Source: Nitrospirota bacterium (GTDB lineage Bacteria > Nitrospirota > Thermodesulfovibrionia > Thermodesulfovibrionales > Magnetobacteriaceae). Taken from it: a stretch of DNA of 64,000 nt. Below the pieces are notes generated by a model. It worked only from the letters and a program-made list of their open reading frames with translations. It ran no database searches and had not been told where the DNA came from. The stretch is taken from positions 1 to 64,000 of the forward strand of contig JADFYO010000009.1 of NCBI GenBank assembly GCA_015233015.1, read 5' to 3'. Both the position numbers and the translations under genes were made by a program. Below are positions 1-64,000 of the stretch, in pieces (position 1 is the first letter of the stretch; every line of letters begins with the position of its first letter).

Positions 1-54
1 TATCGCTTCTATTGCTACCTTTGCCTTAAATGCCGACGCATATTTCGTCTTCAT
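1..54 (-). CDS. IS3-family transposase OrfA, 5' end only (truncated by window edge)
   Basis: Reverse strand reads MKTKYASAFKAKVAIEAI..., typical OrfA N-terminus, preceded by GGAGG; a terminal-repeat-like TGGACCCCAAAAACTGGACA lies at 103-122. Confidence 0.6.
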   Translation of the reverse strand, partial: MKTKYASAFKAKVAIEAI

Positions 55-102
55 AGTATCCTTGGACCTCCATCTTTCTTCTCTTTTTGTAACTTAACAT
101 GT

Positions 103-122
103 TGTCCAGTTTTTGGGGTCCA
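103..122 (-). mobile_element. Putative terminal inverted repeat of an IS3-type element
   Basis: Reverse complement TGGACCCCAAAAACTGGACA just outside the orfA start; resembles IS3-family ends. Confidence 0.5.
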
Positions 123-169
123 TTATACTCATCCAAGCCCGATTGACACCCTTGCCAGTCGCCCGTTTC

Positions 170-1186
170 TTACTGCCAAACACCCTCAATTGTGTGTTCA
201 CATTTCGGACACTTACCCTCTTTCAATTTATTATTTCTTATTGAAAAGCCATACCTCTCTATTATTAAAGTCTTACATGATGGACAGTAGGTGTTTTCAC
301 CGCTTGCACCGGGGACATTGCCTTCATAGACATACTTCAAGCCCGCTTCAATTCCAATTCTGTATGCCCTTTTGAGGGTATCTTCCGGCGTACCCTTGAC
401 GTCCCGCATTTTATATTTTGGAGTAAAAGCTGTCACATGCCAGGGGATTGAGGCATCCACCGATTTGATAAACCCTGCTATATCCTTCAGCGTCTCCTCA
501 GAATCGTTCAGGCCTGGAATTATCAGCGTCGTAACCTCTACCCATACCCCGCGCTCCTTCATCAATATAATCGTGTCTTTTACCGGCTTTACACGGGCGC
601 CGCAAACCTTCTTATAAAATTCGTCGTCTCCTTTTAAGTCGATATTGTCCGCGTCGAGATATGGGATTATCAGACCGGCACTCTCAGCGGTCATGAAGCC
701 GTTGCTGACAAAGACATTCCTTATTTTTTTCTCTTTTGCCAGCATTGCACAATCAAGGGCATACTCCATAAATATAGTCGGTTCGGTGTATGTATAAGAT
801 ATACTCTTACAGCCCCCGTTTATGGCCCCTTCCACTACTTGTGCCGGTAAAACGGCATTACCCGTGACGCCATCGAATTCGTGTTCTTTCGGATACTGGG
901 AGATTGATGAGTTCTGGCAGTGAAGGCACGTGAAATTGCAACCAACGCACGCAATTGACAGAGAATACGACCCGGGCAAAAAATGAAACAACGGTTTCTT
1001 CTCGATAGGATCAATGTTCGATGCGCAAAGCCTCCCATAAACCAATGAGTAGAGCGTGCCGCCTCTGTTTTCCCTTACAGTGCACTTGCCGCGGCTGCCG
1101 TCAGGTATCCTGCACCTGTGGGCGCACATCCTGCACAAAACCACATTACTGCCTTCGACCTTATCAAAAAGAAGCGCTTCTTTCAT
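170..1186 (-). CDS. amrS: AmmeMemoRadiSam system radical SAM enzyme
   Basis: CVGCNFTCLHCQN radical-SAM cysteine motif, CRMCAHRC N-terminus, C-terminal CPSC/CPKC. Confidence 0.85.
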   Translation of the reverse strand: MKEALLFDKVEGSNVVLCRMCAHRCRIPDGSRGKCTVRENRGGTLYSLVYGRLCASNIDPIEKKPLFHFLPGSYSLSIACVGCNFTCLHCQNSSISQYPKEHEFDGVTGNAVLPAQVVEGAINGGCKSISYTYTEPTIFMEYALDCAMLAKEKKIRNVFVSNGFMTAESAGLIIPYLDADNIDLKGDDEFYKKVCGARVKPVKDTIILMKERGVWVEVTTLIIPGLNDSEETLKDIAGFIKSVDASIPWHVTAFTPKYKMRDVKGTPEDTLKRAYRIGIEAGLKYVYEGNVPGASGENTYCPSCKTLIIERYGFSIRNNKLKEGKCPKCEHTIEGVWQ

Positions 1187-1190
1187 TTGT

Positions 1191-1874
1191 TCAACCCTCC
1201 CATCCGAATTTCCCAAGCAATGGGACAAATATGCACGGCACATGATAACTCTTAACTATTTTATCACCATCTTTCACCAATTTCAGAAGAGATTGAGTGT
1301 GCCTTTCTCCAACAGGGGCAACAATTATCCCACGCGGCGCGAGCTGTTCAATCAGAGGCGCGGGGATGTCCGGGGCCGCCGCTGTGACTATGATCTTATC
1401 AAACGGTGCCTCCTCCGGCCATCCAAGCGTGCCGTCCGCTATCTTAACAGTTATATTTTTATATCCCAAATCGTCAAATTTCTTTCGGGCATCCACTGCC
1501 AGCGATTCAATTCGCTCAACCGTGCAGACCTCTGACACTATTGCCGACAATACCGCCGCCTGATATCCTGAGCCAGTTCCAATCTCCAGCACCCTGTCGC
1601 CTTTAGAGAGTTCAAGCAGCTCTGTCATCACGGCTACCATATAGGGCTGCGAAATTGTCTGGTGCTGCCCAATATCAAGCGCATTATCGGCGTAGGCCCT
1701 TTCCAGATTTGATTTGCCGGCGAATACATGCCTCGGGGTGACACGCATTGCCCGCAGTACGTTCAAATCCACGAGGCCGCGGCGTACCAGCTGGGTATTA
1801 ACCATTTCCTCTCGTTTATCCCTAAAGTTATCCCCAATATCATCAAGTGCCACTTTATAACTCTTTCCATTCAT
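1191..1874 (-). CDS. pcm: Protein-L-isoaspartate O-methyltransferase
   Basis: VLEIGTGSGYQAAVLS SAM motif, overall PCMT similarity; overlaps surE. Confidence 0.9.
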   Translation of the reverse strand: MNGKSYKVALDDIGDNFRDKREEMVNTQLVRRGLVDLNVLRAMRVTPRHVFAGKSNLERAYADNALDIGQHQTISQPYMVAVMTELLELSKGDRVLEIGTGSGYQAAVLSAIVSEVCTVERIESLAVDARKKFDDLGYKNITVKIADGTLGWPEEAPFDKIIVTAAAPDIPAPLIEQLAPRGIIVAPVGERHTQSLLKLVKDGDKIVKSYHVPCIFVPLLGKFGWEG

Positions 1875-2607
1875 TTTTAATATTGCTCAGAGCGTCGTAG
1901 TTCGTCAGATCAAGATGTAACGGCGTTACAGATATGAAGCCGGACTCAACGGCGAGGAAATCAGTCTTTTCGTCTTCCTCCCATGATGGACTGCCCCCGC
2001 CTATCCAATAATGCTTCTTTCCCCATGGGTCATACGTCTCCTGGATAGAATTACAGTACACGCGTTTACCCTGCTTTGTGAATTTCACACCTTCGATAAA
2101 CTGCGCTTTCTTATTTGGCACATTAACATTTAACAGCGTATCTCTGGGCAGACCCTTATCGAGGATTGTCCTCGCTATCTTTTTGGCAAAAGCCGATGCC
2201 GTATCGAAATGAAATCCGCCGTCATCCCACAACATCGATATGGCAAACGATGGAACCCCCAAAATAGTTCCCTCTATGGCGGCCGACACAGTGCCGGAGT
2301 ACGTTATGTCATCGCCAAGGTTGCCGCCCTTGTTAATACCGGAGGCCACAAGGTCGGGTGTACGCTTCAGGATTTTTCCAATCCCAAGCGTAACGCAGTC
2401 AGTAGGGGTGCCGTTTATGGCATAAATATTTTCCCTTATCTCTGTGACCCTCAGGGGGCGGTGCATGGTAAGGGAATGGCTTGTTGCACTTCTTTCCCTG
2501 TCGGGAGCTATGATTACGGCCTCGGCGACCTCTTTCATCGCCTCAAAGAGCGCCATCAACCCCTCAGACAATACCCCATCATCGTTCGTTACAAGTATCA
2601 GTGCCAA
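1855..2607 (-). CDS. surE: 5'/3'-nucleotidase SurE
   Basis: ILVTNDDGVLSEG N-terminus, SGINKGGNLGDDITYSGTVSAA. Confidence 0.93.
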   Translation of the reverse strand: MALILVTNDDGVLSEGLMALFEAMKEVAEAVIIAPDRERSATSHSLTMHRPLRVTEIRENIYAINGTPTDCVTLGIGKILKRTPDLVASGINKGGNLGDDITYSGTVSAAIEGTILGVPSFAISMLWDDGGFHFDTASAFAKKIARTILDKGLPRDTLLNVNVPNKKAQFIEGVKFTKQGKRVYCNSIQETYDPWGKKHYWIGGGSPSWEEDEKTDFLAVESGFISVTPLHLDLTNYDALSNIKNEWKEL

Positions 2608-2633
2608 TATATTGCCCTCCCTTTGACAGCACC

Positions 2634-2708
2634 ATCCTTCGACAGGCTCAGGATGATTCGATTAAGTAAGTACTATTTCGATTAAGTACTATTTCGTTTA
2701 AGCACTAT
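2634..2708. repeat. REP-like TCCTTCGACAGGCTCAGGATGAT plus short ATTTCGATTAAGTACT tandem copies
   Basis: Same core recurs in opposite orientation around 42978-43148; adjacent 16-bp tandem units read directly. Confidence 0.5.
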
Positions 2709-2739
2709 AATTTATTATCACTGACAGGTGCAGCTGCCG

Positions 2740-3633
2740 TCAAGCCCTCGGATGGTGCTTGTCGTACTCTTTTTTTACCTTTTCGGTCGATACGCGTGTG
2801 TATATCTGTGTAGTGGAGATGTCAACATGCCCCAGCATCTTTTGTATCGAGCGTAAGTCCGCCCCGCCCTCAAGTAAATGAGTAGCAAAGCAGTGCCTCA
2901 ACGTGTGAGGGGAAAGCTCCACGCCTGCCATTTGCCCATATGCCTTTATCGTCTGCCAAAAGCGCTGTCTTGTCATCGGCTCAGCCCTGTTTGTCAAAAA
3001 CAGATATGGCGAGTGTTTTTTATTATTCAGAATAGCCGGCCTTAATTCCTTCAGATATGTCCTGATTCGCTCCCGCGCCCTGTCGTTTACGGGCACGAGC
3101 CGCTCCTTTGAACCCTTTCCCATGACCTTGATAAATCCGGCGTCCATCTCCAGTTTGTCTATCTCCACATTTACCAGTTCAGACACGCGAAGCCCCGACG
3201 CATACATCAGCTCAAGCATAGCCACATCGCGCAGCACAAATTTCGTATCCACACGTGTCGTAAGAATTGCCAGCACCTCGTCAAACATCAGGGCCTTTGG
3301 AAGGTGTTCCCACTTCTTTGGCAGACGCACGGTCTCAGATGGGTCGTCCTTTCTATGCCTTTCTATAAGCATAAACCTGCAAAATGCACGGGTAGAGGAG
3401 ATAAATCTGCAAATAGAACTCATTGAGTAACCTTTGTCTCTCATATGGTCTATGTAATTTATGATGTCCTCTCGCTGGAAATCAATTTCATTTCTCTTAT
3501 TTAAGTGCAAATAGTTAATGTACTGCTCTAAGTCTAGCCCATACGATTCTATCGTGTTTTGGGAAAGTCCCCTCTCCACTTCCATATAGACCAGAAATTG
3601 CCTTAATATCTCGCTATCCATCTCACTGGCCAT
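2740..3633 (-). CDS. XerC/XerD-type tyrosine recombinase
   Basis: [38 protein letters not shown] catalytic block; ~297 aa. Confidence 0.9.
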
Positions 3634-4399
3634 TAATGTATTCTCCGATGCCGGTAGATTTCTTCAATTGATTATAAATCTCCTCCCCAATGGCCATCAG
3701 ATTGACGGTATCTTCCCTGTTATATTTTATCAGCGTATCCAGCGACGCGCGGTTTCCCCGTTTGTACATCTGCCAGAGTTTAACGGCGTCGTAGCCGTCC
3801 ATACCAGCGATGTCGTCGTCTCTGTTTATGCCAAAGCATTTCTCGAAATACTTAAAGCCGCCCTTTAACCCCAGCCTCTTTGACTCCAGACATATATCAT
3901 AGTGCGGCATATCAAACGTGAGAGACTGATAACGTCTCCTTAAAAATGGTATATCAAAGACCGCACCATAAAATGTTATCAAATACTTGTATGGAGACAG
4001 CGCAGCTATAAGGTTTTCCTCTGTTAAATCCTTCCCCCTTATTAAACACTGATAGTTTTTGCCGTCATATAATCCCACAACCGTAACATACCCGCCTTTG
4101 TCAGAAGGGTAGCCGTTGGTCTCTATGTCGAGGCCGACCGCGTCGTCTCTGAAGACCTCAAATGCACGCCAGTGTTCCTTCCGCTCTATGTATCTGGCGA
4201 GGCGCGAGGGATTTTTTTTAATCAGCACGTTGTCAAGCATCTTGAGACGTTCATCGGCAATGAGCTTCTTCTCCTTTGAGATAAATGGAATTGACTTTAT
4301 ACCCAGAAAATCGTCCCATGTAACAATGCCGCGCCGCCATAGTCTCCTTTCGGTCTTCTCCCCAACTCCCTCCAATACCGTAAACGTGTTCCTTATCAT
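3623..4399 (-). CDS. RNase H-like (YprB-type) exonuclease domain protein
   Basis: [31 protein letters not shown] exonuclease motifs. Confidence 0.75.
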
Positions 4400-4433
4400 A
4401 GCGGTTATTATACATTAATTATTGACTGAATTG

Positions 4434-5192
4434 TTATACACTCAAGATTTCAAGCGTCTCGGCGGAGTAGCGCCCTGTGTCGTCGTAAACGAAAAATGGG
4501 GGGTCGAGTTTGAGCTGTGCCTTGCCTTCTTTTATCGCCTCGATGAGAAATATCTTTGCCTCCGACTTTTTATTGGAATAAATAAAGCGTATCCTTCGCG
4601 GCTCGAACTTGCGACTACGGAGCGTTTCGATTACCTCGACAAACCTTGACGTCTGATAAATGAATGAAAACCCGCCCTTACCTCTTAGAACATGAAACGC
4701 CGCCTTAATTAATTCATCCAGTGTGAGTGTAAGTTCATGGCGTGCGGCTGCCTTTTCGTCGTCAGGGTTTATCTCTCCGCTTTGGAGTTTTCTGTATGGG
4801 GGGTTTGAGACGGCTAAATCAAAAGTATTGGATGAGATTGTGTCATATATATCCTTAATATCTAAGTGATGTGTCTTTAGTCTATCTGTTATGTTATTGA
4901 GTTCAACATTTTTGTTACTGAGTTCATATAACCCCCGTTGGAGTTCTACCAAATGCACAAATGCCGCAGGGTATTTCTTGGCAAGCAGTATTCCAACGAT
5001 ACCGGCCCCTGCCCCAAAATCAATAATATGCCGTGGATTTTTGGGATTTACGAAGTTAGCCAGCAGGATGGCGTCAATTGAAAACCTGTAACCCTTCTGG
5101 CGCTGCAATATCCTGACATTTTTAATCGTATCAAGCGATATATCGCCGTTTTGGCTTTCATTGTCCATTGCGTCCTTGTTACCTATAAGCAT
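4434..5192 (-). CDS. tRNA1(Val) N6-adenine methyltransferase-like protein
   Basis: IIDFGAGAGIVGILLA and NPPYRK (NPPY) motifs. Confidence 0.8.
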   Translation of the reverse strand: MLIGNKDAMDNESQNGDISLDTIKNVRILQRQKGYRFSIDAILLANFVNPKNPRHIIDFGAGAGIVGILLAKKYPAAFVHLVELQRGLYELSNKNVELNNITDRLKTHHLDIKDIYDTISSNTFDLAVSNPPYRKLQSGEINPDDEKAAARHELTLTLDELIKAAFHVLRGKGGFSFIYQTSRFVEVIETLRSRKFEPRRIRFIYSNKKSEAKIFLIEAIKEGKAQLKLDPPFFVYDDTGRYSAETLEILSV

Positions 5193-5454
5193 CGCGCCTT
5201 GAGAGTATCGCTATTATATCTACAACACGCCGTTCCACGTTCAATCTATATATGACCCGCCAGTCACCGACTCTGTAACGGTAGAGACCTTTGAGCTTGC
5301 CGGTCAGTGCCTTAATATTATTGCCATACAAGGGATTCTGTTCAAGAGATTTGAAGCATTCATAGAATCTCTTTCTGATATCGCTGGGAAACTTATCGTA
5401 AACCTTCTCTGACGGCCTTGTAAGGGCTATTTCCCAGATTTCTCTTTTCGCCAT
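5179..5454 (-). CDS. RelE/ParE-family toxin
   Basis: KLKGLYRYRVGDWRVIYRL motif, 91 aa, paired with upstream RHH antitoxin. Confidence 0.85.
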   Translation of the reverse strand: MAKREIWEIALTRPSEKVYDKFPSDIRKRFYECFKSLEQNPLYGNNIKALTGKLKGLYRYRVGDWRVIYRLNVERRVVDIIAILSRRDAYR

Positions 5455-5669
5455 CGGACAGTCTCGTTTCTCTCGGAGGCACTCAAACCCTCGTTGATTG
5501 CGTCAACCCACTCAGGGTGTGAAAGAATCTCAAGAGTCTCAGTGTGCCGCTCTATATAATCATCAATCAGCTCTGAAATGATTTCATTGATACCGCGTTT
5601 TTCGATACCCGCTATGGCTTTGAGCGTGTCTCGCTTGTCCTCTGGGATTCTCACAATTGTCGTAGACAT
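5427..5669 (-). CDS. Ribbon-helix-helix antitoxin
   Basis: TTIVRIPEDKRDTLKAIAGIEKRGINEIISELIDDYIE RHH; overlaps toxin ORF. Confidence 0.75.
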   Translation of the reverse strand: MSTTIVRIPEDKRDTLKAIAGIEKRGINEIISELIDDYIERHTETLEILSHPEWVDAINEGLSASERNETVRWRKEKSGK

Positions 5670-5883
5670 ATGCAGCCTCCTAAGATTAGTCTACTTGTAA
5701 AACACGCGATAAGTCAATCAGGGTAACCGCAATTATTTTGCCCTATTTTTGGTGTCCACTTTTCCATCTTACCTCTCTTTGGCGGTATAAAAATAATATT
5801 TATAAAACACTAAAGAATAAATTGTAAATATTCGGGGTAAAATTGTAAAATCCCAGTAGTGCTGCATAACGAAGGTAATAGGT

Positions 5884-7038
5884 ATGATTTGTTATAGATG
5901 TAAAAACAACATCCCGAAAGACGCGGTAAAATGCCCTGTATGCGGCGTAAAGGCTATGCCATTCGTTGGGGCCAAGACATGTCCGTATTGCGGTACGGTC
6001 AATCCGGTCAGCGCGCGGTATTGTATAAACGACGGCTATTCGTTCGCTGAAACTGAAAGAGAGGATTTACCAAGCGAATTTGACGACGAACAAGAGGAGG
6101 AAACGGCAACGGCAGCGGCTAAACCAAGAAAGAAAAAACACGGTTTGTTAAGGTTTTTGATGTGGATATTTTTAACTATCGCTTGTCTTGTGGCGTCTGC
6201 CGTTGTGGGATACCATATATTCAAGCCTAAGAACTATCTGCTTGAACAACAAGCCGTTGAGGCCCTCACAAACGCCGGTCTTAAAGACGTTTCGGTCAGG
6301 GTAGATCTCAGTAAAACCGCCAGATTAACCGGCACGGTAAAAAACACCGATGAAAAGGCGTCTGCCGAAGGCATCGTCAAAAAGATCCCCAAGATAGTCC
6401 GCGTAGAAAATAACATAATCGTCTCGCAGCTCGTTCCAAAACCGGAGGAACTTGAGAGAACAATCAATACATCATTGAGTTCTCAGGGTTTTCCGGGTGT
6501 TGTCGTAAGCGTCAACACTGCCCTTGCAGCGTCCATAATTGGAACGGTACCCAGCGAATATGACAGGAATAAAGTGCTTACCATAGTAAAGGCAAACAGG
6601 GACGTGAAAGACATCAGAGATAACCTGCATGTAGATGCGTCTCTGGCCCAGCAGGCAACCGCTGTTCAACCACCACCATCACAGGCAGCGCCAGTTCCTT
6701 CGCCGGCGGCTCCCACTCCTGCCCCAACGCCTGAGCCTCTGCCTTTGCCCGAGTCAGCTCCTGCTCCAACGCCGGAGCCGCCAGTACATCAGCCTGCACC
6801 TCAGCCTGCGCCTGCGCCGCTGTCTCACCCTGATACAGGCGCCCTCGAAGCGGCTGTCAATAATGGTCTCAGAAACGCCGGCCTTACAAAAGTTACTGCC
6901 GAGGTAGGCGAAAACCTCGATATTACACTAAAGGGTACGGTATCTAACTCAAGAGATAAATCTAAGGCATTCGACATAGTGAAACATACCAAGGGCGTTA
7001 TGAAAATAAAGGATAGGATTTTTGTCGTTGAACCCTAA
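5884..7038 (+). CDS. Zinc-ribbon, TM and BON-domain protein with Pro/Ala-rich linker
   Basis: CYRCKNNIPKDAVKCPVCG / CPYCGTVNPVSARYC zinc ribbons, TM segment, repeated BON-like segments. Confidence 0.7.
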   Translation: MICYRCKNNIPKDAVKCPVCGVKAMPFVGAKTCPYCGTVNPVSARYCINDGYSFAETEREDLPSEFDDEQEEETATAAAKPRKKKHGLLRFLMWIFLTIACLVASAVVGYHIFKPKNYLLEQQAVEALTNAGLKDVSVRVDLSKTARLTGTVKNTDEKASAEGIVKKIPKIVRVENNIIVSQLVPKPEELERTINTSLSSQGFPGVVVSVNTALAASIIGTVPSEYDRNKVLTIVKANRDVKDIRDNLHVDASLAQQATAVQPPPSQAAPVPSPAAPTPAPTPEPLPLPESAPAPTPEPPVHQPAPQPAPAPLSHPDTGALEAAVNNGLRNAGLTKVTAEVGENLDITLKGTVSNSRDKSKAFDIVKHTKGVMKIKDRIFVVEP

Positions 7039-7054
7039 ATAAGGAGGACTCTGT

Positions 7055-7510
7055 ATGAAGAGTTTTTTCAGGCTATTGATTATAACAGTGTCAGCGGTTG
7101 TTATGTTGGCAGGATGTGCCCCACCTAAAAATGTTGTTCAGCCTACACAGGAGGAAATCGAGCCGCCACTCAGTAACGAGTCAATAAAAGTTGACGCCTA
7201 CACGCTGAGACCTCAGACGGCCTTTCCGGGGTCAACCATAGAAATATCGGTACAATATACCCTGCGCTTACCGAAAAATAAGAGCCTGGTAGAAGTTACT
7301 GAAATCAGAACTTTAGTTATGGGCACTGAACCTGTTGAATTATCACGCAAAAAGATTATTCGTTCAGAAGGCTCTCACAAATCCACGATCAAATTCAGCC
7401 TGCCGATGGATATAGAAAAGGGCGACTACACACTTAGGACAGTTATTTCTACACCAGCAGAGACAAAGACAATAGAAGACACGCTGACTATTAAAAAGAA
7501 GGGCAGATGA
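7055..7510 (+). CDS. Predicted lipoprotein of unknown function
   Basis: Signal with lipobox VMLAGCAPP. Confidence 0.7.
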   Translation: MKSFFRLLIITVSAVVMLAGCAPPKNVVQPTQEEIEPPLSNESIKVDAYTLRPQTAFPGSTIEISVQYTLRLPKNKSLVEVTEIRTLVMGTEPVELSRKKIIRSEGSHKSTIKFSLPMDIEKGDYTLRTVISTPAETKTIEDTLTIKKKGR

Positions 7511-7530
7511 TGGAAAGGACAGCAGCTTAA

Positions 7531-7634
7531 GGATCAAAGACGAAGGGGGATAATCCCCCTTCACCCCTGTTCTCGCACACGTTTTATCTATTGAGTTTGG
7601 GCTGCCGCTCGTTGGCGGCTTCGGTACTCCGGCT
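7531..7634 (+). repeat. 104-bp repeat copy R1 (two hairpins)
   Basis: ~94% identical by hand alignment to reverse complement of 9305-9408; contains GAAGGGGGATAATCCCCCTTC near-palindrome. Confidence 0.9.
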
Positions 7635-7716
7635 ATAGGCTATTATGATATATCCCCCCTTTACCTTATTTGAACTATTATTATATTATACTAAGCCTTG
7701 AACGTACTATTGAGAT

Positions 7717-9279
7717 ATGCTGCGGGATATGCAGCGCGTGGATAAGCCTCTGGTTATTGGACATGGGCCTCTGAGTTTGCAGGATGTGGAACATGCCGCA
7801 ATGGGCAGGACTACCGTTTCTCTCGATGACACGCACGATTTCACCGCGCGTATTGACAGATCCGCTGAATATCTCGGTCTGCGGCTCTCTATGGGAGACC
7901 TTATATATGGCGTAACCAGCGGCTACGGCGCCGACTGGAAAACTACCGTCCCACATGAACTTACGCAGCGCCTTCCCATTAATCTCGTCAACTTTCACGG
8001 CTGCGCCACAGGAGAATTCCTTCGTATTGAAGAGGTTCGAGCCGCCATGATTATCACTATTAACAGCCTCAGCCGCGGCTACTCCGGCGTAAGAAAGGCA
8101 ATCCTTGACCAGCTTGCCGCACTCATCAATAACAACATCACCCCGTGTATACCATGCGAAGGCTCAGTCGGGGCAAGCGGCGACCTTACGCCTCTATCAT
8201 ATATCGCCGCCACGCTCATGGGTCAGCGCGAGGTGTGGTTCGGAGACACAGTAATGCCCGCAGATGAGGCACTTACAGAAGCCGGCATTATACCCCTCAT
8301 CCTGCACCCCAAAGAAGGCCTTGCGATTATGAACTCCACAGCGGTAATGACAGGGATTGCCGTGTTGGCATACTCACGCGCGTACTATATCGCCCGCCTT
8401 GCCGCTGCAATTACGGCAATCGCCATTGACGCACTTGGCGCTAACCACTCTCACATGGACAGCCGTATATTTGACCTGAAGCCGCACAAAGGCTCAGCGG
8501 CCGCGGCCGCATGGATTCGCACTCACCTGCAGTTTGTCAACGGCAGGGAAAATGGTTCGGCGCGCTGCCTCCAGGACAGATATTCACTGCGCTGCGCCCC
8601 GCATGTTATTGGCGCCCTGCTTGACGGCCTCTCATGGATTGGCAATATACTTGAGACAGAACTTAACTCTGTAAACGATAACCCTCTGATTTTCCCCGAA
8701 GAGGGCGCTATTCTAAACGGCGGGAATTTCTACGGAGGACATGTCGCACTTGCTATGGATATGCTTAAGACCGCCACTGCATCGATAGCAGACCTCAGCG
8801 ACAGACAGCTTATGCTCCTTCTCAATTCAAACAGCGACTACGGCCTGCCCGATAACCTCTGCGCCCCGGAACTGCCGGACGGCCAGGCTCATCACGGTTT
8901 TAAGGCCATGCAGATTACCGCCTCCGCCCTAACCGCCGAGGCCCTTCGCAACACCATGCCCGCCTCGTCGTTTTCGCGCTCTACTGAAAGCCATAATCAG
9001 GACAAGGTAAGCATGGGGACTATCGCCGCGCGCGACGCGATGAGGATAATCGACCTGACCGAGAAAACCCTTGCCATTGAGCTGCTTTCCGCTCTTCAGG
9101 CAGTTGACCTCAGAGGCATTGAGAAATGCACCACAGCCAGCCGCGCCATTCACACATTTGTCCGCCGATACATACCTATGGTTGTAGAAGACAGACGAAT
9201 GGACACGGACATCATAAGGGTACTACACTGGATACGCCTGCGGGAACTTCCACTGCAAGATATTGACATGTCTCTCTGA
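7717..9279 (+). CDS. MIO-dependent aromatic amino acid ammonia-lyase (HAL/PAL/TAL superfamily)
   Basis: GSVGASGDLTPLSYIA (MIO-forming ASG), ELNSVNDNPLIF, STESHNQDKVSMG; selectivity loop NLVNFHGC is not the HAL-type SH. Confidence 0.88.
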   Translation: MLRDMQRVDKPLVIGHGPLSLQDVEHAAMGRTTVSLDDTHDFTARIDRSAEYLGLRLSMGDLIYGVTSGYGADWKTTVPHELTQRLPINLVNFHGCATGEFLRIEEVRAAMIITINSLSRGYSGVRKAILDQLAALINNNITPCIPCEGSVGASGDLTPLSYIAATLMGQREVWFGDTVMPADEALTEAGIIPLILHPKEGLAIMNSTAVMTGIAVLAYSRAYYIARLAAAITAIAIDALGANHSHMDSRIFDLKPHKGSAAAAAWIRTHLQFVNGRENGSARCLQDRYSLRCAPHVIGALLDGLSWIGNILETELNSVNDNPLIFPEEGAILNGGNFYGGHVALAMDMLKTATASIADLSDRQLMLLLNSNSDYGLPDNLCAPELPDGQAHHGFKAMQITASALTAEALRNTMPASSFSRSTESHNQDKVSMGTIAARDAMRIIDLTEKTLAIELLSALQAVDLRGIEKCTTASRAIHTFVRRYIPMVVEDRRMDTDIIRVLHWIRLRELPLQDIDMSL

Positions 9280-9304
9280 TAATCAATAAGCCAGAGTACA
9301 GAAA

Positions 9305-9408
9305 GTCGGAGTACCGAAGCCGCCAACGGGCGGCAGCCGACATTCAATAGATAAAACGTGTGCGAGAACAGGGGTGAAGGGGGATTATCCCCCTTCGTCT
9401 TTAATCCT
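9305..9408 (-). repeat. 104-bp repeat copy R2, inverted relative to R1
   Basis: Hand alignment to R1 with ~6 mismatches. Confidence 0.9.
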
Positions 9409-9409
9409 T

Positions 9410-9895
9410 TCATTCGGCCTGTATTTTCACGTATGCCTGTTTTCTTAATTCTGAGAGCAATGCGGTCAGCCGTGAGTTTACCTTTTGTTCTGTGAGGAGT
9501 TTTTCGATGTCTGCCCTTACGTCTGCTATGTCGGCCCCGGCGAATTCACTCTTGTTATTATTATAATAACTCTCTATATCCTCTTCTTTTATAAGCACAT
9601 AGGAGCGAACCTTCAGCTCGATATACTCGGTGATTATGAGGTCTTCGTCCGTGCCGGCAATTTTCATAGATAATGCCGCCCGTTTCAGCAGAATGCGGTT
9701 TATCATCGTATTAAGGACTTCTTCTTTTGTAACACCAGGGATTTTCGCCTTCGTCTCGTTGTAACTCTTTGTGAATTCTGACAAGGTTATGGCGTCGTTA
9801 TCTACAAAGGCGCATACATGGTCGATTAGCTCGGCGCGTAGGCTGCTGCAAAAAACTGTTAAAACAAATATGATGGATAGAAACATTTTTTTCAT
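9410..9895 (-). CDS. SurA N-terminal-like periplasmic protein
   Basis: Signal peptide, ELIDHVCAFVDNDAITLSEF chaperone N-domain-like, follows bamA-like gene. Confidence 0.6.
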   Translation of the reverse strand: MKKMFLSIIFVLTVFCSSLRAELIDHVCAFVDNDAITLSEFTKSYNETKAKIPGVTKEEVLNTMINRILLKRAALSMKIAGTDEDLIITEYIELKVRSYVLIKEEDIESYYNNNKSEFAGADIADVRADIEKLLTEQKVNSRLTALLSELRKQAYVKIQAE

Positions 9896-9896
9896 A

Positions 9897-12605
9897 TCAG
9901 AACGCCTGCCCTATGCTGAAATAAAATCTGCCGGCTCCCTCGTTAGGCCCTCTGTTGAGTTTATATCCATAGTCGAGACGTATCGGGCCAGCAGCGGTCA
10001 TATATCTTACTCCTAAGCCGGTAGTATATTTCAAATCATTCAACGAGTAGTCGCTTATCCTTGACCAAACATCGCCGCTGTCTATAAACGTTACCAGCCC
10101 GAAATTATCTATCACCGAGATGCGCATCTCTGCGTTGCCCATGAGATAGGCATTGCCGCCTGTGGGGTCTCCACTGGTGCCTTTCGGGCCAAGATTGTCC
10201 TGGCTATAGCCTCGTACCGTTGTGCTTCCCCCGAGGAAGAATCTCTCGATAAGGGGCATTTCCAATGTGTTCGCCCATCCCTGTCCTACGCCTCCCCTCA
10301 TAGACAGGGCAAGGATTAAGCCCTTTGATATTCCCTGATAGAAGTTTACGTAGCCGGAGAGTTTTGCGAAGTTCGCCTGAGACAACAGCATCTTACTTGC
10401 CACCTTGAATGTAGTCCCTGCAAGAATACCGCTTGTGGGATTGAAAGGATTGTCCCTGCCGTCGTATATCAGAGAAGGTACGATGCTGATGATTGCCAGT
10501 GTGCCAGTATCTTCGTTTGTCAGGACCGCGTCCGGCTGGACATCCCATGTATTTGTTAACGAAAACTCATATGACAATGTTCCTTTGAGCTTTTCGGTAA
10601 AGTTCTTTGCTATGCCTACGCTTGAAGAGTATTTTTCTGTACGGTAGAGCACAGAACCTGAGTCAATATTGCGCTCTTCCTTCCTTTCGTACAACAGTGT
10701 TGCGTTGAAGGGAAGCACACTGCCAAAAAACCACGGCTCATCATATGTCAGAGACACTCTCCTGTTTTCCTGGCTTAACCTTGCCTTAAAGGCAATCTGG
10801 CGGTCCATACCCTGAAGATTTATGTACTTGACCTCGAAAAACCCCCTTATTCCCTCGTAGTCACCGTAGCCTATGCCGTAGTCAACCGAACCGGCATCCG
10901 CCTCCTTTACCTCGAATACTATATCTTTCACTCCTTCTGCGGTATTTACCGTCGAGATATTTACACTTGTAAAAAGCGAGGTCTTATATAATTCCCTCAT
11001 TTCGTCATAGACTACAGACATATTCAGCGGTTCGCCCCTCGTGTGTTTTAAGACACGCCTGAATACCTCCCACTTTGTCCTCGTGTTTCCCCTTACTATT
11101 GTATCGCCAAAGTAATACCTCATCCCTTCGCTGATATTTAATACGACTGTGATTTCGGGCGTATCGCCCTGCTTTTCGACTTTGATGTCGGCCTCGACAT
11201 AGCCCAGTTGAGTAATATATGTGAGGGCGGTTTGCCGGGCGTTAAATATCTCGCTCTCTACGTATGGCCTGCCAATTTTTATGTCGGCGGCAGAGAGGAT
11301 TTTATCTGCGGCTATCTCCCGGTTCCCAACTACCTTAACCTCTTTTATAATAAGACGGCTGCCTTCGTCGATTTCTATGTTGAGCGTAACCGACCTGTTC
11401 ACTTCGTTTATCTCAGGTTTGTAGGATTTCACAACTGCGGCGGGGTAACCCTCGTTCTGGATGTAGTCGGTAAGGCTCTCCTCATCGTCTTCGTCTGTAT
11501 CGGGATTATAAGGTGAGTCTTTTTTTGACAGTATTGCCCCTGACAGTTGTTCGGAATTCAGTGAAGCGCCTTTAAATACTATATCGGCAATGTTGTACGC
11601 ATCACCCTCAGTTATTGAAAATACCAGATTTATCTCATTTGGCCCATCTTGTTTTTCATATTCTACTTTGACATTGATAAAGCCGTTTTTGTGGTATAAG
11701 GTCTCTATCGAGGCAGAGGCCTCGTCTATTGTGTCTTCGTTTACGCTTCCATATTCGACAAACGGCATTTCCTTTTTCAATGTATCTTCAGAGATTTTAT
11801 CGATACCCTTAAAGGTCAACACGAGCTTCTTTCCAGTGTCGATGTTTATAGTAAGAGTGCCTGTGGTTTCGTCATAGACACCTTCGGAGACAACAGGGTT
11901 GAAATAGAGGAGTTTCTTAATCATCAGATTTTTTGCCTTCTCTATCTGCTCGTCAATCTCATCCTTGTCATAGAGAACGCCTTCCTTTATGTTCAGAAGG
12001 TCTTTCACTTGGGCATCGGGGGTATTAATAACCAGGTGTTTAATTATCGAGGGTTCACCCTCGTCCACCGTCAGGTGGATTATCACCCCTGCGTTTTTTT
12101 TTCCTTTAACAACGTCGGACTTTATTGCGGCATTTGGGAAGCCTTTTTTTGCAAGTGTCTTTTTGAGTTCGGTGACGGCCATTTCGGTGCGTGCCTCCTG
12201 AAAGTCGGCGTCCTCCTTCAAACTGAATATGGCCCTAATCTTTTTGGAACTTAACTCTCCTGTGGCGTCAACCTCAACTGACTCTACAAAAGGACGTTCG
12301 ATTACCTCCATGTTAAGAACGCCGGGGTCAGTGTAAAAAACCCTGATATCATTAAAACAGCCCTTTAAAAAGGCCGTTTTTATCCCCCTGGCTATCAGTT
12401 CGTTGTCAATTGTAGCGCCCTCTTTTATTCCAAACATGTATAGAAACTCTTTCTCGGCGATGCGGCTAAGGCCGGTTACCGTTATCATGGACACCACATC
12501 CTCTGCCGCCGCCCACGATGCCTGAAGGCATAGAATGAGAATCAGCGCGCTTGCGGCGTATCTTATCCTATTTAAATGTAAACCTGAACTTGACATCCGC
12601 GCCAA
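9897..12605 (-). CDS. BamA/TamA-family outer membrane assembly protein (multiple POTRA, Omp85 barrel)
   Basis: Repeated POTRA-like segments and C-terminal RFFLGGSTTVRGYSQDNLGP ... RLDYGYKLN. Confidence 0.9.
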   Translation of the reverse strand: MARMSSSGLHLNRIRYAASALILILCLQASWAAAEDVVSMITVTGLSRIAEKEFLYMFGIKEGATIDNELIARGIKTAFLKGCFNDIRVFYTDPGVLNMEVIERPFVESVEVDATGELSSKKIRAIFSLKEDADFQEARTEMAVTELKKTLAKKGFPNAAIKSDVVKGKKNAGVIIHLTVDEGEPSIIKHLVINTPDAQVKDLLNIKEGVLYDKDEIDEQIEKAKNLMIKKLLYFNPVVSEGVYDETTGTLTINIDTGKKLVLTFKGIDKISEDTLKKEMPFVEYGSVNEDTIDEASASIETLYHKNGFINVKVEYEKQDGPNEINLVFSITEGDAYNIADIVFKGASLNSEQLSGAILSKKDSPYNPDTDEDDEESLTDYIQNEGYPAAVVKSYKPEINEVNRSVTLNIEIDEGSRLIIKEVKVVGNREIAADKILSAADIKIGRPYVESEIFNARQTALTYITQLGYVEADIKVEKQGDTPEITVVLNISEGMRYYFGDTIVRGNTRTKWEVFRRVLKHTRGEPLNMSVVYDEMRELYKTSLFTSVNISTVNTAEGVKDIVFEVKEADAGSVDYGIGYGDYEGIRGFFEVKYINLQGMDRQIAFKARLSQENRRVSLTYDEPWFFGSVLPFNATLLYERKEERNIDSGSVLYRTEKYSSSVGIAKNFTEKLKGTLSYEFSLTNTWDVQPDAVLTNEDTGTLAIISIVPSLIYDGRDNPFNPTSGILAGTTFKVASKMLLSQANFAKLSGYVNFYQGISKGLILALSMRGGVGQGWANTLEMPLIERFFLGGSTTVRGYSQDNLGPKGTSGDPTGGNAYLMGNAEMRISVIDNFGLVTFIDSGDVWSRISDYSLNDLKYTTGLGVRYMTAAGPIRLDYGYKLNRGPNEGAGRFYFSIGQAF

Positions 12606-15600
12606 GGCTCCCTATTTCGTTTCTCTCGCCAACTATCGAGGTAGTTGGGTTAATCTTATATTCGAGCTTTATGATTTCACCTTTGGTCGTGCTGCTGGCC
12701 ATTACCACATTGAGTTTGTTATCGAGGAATTTCTTGGATATTGTGACCTGCGGAGTTACTGTAGATTTTTCCTCGGCTGTTGAGGAGCTGACCTCAAAGC
12801 GGTTAAGGCCGGTGATGGTTTTGATTCTCTCTTCAACAAGGTTCTGATACTTGCTTGTTATGATGCTTGCCGCCGCCGTACTCCCCCCGTCAGGCCCGGC
12901 AAAGAGCTTTAAGATATCCGCTTCTTTTAGTTTCGGCTCGGAGGCCATCGTCAAATTAAACCTCTTTAACTGCCCATCGAGGAACATTCTGATATTATAG
13001 CCTTTCATTGTAGTTTCCGCCATAATGTTCAGGTATGGATTGATGTCGGCAGTGCCTGTGAAGTCGAGGGTTGCATGAGTTATGTCGAATTCCCTGTTCA
13101 TAAAGCGCACCGTTCCCCCCTCCGCCATAACCCTCCCATAAAGAAGGGGCTGTGAGATGGTTCCCCTGAGGATTACGTCTAATTTGAGATTGGTCTCGGC
13201 GATGTTATTATCTATCGAGATATTTTTATCTCCTTTTATGGACAAATTCAGCTGTGTGTCCTTTAATGCGCCGGAGGACTGAGCAGCGCGGCTGCCGAAG
13301 ATCATTTCCTGCCACGAGATACTTTTTGTATATTTGGCCATGTCAACCACTATGGCACCGGAGATGGACTGTTTGGCCATGTCCCCTCTGTATGTAACGC
13401 CGCCGTGGTATTTCAGCTTAAAGGCGTCAGGGTCTGTAAGCGGCATGTCCTTTAATATCCCGTCAAGATAGAACTGCCTGATATGAAAACCATCCAGCGC
13501 AACGGCACCGGAGGCAGAAAAAGTGCCCCCTCCGACCTTTCCGGTCAGACCGCTTACGACCATTTTATTGCTGTCAAAGGTCAGCCTGGCATTTATTTCG
13601 TTGATAAAGTATTTGGCATTTTTAAACCCGACAGAACCATCGATGATGTTGGTTTCACCGCGTATCTGAGGCTTTTTCCAATCTCCGGTGAGCGATACGG
13701 CAATATTGGCGTCGCCGTTGAGGTGGGAGAGCTTATCAGAGACACCCTGAAAGAAATGCAGCTTAGGTGAACCGTCAAGTTTGAGATTATAACTCCTGCC
13801 TACTACTAATCCTCCTGTGACAGAGAATTTAGCCGTGCCGCTTTTCAGGGCAAAAGAGTTAACAGTTATTGCCCTGCCGTCAAGGGACAAGCTGACTGGG
13901 GCTGTGCTGCTAAAAGTGTATTCACCGGCTGAGAGATTAAACAGGGGCATGTTCATGGTGCCGGTAACTGCGTCTCTGGTGCCTGCGAGTGCGGCTTTTC
14001 CCTCTGCGTAGAGTTTTACCTCCTGGGGGAGTTCCTTCATAAAACCAGACGCGAGAAACTCGTAATTGCCTTTTTTCATCGCAATATTGGCCGACCAGGG
14101 CATTGCCTTTGACAAAGACAGTCTGCCCTGCGTGGATACAAGGCCGTCAAACAGACTGCCCGACAGCTCGACATCCCCCTTCCGGATAGCACCGTTTACA
14201 ACCGATGCCCCGATGTTCAGGCCCTTTATATTTAACCCCTTTGCCGCGTTAACTGTAAATGCAAGCGCTGGCGAGTTTAGACTGCCCTCGCCGCTAAAGG
14301 CACACGACATAGCGCCTTCTACGGCATATTCGCTAAACAACGGTGTGTCTTTTGCATTTATAGCGCAGCTTGCCGACTTCACATTGTACGTGAAGGCATT
14401 TATATCATGCCACTGCTTTCCTTTTTTCGAGATTGTCATATCCGCCGATATTGCCGAGCCTCCTTTTGCCACGGTAAGATTTTCCAGCTTTATTATATCG
14501 GCCTCATATGTAAATAAAGACGAAAGCCTCCCAATCTGGTGCTTTGACGCTGTCAGGGCGGGGATATCTAAATTACCGTCAAACTTCAGCCTCTCCGGTG
14601 AACCGGTAATCTTAAACGAGGTATTTATGAGACCTTCTGCCATCTCCGCGGTTGGATGTTTGGTTGCCAGTTCCCTGATTGCAACGTTTTGAGCGTTAAC
14701 GGAAATGGAAAGAACCGGATTGTGAAAGTCAAATATAAATTTCGGGTCGCGCATCACAGCGCTGCCACTATATGTACTGCTGCCGGTAGTTAACGCGGCA
14801 GTGCCGTCTTCAATCACCAGACGTTCTTTGACGTATCTTACCACTGATTTCGAGTGGATAAACCCGATACCAAACATGCTCCCGTTTGATAAATCCACCG
14901 TACCGCTTATCACGGGATTTTTGCCGGTTCCCGTCATGCTGCCATCAAATGTGCCGCCCCCGCGAAGGTCTTCGCTGTATGGCCTTAGCAAATCCGCGGT
15001 ATCTTTTGTCCTGATAAACCCTTTTAAGTTTAACGCGTCTGACTTTGTGTTCAGCGTACCGGCTACTTTGCCCTCAGACAGGGGGGTCTTAATCGTGACC
15101 TCGTGAATTGTTACATTATCGCCGCGCACTGAGACGCTGCCTGTCATTTCATCTATACGCTCTAAAACATTCAAAGCAGAAAGGGGCTTAGTTGCATTAT
15201 CCTGCCGGACGAATTTAAAAGTCGCGTCGGGGCTGAACATCTGCCCTGCCGAGAGCAGGCGGCCTGAGACCTTGCCAAAAGAGACACCCGGGTCGAAGTT
15301 AATAAGTTTAAATACCGGTGGGCTGTCAACGTCCAGAACATCGACCTTCAGACTGAATTCGTTTACTACAGGCATATTCAGCACCGCCTCCGCCGACGTT
15401 ACCCTGCCGTTGTAGAGAGTGGCCTTTCCATCGTGAAATTTGAGTTTATAGTCTTCGTAGAGAATACCGCATGAAAGCGTGTCAACATTTACTCCATAAA
15501 ACCCGCCTTTTGTCATGAATGCCTCGCCTGTTGCCTTCAGGGTTTTTAACGTGCCGGAGATTTTACCCTTAAACTCTGTATCGCCGAATATGGGTTCATT

Positions 15601-16515
15601 CTCTCCAATAAGCTCAAGCAGGGTTTCGACATGGATTTTCCCTCCCACCGAGACATCAAGATTTGGCTCCCTGCCGTCATATCCCAGCACACCGGAGAGT
15701 TTTATATCGCCCTCTCTGGATTCCTTCAGGCCAAGGATTCGCTTCAGGTAGTCCATTTTTATATTGGCCTTTGTGTTAAGTTCTATTTTATTACCCTTAA
15801 TTTCCCCTTTTGCCCTTATTTCGGCGCCGTCGGCCATAAGTGAAAAGAGGCTGATTTGATAGGAATCTCCCTTACGGAGCATCGATGGGGCCATCACCGC
15901 CTTAAACGTGATAGAATTGATGCGCGGCTTATAGTCCGGCTTATGTTTCAGAGCGTTTGAATCAAAATCGATATCGCTTAGTTTTGCCCATATTTCACGG
16001 GTGGTAAGTTGTCCTTTTATCTCAGCCAGGGAGACGGCATAACTGCGTTGTTCGTCTCTGAATTTGACATCGACTTTCTTTACATCGAGGGAGATGACTT
16101 CAATGGCCGCGGCATTCTTTTCAGATTTATCGTCTTTTTTGAGCCTTTTCATCAATTGATCAAGCTGCTTGCTGTCGGCATCCAGATACAGTGTGTCGAT
16201 ATAAAGTTTCTGAATAGTGATTTTCTTAAAAAAAAGTGGAAGTATTCTGAGGTAGGCCGTTGCGGATTTCAGTTTTATTATCTGGGTTGCCGTTTCGTCT
16301 TTAATAGAAAGGCCCCTGATACTGCCTTGCAAGGGGAATACACTTACATGTAGCTCATCTATGCTGACACTGTCTCCAAAAAGTTTATTCAGTTCCACGG
16401 TCAGGGCCTGCTTTGCGTAGCGAGAGCCATAGTAGTGGACGCAGAGTAGTACCCCGCTGACAACGGCCAGTATTAATATAAATTTCAGATATTTTTTCAA
16501 TTCAATGTTTGCCAT
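12568..16515 (-). CDS. TamB-like (DUF490) AsmA/translocation-assembly protein
   Basis: 1315 aa, N-terminal TM, repetitive beta-rich, C-terminal ...KFLDNKLNVVMASSTTKGEIIKLEYKINPTTSIVGERNEIG. Confidence 0.85.
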   Translation of the reverse strand: MANIELKKYLKFILILAVVSGVLLCVHYYGSRYAKQALTVELNKLFGDSVSIDELHVSVFPLQGSIRGLSIKDETATQIIKLKSATAYLRILPLFFKKITIQKLYIDTLYLDADSKQLDQLMKRLKKDDKSEKNAAAIEVISLDVKKVDVKFRDEQRSYAVSLAEIKGQLTTREIWAKLSDIDFDSNALKHKPDYKPRINSITFKAVMAPSMLRKGDSYQISLFSLMADGAEIRAKGEIKGNKIELNTKANIKMDYLKRILGLKESREGDIKLSGVLGYDGREPNLDVSVGGKIHVETLLELIGENEPIFGDTEFKGKISGTLKTLKATGEAFMTKGGFYGVNVDTLSCGILYEDYKLKFHDGKATLYNGRVTSAEAVLNMPVVNEFSLKVDVLDVDSPPVFKLINFDPGVSFGKVSGRLLSAGQMFSPDATFKFVRQDNATKPLSALNVLERIDEMTGSVSVRGDNVTIHEVTIKTPLSEGKVAGTLNTKSDALNLKGFIRTKDTADLLRPYSEDLRGGGTFDGSMTGTGKNPVISGTVDLSNGSMFGIGFIHSKSVVRYVKERLVIEDGTAALTTGSSTYSGSAVMRDPKFIFDFHNPVLSISVNAQNVAIRELATKHPTAEMAEGLINTSFKITGSPERLKFDGNLDIPALTASKHQIGRLSSLFTYEADIIKLENLTVAKGGSAISADMTISKKGKQWHDINAFTYNVKSASCAINAKDTPLFSEYAVEGAMSCAFSGEGSLNSPALAFTVNAAKGLNIKGLNIGASVVNGAIRKGDVELSGSLFDGLVSTQGRLSLSKAMPWSANIAMKKGNYEFLASGFMKELPQEVKLYAEGKAALAGTRDAVTGTMNMPLFNLSAGEYTFSSTAPVSLSLDGRAITVNSFALKSGTAKFSVTGGLVVGRSYNLKLDGSPKLHFFQGVSDKLSHLNGDANIAVSLTGDWKKPQIRGETNIIDGSVGFKNAKYFINEINARLTFDSNKMVVSGLTGKVGGGTFSASGAVALDGFHIRQFYLDGILKDMPLTDPDAFKLKYHGGVTYRGDMAKQSISGAIVVDMAKYTKSISWQEMIFGSRAAQSSGALKDTQLNLSIKGDKNISIDNNIAETNLKLDVILRGTISQPLLYGRVMAEGGTVRFMNREFDITHATLDFTGTADINPYLNIMAETTMKGYNIRMFLDGQLKRFNLTMASEPKLKEADILKLFAGPDGGSTAAASIITSKYQNLVEERIKTITGLNRFEVSSSTAEEKSTVTPQVTISKKFLDNKLNVVMASSTTKGEIIKLEYKINPTTSIVGERNEIGSLGADVKFRFTFK

Positions 16516-19001
16516 AGCTCTGCCATCACATTCATTATGGTATCGAATATAGGTTTCCGGGGTTTCCGGCTGCCGCTTAGTACATAAAAGACATCGTGGG
16601 CCAGGTCAGATTCGGTGTTCACTCTGGCCATGAGTATATTAAGAGAGTGCGACGCGAATATCCTTGTGATGTCATAGAGAAGACCCACCCTGTCCGACGC
16701 CATGACCTCAAATATCGTATATTGAGCATTGGATTCGTTATCCACTTCAAGCATTGGTTTGAATATGCTTTTCCTAACGGGATATTGTCTGATTACCGGC
16801 ACCTTTGTGCCCAGGGCCGCGGCGGTTATCTCTTCTTTCAGCATGTCGTCAAGCCCGTCCCACCACAGGGCGCTTACGTTGGCTATTTCAATCCTGTCGA
16901 TAATAAAGCCTGCATCGCAGCTGCTGAATGTCCTCAATGACACTATGTTAAACATTCTGGAGGACAGCACGCCGACAATGCCGGACAGAAGTCCCTGCCT
17001 GTCATTAGCGACAATAGTTATGCTTAGTGTGTCATCCCTATTTCTCTCCATTGAAAAGGCACATCCCGATTGCTTGAAATCGAGAAAGAGTGAAAATTCC
17101 TTTATCACCTTCTCCGGCGTGCCAGAGGCCAGATAGCGTTTGGGAAGCGTGCCGATGAACTCTGTTATTGCCCTTTTGGCGGCGGCCAGCTCAGCCGGAG
17201 CGAGGGTTTTCCCGTCTAAGTATTTGTCTATATACCGGTCAGTATCTTCTTTAATGCCGCGCATATTATTAAGTGTCCTCTCATAAAGGCCGGCAAGCAG
17301 GCGTTTCTTCCAGCTGGTGAAAAAATCCGGGTTAACTGCTGACATATCCGCATATGTGATAAGAAAAAGGGCGGCCAGAAGGCGCTCATTGCTGACCGAA
17401 TCTGAGAAAGACGCTATTACCTCCGGGTCCTCGATGTCAGAATTGAACGCCGTGCGAGACATAAGAAGGTGGTGCCTGACCAGGTACTCGACCTCGTCCC
17501 TTTCGCCTTTGCTCAGATTGAATCTCTCCATAATGGGTTTAATCACCTTGTAACCCTCGGCTGAGTGCAGGGCGCCCTTTGACTTTCCAAGGTCGTGAAA
17601 CAGGAGCGATAGATAAAGGATGTGTTTTCCATTGAAATCATGATAAGTCCTTCCTAACAGGCTGTCTGTGTCCTTATCGGCAAGTCCCTCCAGTGCCTTG
17701 ATAGTAAACAACGAGTGCTCATCTACCGTATAGACATGATAAAACTCATGAACGACTAATGACCTCAGACCACCAAACTCAGGGATAAATCTGTCCAATA
17801 CGCCGTCGTCATGCATAGCCCTCAGAACGGTGAAAACGCGGCTGCCCTTGAGTATGTCGATAAAGGCGGCTACCGCGCATGGGGATGACCTTGTCTTCCT
17901 GCCGATTATATAGAGGTGTCTCCTGATGAAATCCCTGAGAAATGAGGTAAAATCTTTGCCGGTGTTGCTGCGCATACGATATGCCTCAAGAATAAGACAG
18001 GGTTCTTTTTTCAGGTCAAGGGTGGCGTTTACCATAATCCTGTTCTGCGACAGAGAAAACGTCTCGTTTATTTTGGAAACTGTGAACTTACGCGGTATCC
18101 TTACGTAGGCCGACCCCGCGATGTTTCTTACTCTGGCAGTTATCTCCCTGACGGACTTTGCCTTCAGGTAATAAAAGCGAAGCAATCTCTCAGAGGCGCG
18201 AAAATACTTAGATGAAGAAAGCCCCAGTGCCCTGGCGGCATCGCTTTGCAGCTCAAAGGACAGGACATCGTTTGCCCTGCCGCTGATAATATGGAGGGCA
18301 GTCCGCAGCCTTAATAAAAAATCGTAGGACTTGAGGAGTTTTCTATAGTCTTCATGGGTCAGTATCTTTGACATATCCTCGACGCATTTCAGGTGCAGGG
18401 CGATTTTACATAGCCACAGGGCCTCGTGAATCTCTCTCAGGCCGCCGTCAGACTCCTTTACGTTTGGCTGGAGCATATATACCGATTTGCCGAATTTCGT
18501 AAATCTTTTATGATTTTCCTTAAGTCTCCCGACAAAAAAATCCCTGTGTCCTTTTATGAACACCTCGGGTTCTACCCTTTCGCGGTATCGCTTCAGAATG
18601 GTCTGGCTGCCGGCAAGAAAACGCGCGTCAAGAAGGGATGTCCTTGTTATTACGTCTCTTTTAAGTTCATCTATGCACTCGTCAGTTGTCCGTACGCTGT
18701 GGCTTAAGGGAAGGGAGCGCTCCAGGAGCTTATAGTAAACGGCCTCGACACTGTTGGTATCGCTTCTGTCGTTTATGACAAACATAAGGTCGATGTCCGA
18801 AAAGGGCGCAAGCTCACATCTGCCATAGCCGCCAATGGCAAACACGGCCATATTGTACGTGTCAAATCCCGCTGTAAGAGCAGCCGCAACGACGGCGTCA
18901 ATCTGCTGCGAGTGCCAGCGCACAATGTCGCGTCCGGTAAAACCGTCGGCAAGCAGTCCTGCCATAGTGTTTAACAGGTTGATGTCTGAGGTAGTTTTCA
19001 T
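16497..19001 (-). CDS. glnD: [Protein-PII] uridylyltransferase/removing enzyme
   Basis: FAIGGYGRCELAPFSDIDLMF nucleotidyltransferase, HD region LLFHDLGKSKGALHS, two ACT domains. Confidence 0.92.
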   Translation of the reverse strand: MKTTSDINLLNTMAGLLADGFTGRDIVRWHSQQIDAVVAAALTAGFDTYNMAVFAIGGYGRCELAPFSDIDLMFVINDRSDTNSVEAVYYKLLERSLPLSHSVRTTDECIDELKRDVITRTSLLDARFLAGSQTILKRYRERVEPEVFIKGHRDFFVGRLKENHKRFTKFGKSVYMLQPNVKESDGGLREIHEALWLCKIALHLKCVEDMSKILTHEDYRKLLKSYDFLLRLRTALHIISGRANDVLSFELQSDAARALGLSSSKYFRASERLLRFYYLKAKSVREITARVRNIAGSAYVRIPRKFTVSKINETFSLSQNRIMVNATLDLKKEPCLILEAYRMRSNTGKDFTSFLRDFIRRHLYIIGRKTRSSPCAVAAFIDILKGSRVFTVLRAMHDDGVLDRFIPEFGGLRSLVVHEFYHVYTVDEHSLFTIKALEGLADKDTDSLLGRTYHDFNGKHILYLSLLFHDLGKSKGALHSAEGYKVIKPIMERFNLSKGERDEVEYLVRHHLLMSRTAFNSDIEDPEVIASFSDSVSNERLLAALFLITYADMSAVNPDFFTSWKKRLLAGLYERTLNNMRGIKEDTDRYIDKYLDGKTLAPAELAAAKRAITEFIGTLPKRYLASGTPEKVIKEFSLFLDFKQSGCAFSMERNRDDTLSITIVANDRQGLLSGIVGVLSSRMFNIVSLRTFSSCDAGFIIDRIEIANVSALWWDGLDDMLKEEITAAALGTKVPVIRQYPVRKSIFKPMLEVDNESNAQYTIFEVMASDRVGLLYDITRIFASHSLNILMARVNTESDLAHDVFYVLSGSRKPRKPIFDTIMNVMAELWQTLN

Positions 19002-19112
19002 TGTATAATAATAGTATTTTAGCCATTTATTTTACCACTTTTCGCGTAAACAAACTATGAACCGGAACATGAGCCGAGCGTCTGATGTTCCCTTGTTCAT
19101 CTATAGAATAGA

Positions 19113-19356
19113 ACTTGCTTGACAGGGCAAACGCATTAGAAATTGCCTCCCTTATTTTTGTCATTCCGGCCACATTTTGTCATTCCGGCTTGTCTGGAAT
19201 CTGTCCTTATGCCTCAGAATATGCACAATCATCATAAAACTCCCACTAAAGGGAAGATTCTGGACAAGCCGGAATGACTGAAATGGACAAACCGGAAAGA
19301 TTGCATAGGTATCTTCTGCTTTATTTTTTTAAATGCGTTGCCCCTGACTTGCTTGA
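19113..19356. mobile_element. MITE-like element (19123-19346) with 10-bp target duplication ACTTGCTTGA
   Basis: TIR-like CAGGGCAAACGCATT ... AATGCGTTGCCCCTG; ACTTGCTTGA at 19113-19122 and 19347-19356; second copy at 28672-28897. Confidence 0.88.
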
Positions 19357-19440
19357 TTTAAAGTATGACTTAATGGTTAAATTATGCTGTGGAGTGAGAA
19401 TATCGCCAATCAAATGATGTTTTATAAGGAGGTGACTATC

Positions 19441-19713
19441 ATGAAAAAAATGTTCCTGCTTTTTATTGCGATGACATTTATTTTTGTTTCTTACGTCAGC
19501 GCAGAAGATGCTACACTCAATAAGGCGTCTGTTCAGGGGAAATACAGCAATCTTATTCAACTGATGCCCTGCTCCAAGGACAAAAAGACCTACGGAGAAT
19601 TCAATGACTATGGTAAATGGTCAGGAGGCGCATGGTGTGGTCAGAAAGGTCTGTCTGGTTACTGGGTATATGTTGCTCCTAATTGGTATGTATGGGGTGA
19701 TAAGAACCAGTAA
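19441..19713 (+). CDS. Small secreted protein of unknown function
   Basis: AAGGAGGTG Shine-Dalgarno, signal peptide MKKMFLLFIAMTFIFVSYVSAE, mature ~68 aa Trp/Tyr/Gly-rich with two Cys. Confidence 0.7.
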   Translation: MKKMFLLFIAMTFIFVSYVSAEDATLNKASVQGKYSNLIQLMPCSKDKKTYGEFNDYGKWSGGAWCGQKGLSGYWVYVAPNWYVWGDKNQ

Positions 19714-19811
19714 ACGAGCTGTTTCATTCGCGCTTTAAGCCGTTTCTAAAGAGTTGTCATTTCATTAGGTTCTCCTCCATGGCGCTCTGAAAAGCGGTTG
19801 TTTCTGCATTA

Positions 19812-19852
19812 GGCCTCGGTCTTGCTGGATTCATCCGGCACGACCGGGAGCC
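19812..19852. other. Strong intergenic hairpin
   Basis: CGGTC-TT-GCTGGAT-TC-ATCCGGC-AC-GACCG pairing read directly. Confidence 0.5.
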
Positions 19853-20010
19853 GACATGCCGGGGTATTCTGTTTTCTTGTATTATTCAGTCAAAGTCCCT
19901 TGCCCTGTTAGCTTAACAATCTCAGAACATCTAAGCAGAAATAAAATGATCATAAATAAAATCTATTGACAAACGACAATTCAACAGAGTACCATAGCCA
20001 AGCTGTACCA

Positions 20011-20110
20011 TATAACGACATGCAATGACAAATCATGACAAGTGATGACAGGTAAAGACAACTAATGACAGGTGATAACAGACAATGACAGGTAGTGACA
20101 AATGAGGACA
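20011..20110 (+). repeat. Ten in-phase 10-bp direct repeats, consensus RRTRATGACA
   Basis: tataacgaca/tgcaatgaca/aatcatgaca/agtgatgaca/ggtaaagaca/actaatgaca/ggtgataaca/gacaatgaca/ggtagtgaca/aatgaggaca. Confidence 0.9.
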
Positions 20111-20112
20111 CG

Positions 20113-20802
20113 ATGAACCTGACAGTGAAGGATATGGCAGCGCTTTTGAATGTCTCCGGCAAGACCATTTACAGAATGATTCAGAATGATACAATCCCCT
20201 GTTTCAGAGTAAGCGGCCAATGGAGGTTCGATAAAATTGAGATCTCTTCATGGCTTGAAGACAACAGGTCGTTTTCAAAGAAAGTTCACATTACTAAACC
20301 CTCCCTTGAAGACGAGGAGATAATATCCATATCGGAATTTATGCTAAGAGGCGGTATTTATTACAACATTCCAACAGGGTCAAAACAATCTGTGATTTTA
20401 AACTGTCTTAATCATATCAAGACAAGGATACCCGATATGAAGACCCGCGACCTAATGGCCCTTATTATGGATAGGGAGAATTTATGTTCAACCGCGGTTG
20501 GACATGGCATTGCTGTCCCACATCCAAAGACATTCGAATCGTTTACCTCTGTTTCCTATATCGCCCTTTGCCACCTGAAAAAACCAATCCCCTTCGGTGC
20601 AATGGACAACGAAGATGTAAGCACGCTTTTTTTTATATTCCCACGGAGTGAACGGCGTTTTCTGAGGATACAGTCAGTCCTGTTAAGGCTTTTGAAAGAC
20701 GAGGATGTGTTATCTGCTGTAAAACAGGTATTGCCTCAGAATATAATCACTCATATACTGTTTAAAAAAGAGGCTGAGATGTTCGGCAAGGTGCCCCAAT
20801 GA
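20113..20802 (+). CDS. Excisionase-type HTH fused to PTS EIIA (PtsN-like) domain; putative regulator
   Basis: NLTVKDMAALLNVSGKTIYRMIQNDTIPCFRVSGQWRFDKIEISSWLE (HTH_17) + CSTAVGHGIAVPHPK (EIIA phospho-His motif). Confidence 0.85.
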   Translation: MNLTVKDMAALLNVSGKTIYRMIQNDTIPCFRVSGQWRFDKIEISSWLEDNRSFSKKVHITKPSLEDEEIISISEFMLRGGIYYNIPTGSKQSVILNCLNHIKTRIPDMKTRDLMALIMDRENLCSTAVGHGIAVPHPKTFESFTSVSYIALCHLKKPIPFGAMDNEDVSTLFFIFPRSERRFLRIQSVLLRLLKDEDVLSAVKQVLPQNIITHILFKKEAEMFGKVPQ

Positions 20803-20823
20803 TGCCAAAGATAAGAGTTACCC

Positions 20824-22863
20824 ATGATTACCCCCATTGAATTATCGATTTTCTCTGCCATTGCGTTTGCCATACCTATACTTTTTGTTATAGTGATTGG
20901 CAATAGCAGACGCCTGTTGATATGCATATCTTTTTCTGTATCGGCGCTGGCCTCTTTAATCAATGTTGCAGCGGGGATTATGGCGGTTTCCAATGGCGAG
21001 GCGCAACATCTGATACTTCCGTTGGGGCTGCCCGCCCTTCCCTTTCATTTGAGACTTGACGAGCTATCCGGATTTTTTCTCGTTGTCGTCGGATTGCTTT
21101 CATTTTTTGTATCGATATACTCAATAGGCTATGTCAGCGGGCTTGCCACAGGCAAACCCGTAAAGAGGCTGATTGTGTTTTATAACATCTTTATTGCCGC
21201 GATGTTTATGGTGTGCCTTGCCGATGATGCTCTGTTTTTTCTGGTTGCGTGGGAGGTTATGGCAGCGGCATCCTACTTTTTGGTCATGTTTGAGGACGAA
21301 CACAGCGAAAACAGGAGGGCGGCCTATCTTTACATGGTAATGGCTCACATCGGAGCTGTTTTAATACTTCTGTCCTTTGGAGTACTGGCGGGAGTTACGA
21401 CGGGCTTCGAGAGTTTTACCGGTTATACTTTTGATGCGATGAGGGAGGCTAACATTCCTCCCAAGTGGGCAGCTGTGGCTTTTTTGCTTTCTTTTTGCGG
21501 GTTTGCGGCCAAGGCCGGCGTTATACCATTTCATGTATGGCTTCCAGAGGCACATCCGGTTGCGCCGTCAAATGTATCGGCCCTCATGAGCGGGGTAATG
21601 CTTAAAACGGCCATATACGGGATAATACGAATAACCTTCGATATAATCAGAGTGTTTCCATGGTGGTGGGGGACTATGGTACTTGTCTTAGGTCTGATTT
21701 CTGCCGTTATGGGTGTGCTTTACGCGCTGATGCAGCATGACTTAAAAAAACTCCTTGCATATCATTCGGTTGAGAATATTGGAATAATTCTTATAGGAAT
21801 AGGGTTGTCTATGATATTTACCTCTTTTCGCCTTCCTCTCATGGCAGCGCTCGCCCTCCTGGCAGGTTTGTATCATACTATTAATCACGCTATGTTTAAG
21901 GGTCTGCTTTTTATGGGAGCTGGGGCAGTCCTTCATGCCACGCATGAAAGAAATATGGATGAAATGGGTGGTCTGATACACCAGATGCCCTGGACGTCCG
22001 CCTTTTTCCTCGTTGGCTGCATATCTATTTCAGCCCTGCCGCCATTTAATGGATTTGTCTCCGAGTGGTTGACTTTCCAGGCGTTTCTATTGTCTCCGTC
22101 TCTGCCTATCCCGATGATGAAACTTCTCATACCTTTGGGGGCAGCCGTCCTTGCATTAACCGGCGCTTTGGCAGCAGCCTGTTTTGTAAAGGTCTTTGGC
22201 GTGATATTTTTGGGGAACTGGCGGGGGCATCACCACCACGCGGCAGTTGAGGCCGGATGGTCTATGCGCATAGGGATGGCGCTTGCATCGCTTACCTGTC
22301 TTTGTCTTGGAGTTCTGCCGGCCATTGTCCTGAACTGGATGGACGTCATTTCTGAAAAACTTGCGAACACAAAGCTCATCAGTTCATCCGGGGTATATGG
22401 ATGGATGTGGCTTACGCCTGTTGACCCTGAAAGGGCTTCCTACTCTGGCCCGCTTGTCCTTATCGGAATTGTCGCCGTATGTACGATAACTTATTTACTG
22501 CTCCATGTAAAGCCTGGAATGATAAGCAGGGTGCCGGTCTGGGATTGTGGGTTTCAGAAACTTACCTCCAGAATGCAGTATAACGCGGTATCTTTTTCTA
22601 TGCCTTTTCGCAGGATATTTGGGTATCTGTTTGATATAAAAGAACAGATACGGCTGTCCCCGCAACAGAGGCACACGGCCTTTCCTGTGAAATCCAATTA
22701 CTACCTTCGCATAAGAGACCGTTTCTGGGGTTGGATTTACAGACCCGTTATCGATAGGGTCGTTTTACTTTCCCGAAAGGCAGGTTTGCTTCAGCATGGG
22801 CGGATACATGTGTACCTTATATATTCATTTCTGACAATAATCGTTCTGCTGGCCTTGTTATGA
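20824..22863 (+). CDS. Hydrogenase-4 component B-like (proton-pumping antiporter subunit)
   Basis: NuoL/MrpD-type membrane protein, AVAFLLSFCGFAAKAGVIPFHVWLPEAHPVAPSNVSALMSG. Confidence 0.9.
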   Translation: MITPIELSIFSAIAFAIPILFVIVIGNSRRLLICISFSVSALASLINVAAGIMAVSNGEAQHLILPLGLPALPFHLRLDELSGFFLVVVGLLSFFVSIYSIGYVSGLATGKPVKRLIVFYNIFIAAMFMVCLADDALFFLVAWEVMAAASYFLVMFEDEHSENRRAAYLYMVMAHIGAVLILLSFGVLAGVTTGFESFTGYTFDAMREANIPPKWAAVAFLLSFCGFAAKAGVIPFHVWLPEAHPVAPSNVSALMSGVMLKTAIYGIIRITFDIIRVFPWWWGTMVLVLGLISAVMGVLYALMQHDLKKLLAYHSVENIGIILIGIGLSMIFTSFRLPLMAALALLAGLYHTINHAMFKGLLFMGAGAVLHATHERNMDEMGGLIHQMPWTSAFFLVGCISISALPPFNGFVSEWLTFQAFLLSPSLPIPMMKLLIPLGAAVLALTGALAAACFVKVFGVIFLGNWRGHHHHAAVEAGWSMRIGMALASLTCLCLGVLPAIVLNWMDVISEKLANTKLISSSGVYGWMWLTPVDPERASYSGPLVLIGIVAVCTITYLLLHVKPGMISRVPVWDCGFQKLTSRMQYNAVSFSMPFRRIFGYLFDIKEQIRLSPQQRHTAFPVKSNYYLRIRDRFWGWIYRPVIDRVVLLSRKAGLLQHGRIHVYLIYSFLTIIVLLALL

Positions 22864-23810
22864 CAAAACCACTGCATTTAATTTTAATAGAGATTTTACA
22901 GGTCGTTATAGTCATTGCGGCAGCCCCTGCCTTTCTGGGATGGGTGGATATGCTGAAGTGCTGGTTACAGGGGAGGACTTCCGCCGGAATAATGCAGCCA
23001 TACAGGAATATTGCAAAGTTATTCGTCAAAGATGTGGTGCTTGCAGACAATGCCTCATGGATATTTCGCATTACCCCGTATTTGGTGTTCGGGACTGCCG
23101 TAGTTGTTGGAAGCGTTATCCCTATAATTTCGACAAACCTGTTTTTGGCCCCCAGTGCCGATATTATTGTGGTAATAGCGATTTTTGCAACAGCCAGATT
23201 TTTCATGGCATTGGCCGGCATGGACATAGGGACGGCGTTTGGCGGCATGGGCGCCAGCCGTGAGATGATGATAGCCTCTCTGACGGAGCCGGCCATACTT
23301 ATGGCTATTTTTACTGTGTCTCTGGCCGGCAGGTCAACATCTCTGCTTCATATAGTACAGTCATTTTCCAATGGGGCGTTAGTGCTGAGACCATCGATTG
23401 TGTTTGCAGGCATAGCGTTTGTTCTTGTGGTTATTGCCGAGGCAGGCAGGGTTCCGGTTGATAATCCGTCAACGCATCTTGAGTTGACGATGGTACACGA
23501 GGCTATGATTCTGGAGTATTCCGGCAGACACCTTGCGCTTATAGAGTGGGGATCGATGATAAGGTTTTTTCTTTTTGTTACACTTGGCATTGCATGCTTC
23601 CTGCCATGGGGAATAGCTTCCACGGATGACGCGGGGAGTATCGCCGCATCTGTGTTTTTTATGGTTATAAAAGCCGCTGTTATTGGGGTTGTTGTAGTGC
23701 TGATAGAGACCGGGCTTGCAAAGATGAGATTATTCCGGTTAACCGAATTCCTGGGGGCTGCTTTTTTATTGTCAACCCTTGGTGTGATTGCCTTTTTTAT
23801 TCTGGAGTGA
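22860..23810 (+). CDS. HyfC/NuoH-like membrane subunit
   Basis: AEAGRVPVDNPSTHLELTMVHEAMILEYSG. Confidence 0.9.
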   Translation: MTKPLHLILIEILQVVIVIAAAPAFLGWVDMLKCWLQGRTSAGIMQPYRNIAKLFVKDVVLADNASWIFRITPYLVFGTAVVVGSVIPIISTNLFLAPSADIIVVIAIFATARFFMALAGMDIGTAFGGMGASREMMIASLTEPAILMAIFTVSLAGRSTSLLHIVQSFSNGALVLRPSIVFAGIAFVLVVIAEAGRVPVDNPSTHLELTMVHEAMILEYSGRHLALIEWGSMIRFFLFVTLGIACFLPWGIASTDDAGSIAASVFFMVIKAAVIGVVVVLIETGLAKMRLFRLTEFLGAAFLLSTLGVIAFFILE

Positions 23811-23811
23811 T

Positions 23812-24477
23812 ATGAACTTACAATTACTGGCACAAATAAATAGTTTCCTGGCAGCCCTGGTGTTGCTGACAGCCTTTGCGATGTTGTCACAAAGAAAAAT
23901 AAATAGTTTGGTTACTTTATTTGCGTGGCAGGGTCTGTTTCTTTCAATCAACACAGCGGTAGTGGGCTTTGTCGCTGCTAAGCACCACCTGTATATATCG
24001 TCGCTATTAACATTGTCAATAAAGGTAATTCTCCTGCCATATATATTACATGTCCTTATAGTGCGCCTTAAGATTAGAAAAGAGATGGAAACAATAATGA
24101 ATATCCCTACGACGATGCTGATAGGGATTGCCCTTGTCATTTTTTCCTATCATCTTACCGCCCCTGTCAGGGAGATGTCCACTCTTATAACACGCTCCAC
24201 GCTTGCGGTTGCCCTTGCAACCGTTATGATTGGTTTACTTATGATGATTACGAGAAAACATGCCGTTACCCAGATAATTGGATTTCTTGCAATGGAAAAT
24301 GGACTTTTTTTTGCCGCTACCAGCGCGACATACGGTATGCCTCTTGTTGTGGAGCTGGGCGTTGCCCTCGATGTCCTGATTGCCGCATTCATATTCGGAA
24401 TATTTTTCTTCCATATAAGCACCACCTTCGACAGCCTTAGTGTGGAGCAGATGGAAAGCCTGAGGGAGGACAATTGA
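23812..24477 (+). CDS. HyfE-like membrane subunit
   Basis: Position in operon, NuoK-like GFLAMENGLFF motif. Confidence 0.82.
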   Translation: MNLQLLAQINSFLAALVLLTAFAMLSQRKINSLVTLFAWQGLFLSINTAVVGFVAAKHHLYISSLLTLSIKVILLPYILHVLIVRLKIRKEMETIMNIPTTMLIGIALVIFSYHLTAPVREMSTLITRSTLAVALATVMIGLLMMITRKHAVTQIIGFLAMENGLFFAATSATYGMPLVVELGVALDVLIAAFIFGIFFFHISTTFDSLSVEQMESLREDN

Positions 24478-24496
24478 CCCCCGTGAGAAAAGCGGC

Positions 24497-25945
24497 ATGA
24501 TACTCCTTGTTTTGATTATAACGCCCTTTGTGGCGGCTATGATATTGGCCTTTATTGGCGACAGGAAGGTTGCTCCCGTCATAAATATCTTTAGTTCATT
24601 TTTGACATTTCTGGCCGGAATTGCCCTTGCCGTCGAGGTATTCAGACATGGTCAGTTTGTAGCGGGCGGGAAATTCTTCTTTGTTGACGCCTTTAATGTG
24701 TATCTGTCTGTGCTTACCGCTTTTGTCTCTATGACCACTGCCGTTTTCAGCCGCAGGTATATGCAAAGAGAGAAAGACCATGGCAAGGTTGGGCATACGC
24801 GTATGCGTTTTTATCACGCAATGTTTCAGATGTTTATATTTGCCATGCTCCTGTGTCTTCTGACCAACAATATAGGGGTGTTGTGGATTGCGATGGAACT
24901 TGCAACGTTATCCACAGTGCTTCTTGTCTCGCTCTACCGCACACCCAACGCTATCGAGGCCGCGTGGAAGTATTTTATACTCTGCGGCGTTGGAATTGCT
25001 CAGGCGCTTTTTGGCACCGTGTTACTATACTTTGCCGCCGAGAAGGTCATAGGAGAGGGTGGTGAGGCGCTCCTTTGGACAAATCTTATCGAGGTAAGCG
25101 GCAGCCTCGAGCCAACAGTTCTTTCCCTTGCCTTTGTCTTTCTGGTTGTGGGATATGGTACAAAAGTCGGCCTCGTTCCTTTGCACAATTGGCTGCCTGA
25201 CGCGCATAGCGAGGGGCCAACGCCAATTTCCGCGGTGTTGTCCGGGCTTTTGTTAAATATTGCCCTTTATGCCCTTGTCAGGTGTAAGGTACTTGTCGAT
25301 GGCTCAACTCATACCCATTATGCCGGAAACATTATGATGGGCTTTGGGATTATCTCTATTTTGGTTGCCTCATTTTCCATTCTAAGGCAAAAAGATATTA
25401 AACGCATGTTTTCATATTCGTCTATCGAGCATATGGGCATAGCGACGTTTGCCTTTGGCCTTGGCGGCTCTATAGCCACATTTGGAGCACTTTTACATAT
25501 GCTCATGCACAGCATTACAAAGTCTTCCATATTCTTTACAGTTGGGCACGTCTGTCAAATGAACCAGACACAGGAAATCTCGAGGATAAAGGGATTATTC
25601 AAGGGGGACCCGTTTACCGGTTGGAGCCTGATGCTGGGTGCTATGGCAATTGCCGGAATGCCGCCATTTGGTATCTTCACCAGTGAATTCCTGATACTGA
25701 CAGCTACCATAAAAGACGTTCCGCTGTTGACACCTCTTATACTTATCGGACTGGCAGTTGCGTTTGCGGGGCTTCTCAGGAAGGTGCAATATATGGTATC
25801 AGGCGATATTCCCTCGTATTTCAAACAGTTGAAGACTGCCCGCACACCGGTTATACTTCACATGGCTCTGGTGCTTGCCCTGGCCTTTTATATGCCTGCT
25901 TTTCTTTATAAATGGTTTCAGGCAGCGGTGGAGTTGTTAAAATGA
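24497..25945 (+). CDS. HyfF-like proton antiporter subunit
   Basis: VGYGTKVGLVPLHNWLPDAHSEGPTPISAVLSG. Confidence 0.9.
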   Translation: MILLVLIITPFVAAMILAFIGDRKVAPVINIFSSFLTFLAGIALAVEVFRHGQFVAGGKFFFVDAFNVYLSVLTAFVSMTTAVFSRRYMQREKDHGKVGHTRMRFYHAMFQMFIFAMLLCLLTNNIGVLWIAMELATLSTVLLVSLYRTPNAIEAAWKYFILCGVGIAQALFGTVLLYFAAEKVIGEGGEALLWTNLIEVSGSLEPTVLSLAFVFLVVGYGTKVGLVPLHNWLPDAHSEGPTPISAVLSGLLLNIALYALVRCKVLVDGSTHTHYAGNIMMGFGIISILVASFSILRQKDIKRMFSYSSIEHMGIATFAFGLGGSIATFGALLHMLMHSITKSSIFFTVGHVCQMNQTQEISRIKGLFKGDPFTGWSLMLGAMAIAGMPPFGIFTSEFLILTATIKDVPLLTPLILIGLAVAFAGLLRKVQYMVSGDIPSYFKQLKTARTPVILHMALVLALAFYMPAFLYKWFQAAVELLK

Positions 25946-27504
25946 ACGGATTAGCGAACGCCCTCATGGCCTCGTTTGGCAAGGATGTTGTGGCCGATGA
26001 AAACGCAACTCCCGCTACATTTACTGTGCCGGCGGAGAGATTTGCAGATGCGGCCAATATATTAAGGGAATCATACGCGTTTCTCTGTGCCGAGTGGGCT
26101 GCCGACGATACAAACTCAGGCAGGGGTTACAGTGTTTACGCCTGCTATAGGGCGGGCAGCGAATACCTGATAGTAAGGGCTGAATTGTCTCGGGACAATC
26201 CGGAGTTTCCAAGCCTTGTCAAACACTTTGTACCTGCCTATAGATTTGAACGCCAGATCAGGAGTCTGATGGGAGTTATCCCGAGCGGGCATCCAGACAG
26301 CAGACCCTGGATTAAATTTGAGGACTGGCCGGAGGATGCCTGGCCGCTGAGAAAATCCTTTGACGCCGCCACAAAGATGCCGCGTCTGGATGGCCAGTAC
26401 GCATGGCTTAGGGCTGAAGGGGAAGGCGTGTATGAGATTCCGGTTGGCCCGGTACATGCCGGTATAATTGAACCCGGGCACTTCAGATTTCAGGCGGTTG
26501 GCGAGACCATAATAAATCTTGAAGAGCGCCTCGGTTACGTCCATAAGGGGATAGAAAAGAGGTTTGAATCAATGACATGGGAGACAGCGGTTAAATTAGC
26601 CGGGCGCGTATCGGGCGATACAACGGTAGCTCACTCGATGGCCTACTGTATGGCGCTTGAGTCGATGACGCACAGCGATGTACCAGTGAGAGCCAAATGG
26701 CTCAGGGCACTTTTCCTTGAAAGGGAACGTATTGCCAATCACATTGGGGATATTGGGGCTATTTGCAATGACGCGGCCTTTGCCTTTATGATATATCAGT
26801 GCTCCAGACTTAAAGAAGTTATGATTGCCAATAACCTTAAACTCTTTGGACACCGGTTTATGATGGACAGGGTTATACCAGGTGGTGTGACAGTCGATAT
26901 AGATGCCGCAGCCAAACAGGAAATTCTGACTGAGCTGGATTATCTGAGCGAGCAATTCGACGTGATAGTTCGAATTTATGAGGAAAGCTCTTCACTCGAG
27001 GACAGGGTGCGCAATACGGGCATCCTCACATCGGAGTTGGCAAGAGAGCTGTGCACGGTAGGAATAGTTGCCCGTGCCAGCGGGTTAAATGTGGATTGCA
27101 GGGTTCATAATCCATTTCCTCCTTATGATTCAATTGGGATAGTGTCACCGGTGCTTACCGCAGGGGATGTTCATGCAAGGGTATGGGTGAGGGTAGAGGA
27201 AATCAGGGACTCTATACGTCTCATCAGGCGCATACTTGGACAGATACCTCATAGCCCCATAGCCGCCAGATGCAATACCCCGTTACCTGAAACTACAGGG
27301 TTTGCGGCAGTGGAGGGATGGCGCGGTGAGATAATATACTGGCTTGCGTGCGGTCAGAAGGGTGAGATAAACAGGTGTATGGTCAGGGACCCTTCCAGTG
27401 TAAACTGGTTAGCGCTCGAGCAGGCGATAAAGGGCAACATTGTCCCTGACTTCCCGCTTTGCAACAAGAGTTTTAATCAGTCATATTCGGGACACGACCT
27501 ATGA
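25942..27504 (+). CDS. HyfG/EhrL-like large subunit (NuoC-NuoD fusion) lacking NiFe-ligand cysteines
   Basis: L1 region AGRVSGDTTVAHS instead of RxCGxC; C-terminus SFNQSYSGHDL instead of SxDPCxxCxxR. Confidence 0.87.
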   Translation: MNGLANALMASFGKDVVADENATPATFTVPAERFADAANILRESYAFLCAEWAADDTNSGRGYSVYACYRAGSEYLIVRAELSRDNPEFPSLVKHFVPAYRFERQIRSLMGVIPSGHPDSRPWIKFEDWPEDAWPLRKSFDAATKMPRLDGQYAWLRAEGEGVYEIPVGPVHAGIIEPGHFRFQAVGETIINLEERLGYVHKGIEKRFESMTWETAVKLAGRVSGDTTVAHSMAYCMALESMTHSDVPVRAKWLRALFLERERIANHIGDIGAICNDAAFAFMIYQCSRLKEVMIANNLKLFGHRFMMDRVIPGGVTVDIDAAAKQEILTELDYLSEQFDVIVRIYEESSSLEDRVRNTGILTSELARELCTVGIVARASGLNVDCRVHNPFPPYDSIGIVSPVLTAGDVHARVWVRVEEIRDSIRLIRRILGQIPHSPIAARCNTPLPETTGFAAVEGWRGEIIYWLACGQKGEINRCMVRDPSSVNWLALEQAIKGNIVPDFPLCNKSFNQSYSGHDL

Positions 27505-28007
27505 TTAGAATCCTGCGGCAGATATTAAGGACAGGCATAGTTACGTGTAAGTGCCCTCAGATTGACGACCCCAATATCAGGGTAACAGGGATCAATTTAG
27601 AGAACTCTGTAAAAAAGCGTTTCAGAAGGAGTTTGTCGGTAAGGGAGGTGGACTCCGGTTCATGCAATGGCTGTGAACTTGAAATCCATGCCATTAATAA
27701 TCCTGTTTACGACTGTGAGAAACTTGGGATACACTTCACGGCCTCCCCCAGGTTTGCCGACGTCTTACTTGTTACCGGACCGGTAACTAAAAATATGGAA
27801 ATAGCCCTGAAGAGGACATATGATGCCGTCCCATCACCCAAAATAGTGATTGCCGTTGGGGACTGCGGGTGTAATGGCGGGATATTCGGAGAAAGTTATG
27901 CCTCATTAGGAGGCATTGACAAGGTTATTCCGGTAAACATCTATATCCCCGGGTGCCCTCCAACACCCACCGATATTCTGAATGGATTTTATAAGATATT
28001 TCTCTGA
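27501..28007 (+). CDS. HyfI/NuoB-like small subunit
   Basis: SCNGCE, GDCGCNGG and PGCPPTPTDIL [4Fe-4S] motifs intact. Confidence 0.9.
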   Translation: MIRILRQILRTGIVTCKCPQIDDPNIRVTGINLENSVKKRFRRSLSVREVDSGSCNGCELEIHAINNPVYDCEKLGIHFTASPRFADVLLVTGPVTKNMEIALKRTYDAVPSPKIVIAVGDCGCNGGIFGESYASLGGIDKVIPVNIYIPGCPPTPTDILNGFYKIFL

Positions 28008-28011
28008 TACG

Positions 28012-28359
28012 CTAACTCTTTTTTGACGAGCTGAAATACCCTGCCCTTATCACAACTAAAAAAGACAGCGTTAACCCGACAGACAGCCCGATTATACCAG
28101 CCACTTTCAGATAAATCAGCAGGAATAATGCCCCCATTACCAGTATCAGCCTCACCATATTGAAGATAAGCATTACAGGGGCAACCTTATCGGAATTCAG
28201 CAGACCGCCGATACTCTTTGAAAGAAATACAAAGTTCAGCAGCCCCACAATCCCGCCCAGCAATATACTCAGCGACATCGACCCATATCCTGCCACCAGC
28301 GATATAACTATCGCAACAGCTAAGGCCACTAACGTCTGAACGGTCACAGTTCTAATCAT
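28012..28359 (-). CDS. AtpI-like ATP synthase subunit I
   Basis: Four TM segments, size and pairing with upstream AtpZ-like protein. Confidence 0.65.
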   Translation of the reverse strand: MIRTVTVQTLVALAVAIVISLVAGYGSMSLSILLGGIVGLLNFVFLSKSIGGLLNSDKVAPVMLIFNMVRLILVMGALFLLIYLKVAGIIGLSVGLTLSFLVVIRAGYFSSSKKS

Positions 28360-28576
28360 CTTTTGACAATTCCCTTTTCGCAGTCCTGAACAATTCTACA
28401 AAACCGGAGATAATCCCCAAAATAAGAAACGTTACTGTAAGATATGGCCTTGTGTTAAAAAGCATATCAAGCCCCTTCCCCATAAAAAATCCGACAAATG
28501 TTGCCACAACGATATTAATGCCAACCTGGCTGGCAAACAGCAGATGCTTAAAACCACCTGAGCCTTTTTCAGCCAT
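28352..28576 (-). CDS. AtpZ/AtpI-family F0F1-associated small membrane protein
   Basis: GINIVVATFVGFFMGKGLD...FLILGIISGFVELFR. Confidence 0.75.
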   Translation of the reverse strand: MAEKGSGGFKHLLFASQVGINIVVATFVGFFMGKGLDMLFNTRPYLTVTFLILGIISGFVELFRTAKRELSKDD

Positions 28577-28671
28577 TAATCATACCAGCGTCAAAAATCC
28601 ATTGCCAGAAACAAGACCTTCTGAGGCGCATCTCTGAAGCACCGATAAGGCGTAAGCTATGCGGGGGCACA

Positions 28672-28897
28672 CAGGGCAAACGCATTAGAAATTGCCTCCC
28701 TTATTTTTGTCATTCCGGTCCCATATTTTTGTCATTCCGGCTTGTCTGGAATCTGTCCTTATGCCTCAGAATATGCACAACCATCATGAAACTCCCACTA
28801 AAGGGAAGATTCCAGACAAGCCGGAATGACGGAAAGGGACAAGCCGGAATGATTGCATAGGTATCTTCTGCTTTATTTCTCAAATGCGTTCGCCCTG
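28672..28897. mobile_element. Second copy of the MITE-like element
   Basis: CAGGGCAAACGCATT...AATGCGTTCGCCCTG ends, near-identical interior to 19123-19346; flanks cgggggcaca/caagggcgca match 7/10. Confidence 0.88.
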
Positions 28898-28988
28898 CAA
28901 GGGCGCACCACTCTGTTGAGGCGCTCTTCTTTGCTGAGGCGCTCTTCTTTGCTGAGGCACACTGCTAAAGTGCCGGGTGGCGCAACTA

Positions 28989-30224
28989 TTAATGGTGGAC
29001 AGGGACTTTTCGCCTCTGTCCCTTCGGAATCAGACTCAGTTCGCCCTTATAGATAGGTATAGCCGTTTTTATCATAAGTGTATAGATAAGCGCCCCTATA
29101 GCCCAGATGCCGGCAGTCACGAGCAGCTCCGTTGCCGAGGGCAGGTAATCGTAAATCTCCCCGAGTGTGTCAGGAATAAAGCCGGGGACAATCAGCCCCA
29201 TGCCTTTCTCTATATACACACCTATCAATATCAATACGCACGCCACATTGAGGGAAAAAAACTTATTCCTCATCTTTGAGTTTAAAAACATTATAAAGGC
29301 TGTAAGATTACAAAACAGGGCAATCCACGTAAACGGCACAAGGACATTGTGATGCACACCCCCTTTTTCCAAACCAAAAAACAGATAGTCCATTGGAGCT
29401 AAATGAATGCTCTGCGAATAAAACTCCTTAAATATCTCAGCGGCATATAAGAACAGATTAAACCCCATCGCGTAGGCAATTAATTCGGCTATCTTTTGAA
29501 TGGCCTCGTTTGAGATTTCAACTTCGGAGACCTTTCTGGCAATCTGAAAGACTAAGATCATGAGCGCCGGGCCGGAACACAGTGCCGAGGCTATAAAGCG
29601 GGGTGCCACAATCGAGGCGTTCCAAAATGGGCGGGATGAAAGTCCATTGTATAAAAACGCCGTTACAGTGTGAATACTGAATGCCCATGGTATGGACAAT
29701 AACACAATCGGCCACATGATAGACATCTTGTACTCCTTCCCATGCGCCGCCCTGTAGAGGACATAAGTTACCGCCGACAGATTTATTATTAAATAACCAT
29801 TTAACACTATGACGTCCCATACCAAAAGAGAAGCGGGGAAATTAGGGTGCAACATAATGTGCCATGCATAAAGCGGTTTACCCATGTCGCAAACGACAAA
29901 CAGGATACACATCGTTACCGCCATTACCGCCATCATCTCTCCAAAAAGCACTATTTCTTTTATTGGTTTAAAATTATATATATACGACGGTATAACAAGC
30001 ATCACGGCAGCCGCCGCAACACCGACGAAAAATGTAAAGTTGGAAATATAAAAACCCCACGACACCTGATCTCTCATGTTTGTAACTATAAGGCCATTGT
30101 CGACCTGCCCAAAATACGCAATTGCCCCCATGGCTATAAAAAACCCCAGGATAGAAAGCCATAAGTAATACATCTTGTTTCCCTTAATTATATGGCGTAT
30201 TAAGTCGATGATAAATTCTATCAT
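28989..30224 (-). CDS. NrfD/DsrP-like polysulfide-reductase-type membrane subunit
   Basis: DQVSWGFYISNFTFFVGVAAAAVM, IPWAFSIHTVTAFLYNGLSSRPFWN. Confidence 0.88.
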   Translation of the reverse strand: MIEFIIDLIRHIIKGNKMYYLWLSILGFFIAMGAIAYFGQVDNGLIVTNMRDQVSWGFYISNFTFFVGVAAAAVMLVIPSYIYNFKPIKEIVLFGEMMAVMAVTMCILFVVCDMGKPLYAWHIMLHPNFPASLLVWDVIVLNGYLIINLSAVTYVLYRAAHGKEYKMSIMWPIVLLSIPWAFSIHTVTAFLYNGLSSRPFWNASIVAPRFIASALCSGPALMILVFQIARKVSEVEISNEAIQKIAELIAYAMGFNLFLYAAEIFKEFYSQSIHLAPMDYLFFGLEKGGVHHNVLVPFTWIALFCNLTAFIMFLNSKMRNKFFSLNVACVLILIGVYIEKGMGLIVPGFIPDTLGEIYDYLPSATELLVTAGIWAIGALIYTLMIKTAIPIYKGELSLIPKGQRRKVPVHH

Positions 30225-30240
30225 TGCCTCTGCCTCTCCT

Positions 30241-31134
30241 CTACAAACTAAAGAAATAATAAAAGCTAGGATTAGTGTTAAGTTCTTCTTTCAGCCTGAA
30301 TACCCGCTTTGTCTCGATACACTGACTTATTTCGCTCTCAGGATCAAGGAGATTGCCGAATTTCCTGGCACCTACAGGACATATCTCGACACACGCGGGG
30401 TATCTGCCAGGATTTTCCCTTGTCCTCTGGATACAAAACGTGCATTTTTCCACATGGCCCTTGAACTTAGGGCGATTGCCAAGGTAGTGGGTATTGGGAT
30501 TAAACTGCTCTGGTGGAACCTGAGGGTCAGCCCAGTTAAATTTCCTCGCGCCATATGGGCAAGCCGCCATACAATACCTGCACCCAATGCACCAATTGTA
30601 ATCGACAACCACAATACCGTCCGGCTCTTTCCATGTCGCCCCTGTAGGACATACTTTAACACACGGCGGTCTGTCACACTGCTGGCACTGCACGGGCATA
30701 TAAAAGTGCCCCGGCTCCGGCACCGTTTCGTGCTCATAGTACTTGCGCGACTCCTCGAGGTCACTTACCCATTTCTCGCCGCTTTTAAACTCTAACACAG
30801 TTATATACTGCACCTGCGGTTTACGAGAGAGATTGTTCTCGGTAACACAGGCATATACGCAGCGCCTGCATCCGATGCAGCGCGAAAGGTCAAGACCATA
30901 GCCAAATTTTACACGAGGCAGGGCTTCGTTTGTCTTAATATCGATACTCACTCCGGTTTTGTCCTTATACTCTTTTTCAAGCCTTTTGGCGACGGACTTT
31001 TTTTCCTCAGGCGTCATCTCCCTGAAATACTTCTGAAAAAATGTCTCCCATAAAGACGCATCGCTCTTATCTGCCGGCATTAGCAGCCCGCCAAGACCAA
31101 TTGCCGCGCTTTTTATGAAGTCTCTTCTTTTCAT
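30241..31134 (-). CDS. Tat-exported four-cluster ferredoxin-like subunit (DsrO/NrfC type)
   Basis: MKRRDFIKSAAIGLGG; CIGCRRCVYAC, CQQCDRPPCVKVCP, CIGCRYCMAACPYG, CTFC...CVEICP. Confidence 0.9.
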   Translation of the reverse strand: MKRRDFIKSAAIGLGGLLMPADKSDASLWETFFQKYFREMTPEEKKSVAKRLEKEYKDKTGVSIDIKTNEALPRVKFGYGLDLSRCIGCRRCVYACVTENNLSRKPQVQYITVLEFKSGEKWVSDLEESRKYYEHETVPEPGHFYMPVQCQQCDRPPCVKVCPTGATWKEPDGIVVVDYNWCIGCRYCMAACPYGARKFNWADPQVPPEQFNPNTHYLGNRPKFKGHVEKCTFCIQRTRENPGRYPACVEICPVGARKFGNLLDPESEISQCIETKRVFRLKEELNTNPSFYYFFSL

Positions 31135-31177
31135 GCCTTAGTTCCTTAATCCCTTATTTAGGCTTTTATTTTTCATA

Positions 31178-31741
31178 TCATTTATCATACTGGGGAATAT
31201 ATATCTTCTTTTCTTCGATAGTGACCGGCACAGAACCCTTGACCTTCATAATCTCCGTAGGTCCGGCCGGTACCGGCAATGGTTTCAGCGGCTTAAATTT
31301 TGGAGAATGGGGGTTGTGGCAATTAACGCAGAGGGAATACGTCTTGTCACCATTCCAGTACCCTACCCTCTTCCCATGAATACCTATTCTCCAGTCCCTT
31401 AAGATATTCCCGTGGCATTGCCCGCATACCTGATATAATTTATCAAACGGAACCAGCTCTCCGCTTGCAAGGTGCAGCATATCCCTGTTTGCGGCGTCAT
31501 GGCAGTTCAGACACCAATTATCGCCATGCCTGAGCTGAATCTCTGTGTGAAACCCAAGCACACGCTTTTCTTTATTAGGCGGCATCGCAGCGTGACACGA
31601 CGTACACGGGAAAATCCCCTCCGTAAACGGCGGCTTTGTCGTAGTAAATTTGGGAAAGCCCTCCTCGGAAACTGCCAGCCCATGCAGCATAAATAATAAA
31701 ACTACCGCCGATATGACCGCCGCGCAAAACTTACCTTTCAT
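31178..31741 (-). CDS. Tetraheme c-type cytochrome
   Basis: CTSCH, CLNCH, CGQCH, CVNCH; signal peptide. Confidence 0.88.
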   Translation of the reverse strand: MKGKFCAAVISAVVLLFMLHGLAVSEEGFPKFTTTKPPFTEGIFPCTSCHAAMPPNKEKRVLGFHTEIQLRHGDNWCLNCHDAANRDMLHLASGELVPFDKLYQVCGQCHGNILRDWRIGIHGKRVGYWNGDKTYSLCVNCHNPHSPKFKPLKPLPVPAGPTEIMKVKGSVPVTIEEKKIYIPQYDK

Positions 31742-31817
31742 CTTACAATCTCCTTACCGCGCTACCCATTTTAGATTCCTCTCCAGCAAATATAACATGC
31801 GCGAGAAAATATAGCAA

Positions 31818-33053
31818 CTAGTGTTTCGCATTTTCTTTACTACTAAGAAGACCCTCTGTGAAGCCGCAATCCTCTTCGTTGAATACCTCCGTAAATACCG
31901 GAAGCACCTTGTTAAATATGAACAGCAGAAAAAGCGGCATAAGCAACAGAACTGTTATAGGGAACGGGCCTTCTTTTAATGCCTCTATACTACGAGGTAT
32001 TATTGGCATATCATATGTCAAAAACCCTGCTAAACTCTTAGACATCGACTGTCCACCGATTACCACGTCCCAACGCATCTGAAATACCCCTATTAAGACC
32101 AGCGCAGCCGAAATAAACGCCCTGAGCATCGTCAACCTGGGCAGCAACAACAGAACGAGAGGCAGTATCATACCAAAGAGCCACTGAACGACCAGCATCT
32201 TAAAGGCAAACCTCTGAAACAACAGCTCACTCATTATGCTCCAGAATTCCTCGGCCGTGTAGGCATGAAATATAATATCGATACTTTCAAGTACAATGGC
32301 CGCAACGAGAAACCACACCAGAACCTTGCACATACTCCTTATCGAGGCCCCGCAGATAAAATTTCTCTTCAGAGACATACCCACTATATATGTTACGATA
32401 CATCCGGCAACACCGGAGATAATCGCCGACATCAAAAATATAAACGGCATAAGCGGCGTCTTCCAAAGCGGCACTGTCTTAACCGAACCAAAGATAAAAC
32501 CTACGTAACCGTGCAAAAAACAGGCAGCGGGGATACCAACCGCCGCAAGAATTTTGATTATCCTTTCATCCGTATGGAGCGCCTTTTCACTTACGTCAAA
32601 ACTGCCAAGCGTCATCGCTTTGTAGAGAAGCCCGAGCAAACCTGCTTTCTCCTTTGCCTGCTGTACGATAAACGGCCTGAAGACAAACCATATCTCGGCC
32701 AAAACAATGGCCATATATGTCAGATAAACTATTGTAAAGGCCGCAATGGCCGAGTAAAAATGCGGCGTCATAATCATATGTACCGAATTGAACACTTGTG
32801 TCAGGTGCAGCCCCAGAGGAGACGTGGCCATCAGGAGCAGGGCAAAGGAAAAAACCAGGGAAAACTTCGCCACGGGCTTCAACTCCTCCTTCCCAAAGAC
32901 ATGATACATGCTCGATAATACGAACGCCCCCGCCACAAGTCCCGTTATATACGGATATACCACTATGTGTATCGTCCAGTAAATGTACTCGTTCGGATAA
33001 GTAAACCCTTCCTTTATAGTCCATAATGCCCCATGGGCCAAATGCTCTTCCAT
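31818..33053 (-). CDS. NrfD-like membrane subunit
   Basis: Multi-TM, LLMATSPLGLHLTQVFNSVHMIMTPHFYSAIAAF; module context. Confidence 0.78.
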   Translation of the reverse strand: MEEHLAHGALWTIKEGFTYPNEYIYWTIHIVVYPYITGLVAGAFVLSSMYHVFGKEELKPVAKFSLVFSFALLLMATSPLGLHLTQVFNSVHMIMTPHFYSAIAAFTIVYLTYMAIVLAEIWFVFRPFIVQQAKEKAGLLGLLYKAMTLGSFDVSEKALHTDERIIKILAAVGIPAACFLHGYVGFIFGSVKTVPLWKTPLMPFIFLMSAIISGVAGCIVTYIVGMSLKRNFICGASIRSMCKVLVWFLVAAIVLESIDIIFHAYTAEEFWSIMSELLFQRFAFKMLVVQWLFGMILPLVLLLLPRLTMLRAFISAALVLIGVFQMRWDVVIGGQSMSKSLAGFLTYDMPIIPRSIEALKEGPFPITVLLLMPLFLLFIFNKVLPVFTEVFNEEDCGFTEGLLSSKENAKH

Positions 33054-33107
33054 TATTCCACCTCGCAAGTTTTATAAACTATTTTAATATAAAATTCCAT
33101 TTTGCCG

Positions 33108-33884
33108 TCAACGAACTATGTCGTCCAAACCGATATAAAACACCTGGGGTTCGTTGCCGTATTCCGGCTTTAACACCATGACCCGGTGTGTGCTGATTAT
33201 CTTAAACACTTCGCTTGCCGGGTCGTTGAGCAGACCTATCTTCCTGGCCCCGAAGGAACACGCGTCCATGCAGGCCGTATTCATCCCTTTTTTAATCCTG
33301 TGGTAACAAAAAGTGCACTTGTCGGCAGTGTTGGTTATCGGGTGGAAAAAGCGGGCAAGATACGGACAGTTAGTTATACAGTATCCGCACCCTATGCACC
33401 ATCCACGGTCAACCAGCACTACGCCGTCGTCTGTCTTATACGTTGCCCCCACGGGGCATACCTGTACGCACGACGGTTTTTCACATTGATTGCAGAGCTT
33501 GGGAACAAAAAGCCCCTTTGCGACGTCGTCTTCGTTGATTTCCTTGCCCTGCGGGTCATTCTTCGTAAAACCGTATCTGGCTCCATGAGGAGAGTCGATT
33601 ATAACCTCCCCATCTTTAAGCTGAACATATCTCTCAACCCATGTCCTCTGGACCTCGGTATCGAAAGGTATCTCGTTTTCCAGCTTACAAGCCTTTGCGC
33701 ACATGCCGCAACCCACACATTTTGTCGTATCGACGACGAAGGCCCAACGCTTTTTTTCGCTGAACGGACGTATCAGCGAGGCTGCCGCCTCCGGCTTTAG
33801 TATCTCCAGAGCGCCTAACGGGATAACAGTGCCGCATACGGCCAAAAGCCCCATCTTTAAAAGTTCCCTTCGCGATAGATTCAT
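33108..33884 (-). CDS. Tat-exported ferredoxin-like subunit
   Basis: MNLSRRELLKMGLLAVCG; CVGCGMCAKAC, CNQCEKPSCVQVCP, CIGCGYCITNCP, CTFC. Confidence 0.9.
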   Translation of the reverse strand: MNLSRRELLKMGLLAVCGTVIPLGALEILKPEAAASLIRPFSEKKRWAFVVDTTKCVGCGMCAKACKLENEIPFDTEVQRTWVERYVQLKDGEVIIDSPHGARYGFTKNDPQGKEINEDDVAKGLFVPKLCNQCEKPSCVQVCPVGATYKTDDGVVLVDRGWCIGCGYCITNCPYLARFFHPITNTADKCTFCYHRIKKGMNTACMDACSFGARKIGLLNDPASEVFKIISTHRVMVLKPEYGNEPQVFYIGLDDIVR

Positions 33885-33897
33885 TACATGTTCTCCT

Positions 33898-34434
33898 TTA
33901 TTTACCAGCGGTCTTAAAACCGGCCGAATGTACGTCATGGCACATAACACACTCTATGCCAGGGTTGTGTTTTGTCGGGTCGATCATCTTAAATTTAACT
34001 GTCTCTGCAGTCGTACCCTTTGTAATAACATAAGTCTGAGGTCTGTACGGAAGCTCGGCATGACAGCGCTTACACAACTCGCGCGAACGCTCTATGCCTA
34101 TTTCCAGGAGATAGCCAAAGTCATCTTTCAGATCGATCGGATGGCTTTTCTTTCCCGGCTCAAACATGGCGTGGCAGTTTTCGCACTGCACATGTTGATG
34201 TCCCGAATCCTTTATCTTATTGACCAGTTCTGAATGGCACTGCTGACAAAAATCCCTTCCTTTGTGCTTGACGGGAAAATTCTTCCACACCTCTTCACTG
34301 CTCAAACGGTGCCATTGGAACTTGTAATCACCGTTTTTTGCAACAAAGTCGGATGGGACGAATATCACCCGAAATACGATAATAGATATCATTACTGCTA
34401 ATACTACGAATAACGGTCTCCATGCATGGCTCAT
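33898..34434 (-). CDS. Tetraheme membrane-anchored c-type cytochrome
   Basis: CQQCH, CENCH, CKRCH, CVMCH; N-terminal TM. Confidence 0.88.
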   Translation of the reverse strand: MSHAWRPLFVVLAVMISIIVFRVIFVPSDFVAKNGDYKFQWHRLSSEEVWKNFPVKHKGRDFCQQCHSELVNKIKDSGHQHVQCENCHAMFEPGKKSHPIDLKDDFGYLLEIGIERSRELCKRCHAELPYRPQTYVITKGTTAETVKFKMIDPTKHNPGIECVMCHDVHSAGFKTAGK

Positions 34435-34538
34435 TTTATCGCACCTCTCATCTTATAGCACCTCTCATTTTATCGCACCTTCCATCTTAAAATTATGCTC
34501 ATACTGTAAAATTAAGGCTATTATAATACTTGCTTTGT

Positions 34539-34552
34539 GTGATGTCAATCAC
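34539..34552. promoter_or_regulatory. Candidate Crp/FNR-family operator GTGAT-GTCA-ATCAC
   Basis: Perfect inverted repeat ~105 bp upstream of the 34434 cytochrome start; minus-strand TATAAT at 34520-34525. Confidence 0.5.
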
Positions 34553-34652
34553 TTTTTTAAGCCGCATAAAAAAAATAATCGTTGCAGCTGGTACCCGCAG
34601 ACCCATCATTAATCGGTGTTTTTGTAAGCTAATAAAAAAAGCAAGAAACCAG

Positions 34653-34682
34653 TTGACATTGACGATAGCCCTGTGGTATAAC
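34653..34682 (+). promoter_or_regulatory. Candidate sigma70 promoter TTGACA-N18-TATAAC
   Basis: Hexamers at 34653-34658 and 34677-34682. Confidence 0.6.
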
Positions 34683-34688
34683 CGAACG

Positions 34689-34827
34689 CATGGGATTTGA
34701 CGGCACTACTGGGAGGTTCGGCCGGCTGAGGATGAGCGCTTTGTACTGTTAATGTTTGGTTTCATCGACGTGCGGGACTGATTGAGGAGAAGAGATACCG
34801 CGATAAAGTCATTGCGGTAGATTTTTT
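34689..34827 (+). ncRNA. Candidate small RNA or long attenuator leader
   Basis: Starts ~7 nt after the promoter, ends in 9-bp hairpin TACCGCGAT/ATTGCGGTA followed by GATTTTTT; no convincing ORF. Confidence 0.4.
34796..34827 (+). terminator. Intrinsic terminator-like hairpin plus U-tract
   Basis: TACCGCGAT-AAAGTC-ATTGCGGTA then GATTTTTT. Confidence 0.6.
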
Positions 34828-34898
34828 CATGCCTGGTTTGTTCAGGTATAACCTGACATGGCAGGTGCGTCAAATACATGTGTGCCGGGAGTATGGTT

Positions 34899-35186
34899 AT
34901 GAAGAATTGTTGGGAAATCAAAGGATGCAGCGGTAGTTTGAGAGATTCGTGTGTTGTTTACATCGAGGGGATGGCACCCGTTACCGGTGGCGTCAATTGC
35001 TGGGATTATCTGAAGTGTGAGGAGACCAAGAGGAATAATTGTTGCGCATACCAGCAGAGGCGAGGCCAGGATTGCTGGAAAGTAACGAGTACTCTCTGTG
35101 AAGGTATTACGATATTAGAGTTTAAGGATAAAATGAAACTTTGCAGAAAATGCGAGTTTTTCGTTAAACATGCCAAAAAATCATAA
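34899..35186 (+). CDS. Cys-rich two-CW-domain-like small protein
   Basis: NCWEIKGC...CW DYLKC...DCWKVTSTLCEG...LCRKCEFF. Confidence 0.6.
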   Translation: MKNCWEIKGCSGSLRDSCVVYIEGMAPVTGGVNCWDYLKCEETKRNNCCAYQQRRGQDCWKVTSTLCEGITILEFKDKMKLCRKCEFFVKHAKKS

Positions 35187-35406
35187 ATACTTTAGGGATA
35201 TCCAGATAAGGTTGATGGCAATCGAGGGAGGTGCGGAGCGGTTATAGTGCTTTAATGAGTATGCAGGCGGCCCTCCGGCTCAAAGCCGGTAAAGTGTGCA
35301 GGGCTGTGGAGTATATGCTGTTGGACCAAGGATACTGAACGGCGTTTTGGAGCTAAGGTGTTGTATTAAACTGGCTGGGCTTAACGAGCGGCGCATAGCT
35401 GGCCGT

Positions 35407-35928
35407 ATGGAGAAGGACATGAAGCTGCATGATATATTGGTAAAAGAAAGCAGTAACATTTTAAATGGATGGTATAGTCTCATACTCAAGACATATCATC
35501 CTGACAGCGAAGTCTTTCTTGCCAAAAAGAACGACCCTTTCGCCAATCCTATAGGGCACAACATATCTGTATCCATAAAAGGGATACTGGAAGAGCTTCT
35601 GAACAACATGGTGCAAGAGCGTATCGTGGGTTTGTTAAACGATATTATCAGAATAAAGGCTGTCCAGGACTCTAACCCATCAGACGCAATTTCTCTCCTG
35701 TTTTTATTGAAGCAAACCCTGAGAGACGCGACAAAGGGATATATCGAAGGGGAACAGCTGTTCAGGGAATTATTGGCGTTTGAAGATAAAATAGACAGAC
35801 TAACCCTGCTTTCCTTTGACATCTTCATGAAGTGCCGTGAAGATATTTTCAATATTAAGGTTAATGAAATACGAAGAGGTGCCTTTATGTTTACAAAGAG
35901 AGCAAAGGTTGAAGACGATAAGCTGTAG
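35407..35928 (+). CDS. RsbRD N-terminal-domain-like sensory protein upstream of dsrM
   Basis: ~170 aa helical, ILNGWYSLILKTYHPDSEVFL...DPFANPIGHNIS... Confidence 0.65.
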   Translation: MEKDMKLHDILVKESSNILNGWYSLILKTYHPDSEVFLAKKNDPFANPIGHNISVSIKGILEELLNNMVQERIVGLLNDIIRIKAVQDSNPSDAISLLFLLKQTLRDATKGYIEGEQLFRELLAFEDKIDRLTLLSFDIFMKCREDIFNIKVNEIRRGAFMFTKRAKVEDDKL

Positions 35929-35955
35929 CAATAAAATTGACAGGAGGTTGTCTTA

Positions 35956-36951
35956 ATGAAAATCTTACTTCCATTCCTTGGAGTGATGGGGCTTGTGATA
36001 GTTGCCTTTGTAGGTGTCGAGCTGTTAAACCTGCAATATCTCTTTGGAGTAATCATACCTTATGTTGCCTTTATCACCTTTATGGTGGGGGTTGCCCTGC
36101 GCGTATTAAAATGGGGCAAGTCGGCAGTTCCTTTTTGTATCCCAACCACGAGCGGACAGCAGAAATCCTTTTCATGGATCAAACACAACAGGTTTGATAA
36201 TCCCTCGAACAACCTTGAGGTTGTTGGCAGGATGGCCTTAGAAGTCTTACTTTTCCGCTCTCTGTTCAGTAACACAGCCAGCAGTCTTAAAAAAGAGGAA
36301 GGAGACCTCGTACATGGCTCGAGCAAATGGCTCTGGATAGCCGGCCTTGCGTTTCACTGGTCGTTTTTCATTTTAGTGTTCAGGCATTTGAGGCTGTTTA
36401 TCGACCCCATTCCACCGATGCTTTATCTGGTTGACAGTCTGGATGGCCTTATGCAGGTTGGCGTACCGGTATTGTATTGGACAGGACTGATTTTCCTGAT
36501 TTCAGCTACATATCTGTTTATCAGGAGAGCCGTTATCCCGCAGGTACGTTATTTGTCTCTGCCTAACGATCATTTCCCTCTGCTGCTGCTTATCGTTATT
36601 GCTCTGACGGGGCTGGTCATGAGGTACTTCATAAAGGTAGATATCATCTATGTAAAAGACCTTACCATCGGGCTTTTCAAACTGAACCCGGTTATTTCGC
36701 ACCACCTGGGGCTGATATTCTACATTCACCTGTTCATGGTAAGCGTTTTGTTAATTTATTTCCCGTTCAGCAAGCTAATGCATGCAGCCGGCGTATTTCT
36801 AAGCCCTACACGAAATATGCCAAACAACAGTCGTAGGATTAGGCACATAAACCCGTGGAACTATCCTGTCAAAGTGCATTCTTATGAAGAGTATGAGGAT
36901 GATTTCAGGGAAAAAATGAAGGGTGTCGGCATCCCTGTAGAGAAGGAGTAG
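35956..36951 (+). CDS. dsrM: DsrM, sulfite reduction-associated membrane cytochrome b subunit
   Basis: NarI-like membrane protein, directly upstream of dsrK. Confidence 0.9.
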   Translation: MKILLPFLGVMGLVIVAFVGVELLNLQYLFGVIIPYVAFITFMVGVALRVLKWGKSAVPFCIPTTSGQQKSFSWIKHNRFDNPSNNLEVVGRMALEVLLFRSLFSNTASSLKKEEGDLVHGSSKWLWIAGLAFHWSFFILVFRHLRLFIDPIPPMLYLVDSLDGLMQVGVPVLYWTGLIFLISATYLFIRRAVIPQVRYLSLPNDHFPLLLLIVIALTGLVMRYFIKVDIIYVKDLTIGLFKLNPVISHHLGLIFYIHLFMVSVLLIYFPFSKLMHAAGVFLSPTRNMPNNSRRIRHINPWNYPVKVHSYEEYEDDFREKMKGVGIPVEKE

Positions 36952-36953
36952 AT

Positions 36954-38585
36954 ATGTCAAATTCAAAACCAGATGAATTGTCTCAGATAAACTACATGCC
37001 TCCGGATGAAGACTGGATGGATACCGCGGTGCATATGAAAAAAGGTATGTACTGCCATGGCGCCAACGAAAACAGTCTTAAAACGGTTGGATTCCCAAAC
37101 CCAAGACAGTGGTCGTCGTCTGAAACAAATTGGAAGCTGCCTGAGAACTGGCAGGAAATTGTAATAAAGGGAATGGCTGAAAGACTTGAAAAATACCGTT
37201 CGTTTCATATCTTTATGGATATATGCGTAAGATGTGGAGCGTGTGCCGACAAATGCCATTTCTTTCTCGGTACGGGAGACCCCAAAAACATGCCCGTCCT
37301 GAGGGCAGAGCTTCTAAGGTCAATCTATCGCAGGGAATTCACAAAGGCCGGCAGGATACTTGGAAGGTTTGCCGGGGCCAGAGAACTCACCGAGGAAGTA
37401 CTAAAGGAATGGTGGTATTATTTCTTTCAGTGCACGGAGTGCCGCAGGTGTTCGGTGTTTTGTCCTTATGGCATAGATACCGCCGAAATTACAATGATTG
37501 CCCGCGAGCTTCTTAACCTCCTGGGCCTGAACATCGAGTGGATAGCAGGTCCGGTGGCCAACTGCTATATGAAGGGTAACCATCTGGGCCTTGAACCTCA
37601 CACCATAAAAAGCAGCATGGAGTTTTTGGTAGATGAGATTGAGGAACTGACCGGCGTCAAAGTAGAGCCAACTTTTAACAGAAAGGGCGCTGAGATATTA
37701 TTTGTCACCCCATCGGGAGACCTCTTCGCCGACCCGGGAACCTATACGTGTATGGGCTATCTGATGCTGTTTCACGAGTTAGGCTTAGATTACACATGGA
37801 GCACATATGCGTCTGAGGGCGGTAATTTTGGTTCGTTCACATCGAACGAGATGGGCAAGAGGCTCAACTCCAAGATATATGCCGAGGCAAAGAGATTGGG
37901 CGTAAAATGGATACTTGGCGGTGAGTGTGGCCACATGTGGAGAGTACTGAACCAGTATATGGACACATGGAACGGGCCGGCTGATTTTCTCGAGGCTCCG
38001 GTTTCTCCGATAACCGGTACCAAATTTGAAAATGCAGCTTCCACAAAAATGGTTCATATATCGGAATTTACGGCTGATCTGTTAAAACATGACAGGCTTG
38101 AGATTGATCCCTCGAGAAACGACCACTATAAGGTAACCTATCACGACTCCTGCAACACATCGAGGGGGATGGGACTCTTAGAGGAACCCCGCTACATAAT
38201 AAATAAGGTATGCAAAAACTTCTTTGAGATGCCGGAAAACACAATCCGTGAGAAAACTTTCTGCTGCGGCAGCGGCTCAGGCCTCAATGCCTCTGAAAAC
38301 ATGGAGCTGCGCCTGAGAGGCGGCTTCCCGCGGGCAAACGCCGTAAAGTATGTACATAATAAATTCGGCGTGGATATGCTTGCCTGTATATGCGCGATTG
38401 ACAGGGCGGCTCTGACCAGCCTGATGGACTACTGGGTGCCTGGGGTCAGGGTAATTGGGGTTACAGAACTCTTAGCTAATGCCATGAAGATGAAAGGAGA
38501 AAACGACAGGCAAACAGACCTAAGGGGCGACCCTCTGGCAGGAGCAGACGACGGAGAAGCTAAGGAGGATAGTGAAGATGCCTGA
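36954..38585 (+). CDS. dsrK: DsrK, HdrD-like iron-sulfur subunit
   Basis: CVRCGACADKC, CTECRRCSVFCP, CCG-type motifs (YHDSCNTSRGMG; TFCCGSGSGLN). Confidence 0.93.
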   Translation: MSNSKPDELSQINYMPPDEDWMDTAVHMKKGMYCHGANENSLKTVGFPNPRQWSSSETNWKLPENWQEIVIKGMAERLEKYRSFHIFMDICVRCGACADKCHFFLGTGDPKNMPVLRAELLRSIYRREFTKAGRILGRFAGARELTEEVLKEWWYYFFQCTECRRCSVFCPYGIDTAEITMIARELLNLLGLNIEWIAGPVANCYMKGNHLGLEPHTIKSSMEFLVDEIEELTGVKVEPTFNRKGAEILFVTPSGDLFADPGTYTCMGYLMLFHELGLDYTWSTYASEGGNFGSFTSNEMGKRLNSKIYAEAKRLGVKWILGGECGHMWRVLNQYMDTWNGPADFLEAPVSPITGTKFENAASTKMVHISEFTADLLKHDRLEIDPSRNDHYKVTYHDSCNTSRGMGLLEEPRYIINKVCKNFFEMPENTIREKTFCCGSGSGLNASENMELRLRGGFPRANAVKYVHNKFGVDMLACICAIDRAALTSLMDYWVPGVRVIGVTELLANAMKMKGENDRQTDLRGDPLAGADDGEAKEDSEDA

Positions 38586-38976
38586 CAAGGGTAAGATAAT
38601 CTATTTGTTAGTTATCTTTATTGCAATTGCCGCCTTTCCATTTATCTATAACAGTTTGGCGACCCCTGTAGATATGAAGATAAAGCTGAATACACCTGTT
38701 ATAGACAGTATGAAAGTTAAGCAGTGCATAGTTCCAAAAGAAGAAATGAGGCGTGGCCACATGAAGATTTTAAACAGATGGCGCGATGAGGTGGTACGTG
38801 AAAGCAGTAGAGACTTTGGCATGATTGACGGCGTAATGTATGAAAAGAGCCTTCAAAGGACATGCATGCATTGTCACTCAAACAAGAGTGAGTTTTGTGA
38901 CAGATGCCACGCATATGCCTCTGTGGATATTTATTGCTGGGATTGTCATCTGGCGCCAAAGGAGAACAAGCCATGA
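38572..38976 (+). CDS. dsrJ: DsrJ, triheme cytochrome c
   Basis: CMHCH, CDRCH, CWDCH; membrane anchor. Confidence 0.92.
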   Translation: MKMPDKGKIIYLLVIFIAIAAFPFIYNSLATPVDMKIKLNTPVIDSMKVKQCIVPKEEMRRGHMKILNRWRDEVVRESSRDFGMIDGVMYEKSLQRTCMHCHSNKSEFCDRCHAYASVDIYCWDCHLAPKENKP

Positions 38977-39803
38977 CGATAGATAGAAGACAGTTTTTAA
39001 AAGCGGCAGGGGTGGCAGGGATTTTAGGTCTTTTGAGTTCGCCTTTGTTTAAAGTTTTTGCCCCTGGTGAGCTTGAAGCCTCGGAAGAATTAAAAGAAGG
39101 CGGAACATTATCTGCCCTGCCCTTATCTGCCCAGAGGTGGTCAATGGTGGTAGATATGAAGGCTTTTCCATCTGTGGAGAGTTACAACAAATGTATCGAT
39201 GCGTGTAACTATACGCATAATATACCAAAGATGGACACTGAAAATCATGAGATCAAATGGATATGGCCAGAGAAATACGAGCATGCCTTTCCGGATAGTT
39301 ACGACACCTATTTATCGGAGAACATAGAGGCGATGACTTTTCTAGTCCTGTGCAACCACTGTGACAACCCTCCGTGCGTTAGGGTATGTCCCACGAAGGC
39401 AACATTTAAGCGGAGCGATGGCATAGTCGCTATGGATTATCACCGCTGCATAGGATGCAGATTTTGTATGGCCGCGTGCCCGTACGGCGCAAGGAGTTTT
39501 AACTGGAGAGATCCCCGTTTATTTTTAAAAAACATTAACCCGCTTTATCCTACAAGGACGAAGGGTGTGGTTGAGAAGTGCAATTTCTGCGCAGACAGAT
39601 TGTACAGAGGCGAGCAGCCTGCCTGCGTTGAGGTGTCAGGCGGGGGACTTGTATTTGGAGACCTGAAGGATAAGAACTCTAATGTCAGGAATATTCTCCG
39701 CTCCAAATTCGCTATCACGCGCAAACCTGACAGAGGTACGCTCCCCCGGGTCTATTACATTATTGGTGGACATACCAGTACCACAGGGTGTGTTCCAGAG
39801 TGA
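38974..39803 (+). CDS. dsrO: DsrO, Tat-exported ferredoxin subunit
   Basis: MTIDRRQFLKAAGVAG; CNHCDNPPCVRVCP, CIGCRFCMAACPYG. Confidence 0.92.
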
Positions 39804-39848
39804 TGAGGTACGCTTCATTGAGTCTATTACTAATTAGGAGGCAGCTAA

Positions 39849-41006
39849 ATGATTGAAAAGGCGCTATCAGGCAGCAAATTTTATTGGGCTTGGATGAGCT
39901 TCTTGCTGGTAGTAATATTAGTAGGGGTTTCCGCCTACGTCAGACAGTTCCACTATGGCTTAGGTATAACTGGTATGAGCAGGGACGTTTCATGGGGTTT
40001 TTATATATCCCAATTCACCTTTTTTGTAGGCGTGGCAGCGTCGGCGGTTATGGTCGTAATGCCATACTATCTGCATGACTTCAAGAGATTCGGAAGAATC
40101 ACGATATTAGGTGAATTTCTGGCGATCCCGGCAGTCGTAATGTGTATGCTTTTTATTTCTGTTGACATGGGGCAGCCAACACGAATCCTGAACGTTATCC
40201 TATACTCCACCCCTAACTCTATAATGTTCTGGGATATGGTGGCCCTAAGCGGCTATCTGATGATTAATGTCCTCGTTGGTTGGACAACATTGAGTGCTCA
40301 ACACAGGTTAATCCAACCGCCAAAGTGGGTCAAACCTCTGACATACTTATCTATACCATGGGCATTCAGCATACATACCGTTACGGCCTTTCTGTATTCC
40401 GGGTTACCGGCAAGGCACTTTTGGCTGTCGGCGATTATGGCGGCACGATTTCTCTCTTCCGCCTTTGCCAGCGGGCCGGCCTTTCTGATAATACTTTGTC
40501 TTGTAATTAAGAGGATAACAAAATTCAACCCGGGCGACAGGGCAATAAACAGTCTGGTAACGATTGTGACTTATGCCTTGATTGTAAACATATTCTTTGT
40601 AGGATTAGAGCTGTTTACTGCCCTCTATAGTCAGGTTCCCGGCCATATGCAGACATTTCAGTATCTCTATTTTGGTCTCGAGGGACATGGGAAGATGATA
40701 CATTTGATGTGGTTTTCGACTTTTTTAGCCCTAATGGCCGTTATACTGCTGATAGTACCTGCTACACGGGCAAACCAGATAACACTGCTCATCGCTTGTG
40801 CGTCAGTGCATGTATCGCTGTGGGTTGATAAGGGATTTGGCTTTGTTATAGGTGGTTTTGTGCCAAACCCGCTTGAAAAGGTTACCGAGTATTGGCCAAC
40901 GTTAAATGAGTTATTGGTAACTACGGGTATCTGGTCAATAGGTTTGTTGATCCTGACAGCCTTATATAAAATTGCTATATCGGTAAAGATTGAAATCGAG
41001 GCTTAG
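39849..41006 (+). CDS. dsrP: DsrP, NrfD-like membrane subunit
   Basis: RDVSWGFYISQFTFFVGVAASAVMVV, IPWAFSIHTVTAFLYSGLPARHFW. Confidence 0.92.
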   Translation: MIEKALSGSKFYWAWMSFLLVVILVGVSAYVRQFHYGLGITGMSRDVSWGFYISQFTFFVGVAASAVMVVMPYYLHDFKRFGRITILGEFLAIPAVVMCMLFISVDMGQPTRILNVILYSTPNSIMFWDMVALSGYLMINVLVGWTTLSAQHRLIQPPKWVKPLTYLSIPWAFSIHTVTAFLYSGLPARHFWLSAIMAARFLSSAFASGPAFLIILCLVIKRITKFNPGDRAINSLVTIVTYALIVNIFFVGLELFTALYSQVPGHMQTFQYLYFGLEGHGKMIHLMWFSTFLALMAVILLIVPATRANQITLLIACASVHVSLWVDKGFGFVIGGFVPNPLEKVTEYWPTLNELLVTTGIWSIGLLILTALYKIAISVKIEIEA

Positions 41007-41035
41007 ACAGAGCCTCGCTTTCAGCGCCTGATATT

Positions 41036-41112
41036 ACAAGTTGCAGTCGATGCGCGATGGTGCCTCCGGTGCCATCGCGCATATAGCTTCACAGGGCACG
41101 AAGCTGCAACTA
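41036..41112. terminator. Structured intergenic region between convergent dsrP and MCP genes
   Basis: ATGCGCGATGG-TGCCTCCGGTG-CCATCGCGCAT hairpin inside outer TTGCAG/CTGCAA pairing. Confidence 0.5.
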
Positions 41113-41146
41113 TATCATTGCGCGTTTTTTCGCCTTATATCAATAG

Positions 41147-42715
41147 TTATTCTCGCGCTAATGCCATCGGGTTACGCTTAGCCTTTGGCTGGATTCTAAC
41201 AGCGCCCTCAGCACCGGTCTTAAAGAACGCGATTGCACTTTGCAGCTGTTCGGACTGCGCCTGTAACTCCTCCGATGTGGAGGCCATCTCCTCGGCTGCC
41301 GAGGCGTTTTGCTGGATCACCTGGTCAAGCTGCTGAATGGCCTTGTTTATCTGCTCCGCCCCGGTGTTTTGCTCGTTACTGGCCGCGGTTATCTCTTGTA
41401 CCAGATCAGCCGTTTTTCTTATATCGGGTACTAATTTATTTAACATCGTACCGGCCTGCTCTGCTATATTTACGCTTGAGGACGAGAGTTCGCTTATCTC
41501 ACCCGCTGCCTTTTGACTTCTCTCTGCAAGTTTTCTCACTTCTGAGGCCACAACCGCAAATCCCTTGCCGTGCTCGCCAGCACGAGCCGCTTCTATTGCC
41601 GCATTCAGCGCTAACAGGTTCGTCTGCCTTGCGATTTCCTCTATGATTGAAATCTTGCTTGCTATTTCTTTCATCGCGCTGACGGCCTCTGAAACTGACT
41701 TGCCGCTTTCAAGGGCATCTTTTGCCGACGATGTTGCGATTGCCTCAGTCTGTCTGGAATTGTCAGTGGTTTGTCTGATATTCGACGTCATCTCCTCCAT
41801 TGAAGAGGAAGTCTCCTCGACAGAGGCCGCCTGTTGTGTAGCACCTTCCGATAACTGCTGAGCGCCCGACGAAAGCTGATTGCTTCCTGACGCTACGTTG
41901 TCTGCGGCTGAGCGCACACTGGCTACTATCTCCTTTAATTTCTCTACCATTGTCTTCATTGCCAGCAATATGCCGGTCTCTGACTTCCTGCCGCTGTCAA
42001 ATCTCATAGTTAAATCCCCGTCTGCAACACTTTGCGCTATGTCAGCTATATATTGCGGCTCTCCGCCTAACTGTTTTAGTAATGACATAGTTATCCACAT
42101 AGCAACCGCTATCGCCATGACTACGGCTATTATGGATAAAGATATGATTAAGGTGCGGCCTGCTTTATATGTCTCGTCGGCCAGCCTGACCTTTTTATCC
42201 ATGGATTCTTCCTGGTATTTTTTCAATTTTTCAACGGATTCGAGATAAACAAGCTGCAGAGGCCTTGTCTTTGCCAGGAGAAAGTCCTTTGCTTCGGCTT
42301 GTTTGCCCTCTGCTATAATTTTTATAAACTCTTCCTCGCTCGTAACATATGCTGCCTTCGAATCGTTTATGGCCTTCAATAATGCCTTACCCGATTCACT
42401 TTTAACCAATTGCGAAAGTTTGTCTAATTTGGCGTTAATACCTTTTCTTCTTTCCTGAATCGAGTCCAGTTCTTTCTGAATCAGTTCCTTCTTATCCAAT
42501 ATCAGCACATTACGCGTATGACGGGCTAATTGGAGAATATCTATGCTTATGTCGCCGCAATTAGCTACTTTTTGGAATTCCTCTTTTACTAAATTGGACA
42601 TACCCTCATTAAGATTCTCCAGCCTTGTTATGCCTACAACCGCTATAACCAAAAGCAGAACTACGACAACACCAAACGCCATTCCTAACCTTGTCCCAAT
42701 TTTCATACTTTGCAT
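41147..42715 (-). CDS. Methyl-accepting chemotaxis protein 1
   Basis: HAMP and hairpin [47 protein letters not shown]. Confidence 0.93.
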
Positions 42716-42840
42716 GTTATTTCCTCCAATTCAAATTTTCACTGAGATATTCCCCTGAAAGAGTGGATACATATTTAAGCTACCTCAATTATTATTACAA
42801 AGTCAACGGGGCTTAGCAGCCCTGTTTTGGAATGACTTGG

Positions 42841-42975
42841 TTATAAAAAACCCTCGATTTGACAAGCCCTGCTTCCAGTCTGCTCTCAATGACCAGCCCA
42901 CTACCATGCGTGAAAACAGGTCTATAACAACTGCAAGGTAGAGCCACCCCTCTTTGATACCGAAATACGTTCATA
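42841..42975 (-). pseudogene. IS3-family OrfB (rve) fragment
   Basis: Reverse frame reads [32 protein letters not shown]. Confidence 0.8.
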
Positions 42976-42977
42976 AA

Positions 42978-43148
42978 TTGAACCATTCTGAGCCTATTGA
43001 ATCATCCTGAGCCTGTAACATCGCCGTTGAGTCTTTACCCCCTGAAAATTGAAGCATCCTGAGCCTGTCGAATCATCCTGAGCCAGCACACGCCGGAGAC
43101 TCGGTCACACTTCATGATGTCGAATCATCCTGAGCCTGTCGAAGGATG
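42978..43148. repeat. Cluster of REP-like AATCATCCTGAGCCTGTCGAA copies
   Basis: About five full or partial copies read directly. Confidence 0.75.
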
Positions 43149-43251
43149 CTCCTTTATTCCACTACTCCACATTTCCTTTTAAATCGGTAACCCTTCGGCA
43201 AGCTCAGGTTTGCTCTATGCCCAACTTATATTTGTCTATTATATCAGACGG

Positions 43252-44823
43252 TCATTCTTGCGCTAATGCCATCGGGTTACGCCTGGCCTTTGGCTGGATT
43301 ATAGCAGAGCCTTCCGCGCCTGTCTTAAAGTACGAGATTGCACTTTGCAGCTGTTCAGACTGCGCCTGTAACTCCTCCGATGTGGAGGCCATCTCCTCGG
43401 CTGCCGAGGCATTTTGCTGGATCACCTGGTCAAGCTGCTGAATTGCCTTGTTTATCTGCTCCGCCCCGGTGTTTTGCTCGTTGCTGGCTGCGGTTATCTC
43501 TTGTACCAGATCAGCCGTTTTCCTTATATCGGGTACTAATTTATTTAACATTGTGCCGGCCTGCTCGGCTATATTTACGCTTGAGGACGAGAGTCCGCTT
43601 ATCTCCCCCGCCGCCTTTTGACTTCTCTCTGCAAGTTTTCTCACTTCTGAGGCAACGACCGCAAATCCCTTGCCGTGTTCTCCTGCTCTTGCCGCTTCTA
43701 TTGCCGCATTCAGCGCTAACAGGTTCGTCTGCCTTGCGATTTCCTCTATGATTGAAATCTTGCTTGCTATTTCTTTCATCGCGCTGACGGCCTCTGAAAC
43801 TGCCTTGCCGCTGACAAGGGCGTCCTTTGCCGCGGTTGTCGAAATTGCCTCAGTCTGTCTGGAATTGTCTGTGGTTTGCCTGATATTCGACGTCATTTCT
43901 TCCATTGAAGACGATGTCTCCTCGATGGAGGCCGCCTGATGTGTAGCGCCTTCCGATAACTGTTGGGCGCCAGATGAAAGCTCGTTGCTGCCCGCCGCTA
44001 CCTGGTCGGCGGCTGTGCGCACGCTGGCGACTATCTCCTTTAATTTCTCTACCATAGACTTCATTGCCAGTAATATGCCGGTCTCCGACTTATGGCCGCT
44101 GTCAAACCTCATCGTCAAATCCCCGTCCGCCACACTCTGCGCGATACTTGCTATATATTGCGGCTCTCCGCCCAGCTGTTTTAGTAACGACATTGTTATC
44201 CACATGGCAATCGCTACAGCAAGGACTACGGCTATTACGGAGAAAGCAATAATTAATGTGCGCGCCTGTTTATATTCCTCTTCGGCTTTCTGGGCATATT
44301 TATCCATATGTTCTTCCTGGTGTTTTTTTAATTTTTCAATAGCTTCGAAATAGGCAGTCTGCAGCGACCGGAGCTTCGTTAAGAGAAAATCCCTTGCTTC
44401 GGCCTGTTTGCCATCTGCAGCAAGTTTCATAAATTCTTCCTGGCCTGGAGCATACAGCGCCCCTGCGTCGGTTATGGCCTTTAGCCCTGCCCTTCCGGAT
44501 TCACTTTTACACAATTTACTAAGTATGTCTATACTGGCGGCAATCTTCTTTTTTGAGTCCTGAATCCTGTCCAGTTCCTTACGTATCTGTTCCTTATTGT
44601 CCAATATCAGCGTATTACGCATAGCACGGGCTATCACGTTAATACTACCCATCAAATCATTGCAAGCCGCTACCTTTGGATAGCCGTCTTTTATTAAATC
44701 TGTTACACCTTTGTTAAGACTGCCAAGGCTACTCATGCCCACAACCGCTACCACTAATAATAAAACTACGACAATACCAAACGCCAGCGCTAACCTTGTC
44801 CCTGTTTTCATGTTTTTCAGCAT
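43252..44823 (-). CDS. Methyl-accepting chemotaxis protein 2
   Basis: Same signalling domain as MCP1, 4HB-like sensor domain. Confidence 0.93.
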
Positions 44824-44918
44824 ATTATCTCCTAATCAAATATAACTTTGAAGTATAAAAATACTCCCTGGTCTTATTCTATGCCCAACTTGTATTTGTC
44901 TGTTAAACCTTACTATCA

Positions 44919-46616
44919 TCATTCTATGTGCTCTAATGACATGGGTTTACGTCTGGCCTTTGGCTGAATTCCTGCGGAGCCTTCCGCACCGGTCTTAAAG
45001 AACGAGATTGAGCCTTGCAGCTGTTCGGACTGCGACGATAACTCCTCTGATGTAGAGGCCATCTGCTCGGCGGCTGAGGCGTTTTGCTGGATTACCTGGT
45101 CAAGCTGCTGAATGGCCTTGTTTATCTGCTCCGCCCCGGTGTTTTGCTCGTTACTGGCCGCGGTTATCTCTTGTACCAGATCGGCGGTCTTTCTTATATC
45201 CGGCACTAATTTATTCAACATTGTGCCAGCCTTCTCGGCTATACTCACGCTTGAGGCGGATAGTTCGCCTATCTCACCCGCCGCTTTTTGGCTGCGTTCT
45301 GCAAGTTTTCTCACTTCTGAGGCCACAACGGCAAATCCCTTGCCGTGTTCTCCGGCACGAGCCGCTTCTATTGCCGCGTTCAGCGCTAACAGGTTGGTCT
45401 GCCTGGCTATTTCCTCTATGATAGAAATCCTGCTTGCTATCTCTTTCATCGCGATGACGGCCTCTGAAACTGATTTACCACTTTCAAGGGCATCTTTTGC
45501 CGCCGAGGTTGCGATTGCCTCAGTCTGCCTGGAATTGTCTGTGGTTTGTCTGATATTCGATGTCATCTCCTCCACTGAAGACGATGTCTCCTCTATCGAG
45601 GCCGCCTGTTGTATCGCACCTTCCGATAACTGCCGGGCGCCCGACGAAAGCTCGTTGCTTCCTGCCGCTACGTTGTCGGCGGCTGAGCGCACACTGGCCA
45701 CTACCTCCTTCAATTTCCCGACCATATTGTTCATACTGCAGGCAAGCATCCCTATATCGTCTTGCGTCTTTGCCTCTACTCCGACCGTAAGGTCTCCATC
45801 AGACACCTTGCCTATCAGCTCTCTTATCTCTTTCACAGGATTCATAGCAAGGCGTTTTATCAGTAAATATATTATTGTCAAAACAATCGCAGTTATTATA
45901 GTACCAAAAAGGATAGTCTTCTTCAACGAAGACGATACGACTTCCTGCATCGGTTTCAAATCGGCAATGATCTCAAACCCGCCATGCTGTTCGCCAACTT
46001 TCCATCCTTCCATTTTAATCCCTATCGGGTCATATCCTTTTCCTGCCGGATAGTCGCTCTCCACACCATGGCACAGCATACATTCAGCACCTAAGACGAC
46101 AGCCCTCATATATCTGAGCACATTGGCCTCTTTGTCTATCATCCATGTGTCTGTTTGTTTTTCTGAGTCCATTTTCTGAAGCATGGTTTTTTCTACCGGC
46201 GTTGCCTCATTATTTTTATTTCTGGCCTGAACTTTGACTACTCTGAAGTTATAACCGGCCTCTGTGGACTTCGCCGCCGCAATCTTCCAACCCGCAACCA
46301 CAGGGATTGTATTGTAATAATCCGCTGTCCTCACCCTTTCTATTATTGCTTCAGGGGTAGTCACACCAGCAAGTTTTTCCTTCAAGTCAGCCATCAGGCG
46401 TGGTTCGTCGAAGGATTTATTTACCCTCAGGGCAGCAACATAGTTTCTCGCGCTTTCTGCCTCGATGGTTATCGCTTTGGCCTTCATAACTAAGGCATTT
46501 TGAGCGTCTTTTTCTATAATGTCCTTAATAAAAACAAAATTAACCGCATAACTGACAATAAAGCTTATTGCTACTGCAATTAATACCTTTGTACCGAAAT
46601 TTATTTTACTCATCAT
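44919..46616 (-). CDS. MCP 3 with DUF3365 (heme-type) periplasmic sensor
   Basis: [41 protein letters not shown] sensor + HAMP + MCP signalling domain. Confidence 0.9.
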
Positions 46617-46646
46617 TGCCAGCCTCCTTGTTCATTTAGATGCTTG

Positions 46647-48341
46647 TTAATATCTTTCAAAGTCGCTGTCGTCAGCATGGTCACCCCTGTCTTCTAAATT
46701 AAGGACTTTGCCTTTGACCGGCGCGACAACGCGGGCGGGCGTGGCTGCCTTTCCATGAGCAGTGTCTGTGTGTGCTAATGCAATGGGTTTACGCATGGCC
46801 TTTGGCTGAATCCTAGCAGCGCCTTGCGCACCGGTCTTAAAGAACGCGATTGAGCCTTGCAGCTGTTCGGACTGCGACGACAACTCCTCCGATGTGGAAG
46901 CCATCTGCTCGGCGGCTGAGGCGTTTTGCTGGATTACCTGGTCAAGCTGCTGAATGGCCTTGTTTATCTGCTCCGCCCCGGTGTTTTGCTCGTTGCTGGC
47001 CGCGGTTATCTCTTGTACTAAGTCCGCAGTCTTTCTTATATCTGGTACTAATTTATTTAACATTGTGCCGGCCTTCTCGGCAATACTCACGCTTGATGCT
47101 GAGAGTTCGCCTATCTCACCTGCCGCTTTTTGACTGCGCTCTGCAAGTTTTCTCACTTCTGAGGCCACAACCGCAAATCCCTTGCCATGTTCTCCGGCTC
47201 TTGCCGCTTCTATTGCCGCGTTTAGCGCTAACAGGTTCGTCTGTCTTGCGATTTCCTCTATGATAGAAATCTTGCTTGCTATTTCTTTCATCGCAACGAC
47301 GGCCTCTGAAACTGATTTACCGCTTTCAAGGGCATCTTTTGCCGCCGAGGTTGCGATTGCCTCAGTCTGCCTGGAATTGTCTGTGGTTTGTCTGATATTG
47401 GAGGTCATCTCTTCCATTGAGGACGATGTCTCCTCGATGGAGGCCGCCTGTTCTGTAGCGCCTTCCGATAACTGCCGGGAGCCCGACGAAAGTTCGTTGC
47501 TGCCCGCCGCTACATTGTCGGCGGCTGTGCGCACACTGGCCACTATCTCCTTTAATTTCTCTACCATAGACTTCATTGCCAGCAATATGCCGGTCTCTGA
47601 CTTCCTGCCGGTCTCAAACCTCATCGTCAAATCCCCTTCTGCCACACTCTGCACGATACCTGCTATATAATGAGGTTCTCCGCCTAACTCTTTTAGAAGA
47701 GTGGTTCTTATCCATAAAGATATAATAGTAACCAAAAGCATAATGGCAACCCCAAAGCTGATTATCCTGACTTTGGCTTTATGCACGGCAGGGGCAGAGG
47801 CAGCGGTTACTTTATCGCTTTGCTTTTGTTGAATATCAATAAGTTTACTCAGGAGTTTAACGCTTCCCGCCCCTGAGATAAGGATTGTTTTAGAGCGAAA
47901 TTCGGCAGCTTCCTGTGTTTTTCCTGCCTCCATTAAAGTAAACCACTTAGGGCGCGCCTCCTTGTATTGGGCGAAGGTATCCGTCATCTCCTTTAGTGCG
48001 GCCTTCGCTTCGTCATTTAGCAGCGTAGCTGAATAGAGTTCCAGCCCTTCTTCTACGGCTTTAATCCACTTTGAGCTTTCATCGATTATTTTCCCCCGTG
48101 AGGCAGGGTCAGGGACGGCGAGGTATTGAGAGATGCCGAAACGAAGCTGCCACATGGCATTCTGAGCGTCGGCAAGCGCCCGTCCGGCAATAACTCCGTC
48201 TGTGCTTATCTCATCGATTGACAAGGATAACCCTTCAATACCCATGTACCCTAAAACACATATGACAGCAGTCAAAACTACCGTTACACCTGCCAACAAT
48301 GACATCTTTGCAGAAACGCCCATTTTCCCTATCATTTTCAT
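46647..48341 (-). CDS. Methyl-accepting chemotaxis protein 4
   Basis: 4HB-like sensor, HAMP, near-identical signalling domain, distinct C-terminal tail. Confidence 0.92.
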
Positions 48342-48425
48342 TCCTCCCAGAATCGTTATGATACAGGAATTATACCATTTATCGCCGACACTTACAACAC
48401 TCATGTAACATCAGTTATCGACAAT

Positions 48426-49727
48426 CTAAACGCACAGTTTTTTTGCTATGATTGACGCGTTTTGACCGCCGAATCCGAAGGAGTTTGAAATGGCCGCTCG
48501 CACTGTCTTTGAGCGTTTGATAAGCGGTACATAGTCGAGGCCGCATTTCGGGTCGGGATGCGTCAGGTTTATCGTGGGGTGTATCTGGTCGGTTGCAACG
48601 CTCAGAACGGTAAAGATAAACTCCGGTCCGCCTGAGGCCGCCAATAAGTGGCCTATCATGGATTTGCTTGAGCTGACGGCAATGTCTTTGGCGCGATCTT
48701 TAAAGAGCCTCATAACTGCCGCGGTCTCTGCCTCGTCGTTTAGCCTTGTGCTCGTGCCGTGGGCATTAATATAGTCTATGGCGTCAGTCCCCATTGCGGC
48801 GTCTTTGAGGGCGGCGCGCATGGAGGCCTCTGCCCCGGAGCCGTCGGGAATGGGGGCGGTCACCTGATATGCATCCATAGAGGAGCCATAACCTGCCGCC
48901 TCGGCGTATATATGAGAGCCTCTTTTTATGGCATGGTCATACTCTTCGAGGATAACTATTCCCGCTCCTTCACCCATTATCAGGCCGGAGCGCTTTCTGT
49001 CAAACGGGCGGCACAACTGCGTAACGTTTTCAGAGCCAGTACATGCCGCCTGCAAGAGGACGAAAAAGACAAGCCCGACAGGGTTTATCATCGAATCCGC
49101 CCCTCCAGCGGCTACTACATCTGCCTCACCGGCTCTAATAATCCTGAAGGCGGTGCCAATGGCCTGAGTGGCAGAGGCACAGGCCGTAGTAATTGTTGCA
49201 TTCGGGCCGAAAAGGGAAAATCTCCGTGCTATCACCGCCGCGGCTCGGTTAGAGTTATTTCTTATAATGGAATCACCGCAAACACGATTGACTTCCTTTG
49301 AAAACCCCGGCAGGTCAAACTCGCCGCCATTTGTCCAGCGCGCTATATCCTCGAGCCGGTTAATACCCAACCCCGCGGCAAGGACTGCCCCGTAACGCTC
49401 ACGCTGACCGGCGGGATTAATCAGTCCGGCATCAACCAATGCCTTTTGGGCAGCCCAGAGGGTAAACATCGTACGCCTTTCAAGCATCGAGGCAGGCTCT
49501 TCAGGGAATTCATCGATAATGCGGCCCCAGTCCCTGTCGTTAACAGCGGCAACGGCCTGTACGGGGCAGCTTAAGGCGCCGGGAAGCGCCATTCTGCTGG
49601 CAAGGCGCGCAACGCCTGAGACGCCAGCAAGGGCATTCTCCCAGTTCCCGGTGACTTCCAGCCCCAGCGCAGTAACCATGCCAAGACCGGTTACTACGAC
49701 CCGTCTATCGGCTGTCGAACTCACCAC
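48426..49727 (-). CDS. Beta-ketoacyl-ACP synthase (FabF-like, catalytically intact)
   Basis: TTACASAT (Cys), NAHGTST and KSMIGHLLAASG (His). Confidence 0.9.
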   Translation of the reverse strand: MVSSTADRRVVVTGLGMVTALGLEVTGNWENALAGVSGVARLASRMALPGALSCPVQAVAAVNDRDWGRIIDEFPEEPASMLERRTMFTLWAAQKALVDAGLINPAGQRERYGAVLAAGLGINRLEDIARWTNGGEFDLPGFSKEVNRVCGDSIIRNNSNRAAAVIARRFSLFGPNATITTACASATQAIGTAFRIIRAGEADVVAAGGADSMINPVGLVFFVLLQAACTGSENVTQLCRPFDRKRSGLIMGEGAGIVILEEYDHAIKRGSHIYAEAAGYGSSMDAYQVTAPIPDGSGAEASMRAALKDAAMGTDAIDYINAHGTSTRLNDEAETAAVMRLFKDRAKDIAVSSSKSMIGHLLAASGGPEFIFTVLSVATDQIHPTINLTHPDPKCGLDYVPLIKRSKTVRAAISNSFGFGGQNASIIAKKLCV

Positions 49728-50163
49728 TTTTTATGCCGCTGTAGTAGCAAAACCGCCGACGTAGTTCTTCAGGGTCTATCTTATCGAAATGGCTGTAAAT
49801 TATCCTGCCTGCGGACGCAACCTTCTCTCCGTCTATAAACATCGCGGCAGCACCGAGGGTGTCACGCTTCGAGGTAGAGGTGATCTCTCCATAGATTTCA
49901 GCTTTAAAGCCGGGCCTCAGGCGCGATGGGATTTTTGCCCCTTCTACCAGTGTCAATACCGGTGAGAGAGTAAAGTCGTGGGAGTATATAACGAGCCAGC
50001 CCAGGAGCTGAGCCATTGCCTCGATGAAGATAACGCCCGGCGCAAGGGCCTCTTTTTCGAAATGCCCGCGCAGGAATTCCTCAGAAAGGGAAAAGGTCTT
50101 AATGCCGGTTATTGCCTTGCCTTTTTCTATTCTGGTTACGCTGTCGTAGAATAAAAATCTCAT
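49705..50163 (-). CDS. FabZ/FabA-type 3-hydroxyacyl-ACP dehydratase-like protein
   Basis: GHFEKEALAPGVIFIEAMAQLLGWL hotdog motif. Confidence 0.8.
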   Translation of the reverse strand: MRFLFYDSVTRIEKGKAITGIKTFSLSEEFLRGHFEKEALAPGVIFIEAMAQLLGWLVIYSHDFTLSPVLTLVEGAKIPSRLRPGFKAEIYGEITSTSKRDTLGAAAMFIDGEKVASAGRIIYSHFDKIDPEELRRRFCYYSGIKSGEFDSR

Positions 50164-50205
50164 TTATTAAACCGCCTGTGTTAAACCGCCCGTCTTATTA
50201 ATTGG

Positions 50206-50293
50206 CTCATTCCACTCGTTCGACAATGAGCGACGCTGCCTGACCCTCATAACTGTGACAGTTAATCATAACCATGTCGATCTGCTTTTGTAA
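50206..50293 (-). pseudogene. Remnant of ketosynthase 3' end
   Basis: ~90% identical to 50821-50908; reverse strand reads LQKQIDMVMINCHSYEGQAASLIVERVE-stop. Confidence 0.85.
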
Positions 50294-50315
50294 ATGAATT
50301 TATTTTTAACTTGAT

Positions 50316-50335
50316 AATACACCGTATATAGTGTA
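50316..50335. promoter_or_regulatory. Candidate HicB operator ATACAC-N8-GTGTAT
   Basis: Perfect 6-bp inverted arms 27 bp upstream of hicB start. Confidence 0.45.
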
Positions 50336-50361
50336 TAACATCAGCGGGAAGGAGGATTAAA

Positions 50362-50796
50362 ATGAACAGGCTGAGCTATCCTGCAATTATAGAATATATT
50401 GCAGAAGATGAGAATTTTACAGTAGAGTTCCCGGATTTGGTGGGCTGTATAACATATGGCGATACTTTAGAGGCAGCAAAGAACTACGCAAAAGAAGTGT
50501 TATCAGCCTTTTTGGCATCCATGTTCGATAATGGATTTAAGATTCCAGAGCCATCGGATATTAAAGGGGAAAATGTATATCTGATTGAGCCGGAACCATA
50601 TGCTTCAGTCCCAATACTTCTCAGGAAATTAAGGCATGAATTCGGTTATAGTCAGATAGATGTATCAAAAAGACTGGGGATTGCTTATCAGGTTTATCAA
50701 AAATTAGAAAATCCAAATAAATGCAATCCGACAGTTAAAACGCTGGAGAAAATTGCCGGCATTTACAACAAGCGTTTACATTTAGAAATTGCATGA
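50362..50796 (+). CDS. HicB-family antitoxin with C-terminal HTH (no adjacent HicA)
   Basis: YPAIIEYIAEDENFTVEFPDLVGCITYGDTLEAAKNYAKEVL + XRE-like HTH; GGAGG SD. Confidence 0.85.
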   Translation: MNRLSYPAIIEYIAEDENFTVEFPDLVGCITYGDTLEAAKNYAKEVLSAFLASMFDNGFKIPEPSDIKGENVYLIEPEPYASVPILLRKLRHEFGYSQIDVSKRLGIAYQVYQKLENPNKCNPTVKTLEKIAGIYNKRLHLEIA

Positions 50797-50821
50797 TATG
50801 TAATAAGTCCTGCAAATCAGC

Positions 50822-52099
50822 TCATTCCACTCGTTCGACGATGAGCGACGACGCCTGACCCTCATAACTATGACAGTTAATCATAACCTTCGCAACCTGC
50901 TTTTGTAAAGGGAGCCGCGTTACAAGCTCAAACCGGACGGCCTCATCGACGGGGATGGAATATAAGGACGGCGGGATCATGCCGGTTTTTATCGCATATG
51001 CGGCGACTGCCGCGTCAAGTGGAGCGGCGGCGGCGTAGAGATTGCCAAGCGCGCCCTTTGTAGAAATCACGCTTATCGGACATGATTGAAACAGCTCGTT
51101 GACAGCCTCGATTTCGTTTCCATCACCGGCGGCGGTGCCGTCGCCGTGGGCTATCAGCAGATCAATGTCAGCGGGTTTCAACCCTGCCATAGAGAGGGCG
51201 GCATTCATTGAATTTCTTATCGCCGCCGCTGTTGGGCCGCACAAGAGAGCATTGTCAGTTCCAAATGCCCTGCCCCATCCGGTTATCGCGGCAATAGGAG
51301 TGACTCCGCGCCGCCTTGCCGATGACAGTGTTTCAATTGCTAAGAAACCGGCTCCATCTCCCGGAATCGTCCCCGTTCTCGATGAGGAAAATGGCCGGCA
51401 CGACAATACGCCGTCCTCGCGGGATTTCAAAACTCCGGCGATATGGCCGCGAGCGAGACTTGACGGGGTGATTTTTTCGCTTACCCCGCCAGCAAGGACT
51501 ATCTTTGCCCTTCCGCCTGTTACCGCCGCAACACCCTCGGCTATGGCCGCAAGGCCGGCGTCGGCATGAGGAGAGAAGACCGTGTTCTCCCCGCGAATCT
51601 TTAGTTTGACCGAACTCTGACATAAGGCAATGTTATTGAGCATTGACAGCGGCCACAGAGGATATATCTCCCTGTAGCCCTGCTTATAAAAAACGTCAGG
51701 GTCGAATGCGCCATCGCCGGCATCTCTTGAAGAGGACTTCACCACCGCCGGAAGCAGGTCTGCCATCTCATAGTCAACCATTGGAAGGCCGGCAAAGAAT
51801 CCTATCGAATCAGGCGTAATCTCCGGGAATTCCTCAATACGGGCATTCTTATATGCCTTTACAGCACTCTCCATTAATAGATACGAATGGGTATTCATGA
51901 TACGGGCGTCGCGCTGACTGATGTTAAGGTCTTGCCGGGTTGGACAGGCGGTTATGGCCGCCGCCTTGCAGGGAAACTCTCCTATATCAATCCTTACAGC
52001 ACCGCACCTGCCTCTCGATAAACCATCCCCAATATCCTCCGGGGTTCGGCCAAGCGCACATACCGCGCCAATTCCAGTTATTACAGCCTTTTCTCTCAT
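50822..52099 (-). CDS. Ketosynthase-fold protein lacking catalytic Cys (chain-length-factor-like)
   Basis: FSPHADAG at the TTACASAT position; IAHGDGT kept; KGALGNLYAAAA in place of K(S)xxGHxxxAxG. Confidence 0.82.
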   Translation of the reverse strand: MREKAVITGIGAVCALGRTPEDIGDGLSRGRCGAVRIDIGEFPCKAAAITACPTRQDLNISQRDARIMNTHSYLLMESAVKAYKNARIEEFPEITPDSIGFFAGLPMVDYEMADLLPAVVKSSSRDAGDGAFDPDVFYKQGYREIYPLWPLSMLNNIALCQSSVKLKIRGENTVFSPHADAGLAAIAEGVAAVTGGRAKIVLAGGVSEKITPSSLARGHIAGVLKSREDGVLSCRPFSSSRTGTIPGDGAGFLAIETLSSARRRGVTPIAAITGWGRAFGTDNALLCGPTAAAIRNSMNAALSMAGLKPADIDLLIAHGDGTAAGDGNEIEAVNELFQSCPISVISTKGALGNLYAAAAPLDAAVAAYAIKTGMIPPSLYSIPVDEAVRFELVTRLPLQKQVAKVMINCHSYEGQASSLIVERVE

Positions 52100-52226
52100 A
52101 CCGGCCTTAACTAGTACCAAAATACGGTCAGAAAAGTAAAGTGGAGCGGCATGCAGAGATTGCAACAAGTCACGGTTATGTGATAGGATTGATAGTGTCA
52201 AAAATTATTAACAAGCGAGGTGTTTA

Positions 52227-52619
52227 ATGTTTTCACTGCTTTTAGTAGATGATTCTAATATTACCAGGCGTTATGTCAAGAACGAAATGCTGTCTATCCT
52301 GAAATACGATGACATTGTTGTAACAGAGTGGTCAAATGGCAAAGAGGCGTGTGTGGCTTGTCAGACTCACAAAGTTGACCTGATGTTGATAGACCTGAAG
52401 ATGCCGGAGATGGACGGCTATGATGTACTGGAGTGTTTAAAGAAACACGGGATGTCAATAAAGACAATAGTGCTGAGCGGCGACATCCAGCCCGGAGTTG
52501 AGGAGATAGTGAAGAGTTCGGGGGCTATCGGCCTTTTGAAAAAACCATTTAACAGGGAACAAGTTGCTAAAGTTCTTAAACAAAATGGCTTTCAGGTCAG
52601 AGAATGCCCTGTATGTTAA
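52227..52619 (+). CDS. CheY-like single-domain response regulator
   Basis: LLVDDSNITRR, LMLIDLKMPEMDGYD, LLKKPF. Confidence 0.9.
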   Translation: MFSLLLVDDSNITRRYVKNEMLSILKYDDIVVTEWSNGKEACVACQTHKVDLMLIDLKMPEMDGYDVLECLKKHGMSIKTIVLSGDIQPGVEEIVKSSGAIGLLKKPFNREQVAKVLKQNGFQVRECPVC

Positions 52620-52714
52620 ATACATGTAAACGATTCGTCTGACAGAAGATGAACTGGACATATTAAAAAAGAGACCTTTAATCTGGCGTCAGGAAAGGGA
52701 CGTAAAAAGGGCAA

Positions 52715-53983
52715 CTAAATACCAGCCGACGTAGGGTTATCGTCCCGCGCCCAGGACATCAGCTGAATATCCATCACATTCGTACCGGTTGGGCCAGGCT
52801 TAAAAAGGCCGCCGGAGCGTTCGAAATAGGTATAAGAATCGTTGTTTATCAGATACTCATGCGCGTCAAGCCCTTCGGCCCTGCCTGTTGCTATCGTAGA
52901 GCCATCAACTATCGCACCGGCTGCGTCTGTCGGGCCGTCTGTGCCGTCAGTACCGGCGCTCAACATAGTAATGCCCTGCTTCCCTTCGATTTCAAGGGCG
53001 AATCTGAGGGCGAGTTCCATGTTCCTGCCCCCCCTGCCCTCTCCCGTTACCGTGACGGTCGTCTCACCGCCGGAGATTAATAATTTATTATTCATTTTAA
53101 TCTCGTTCGACAGCCATTTTGCCGCGTCCTTCACATCGCCTGATATGTTGTCTGTGATAATTTCGGCGTCAAACCCCAGTTCCAGCGCCCGGGCGTGTGC
53201 CGCGTTGAGGGCCTGACTGAGGTCTGCAATGATTATCGTTTCAACATTAACCGGCCTTTGCCCGGTACCCTTGTTTATAATTTCGACGATGTTTGGCGAT
53301 AACTTATTCATCAGGCCATACTTTGTTAACACATCGATGGCCTCGCGGCTGCCTGTCGTACTTAAAGTCGTCGGGCCGGAGGCGATGACATCGAGGCGGT
53401 TACCGGGCACATCTGATATGATAAGCGACAAAATTTTAGCCGGATAGGCCAGTGCGGCAAATCCTCCGCCTTTCACCTTAGATAGCTGCTTTCTGACGGC
53501 GTTTAATTCATTAATATCGCAGCCTGACTTGAGCAGCAACTCCGTAATTTCCTGTTTTATAGAGAGGCTGACCCCATCTGAGGGCGATACAAACAGCGCC
53601 GAACCTCCGCCTGATATCAGGCACAGGATAAGCGTATCTGCCGATGCGTCCTTAACGAGTTCAATAATTTCAGCGGTACCGCTGACACCATTTTCATCGG
53701 GGACGGGATGACCGGCCTCAAGAATTCTTATCTTACCGGCGGTGCGGCTTTCGCTATGACCATATTTCGTAACGGCAACGCCGCTGATAATAATATCGTT
53801 GAGAGACTGAGAAGCAGCCAGGGCCATACCATATGCCCCCTTCCCAAACCCGACAACATACAGCCGTTTAAATCCCCCTTCGAAATAGACCCGACTGACA
53901 TAATCGACATAATTTAACACACAATTATAAGCAGAACACGCCCCGATAGCAGAGTTATAAATATCAATGAGGGAATCGGTCAT
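52715..53983 (-). CDS. Glycerate 2-kinase (MOFRL/GckA family)
   Basis: LISGGGSALFVSP, SGGETTVTVTGEGRGGRNMELAL, AGTDGTDGPTDAAGAIVDG. Confidence 0.9.
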   Translation of the reverse strand: MTDSLIDIYNSAIGACSAYNCVLNYVDYVSRVYFEGGFKRLYVVGFGKGAYGMALAASQSLNDIIISGVAVTKYGHSESRTAGKIRILEAGHPVPDENGVSGTAEIIELVKDASADTLILCLISGGGSALFVSPSDGVSLSIKQEITELLLKSGCDINELNAVRKQLSKVKGGGFAALAYPAKILSLIISDVPGNRLDVIASGPTTLSTTGSREAIDVLTKYGLMNKLSPNIVEIINKGTGQRPVNVETIIIADLSQALNAAHARALELGFDAEIITDNISGDVKDAAKWLSNEIKMNNKLLISGGETTVTVTGEGRGGRNMELALRFALEIEGKQGITMLSAGTDGTDGPTDAAGAIVDGSTIATGRAEGLDAHEYLINNDSYTYFERSGGLFKPGPTGTNVMDIQLMSWARDDNPTSAGI

Positions 53984-55524
53984 GCCGACTTTAGTTTGTG
54001 TAATGAAGCGATGCTATCTTGAATGGATCTCACATGAGGATGATCTTCGCCATAAAAACGTCGGCTTATTTCCAACGCCTGTTCCAAATATGACAGCGCC
54101 TTTTTTGATTGACCTAATTTATTCCATGCAAAACCGATATTTTTGTATGTATTTGCAATATTTGGATGATTCTCTCCATAAACATTTAAAGCAATTTCCA
54201 GCGCCTTCTCATAATACTCCAGCGCCTTCCTTAACTCTCCAATGTTATACCATGTTAAACCTATATTGTTATATCTGCTTGCAACATTTGGATGATTCGC
54301 CCCATATACACTTAAATCGATTTTCAGTGCCTTCTCAAAATATTCCAGCGCCTTCTTTGATTCTCCTAAACTATACCACGCTGTGCCAATATTGTTATAC
54401 CCAATTGCAATATCTGGATGATTGTCTCCATATACATTTAAAGCAATAGTCAGCGCCTTCTCAAAATATTCCAGCGCCTTCTTTGATTGCCCTAATTTAT
54501 TCCATGCAAAACCTATATTGTTATAAGTACTTACAACGATTGGACCATTCTCTCCATATACATTAAAACTAACATTCAACACTTTCTCAAAATACTCCAG
54601 TGCCTTCTTTGATTCTCCTAAATAATTCCACATTGCCCCTATATTGTTATAAGTGCCTATAACACTTGGATGATTCTCTCCATATATATTTAAATCAATC
54701 TCAAGTGCTTTCTCAAAATATTCGATTGCCTTCTTTGATTCTCCAAAAGTACTCCACGCCAACCCTATATTGTTATAATCTTCTGCAACGGCTTGATGCT
54801 CTTCCCCGTATAAATCTATATCGATTTTAAGCGCTCTTTCATAATAATCCATTCCTTTATTCAGTCCTTCTTTAGTACCAATATGTATGTATAAACTTCC
54901 AAGTTCTCGGTACAACATTGACAGAAGTTTTCCTGCCAAATCAGGCGGCGGCACTTTTAGGTAATCCTCAATTTCGTTAATGCGGGCAAGCCGTCGTTCA
55001 AGTGGCATCGCTCGCATATAATCATATCCATTCTCTGTGAGAAGGTTAGACGGCGTCTTTTCTTTTTCAATTAGAAAAGACAATACGGCAGACCTCCATG
55101 ACCACATATCAGGGACGGTTGTCATGAATGAATATATGCCAAGTTCTGTCATCCACAGAAACAGCGATGCCTTGCAGATACGGGCTATGCCCTCTCTGTG
55201 ATAGTTAAACCCAAGCACCATCCTGTCACCTTCGTCCATTTTCAGCCACGTGTCAAGGTCAATGACGTGTATAACGTTATATTCTTTGCTTAATTGTGCA
55301 ATCTTTTCCTCGAAGTCATTAAAATCAGGAAATTTCTCCCGGCTTACTTCAAGAATAACTGCCTTCACGCCAAAGGCGCTGATCTCATCAATTATTTTCT
55401 TCCTGAACAGCGGGTCGTTAAACTCGGCTATGACAAGCTGAAAACCACCCCCGATCTCTAATAACCTCCCGACACGGCTCAGCTCCACCTTGTGGTCAGA
55501 CGTTAATTCATACGAACGAGCCAT
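53980..55524 (-). CDS. TPR protein with N-terminal degenerate-STAND-like domain
   Basis: N-terminal ...NYHREGIARICKASLFLWMTELGIYSFMTTVPDMWSWRSAVLSF; ~8 TPR units of 42 aa (YNNIGxAWxxLGESKKALEYFEKALxIxLNVYGENHP). Confidence 0.8.
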   Translation of the reverse strand: MARSYELTSDHKVELSRVGRLLEIGGGFQLVIAEFNDPLFRKKIIDEISAFGVKAVILEVSREKFPDFNDFEEKIAQLSKEYNVIHVIDLDTWLKMDEGDRMVLGFNYHREGIARICKASLFLWMTELGIYSFMTTVPDMWSWRSAVLSFLIEKEKTPSNLLTENGYDYMRAMPLERRLARINEIEDYLKVPPPDLAGKLLSMLYRELGSLYIHIGTKEGLNKGMDYYERALKIDIDLYGEEHQAVAEDYNNIGLAWSTFGESKKAIEYFEKALEIDLNIYGENHPSVIGTYNNIGAMWNYLGESKKALEYFEKVLNVSFNVYGENGPIVVSTYNNIGFAWNKLGQSKKALEYFEKALTIALNVYGDNHPDIAIGYNNIGTAWYSLGESKKALEYFEKALKIDLSVYGANHPNVASRYNNIGLTWYNIGELRKALEYYEKALEIALNVYGENHPNIANTYKNIGFAWNKLGQSKKALSYLEQALEISRRFYGEDHPHVRSIQDSIASLHKLKSA

Positions 55525-55538
55525 TTATTTAAAACCTC

Positions 55539-56882
55539 TTAATCTTCTTTGGCTTTTAAGGCCATTTGATAACCTTCCAAGCGCCTTACCACAGGGTGCG
55601 ATTTCCACCAGTATTCATTATACTCGAACAGAACCAGATTAAAAAGGAGATACTCGACTTTCTCTGAACCCATATCCACAGCTATTCCACTATCTATATC
55701 TACCATGAGTTTAAAGTATGTCGAGTCCTTAAATGCAAGCATTCTTTTATATTCAACCACGAGTTTGTCGATGCCATTCATTATCGTTTCCTCTGTGAAT
55801 TTATCCTTCGCAAATAAATAAGCATTCTCCAAAATCTTCATTAACTCCCTTGGTGAACCTCCCGAATATTCTATTACTTTATCAATAATACCAGGGTTTT
55901 CAAATGTGCCTGGGGTTTCGAAAAGACTTATGTCTGCTCTTCGCAAAACTATTTCCCTCATTATCTCATAGCATTCCTTGTTTTTTGTCCCATCTTTACC
56001 GGCAATCTTTATCATAGGCAATATGAAATGTTTAAATCTCTGCTGCACTTGGTTCTCCGTATAAAAAAGATGAATTGGGGTACAGTATAAAAAGTTAGCA
56101 CGTATGCATTTTAACTGGTTTGAGTCCTCTATAAAAAACCTTACACCGTCTTCCCTGGACATTTTATCTGTCCCGTCAACTATAAACAATACCCTCCGCC
56201 CCAGTAACCTCTTTTCGGTTTCACGTTCCACTACACCTATCAATGAGTGAAACGCGTTAGCGAAGTCGGTAAAAAAATGCTTAATCACTTCTCTTAATTC
56301 TTTTTTATATGCCGAGCCTATTTTGAGAGAATTCGTTAATTTACTAAAAATCTTAATCAGCAATGGAATGTCCACTTTAGCTTCCACTCCAGCATTTAAT
56401 TCAGAAGCAATGCTCTTCGTAGTTTCACTTTTTATAGTTATTTCCTTAAACCACGATTGTAGGCTTGTCAGGTAAACCGAACCTATTTCGATATTATCTT
56501 TCCCTAATTTTTCTAACAACTTCTTGGCAAGTGACATCAGCAAATCAGGGTATTGTAGATTATTTGGGTCTAGCTCCTCCTCTACATCAATAAATACTAC
56601 ATAAAACAATTCGCTTTTGTTGAGATCCCTTGAAAGCCTTCTCAATTCGGTACTCTTGCCGCACCCAATGTGCCCGCAAAATAAAGTATGACCACTTTCG
56701 GGAAGCGAAACATCGGGGTAAGTCGAAAGGTCAAAGCCCATCTTCTTGTACAGCTGATTATAATCCAACGCGCCTCTGCCTTTTTCGGTATCGACATAAC
56801 GCGGGTCGTTATACTCTAAAGGCTGACTGAAATCCAGCTGCCTTGCGGCTTCGGCTATTTTCTTTGGCGGTGTGTATTTCAA
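55539..56882 (-). CDS. P-loop AAA/STAND-like ATPase
   Basis: Walker A GHIGCGKSTE, Walker B RRVLFIVDGTDK. Confidence 0.8.
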   Translation of the reverse strand: MKYTPPKKIAEAARQLDFSQPLEYNDPRYVDTEKGRGALDYNQLYKKMGFDLSTYPDVSLPESGHTLFCGHIGCGKSTELRRLSRDLNKSELFYVVFIDVEEELDPNNLQYPDLLMSLAKKLLEKLGKDNIEIGSVYLTSLQSWFKEITIKSETTKSIASELNAGVEAKVDIPLLIKIFSKLTNSLKIGSAYKKELREVIKHFFTDFANAFHSLIGVVERETEKRLLGRRVLFIVDGTDKMSREDGVRFFIEDSNQLKCIRANFLYCTPIHLFYTENQVQQRFKHFILPMIKIAGKDGTKNKECYEIMREIVLRRADISLFETPGTFENPGIIDKVIEYSGGSPRELMKILENAYLFAKDKFTEETIMNGIDKLVVEYKRMLAFKDSTYFKLMVDIDSGIAVDMGSEKVEYLLFNLVLFEYNEYWWKSHPVVRRLEGYQMALKAKED

Positions 56883-56900
56883 ATATACTTTATCCTAATC

Positions 56901-57365
56901 CTAAAACATCGAGCTGGCAGATGACCCTTCCAGTATTTTGTCGATGTCGAGCAGGATTATCAGTCTGTCGTTTAATTTGGCTATGCCCTGGATGAACTCC
57001 GTTGAGATGTTACTCGACATAGGCGGCGTAGGCTCTACCACATCTGACGGCACACGCAGTACCTCAGATACCGAATCCACTATCAGGCCGATTGTTACCC
57101 CCTGCAAACCAACGATCATCACCCTCGAGCTCTCATCGCTTGACCGGCCTTCCATCCCGAATTTCCCTCTCAGGCTCATTACCTGAATTACCTTTCCCCT
57201 TAGATTCATCACACCCTCGACAAATGGCGGCGCGTTGGGGACCATCGTTATCTCGGTCATCCGGTTTATCTCCTGCACCTTTAATATGTCAATGGCATAC
57301 TCCTCCGTTCCCAGCGTGAATGTCACCAACTGTAATACTGTGCCGGTTGCGGCTAATGCCCCCAT
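56901..57365 (-). CDS. CheW-like chemotaxis coupling protein
   Basis: FTLGTEEYAIDILKVQEINRMTEITMVPNAPPFVEGVMNLRGKVIQV. Confidence 0.92.
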   Translation of the reverse strand: MGALAATGTVLQLVTFTLGTEEYAIDILKVQEINRMTEITMVPNAPPFVEGVMNLRGKVIQVMSLRGKFGMEGRSSDESSRVMIVGLQGVTIGLIVDSVSEVLRVPSDVVEPTPPMSSNISTEFIQGIAKLNDRLIILLDIDKILEGSSASSMF

Positions 57366-57585
57366 ATCAACGCCTCCTTCTCTATAATCGGGAATTAGGT
57401 AAAAACCTATTCAATTCTTTATCGGTACCCTTATAATATTAACATATACAGGCCGGATAATTACAGTAAAAAATAATTCCTTTTTCAAGGTTCAGTTTAT
57501 ATTATAATACACACGTATTGACTATCTCTCGCGGCGGCGTTATAATACCGCCTGAGGATACTGGAATCAGGGTGTTATTGTTAAG

Positions 57586-60500
57586 ATGAACCTATCGGAA
57601 ATCTGGATAAAGCGGCCTGTAATGACAACGCTTGTTATGTGTATGCTGTTGTTGTTCGGCATTGCCGGCTATAAGAAACTGCCGGTTAACAGTCTGCCTA
57701 CGGTCGATTTCCCTACGATTCAGGTTACCGTAAACTTCCCCGGGGCAAACGCCGAGACTATGGCCTCCACTGTTGCAACACCTCTGGAAAGGCAGTTTAC
57801 CCAAATAGCCGGACTTGAGCAGATGACATCGTCAAGTTCCACAGGGAAGACCAATATTACCCTTCAGTTTTCCCTCGACAGGAGCATCGACGCCGCCGCT
57901 CAGGATGTTAGTTCATACATCGCGGCAGCCGCCAAAGACCTCCCTTCCACGCTGCCCTATCCGCCAACTTATAAGAAAGTAAATCCCGCCGACAATCCCG
58001 TAATCTATATCGCCATATCCTCGGATACCCTTCGCATGTCGCAGGTGGACGAATACGCTGAGACCTTTATCTCCGAGCATATATCGATGCTCTCCGGCGT
58101 TTCTCAGGTGCTCGTGTATGGCGCTCAGAAATTTGCCGTCAGGGTGCGTGTAAATCCGTCTAAGCTTGTCTCCTACGGCATTGGCCTCGACGAGGTCAAA
58201 ACGGCCATAAACGCCGGCAACGTCAATCTCCCAAACGGCATAATAGACAGCAGCTACCAGCAATATTCGATACAATCGAACGGCCAGCTATTTAACGCCG
58301 CAGGTTATCTGCCGCTTATCATCGCATACCGCAACGGCTCTCCCGTCAGGATACGAGATGTCGGCACAGCCGACGACGACGTCGAAAACAACAGGACCGC
58401 CGCGTGGTTTAAGACGAAGGAAAAGTCTGACCGCGCCATCATAATAGTCGTAAAACGCCAGCCAGGCAGTAACACCGTCGAAGTGGCAGACAGCATTATG
58501 ACACTCATTCCCAGGCTCAAATCTCAGCTTCCCGAGTCGCTCAGCATGAAGGTCTTTTACAATCAGGCCAACTATATCAGGGAATCCGCCAATGACGTTC
58601 AATATACGCTTATTTTTACTATCTTTCTGGTCGTCCTGATAATCTATTTGTTTCTCCGGTCAGCAGCAGCCACAGTGATTCCCGGCATAGCCGTGCCGCT
58701 TTCGATTATAGGCACGTTTTGCGTCATGTATGTATTAAACTACAGCCTGAATAATCTTACGCTGATGGCGTTGACCCTTTCGGCCGGATTTGTCGTAGAT
58801 GACGCCGTGGTGGTGCTCGAGAATATCTTCCGCCGCATGGAACACGGCGAGACCGCCATGAAGGCCGCCTTCGACGGCTCCAAAGAGATCAGTTTTACCG
58901 TGTTGTCTATGACCGTATCTCTTGTGGTCGTCTTTATTCCCATCATGTTTATGTCCGGTATAATAGGAAGGCTCTTCAGGGAATTTGCCGTAAGCATAGG
59001 CGTTGCAATCCTCGTGTCAGGGTTTATTTCCCTTACGCTTACGCCGATGCTCTGCAGCAGATTTCTCCGCCACGGTGGAAGCGCACACAACTCAGGCAAT
59101 AGCTATTACGAAAAGGCCTTCGACTATGTATTAAAAATCTATGGCTCGGCCCTGAAGGCCGTGCTAAAACACCGATATACCATGCTTGTATTTACTATAA
59201 TTGTCATGGCAGCTACCATGTTTTTATTTATTTACATAAAAAAGGGTTTTATACCGGGCGAAGACCAGAATTATTTCAGAGGGGTTACGCTGGCCTCAGA
59301 GAGCATCTCCTTCAAGGACATGGTAAGACACCAACAGGCCATATCCGAGATTGCAAAAACTGAGCCAGAGGTCGTAAGTCTCCTCTCCGTTGTCGCCCCG
59401 ATGAGTCTGCCCGGCGCCAACACCGGCATATTGTTCGTTACCCTGTCCGACAGCAAAGACCGCAAGCGCACAGCTGACCAGATAATCGCCTCTATGCGCC
59501 CAAAGCTCAACTCTGTAATCGGCCTCAGGGCATTCCTTCAGAATCCCCCTGTTATTACTATAGGAGGGCAGGTCACCAACGCCCTCTATCAGTTTACACT
59601 CCAGTCTGTTGACCTTACGGAACTCTTCAGGTATGGCGACATATTAACACAAAAGGTGCGCACAATTGACGGCCTTGCCGATGTCTCTAACGATATTATG
59701 TTGAACAGCCCGCGAGTAAACGTCGAAATTGACAGAGATAAGGCATCTGCCCTTGGGCTTACGTTAAACGCCATTCAGGACACCCTCTACTCAGCCTACG
59801 GCACCAGACAGGTATCGACTATTTATACCGATATTAACCAATATCAGGTAATACTTGAGGTCGAACCAAGGTTCCAGCTTGACCCCTCAGCACTTTCTCT
59901 TCTATACGTCCGCTCAACAGACGGCAAGATGGTTCCATTACACACCATTGCAAAAGTTACAATGGGCTCCGGCCCTCTGGTTGTAAACCACACGGCACAG
60001 CTGCCCTCGGCAACGATTTCTTTTAACCTCCACGGCAATAAATCCATTGGCGAGGCCGTCGATGAAATCACAAAAATCGCGAAGGAGACCCTTCCGGCAA
60101 GCGTTACAACGAGTTTTCAAGGCTCGGCTCAGGAATTCAAAAAATCAATATCAAGCATGGGCATACTTTTGATTATTACTATATTGATAATATACGTCGT
60201 GCTGGGAATACTTTACGAGAGTTTTATACACCCGATAACCATCCTGACATCGCTTCCGCTGGCTGGCTTTGGGGCATTGGGGACACTGATGCTGTTTAAC
60301 ATGGAACTTGATGTGTATGCCTTTGTAGGAGTAGTAATGCTGGTTGGCCTTGTGAAGAAAAACGGCATTATGATGGTTGACTTTGCCCTGCAGCTGGAGC
60401 GTGAAAACGGGGAAAGTCCTGTGGATTCAATTTACCATGCCTGCATGATAAGGTTTCGCCCGATTATGATGACAACAATGGCGGCACTGTTTGGAACACT

Positions 60501-60675
60501 GCCCATAGCGCTGGGGATTGGGGCAGGAGGCGACGCCCGAAGGCCGCTTGGAGTGGCGGTCATCGGCGGATTGTTCTTCTCGCAGATGTTGACCCTATTC
60601 GTTACGCCGGTGTTTTATGTCTATATGGATAAGGTTAACAGATGGCTCATGAAGGGACGGGAGACTGTGTCATGA
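57586..60675 (+). CDS. RND-family efflux transporter permease (AcrB/HAE1-like)
   Basis: IWIKRPVMTTLVMCMLLLFGIAGYKKLPVNSLPTVDFPTIQVTVNFPGANAETM; 1029 aa. Confidence 0.95.
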   Translation: MNLSEIWIKRPVMTTLVMCMLLLFGIAGYKKLPVNSLPTVDFPTIQVTVNFPGANAETMASTVATPLERQFTQIAGLEQMTSSSSTGKTNITLQFSLDRSIDAAAQDVSSYIAAAAKDLPSTLPYPPTYKKVNPADNPVIYIAISSDTLRMSQVDEYAETFISEHISMLSGVSQVLVYGAQKFAVRVRVNPSKLVSYGIGLDEVKTAINAGNVNLPNGIIDSSYQQYSIQSNGQLFNAAGYLPLIIAYRNGSPVRIRDVGTADDDVENNRTAAWFKTKEKSDRAIIIVVKRQPGSNTVEVADSIMTLIPRLKSQLPESLSMKVFYNQANYIRESANDVQYTLIFTIFLVVLIIYLFLRSAAATVIPGIAVPLSIIGTFCVMYVLNYSLNNLTLMALTLSAGFVVDDAVVVLENIFRRMEHGETAMKAAFDGSKEISFTVLSMTVSLVVVFIPIMFMSGIIGRLFREFAVSIGVAILVSGFISLTLTPMLCSRFLRHGGSAHNSGNSYYEKAFDYVLKIYGSALKAVLKHRYTMLVFTIIVMAATMFLFIYIKKGFIPGEDQNYFRGVTLASESISFKDMVRHQQAISEIAKTEPEVVSLLSVVAPMSLPGANTGILFVTLSDSKDRKRTADQIIASMRPKLNSVIGLRAFLQNPPVITIGGQVTNALYQFTLQSVDLTELFRYGDILTQKVRTIDGLADVSNDIMLNSPRVNVEIDRDKASALGLTLNAIQDTLYSAYGTRQVSTIYTDINQYQVILEVEPRFQLDPSALSLLYVRSTDGKMVPLHTIAKVTMGSGPLVVNHTAQLPSATISFNLHGNKSIGEAVDEITKIAKETLPASVTTSFQGSAQEFKKSISSMGILLIITILIIYVVLGILYESFIHPITILTSLPLAGFGALGTLMLFNMELDVYAFVGVVMLVGLVKKNGIMMVDFALQLERENGESPVDSIYHACMIRFRPIMMTTMAALFGTLPIALGIGAGGDARRPLGVAVIGGLFFSQMLTLFVTPVFYVYMDKVNRWLMKGRETVS

Positions 60676-60678
60676 AGC

Positions 60679-60729
60679 ATGTGCGAGAAACAGGGGTGAA
60701 GGGGGATTATCCCCCTTCGTCTTTAATCC
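60679..60729 (-). repeat. Partial copy R3 of the 7531/9305 repeat
   Basis: GGATTAAAGACGAAGGGGGATAATCCCCCTTCACCCCTGTTTCTCGCACA on the reverse strand. Confidence 0.88.
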
Positions 60730-60730
60730 T

Positions 60731-62215
60731 TCATACCTTGGCGGTCTTCAGATAAAGCCCGATGATTGTCTCATATTCGGCCGGCAAGTCAATGAATTTA
60801 ACGCCGATATGGTGTTCATTGTCGTTCATGGAGGCATTTCTCATAATGAATCTTATGTCAGTAAGAGACTTCCCCATGACGGTAAAGCTGAGCCTGTAGG
60901 AACTGTCCCCTCTGACTGGTTCGCGCAGGGACGCAACCGGAATTTTAATCAGACATCCCGTTTCGTTGATATTTGTGACGGAGGCGCGTATTGGCGGGGT
61001 ATCTTTGCCGGCATTCTCAGATATAACCTCTGCCTTGCATGAGGCAGTAGCCCTTACGTGTCTCCTCTTAGCAATGCCTTTTTTTGCAAAATCCCCATAG
61101 CCCCAAATCTGTTGGTTGTTTATGGTAACGTCAATTTTTGATTGTGGAATTGTCTCCACAACGTTATATTCCCTGGCTGATGTGTCTCTGTGGTGGGGAA
61201 TGGAGTAAGGTTTCCCGTTTGTTGCAATAATGGTCTGTACGGTCGGGTGATTCGCCGACTTGCCGCGGTAGGTGACAATACCAACCTCACCGTTTTGCAG
61301 TCTGACTATGGTTCCGGGTGGGTATATGCCAAGTTTTTTTATAAATAAGGAGGCAAAAAGCTCGTTTACCTTCTGGGAAGCGGTTAGAAAAATCTTCTTC
61401 ATCGCCTCATTGGCCGGCATGGGCAGCCTGTATGAACGGGAAGAGACCATAGCAGTGTAGATGTCCGAAAGAGAGACAAGCTGAGCGGCAACGGTTACAT
61501 TGGTGCCCCTAAGGCCCTGTGGATAACCACTCCCGTCTATCGCCTCGTGGTGCTGCAAGACGGCGGTTAACCAGGTTTCGTCCACTACGTGCAGTCCCTG
61601 CAAGGTCTTGAAATCGGCCAAAGGATGGTCAAATATCGCTAGTTTCTGAGTTTTTGGCAAAGGGTCTTTCTGTGTCTGAAGTTTTTCATGAAGGGCTATC
61701 GAGGATATGTTCATCGTTAAGGCCGCCGCCAGAATTGACTTTCTGTCTTCCTTCGAAGAGTCCATACCCTTTGCGATAGCCTCGCAGACGACAGCGGTTT
61801 GAATCGGATGTTTTATCGTATATTGAGTGTTTTTATCCAGAAATGAGCTCCCAATGGCAATGTCCTCATCCTCGTAGCACATGTCCTGAATCAAGTCACA
61901 AATCGCAAGTGTATTACTCTGGAAATTGACAGCCGTGGCAATGCCGCCATGCAGGAGATCACTAACCCGCTCTTTAATCATACCGAATAAGTCAAAGGGA
62001 TTATCCTTAGGTGGAACTGAAACGGGCTGAAATATGCCAAGGAATTCTGAGTCTTCGTTGTCACCCATCAGCTCACGAATCAGTGACAATTCGTTTCCGT
62101 CTTTAATAACATAACCAGCCCTAAGCATCAGGTGGCCGTCTTTATCCAGAATCGGAAATCTTGTCGGGACGCCTACTGCAAGGGCACCCACCTTAGAGAC
62201 ACTTCTCTTTTCCAT
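60731..62215 (-). CDS. Degenerate HD-GYP domain protein with C-terminal PilZ-like domain
   Basis: AALTMNISS at HD position; HHEAIDGSGYPQGL retained; KRRHVRA...NINETGC PilZ motifs. Confidence 0.82.
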   Translation of the reverse strand: MEKRSVSKVGALAVGVPTRFPILDKDGHLMLRAGYVIKDGNELSLIRELMGDNEDSEFLGIFQPVSVPPKDNPFDLFGMIKERVSDLLHGGIATAVNFQSNTLAICDLIQDMCYEDEDIAIGSSFLDKNTQYTIKHPIQTAVVCEAIAKGMDSSKEDRKSILAAALTMNISSIALHEKLQTQKDPLPKTQKLAIFDHPLADFKTLQGLHVVDETWLTAVLQHHEAIDGSGYPQGLRGTNVTVAAQLVSLSDIYTAMVSSRSYRLPMPANEAMKKIFLTASQKVNELFASLFIKKLGIYPPGTIVRLQNGEVGIVTYRGKSANHPTVQTIIATNGKPYSIPHHRDTSAREYNVVETIPQSKIDVTINNQQIWGYGDFAKKGIAKRRHVRATASCKAEVISENAGKDTPPIRASVTNINETGCLIKIPVASLREPVRGDSSYRLSFTVMGKSLTDIRFIMRNASMNDNEHHIGVKFIDLPAEYETIIGLYLKTAKV

Positions 62216-62260
62216 GCGGAATTATATCACAGATCGATTATTTAAGTAAATATGCTTTTG

Positions 62261-63763
62261 TCAAGTGGAGTGCCCCTGAGATTTAATAAATGTGCGTATA
62301 TTTTCCTTATTTATCTCAGATATTTCAGTAAACTTAAGTTCTATAATAAGAACATCCGGTTTTTGCTGAACGTTTTTGACTAAGGCAGTGACGTTTTCCA
62401 CAATGAATGTCAATATCTTAAAAGTCATATGCAAAGACATGCCAACTTTAAGGTACCCTCCGGCCTCGTGCAATATCTCAAGCGTACAGCCGCTTTCATT
62501 TAAGTTGATTATGGCGGCGTCCATCGTGGTAATAGTCCGTATGTCGAGGAGTTTTGCGGGTATGCTGACAAGAATCTTTTCCTCCTTCCTAATGATGGCC
62601 TTTGTCCTCTTGAAAACACCGTATCCCCATAGTTGATAGCGGTTGACCTCGACGCCGGCCTTCTCTGCCGGGACTACGGCAGTTATCGCATATTCAGACG
62701 CCGAGGTGTCTCTTCGCGGAGGGACAATTGGGACGGAACCGCCGCTTCTCATGACCGTATAAACGACCGGACAGTTTGTTTTGCCTCCACGTTGTGTAAC
62801 AACGGCAACTTCGCCGTTTTTCAGACGAACAAACGTCCCTGGCGGGAAGATACCTATGTGTTTAATAAATAACATACCGAGGTCGGGGTCAATCTTGCCG
62901 CTTAAGAAAATCTCCCTCATAGCATTGACGGGAGAAAGGGGCGGGCGGTAGTCCCTGCCAGATACGCGGGCGCAGTATGTGTCAGCCAGAGAGAGAATTT
63001 GTGCCGCGGGACTTATTTGTCTTTCTCTGAGATTATTTGGATAGCCCGTTCCGTCAGGCATTTCGTGGTGCTGCAAGACGGCGGTTAACCACGTCTCGTC
63101 AGCAACGCCAAGGCTTTGAAGTATCTCCGCACCTGCAACGGGATGCACTTGCAGCTCTGCCCTCTGAGAATTGCTAAGCGGACTTTCCTGGGAATGGAGC
63201 GCATCATGAAGCTCAAGCATTCCGATGTTCATTGTAAGGGCGGCCAGTATAAGCGGATGCCTCTCACACGGCTGCCAGCCGAGTCTCTTCGCAATTACTT
63301 CGCAGACAATGGCAGTGTGTATTTGATGCCTTATCGAATAACGCGACAAATTATCGAGCATTATCGTACCAAGGGCAAGGTCTTCATCGTCTTTGCAGAC
63401 ATCTTCCACTATAGCGGCCAGTGCCTCAGCCTTAGAACTGAACTTCTTTTCTGTATTGAAATTTTTCAAAAGGGCAGTTAAACTGAACTGAAGTAAGGCA
63501 AGCTGCTCAAAAGGAGATTCCTTGAGATGCGGCATTGCACCGTCATCCGAGGATTTTTTACCATCCCTTTCCTCACCAACGGTCCGGTCAAGCGCCTCAG
63601 GCTGTTCATGTTCGAAGACGATAGCGCCGATGCTCTTTGGTATGTCGTCAGCGGTGATTGTGACGCCCCTTTTCAGAAGCAGCTGGCCATCATCGTCATA
63701 TATCGATGCCGCAAGGGGTTTTCCTATTACGATTTCCCCTGTTTTCACACGTCTGGGTTTCAT
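62261..63763 (-). CDS. Degenerate HD-GYP domain protein with divergent PilZ-like C-terminus
   Basis: AALTMNIGM at HD position; HHEMPDGTGYPNNL retained; NLNESGC but no RxxxR. Confidence 0.8.
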   Translation of the reverse strand: MKPRRVKTGEIVIGKPLAASIYDDDGQLLLKRGVTITADDIPKSIGAIVFEHEQPEALDRTVGEERDGKKSSDDGAMPHLKESPFEQLALLQFSLTALLKNFNTEKKFSSKAEALAAIVEDVCKDDEDLALGTIMLDNLSRYSIRHQIHTAIVCEVIAKRLGWQPCERHPLILAALTMNIGMLELHDALHSQESPLSNSQRAELQVHPVAGAEILQSLGVADETWLTAVLQHHEMPDGTGYPNNLRERQISPAAQILSLADTYCARVSGRDYRPPLSPVNAMREIFLSGKIDPDLGMLFIKHIGIFPPGTFVRLKNGEVAVVTQRGGKTNCPVVYTVMRSGGSVPIVPPRRDTSASEYAITAVVPAEKAGVEVNRYQLWGYGVFKRTKAIIRKEEKILVSIPAKLLDIRTITTMDAAIINLNESGCTLEILHEAGGYLKVGMSLHMTFKILTFIVENVTALVKNVQQKPDVLIIELKFTEISEINKENIRTFIKSQGHST

Positions 63764-64000
63764 ATATCATTGTATCATTCCCCAAATCATCCCTTCAAGC
63801 CATAGCTGTGTTTAATTTGAAATACCGGCATGGAATATGTTGAAAAACCATCGCCCTGTCAAGCCTTTGACATGGAGGGATTATGTAAAAACCATGGGAA
63901 TCCCCATATTATCGGCGGAAATTATAACCAATCGAGCTGGCAATTGCTGGCATGGTTCTTGCACTAATAAAGAGCGAACAGTCTTATTTCTTTTATGGAG

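Follow-up and report, generated by a model that had tools for sequence, protein, structure and literature searches.

A row of 10-bp direct repeats as candidate operator of an HTH-EIIA regulator gene and the Ehr operon that follows it

The regulator gene, the Ehr operon and the repeat array

The window (the whole 64,000-nucleotide stretch of Nitrospirota DNA analysed here) carries the gene of a protein that combines an HTH domain with an EIIA-like domain, followed on the same strand by an Ehr operon (Table 1). The amino-terminus of the protein matches HTH_17 (Pfam E 1.9e-13) and its carboxy-terminus PTS_EIIA_2; the excise domain TIGR01764 is also recognised, with 40.9 bits against a cut-off of 28.8. 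A GlnD-like gene lies upstream of the regulator gene on the other strand. The neighbours typed between about 12.5 and 30.2 kb are TamB, GlnD, the Ehr genes, ATP-synt_I and NrfD. No integrase or mobile element was found among them beside the regulator gene, and the homologous loci have Ehr genes.

An earlier reading, made from the letters of this DNA alone (the sequence-only reading), had described the operon as hyf-like. This holds for its HyfB/C/E/F/G/I-like subunits and is refined here to Ehr, as the HyfG-like large subunit features RVSGDTTVAH and DPSSVNW in place of the NiFe-binding CxxC motifs. A large subunit without the [NiFe] cysteine motifs is the mark of Ehr complexes in the available excerpts of PMC6349859 and PMC10284858; judged by its sequence, the operon thus codes for an Ehr complex and not for a hydrogenase. 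The excerpts of these papers and of PMC7894505 describe Ehr complexes with the same HyfB/C/E/F/G/I-like subunits, including a large subunit devoid of NiFe-binding cysteines. They give no regulator or operator, whereas a conserved one precedes the operon here.

Table 1. Features annotated at the regulator locus (window coordinates).
Feature	Coordinates	Strand	Basis or remark
-35 element TTGACA (putative promoter)	19966..19971	+	TTGACAA at the matching place in nearly all homologous loci
-10 element TACCAT (putative promoter, spacer 18)	19990..19995	+	TA[GC]CAT/TATAAT-like in homologues
Candidate operator array (ten 10-bp direct repeats)	20011..20110	+	local form nnnnnTGACA; family consensus WWTGGACAAW
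Last unit AATGAGGACA	20101..20110	+	GGACA core kept; doubles as putative Shine-Dalgarno sequence; same in relatives
HTH_17-EIIA regulator, 229 aa	20113..20802	+	Pfam, NCBIfam, models; wHTH residues 3-52, EIIA 87-215
Ehr NuoL/HyfB-like antiporter subunit	20824..22863	+	Pfam PF00361/PF00662
Ehr HyfC/NuoH-like subunit	22860..23810	+	Pfam PF00146
Ehr HyfE-like subunit	23788..24477	+	PF00420 E 9.5e-5, below cut-off; operon position
Ehr HyfF-like antiporter subunit	24497..25945	+	Pfam PF00361
Ehr HyfG-like large subunit without NiFe cysteines	25942..27504	+	Pfam and motif inspection
Ehr HyfI-like small subunit	27501..28007	+	Pfam PF01058

The predicted promoter (TTGACA-N18-TACCAT, 19966-19995) puts the transcription start near 20002, so that the array is probably part of the transcribed leader. 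The regulator gene starts at ATG 20113, which opens the conserved sequence MN[LM][TS]VKD. An in-frame GTG at 20095 was rejected as start; it lies inside the array and is not the conserved start. Just upstream of the promoter, an ORF for 90 aa (19441-19713) has a signal-peptide-like start and no Pfam match. An imperfect 30-bp inverted repeat (GTCATTCCGG...CCGGAATGAC, 19179-19278) is found between glnD and this small gene, and its GTCATTCCGG word recurs in a tandem pair at 28697-28740; both probably belong to a dispersed palindromic element. Weak microRNA matches at 19174-19284 and 19811-19852 score far below their gathering scores. A tandem repeat with a period of 126 bp and 5.5 copies (54086-54778) is probably a coding repeat.

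The array consists of ten 10-bp units, read directly from the letters of the window: TATAACGACA TGCAATGACA AATCATGACA AGTGATGACA GGTAAAGACA in its 5′ half and ACTAATGACA GGTGATAACA GACAATGACA GGTAGTGACA AATGAGGACA in its 3′ half, followed by the 2 bp CG and the initiation codon. GACA recurs in a single 10-bp phase in nine of the ten units, while rival spacings of 7-9 and 11-13 bp give at best 4 of 10 and the opposite strand 2. Four GACA words separated by N6 match three times, with overlap, in the array and never in 100 dinucleotide-preserving shuffles. Letters, register counts and shuffles thus bear out the ten consecutive units reported by the sequence-only reading. The TGACA core given there is the local form found in the window; the core conserved among relatives is GGACA, within the unit WWTGGACAAW. 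The Shine-Dalgarno role assigned to the last unit relies on its letters GAGGACA.

The bases between the cores resemble each other most at lags of two to three units, and Tandem Repeats Finder (TRF) fitted periods of 20 and 30 bp to the array. These two features suggest that the array probably grew by duplication of groups of units that later diverged around the kept core. Selection and slippage are compatible as sources of the array and do not exclude each other.

Conservation of the units and their restriction to one locus

Homologues of the regulator are present in the same family, in the same phylum and in other phyla. They were named in Nitrospirota, a Margulisbacteria bin, Acidobacteriota, Lentisphaerota/Kiritimatiellota, Deltaproteobacteria (mostly Desulfobulbales-like) and a Deferribacterales bin. 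Ehr genes follow the homologue in all listed loci except two (L047 and L084), in which the sequence ends shortly past the gene. Units phased by 10 bp precede the Nitrospirota, Desulfobulbales-like and Deferribacterales homologues. Upstream of 58 homologues the word [AG]GACA forms 66 pairs at a distance of exactly 10 bp, 28 at 20 bp and 15 at 30 bp; distances other than multiples of 10 are, with few exceptions, seen once or not at all, and shuffled sequences yield about 0.02 pairs per distance. Many of these loci come from metagenome bins and some of the 58 homologues are closely related, so that locus counts are not counts of independent events. Alignment of 187 units yields the consensus WWTGGACAAW, with a nearly invariant GACA and A/T-rich flanks. 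The copy number varies from 2 to 10 among relatives and is highest in the genus of the window.

Conservation of the 10-bp register in orthologous loci had been set beforehand as a test of the sequence-only reading, and the register is kept in the upstream regions compared. Its persistence across phyla together with the core, while the spacers vary, favours selected sites over chance or pure slippage, as had been proposed. A functionless tandem repeat produced by slippage would fit the higher-order periods of 20 and 30 bp and the range of copy numbers. It would hardly account for the same register and core at the same gene in several phyla with varying spacers, nor for the absence of units where the regulator has been lost (see below). 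We give this explanation a very low likelihood; at best, slippage might account for the additional copies seen in the genus of the window.

The association with the regulator gene is further illustrated by its co-loss. Four genomes (G015, G019, G003 and G004) have the Ehr operon and neither the regulator gene nor the units. The promoter is still recognisable in G019 (TTGACAAAC...TAGCAT), which no longer has any units. The regulator gene of G011 is broken, and its units appear partly degraded. No array was found upstream of other partial HTH or EIIA matches in the co-loss relatives and in the PVC genomes. At one locus (L017 of G006, about 1487-1505) the array is intact and the regulator frame is shifted near codon 5, owing to recent decay or to an assembly error.

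The arrangement of the units differs between groups. PVC relatives carry variant 10-bp unit pairs, either forward across the -35 box (TTGACATTTTTGGACA is an example) or reversed behind the -10 element (for instance TTGTCCTCAAATGTCA), or both. The occurrence of units at such positions in either orientation speaks for a signal at the DNA level. In Desulfobulbales-like genomes the start codon falls inside a unit (ATGGACAAA, ATGGATAAA) and the units enter the coding sequence. Last units that make poor Shine-Dalgarno sequences, such as TAGACAAATG, still keep GACA.

These variants bear on a reading of the array as an RNA element, in which the repeated GAGGACA would provide multiple Shine-Dalgarno or standby sites or a protein-binding leader. 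The probable location of the array in a 5′ leader and the Shine-Dalgarno letters of its last unit agree with such a role. It is hard to reconcile with the opposite-strand units of the PVC relatives, with the exact 10-bp register, with the GACA kept in TAGACAAATG-type last units and with units that extend into the coding sequence in Desulfobulbales-like genomes. Furthermore, the leader of the window folds no better than its shuffles (z +1.5) and no Rfam match was found at the array. An RNA element is accordingly rated as very improbable.

Some loci depart from the common pattern. Behind the -10 element of L030 and L031 the array is missing; these two loci have just one weak pair, in reversed orientation, at a more upstream position. 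Two Acidobacteriota loci (L059 and L060) have, upstream of 8001, a 10-bp repeat whose core is a different one (ATGTCCAAAG ATGCGACTCA ATGCGCATCA ATGAGATCTT), and the HTH of their regulator homologue differs. In L063, from an Acidobacteriota bin, two adjacent matches to the HTH-EIIA protein (7301-8621) precede the Ehr operon, before which no array is visible.

In 36 of 41 loci, adjacent units that each score at least 6 bits lie between -160 and +20 relative to the start of the regulator, and none was found elsewhere in the 547 kb scanned. As the matrix had been derived from the very sites counted, it is this zero that is informative. With a three-unit model (E <= 0.1), exactly one match, before the regulator gene, was obtained in 7 of 10 distant genomes and none in the other three. 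The regulator promoters again score best in the family genomes, where the remaining matches are chance-like. Most of the secondary matches inspected lie inside open frames and they have nothing in common. The same model scores the array of the window at chance level in its own genome, as a result of the drift of the local core to TGACA. No second site that would indicate a wider regulon was consistently found in 20 family genomes or in the 10 distant ones, a search whose sensitivity is limited by the 150 candidates scored per genome and by the poor scores of the local units; a wider regulon was therefore set aside. Two palindromic TGACA/TGTCA sequences about 1 kb apart on contig C44 of G000 (6389-6423 and 7384-7418; L006 and L007) were rejected as a different motif.

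Relation of the HTH domain to BldC and the excisionases

Among winged-HTH proteins, BldC and the phage excisionases are studied examples of binding to series of direct repeats spaced by about one helix turn. Streptomyces BldC binds 5′-CAATTCGGACAATTCGGACA-3′ as head-to-tail multimers; it reads the minor groove of an A/T-rich stretch and, further on, a C-G pair through Arg30, with Lys26 near guanines (PMC5859096). In this crystal site, as in the unit described here, the GGACA core is preceded by an A/T stretch. It scores 9.0 bits with the 187-unit matrix, a value reached by 0.9% of its own shuffles, and the BldC site AATTCGGACA is nearly identical to the AWWWTGGACA of the units (PMC5859096). 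The AATT-N4-C layout of the BldC site is also found in the 187 units, whose A/T-rich positions lie five to eight bases before the invariant C.

The protein side agrees in part. The BldC contact residues K26, T27, R30 and wing R48 align with K17, T18, R21 and R38, which do not vary among the aligned homologues from Nitrospirota, PVC bacteria, Acidobacteriota and Desulfobulbales-like genomes. The residues of the head-to-tail interface of BldC (F21, W31 and L43) are substituted by L12, M22 and V33, which are hydrophobic, with no charge at position 43; the inter-monomer salt bridge Glu16-Arg22 is not kept (D7/N13). The model of the HTH domain (pLDDT 86) superposes on BldC 6amk at 1.4 A, with a TM score of 0.81 by target length, and this structure is among its top matches. 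6ama is matched as well; the Foldseek E-value for this 59-residue domain is weak, about 0.01. When BldC is left out of the HTH profile, it is recovered only at E 0.24, after RacA and Pukovnik Xis.

BldC covers two repeats at whiI and four at smeA-sffA, in either orientation, with one turn between monomers at smeA (PMC5859096). The system described here shares with BldC the MerR-like wHTH, direct repeats in variable number and sites in either orientation. It differs in that BldC has 68 residues, no effector domain and many targets, and in that its whiI crystal repeats are 9 bp apart (PMC5859096), while up to ten units are spaced here by exactly 10 bp; the HTH-EIIA protein would, unlike BldC, serve a single locus, and it carries a carboxy-terminal EIIA-like domain. 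Apl of phage 186 occupies as many as seven repeats, spaced by about one turn and lined up between promoters; it requires three adjacent repeats for a gel shift, bends the DNA and acts as a repressor of promoters (PMC7498355). A spacing of about one helical turn between direct repeats is common to Apl, lambda Xis, P2 Cox and RdfS, and Apl and other recombination directionality factors combine weak single sites with strong cooperativity (PMC7498355, PMC11963761). In contrast to the protein studied here, Apl and its kin serve phage or ICE excision with integrases and are not associated with an EIIA domain or a metabolic operon (PMC7498355, PMC11963761). These precedents, together with sequence and fold, favour the earlier suggestion that an excisionase-type HTH protein may polymerise along one face of the DNA.

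Binding of the array by a regulator other than the protein encoded behind it appears improbable: the units occur at the regulator gene only, are absent where this gene is lost, and have a core known to be read by a related wHTH (PMC5859096).

Proposed operator function and possible input to the EIIA-like domain

We propose, with a probability of about 0.82, that the HTH-EIIA protein binds cooperatively and head to tail to the array in front of its gene, and that the array would serve as operator for the repression of this gene and of the Ehr operon. The proposal draws on sequence comparison, the structural model and the analogy with BldC and Apl. One winged-HTH domain would read each 10-bp unit (an A/T-rich stretch, then GGACA) and each monomer would contact the next head to tail, all on the same face of the DNA. 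Through these contacts the number of adjacent units would be the main source of affinity, as reported for BldC and phage 186 Apl. The units span from just behind the -10 element to the ATG; the bound protein would thereby cover the promoter exit and the leader, repressing the regulator gene and the Ehr operon, presumably as one transcript. Negative autoregulation is probable, its sign being deduced only from the position of the units. Control of the regulator gene and of the downstream operon, as the sequence-only reading had suggested, is made more credible by the conserved neighbourhood and by the co-loss of units and regulator.

The same protein could act at the same operator as an activator, its filament bending the DNA and recruiting or remodelling RNA polymerase. 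BldC and MerR-type proteins distort promoter DNA (PMC5859096), and the units of PVC relatives overlap the -35 box. Activation is awkward for the window and most relatives, where units lie downstream of the -10 element and reach or pass the ATG; the promoter that persists in G019 without regulator and array also suggests that it is independent of both. We consider activation unlikely.

The EIIA domain matches the folds of 3urr and 1a6j. It shares this fold with PtsN (EIIA-Ntr) and PTS EIIA type 2, as well as a histidine at the phosphorylation position (His137) in the Nitrospirota homologues; the position is also occupied by histidine in those of PVC and Acidobacteriota. The PtsN equivalog score of the regulator is 49 bits, far below the cut-off of 138.7. 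Differences from PtsN and PTS EIIA type 2 are the fusion to a wHTH, the lack of EI-N and HPr in the genome and the loss of the histidine in Desulfobulbales-like homologues. Neither the EI amino-terminal domain (PF05524) nor HPr (PF00381) was found in the 99% complete genome, whereas the same searches detected both in 7 of 14 control genomes. The phospho-histidine is replaced by Cys or Ala in three aligned Desulfobulbales-like homologues (L064, L065 and L082) that keep the HTH and the array. PTS phosphorylation, put forward earlier as the input to the EIIA domain, is thus unlikely as a general input and was dropped for these two reasons. The EIIA-like domain would modulate the assembly in response to a signal other than classical PTS phosphorylation, and may sense this signal or bind a partner.

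We found no openly licensed paper on an HTH-EIIA fusion before Ehr or hyf genes. Here the direct-repeat logic of BldC and the excisionases is met in a chromosomal, metabolic setting, in several phyla and with an EIIA domain attached. The locus offers a lead to the regulation of Ehr complexes and calls PTS control into question in a genome that has no EI-N and HPr. The natural series of 2 to 10 sites makes the relation between site number, cooperativity and output directly testable. On a tentative and rather doubtful note, such proteins might form a widespread family of regulators, each devoted to one target. A PTS-independent EIIA domain would respond to electron flow or to the condition of the Ehr complex and thereby gate a BldC-like filament on the transcribed leader; the number of units (2 to 10) would have served in evolution to tune cooperativity, and recognition would drift together with the protein.

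Two peculiarities of the window are recorded here. Next to the contact residue K17 its protein has Gly16, a position taken by Glu or Asp in every aligned homologue. TGACA also prevails among the units of the window, and GGACA among those of the homologues. From the sequences compared, a joint drift of protein and site is possible.
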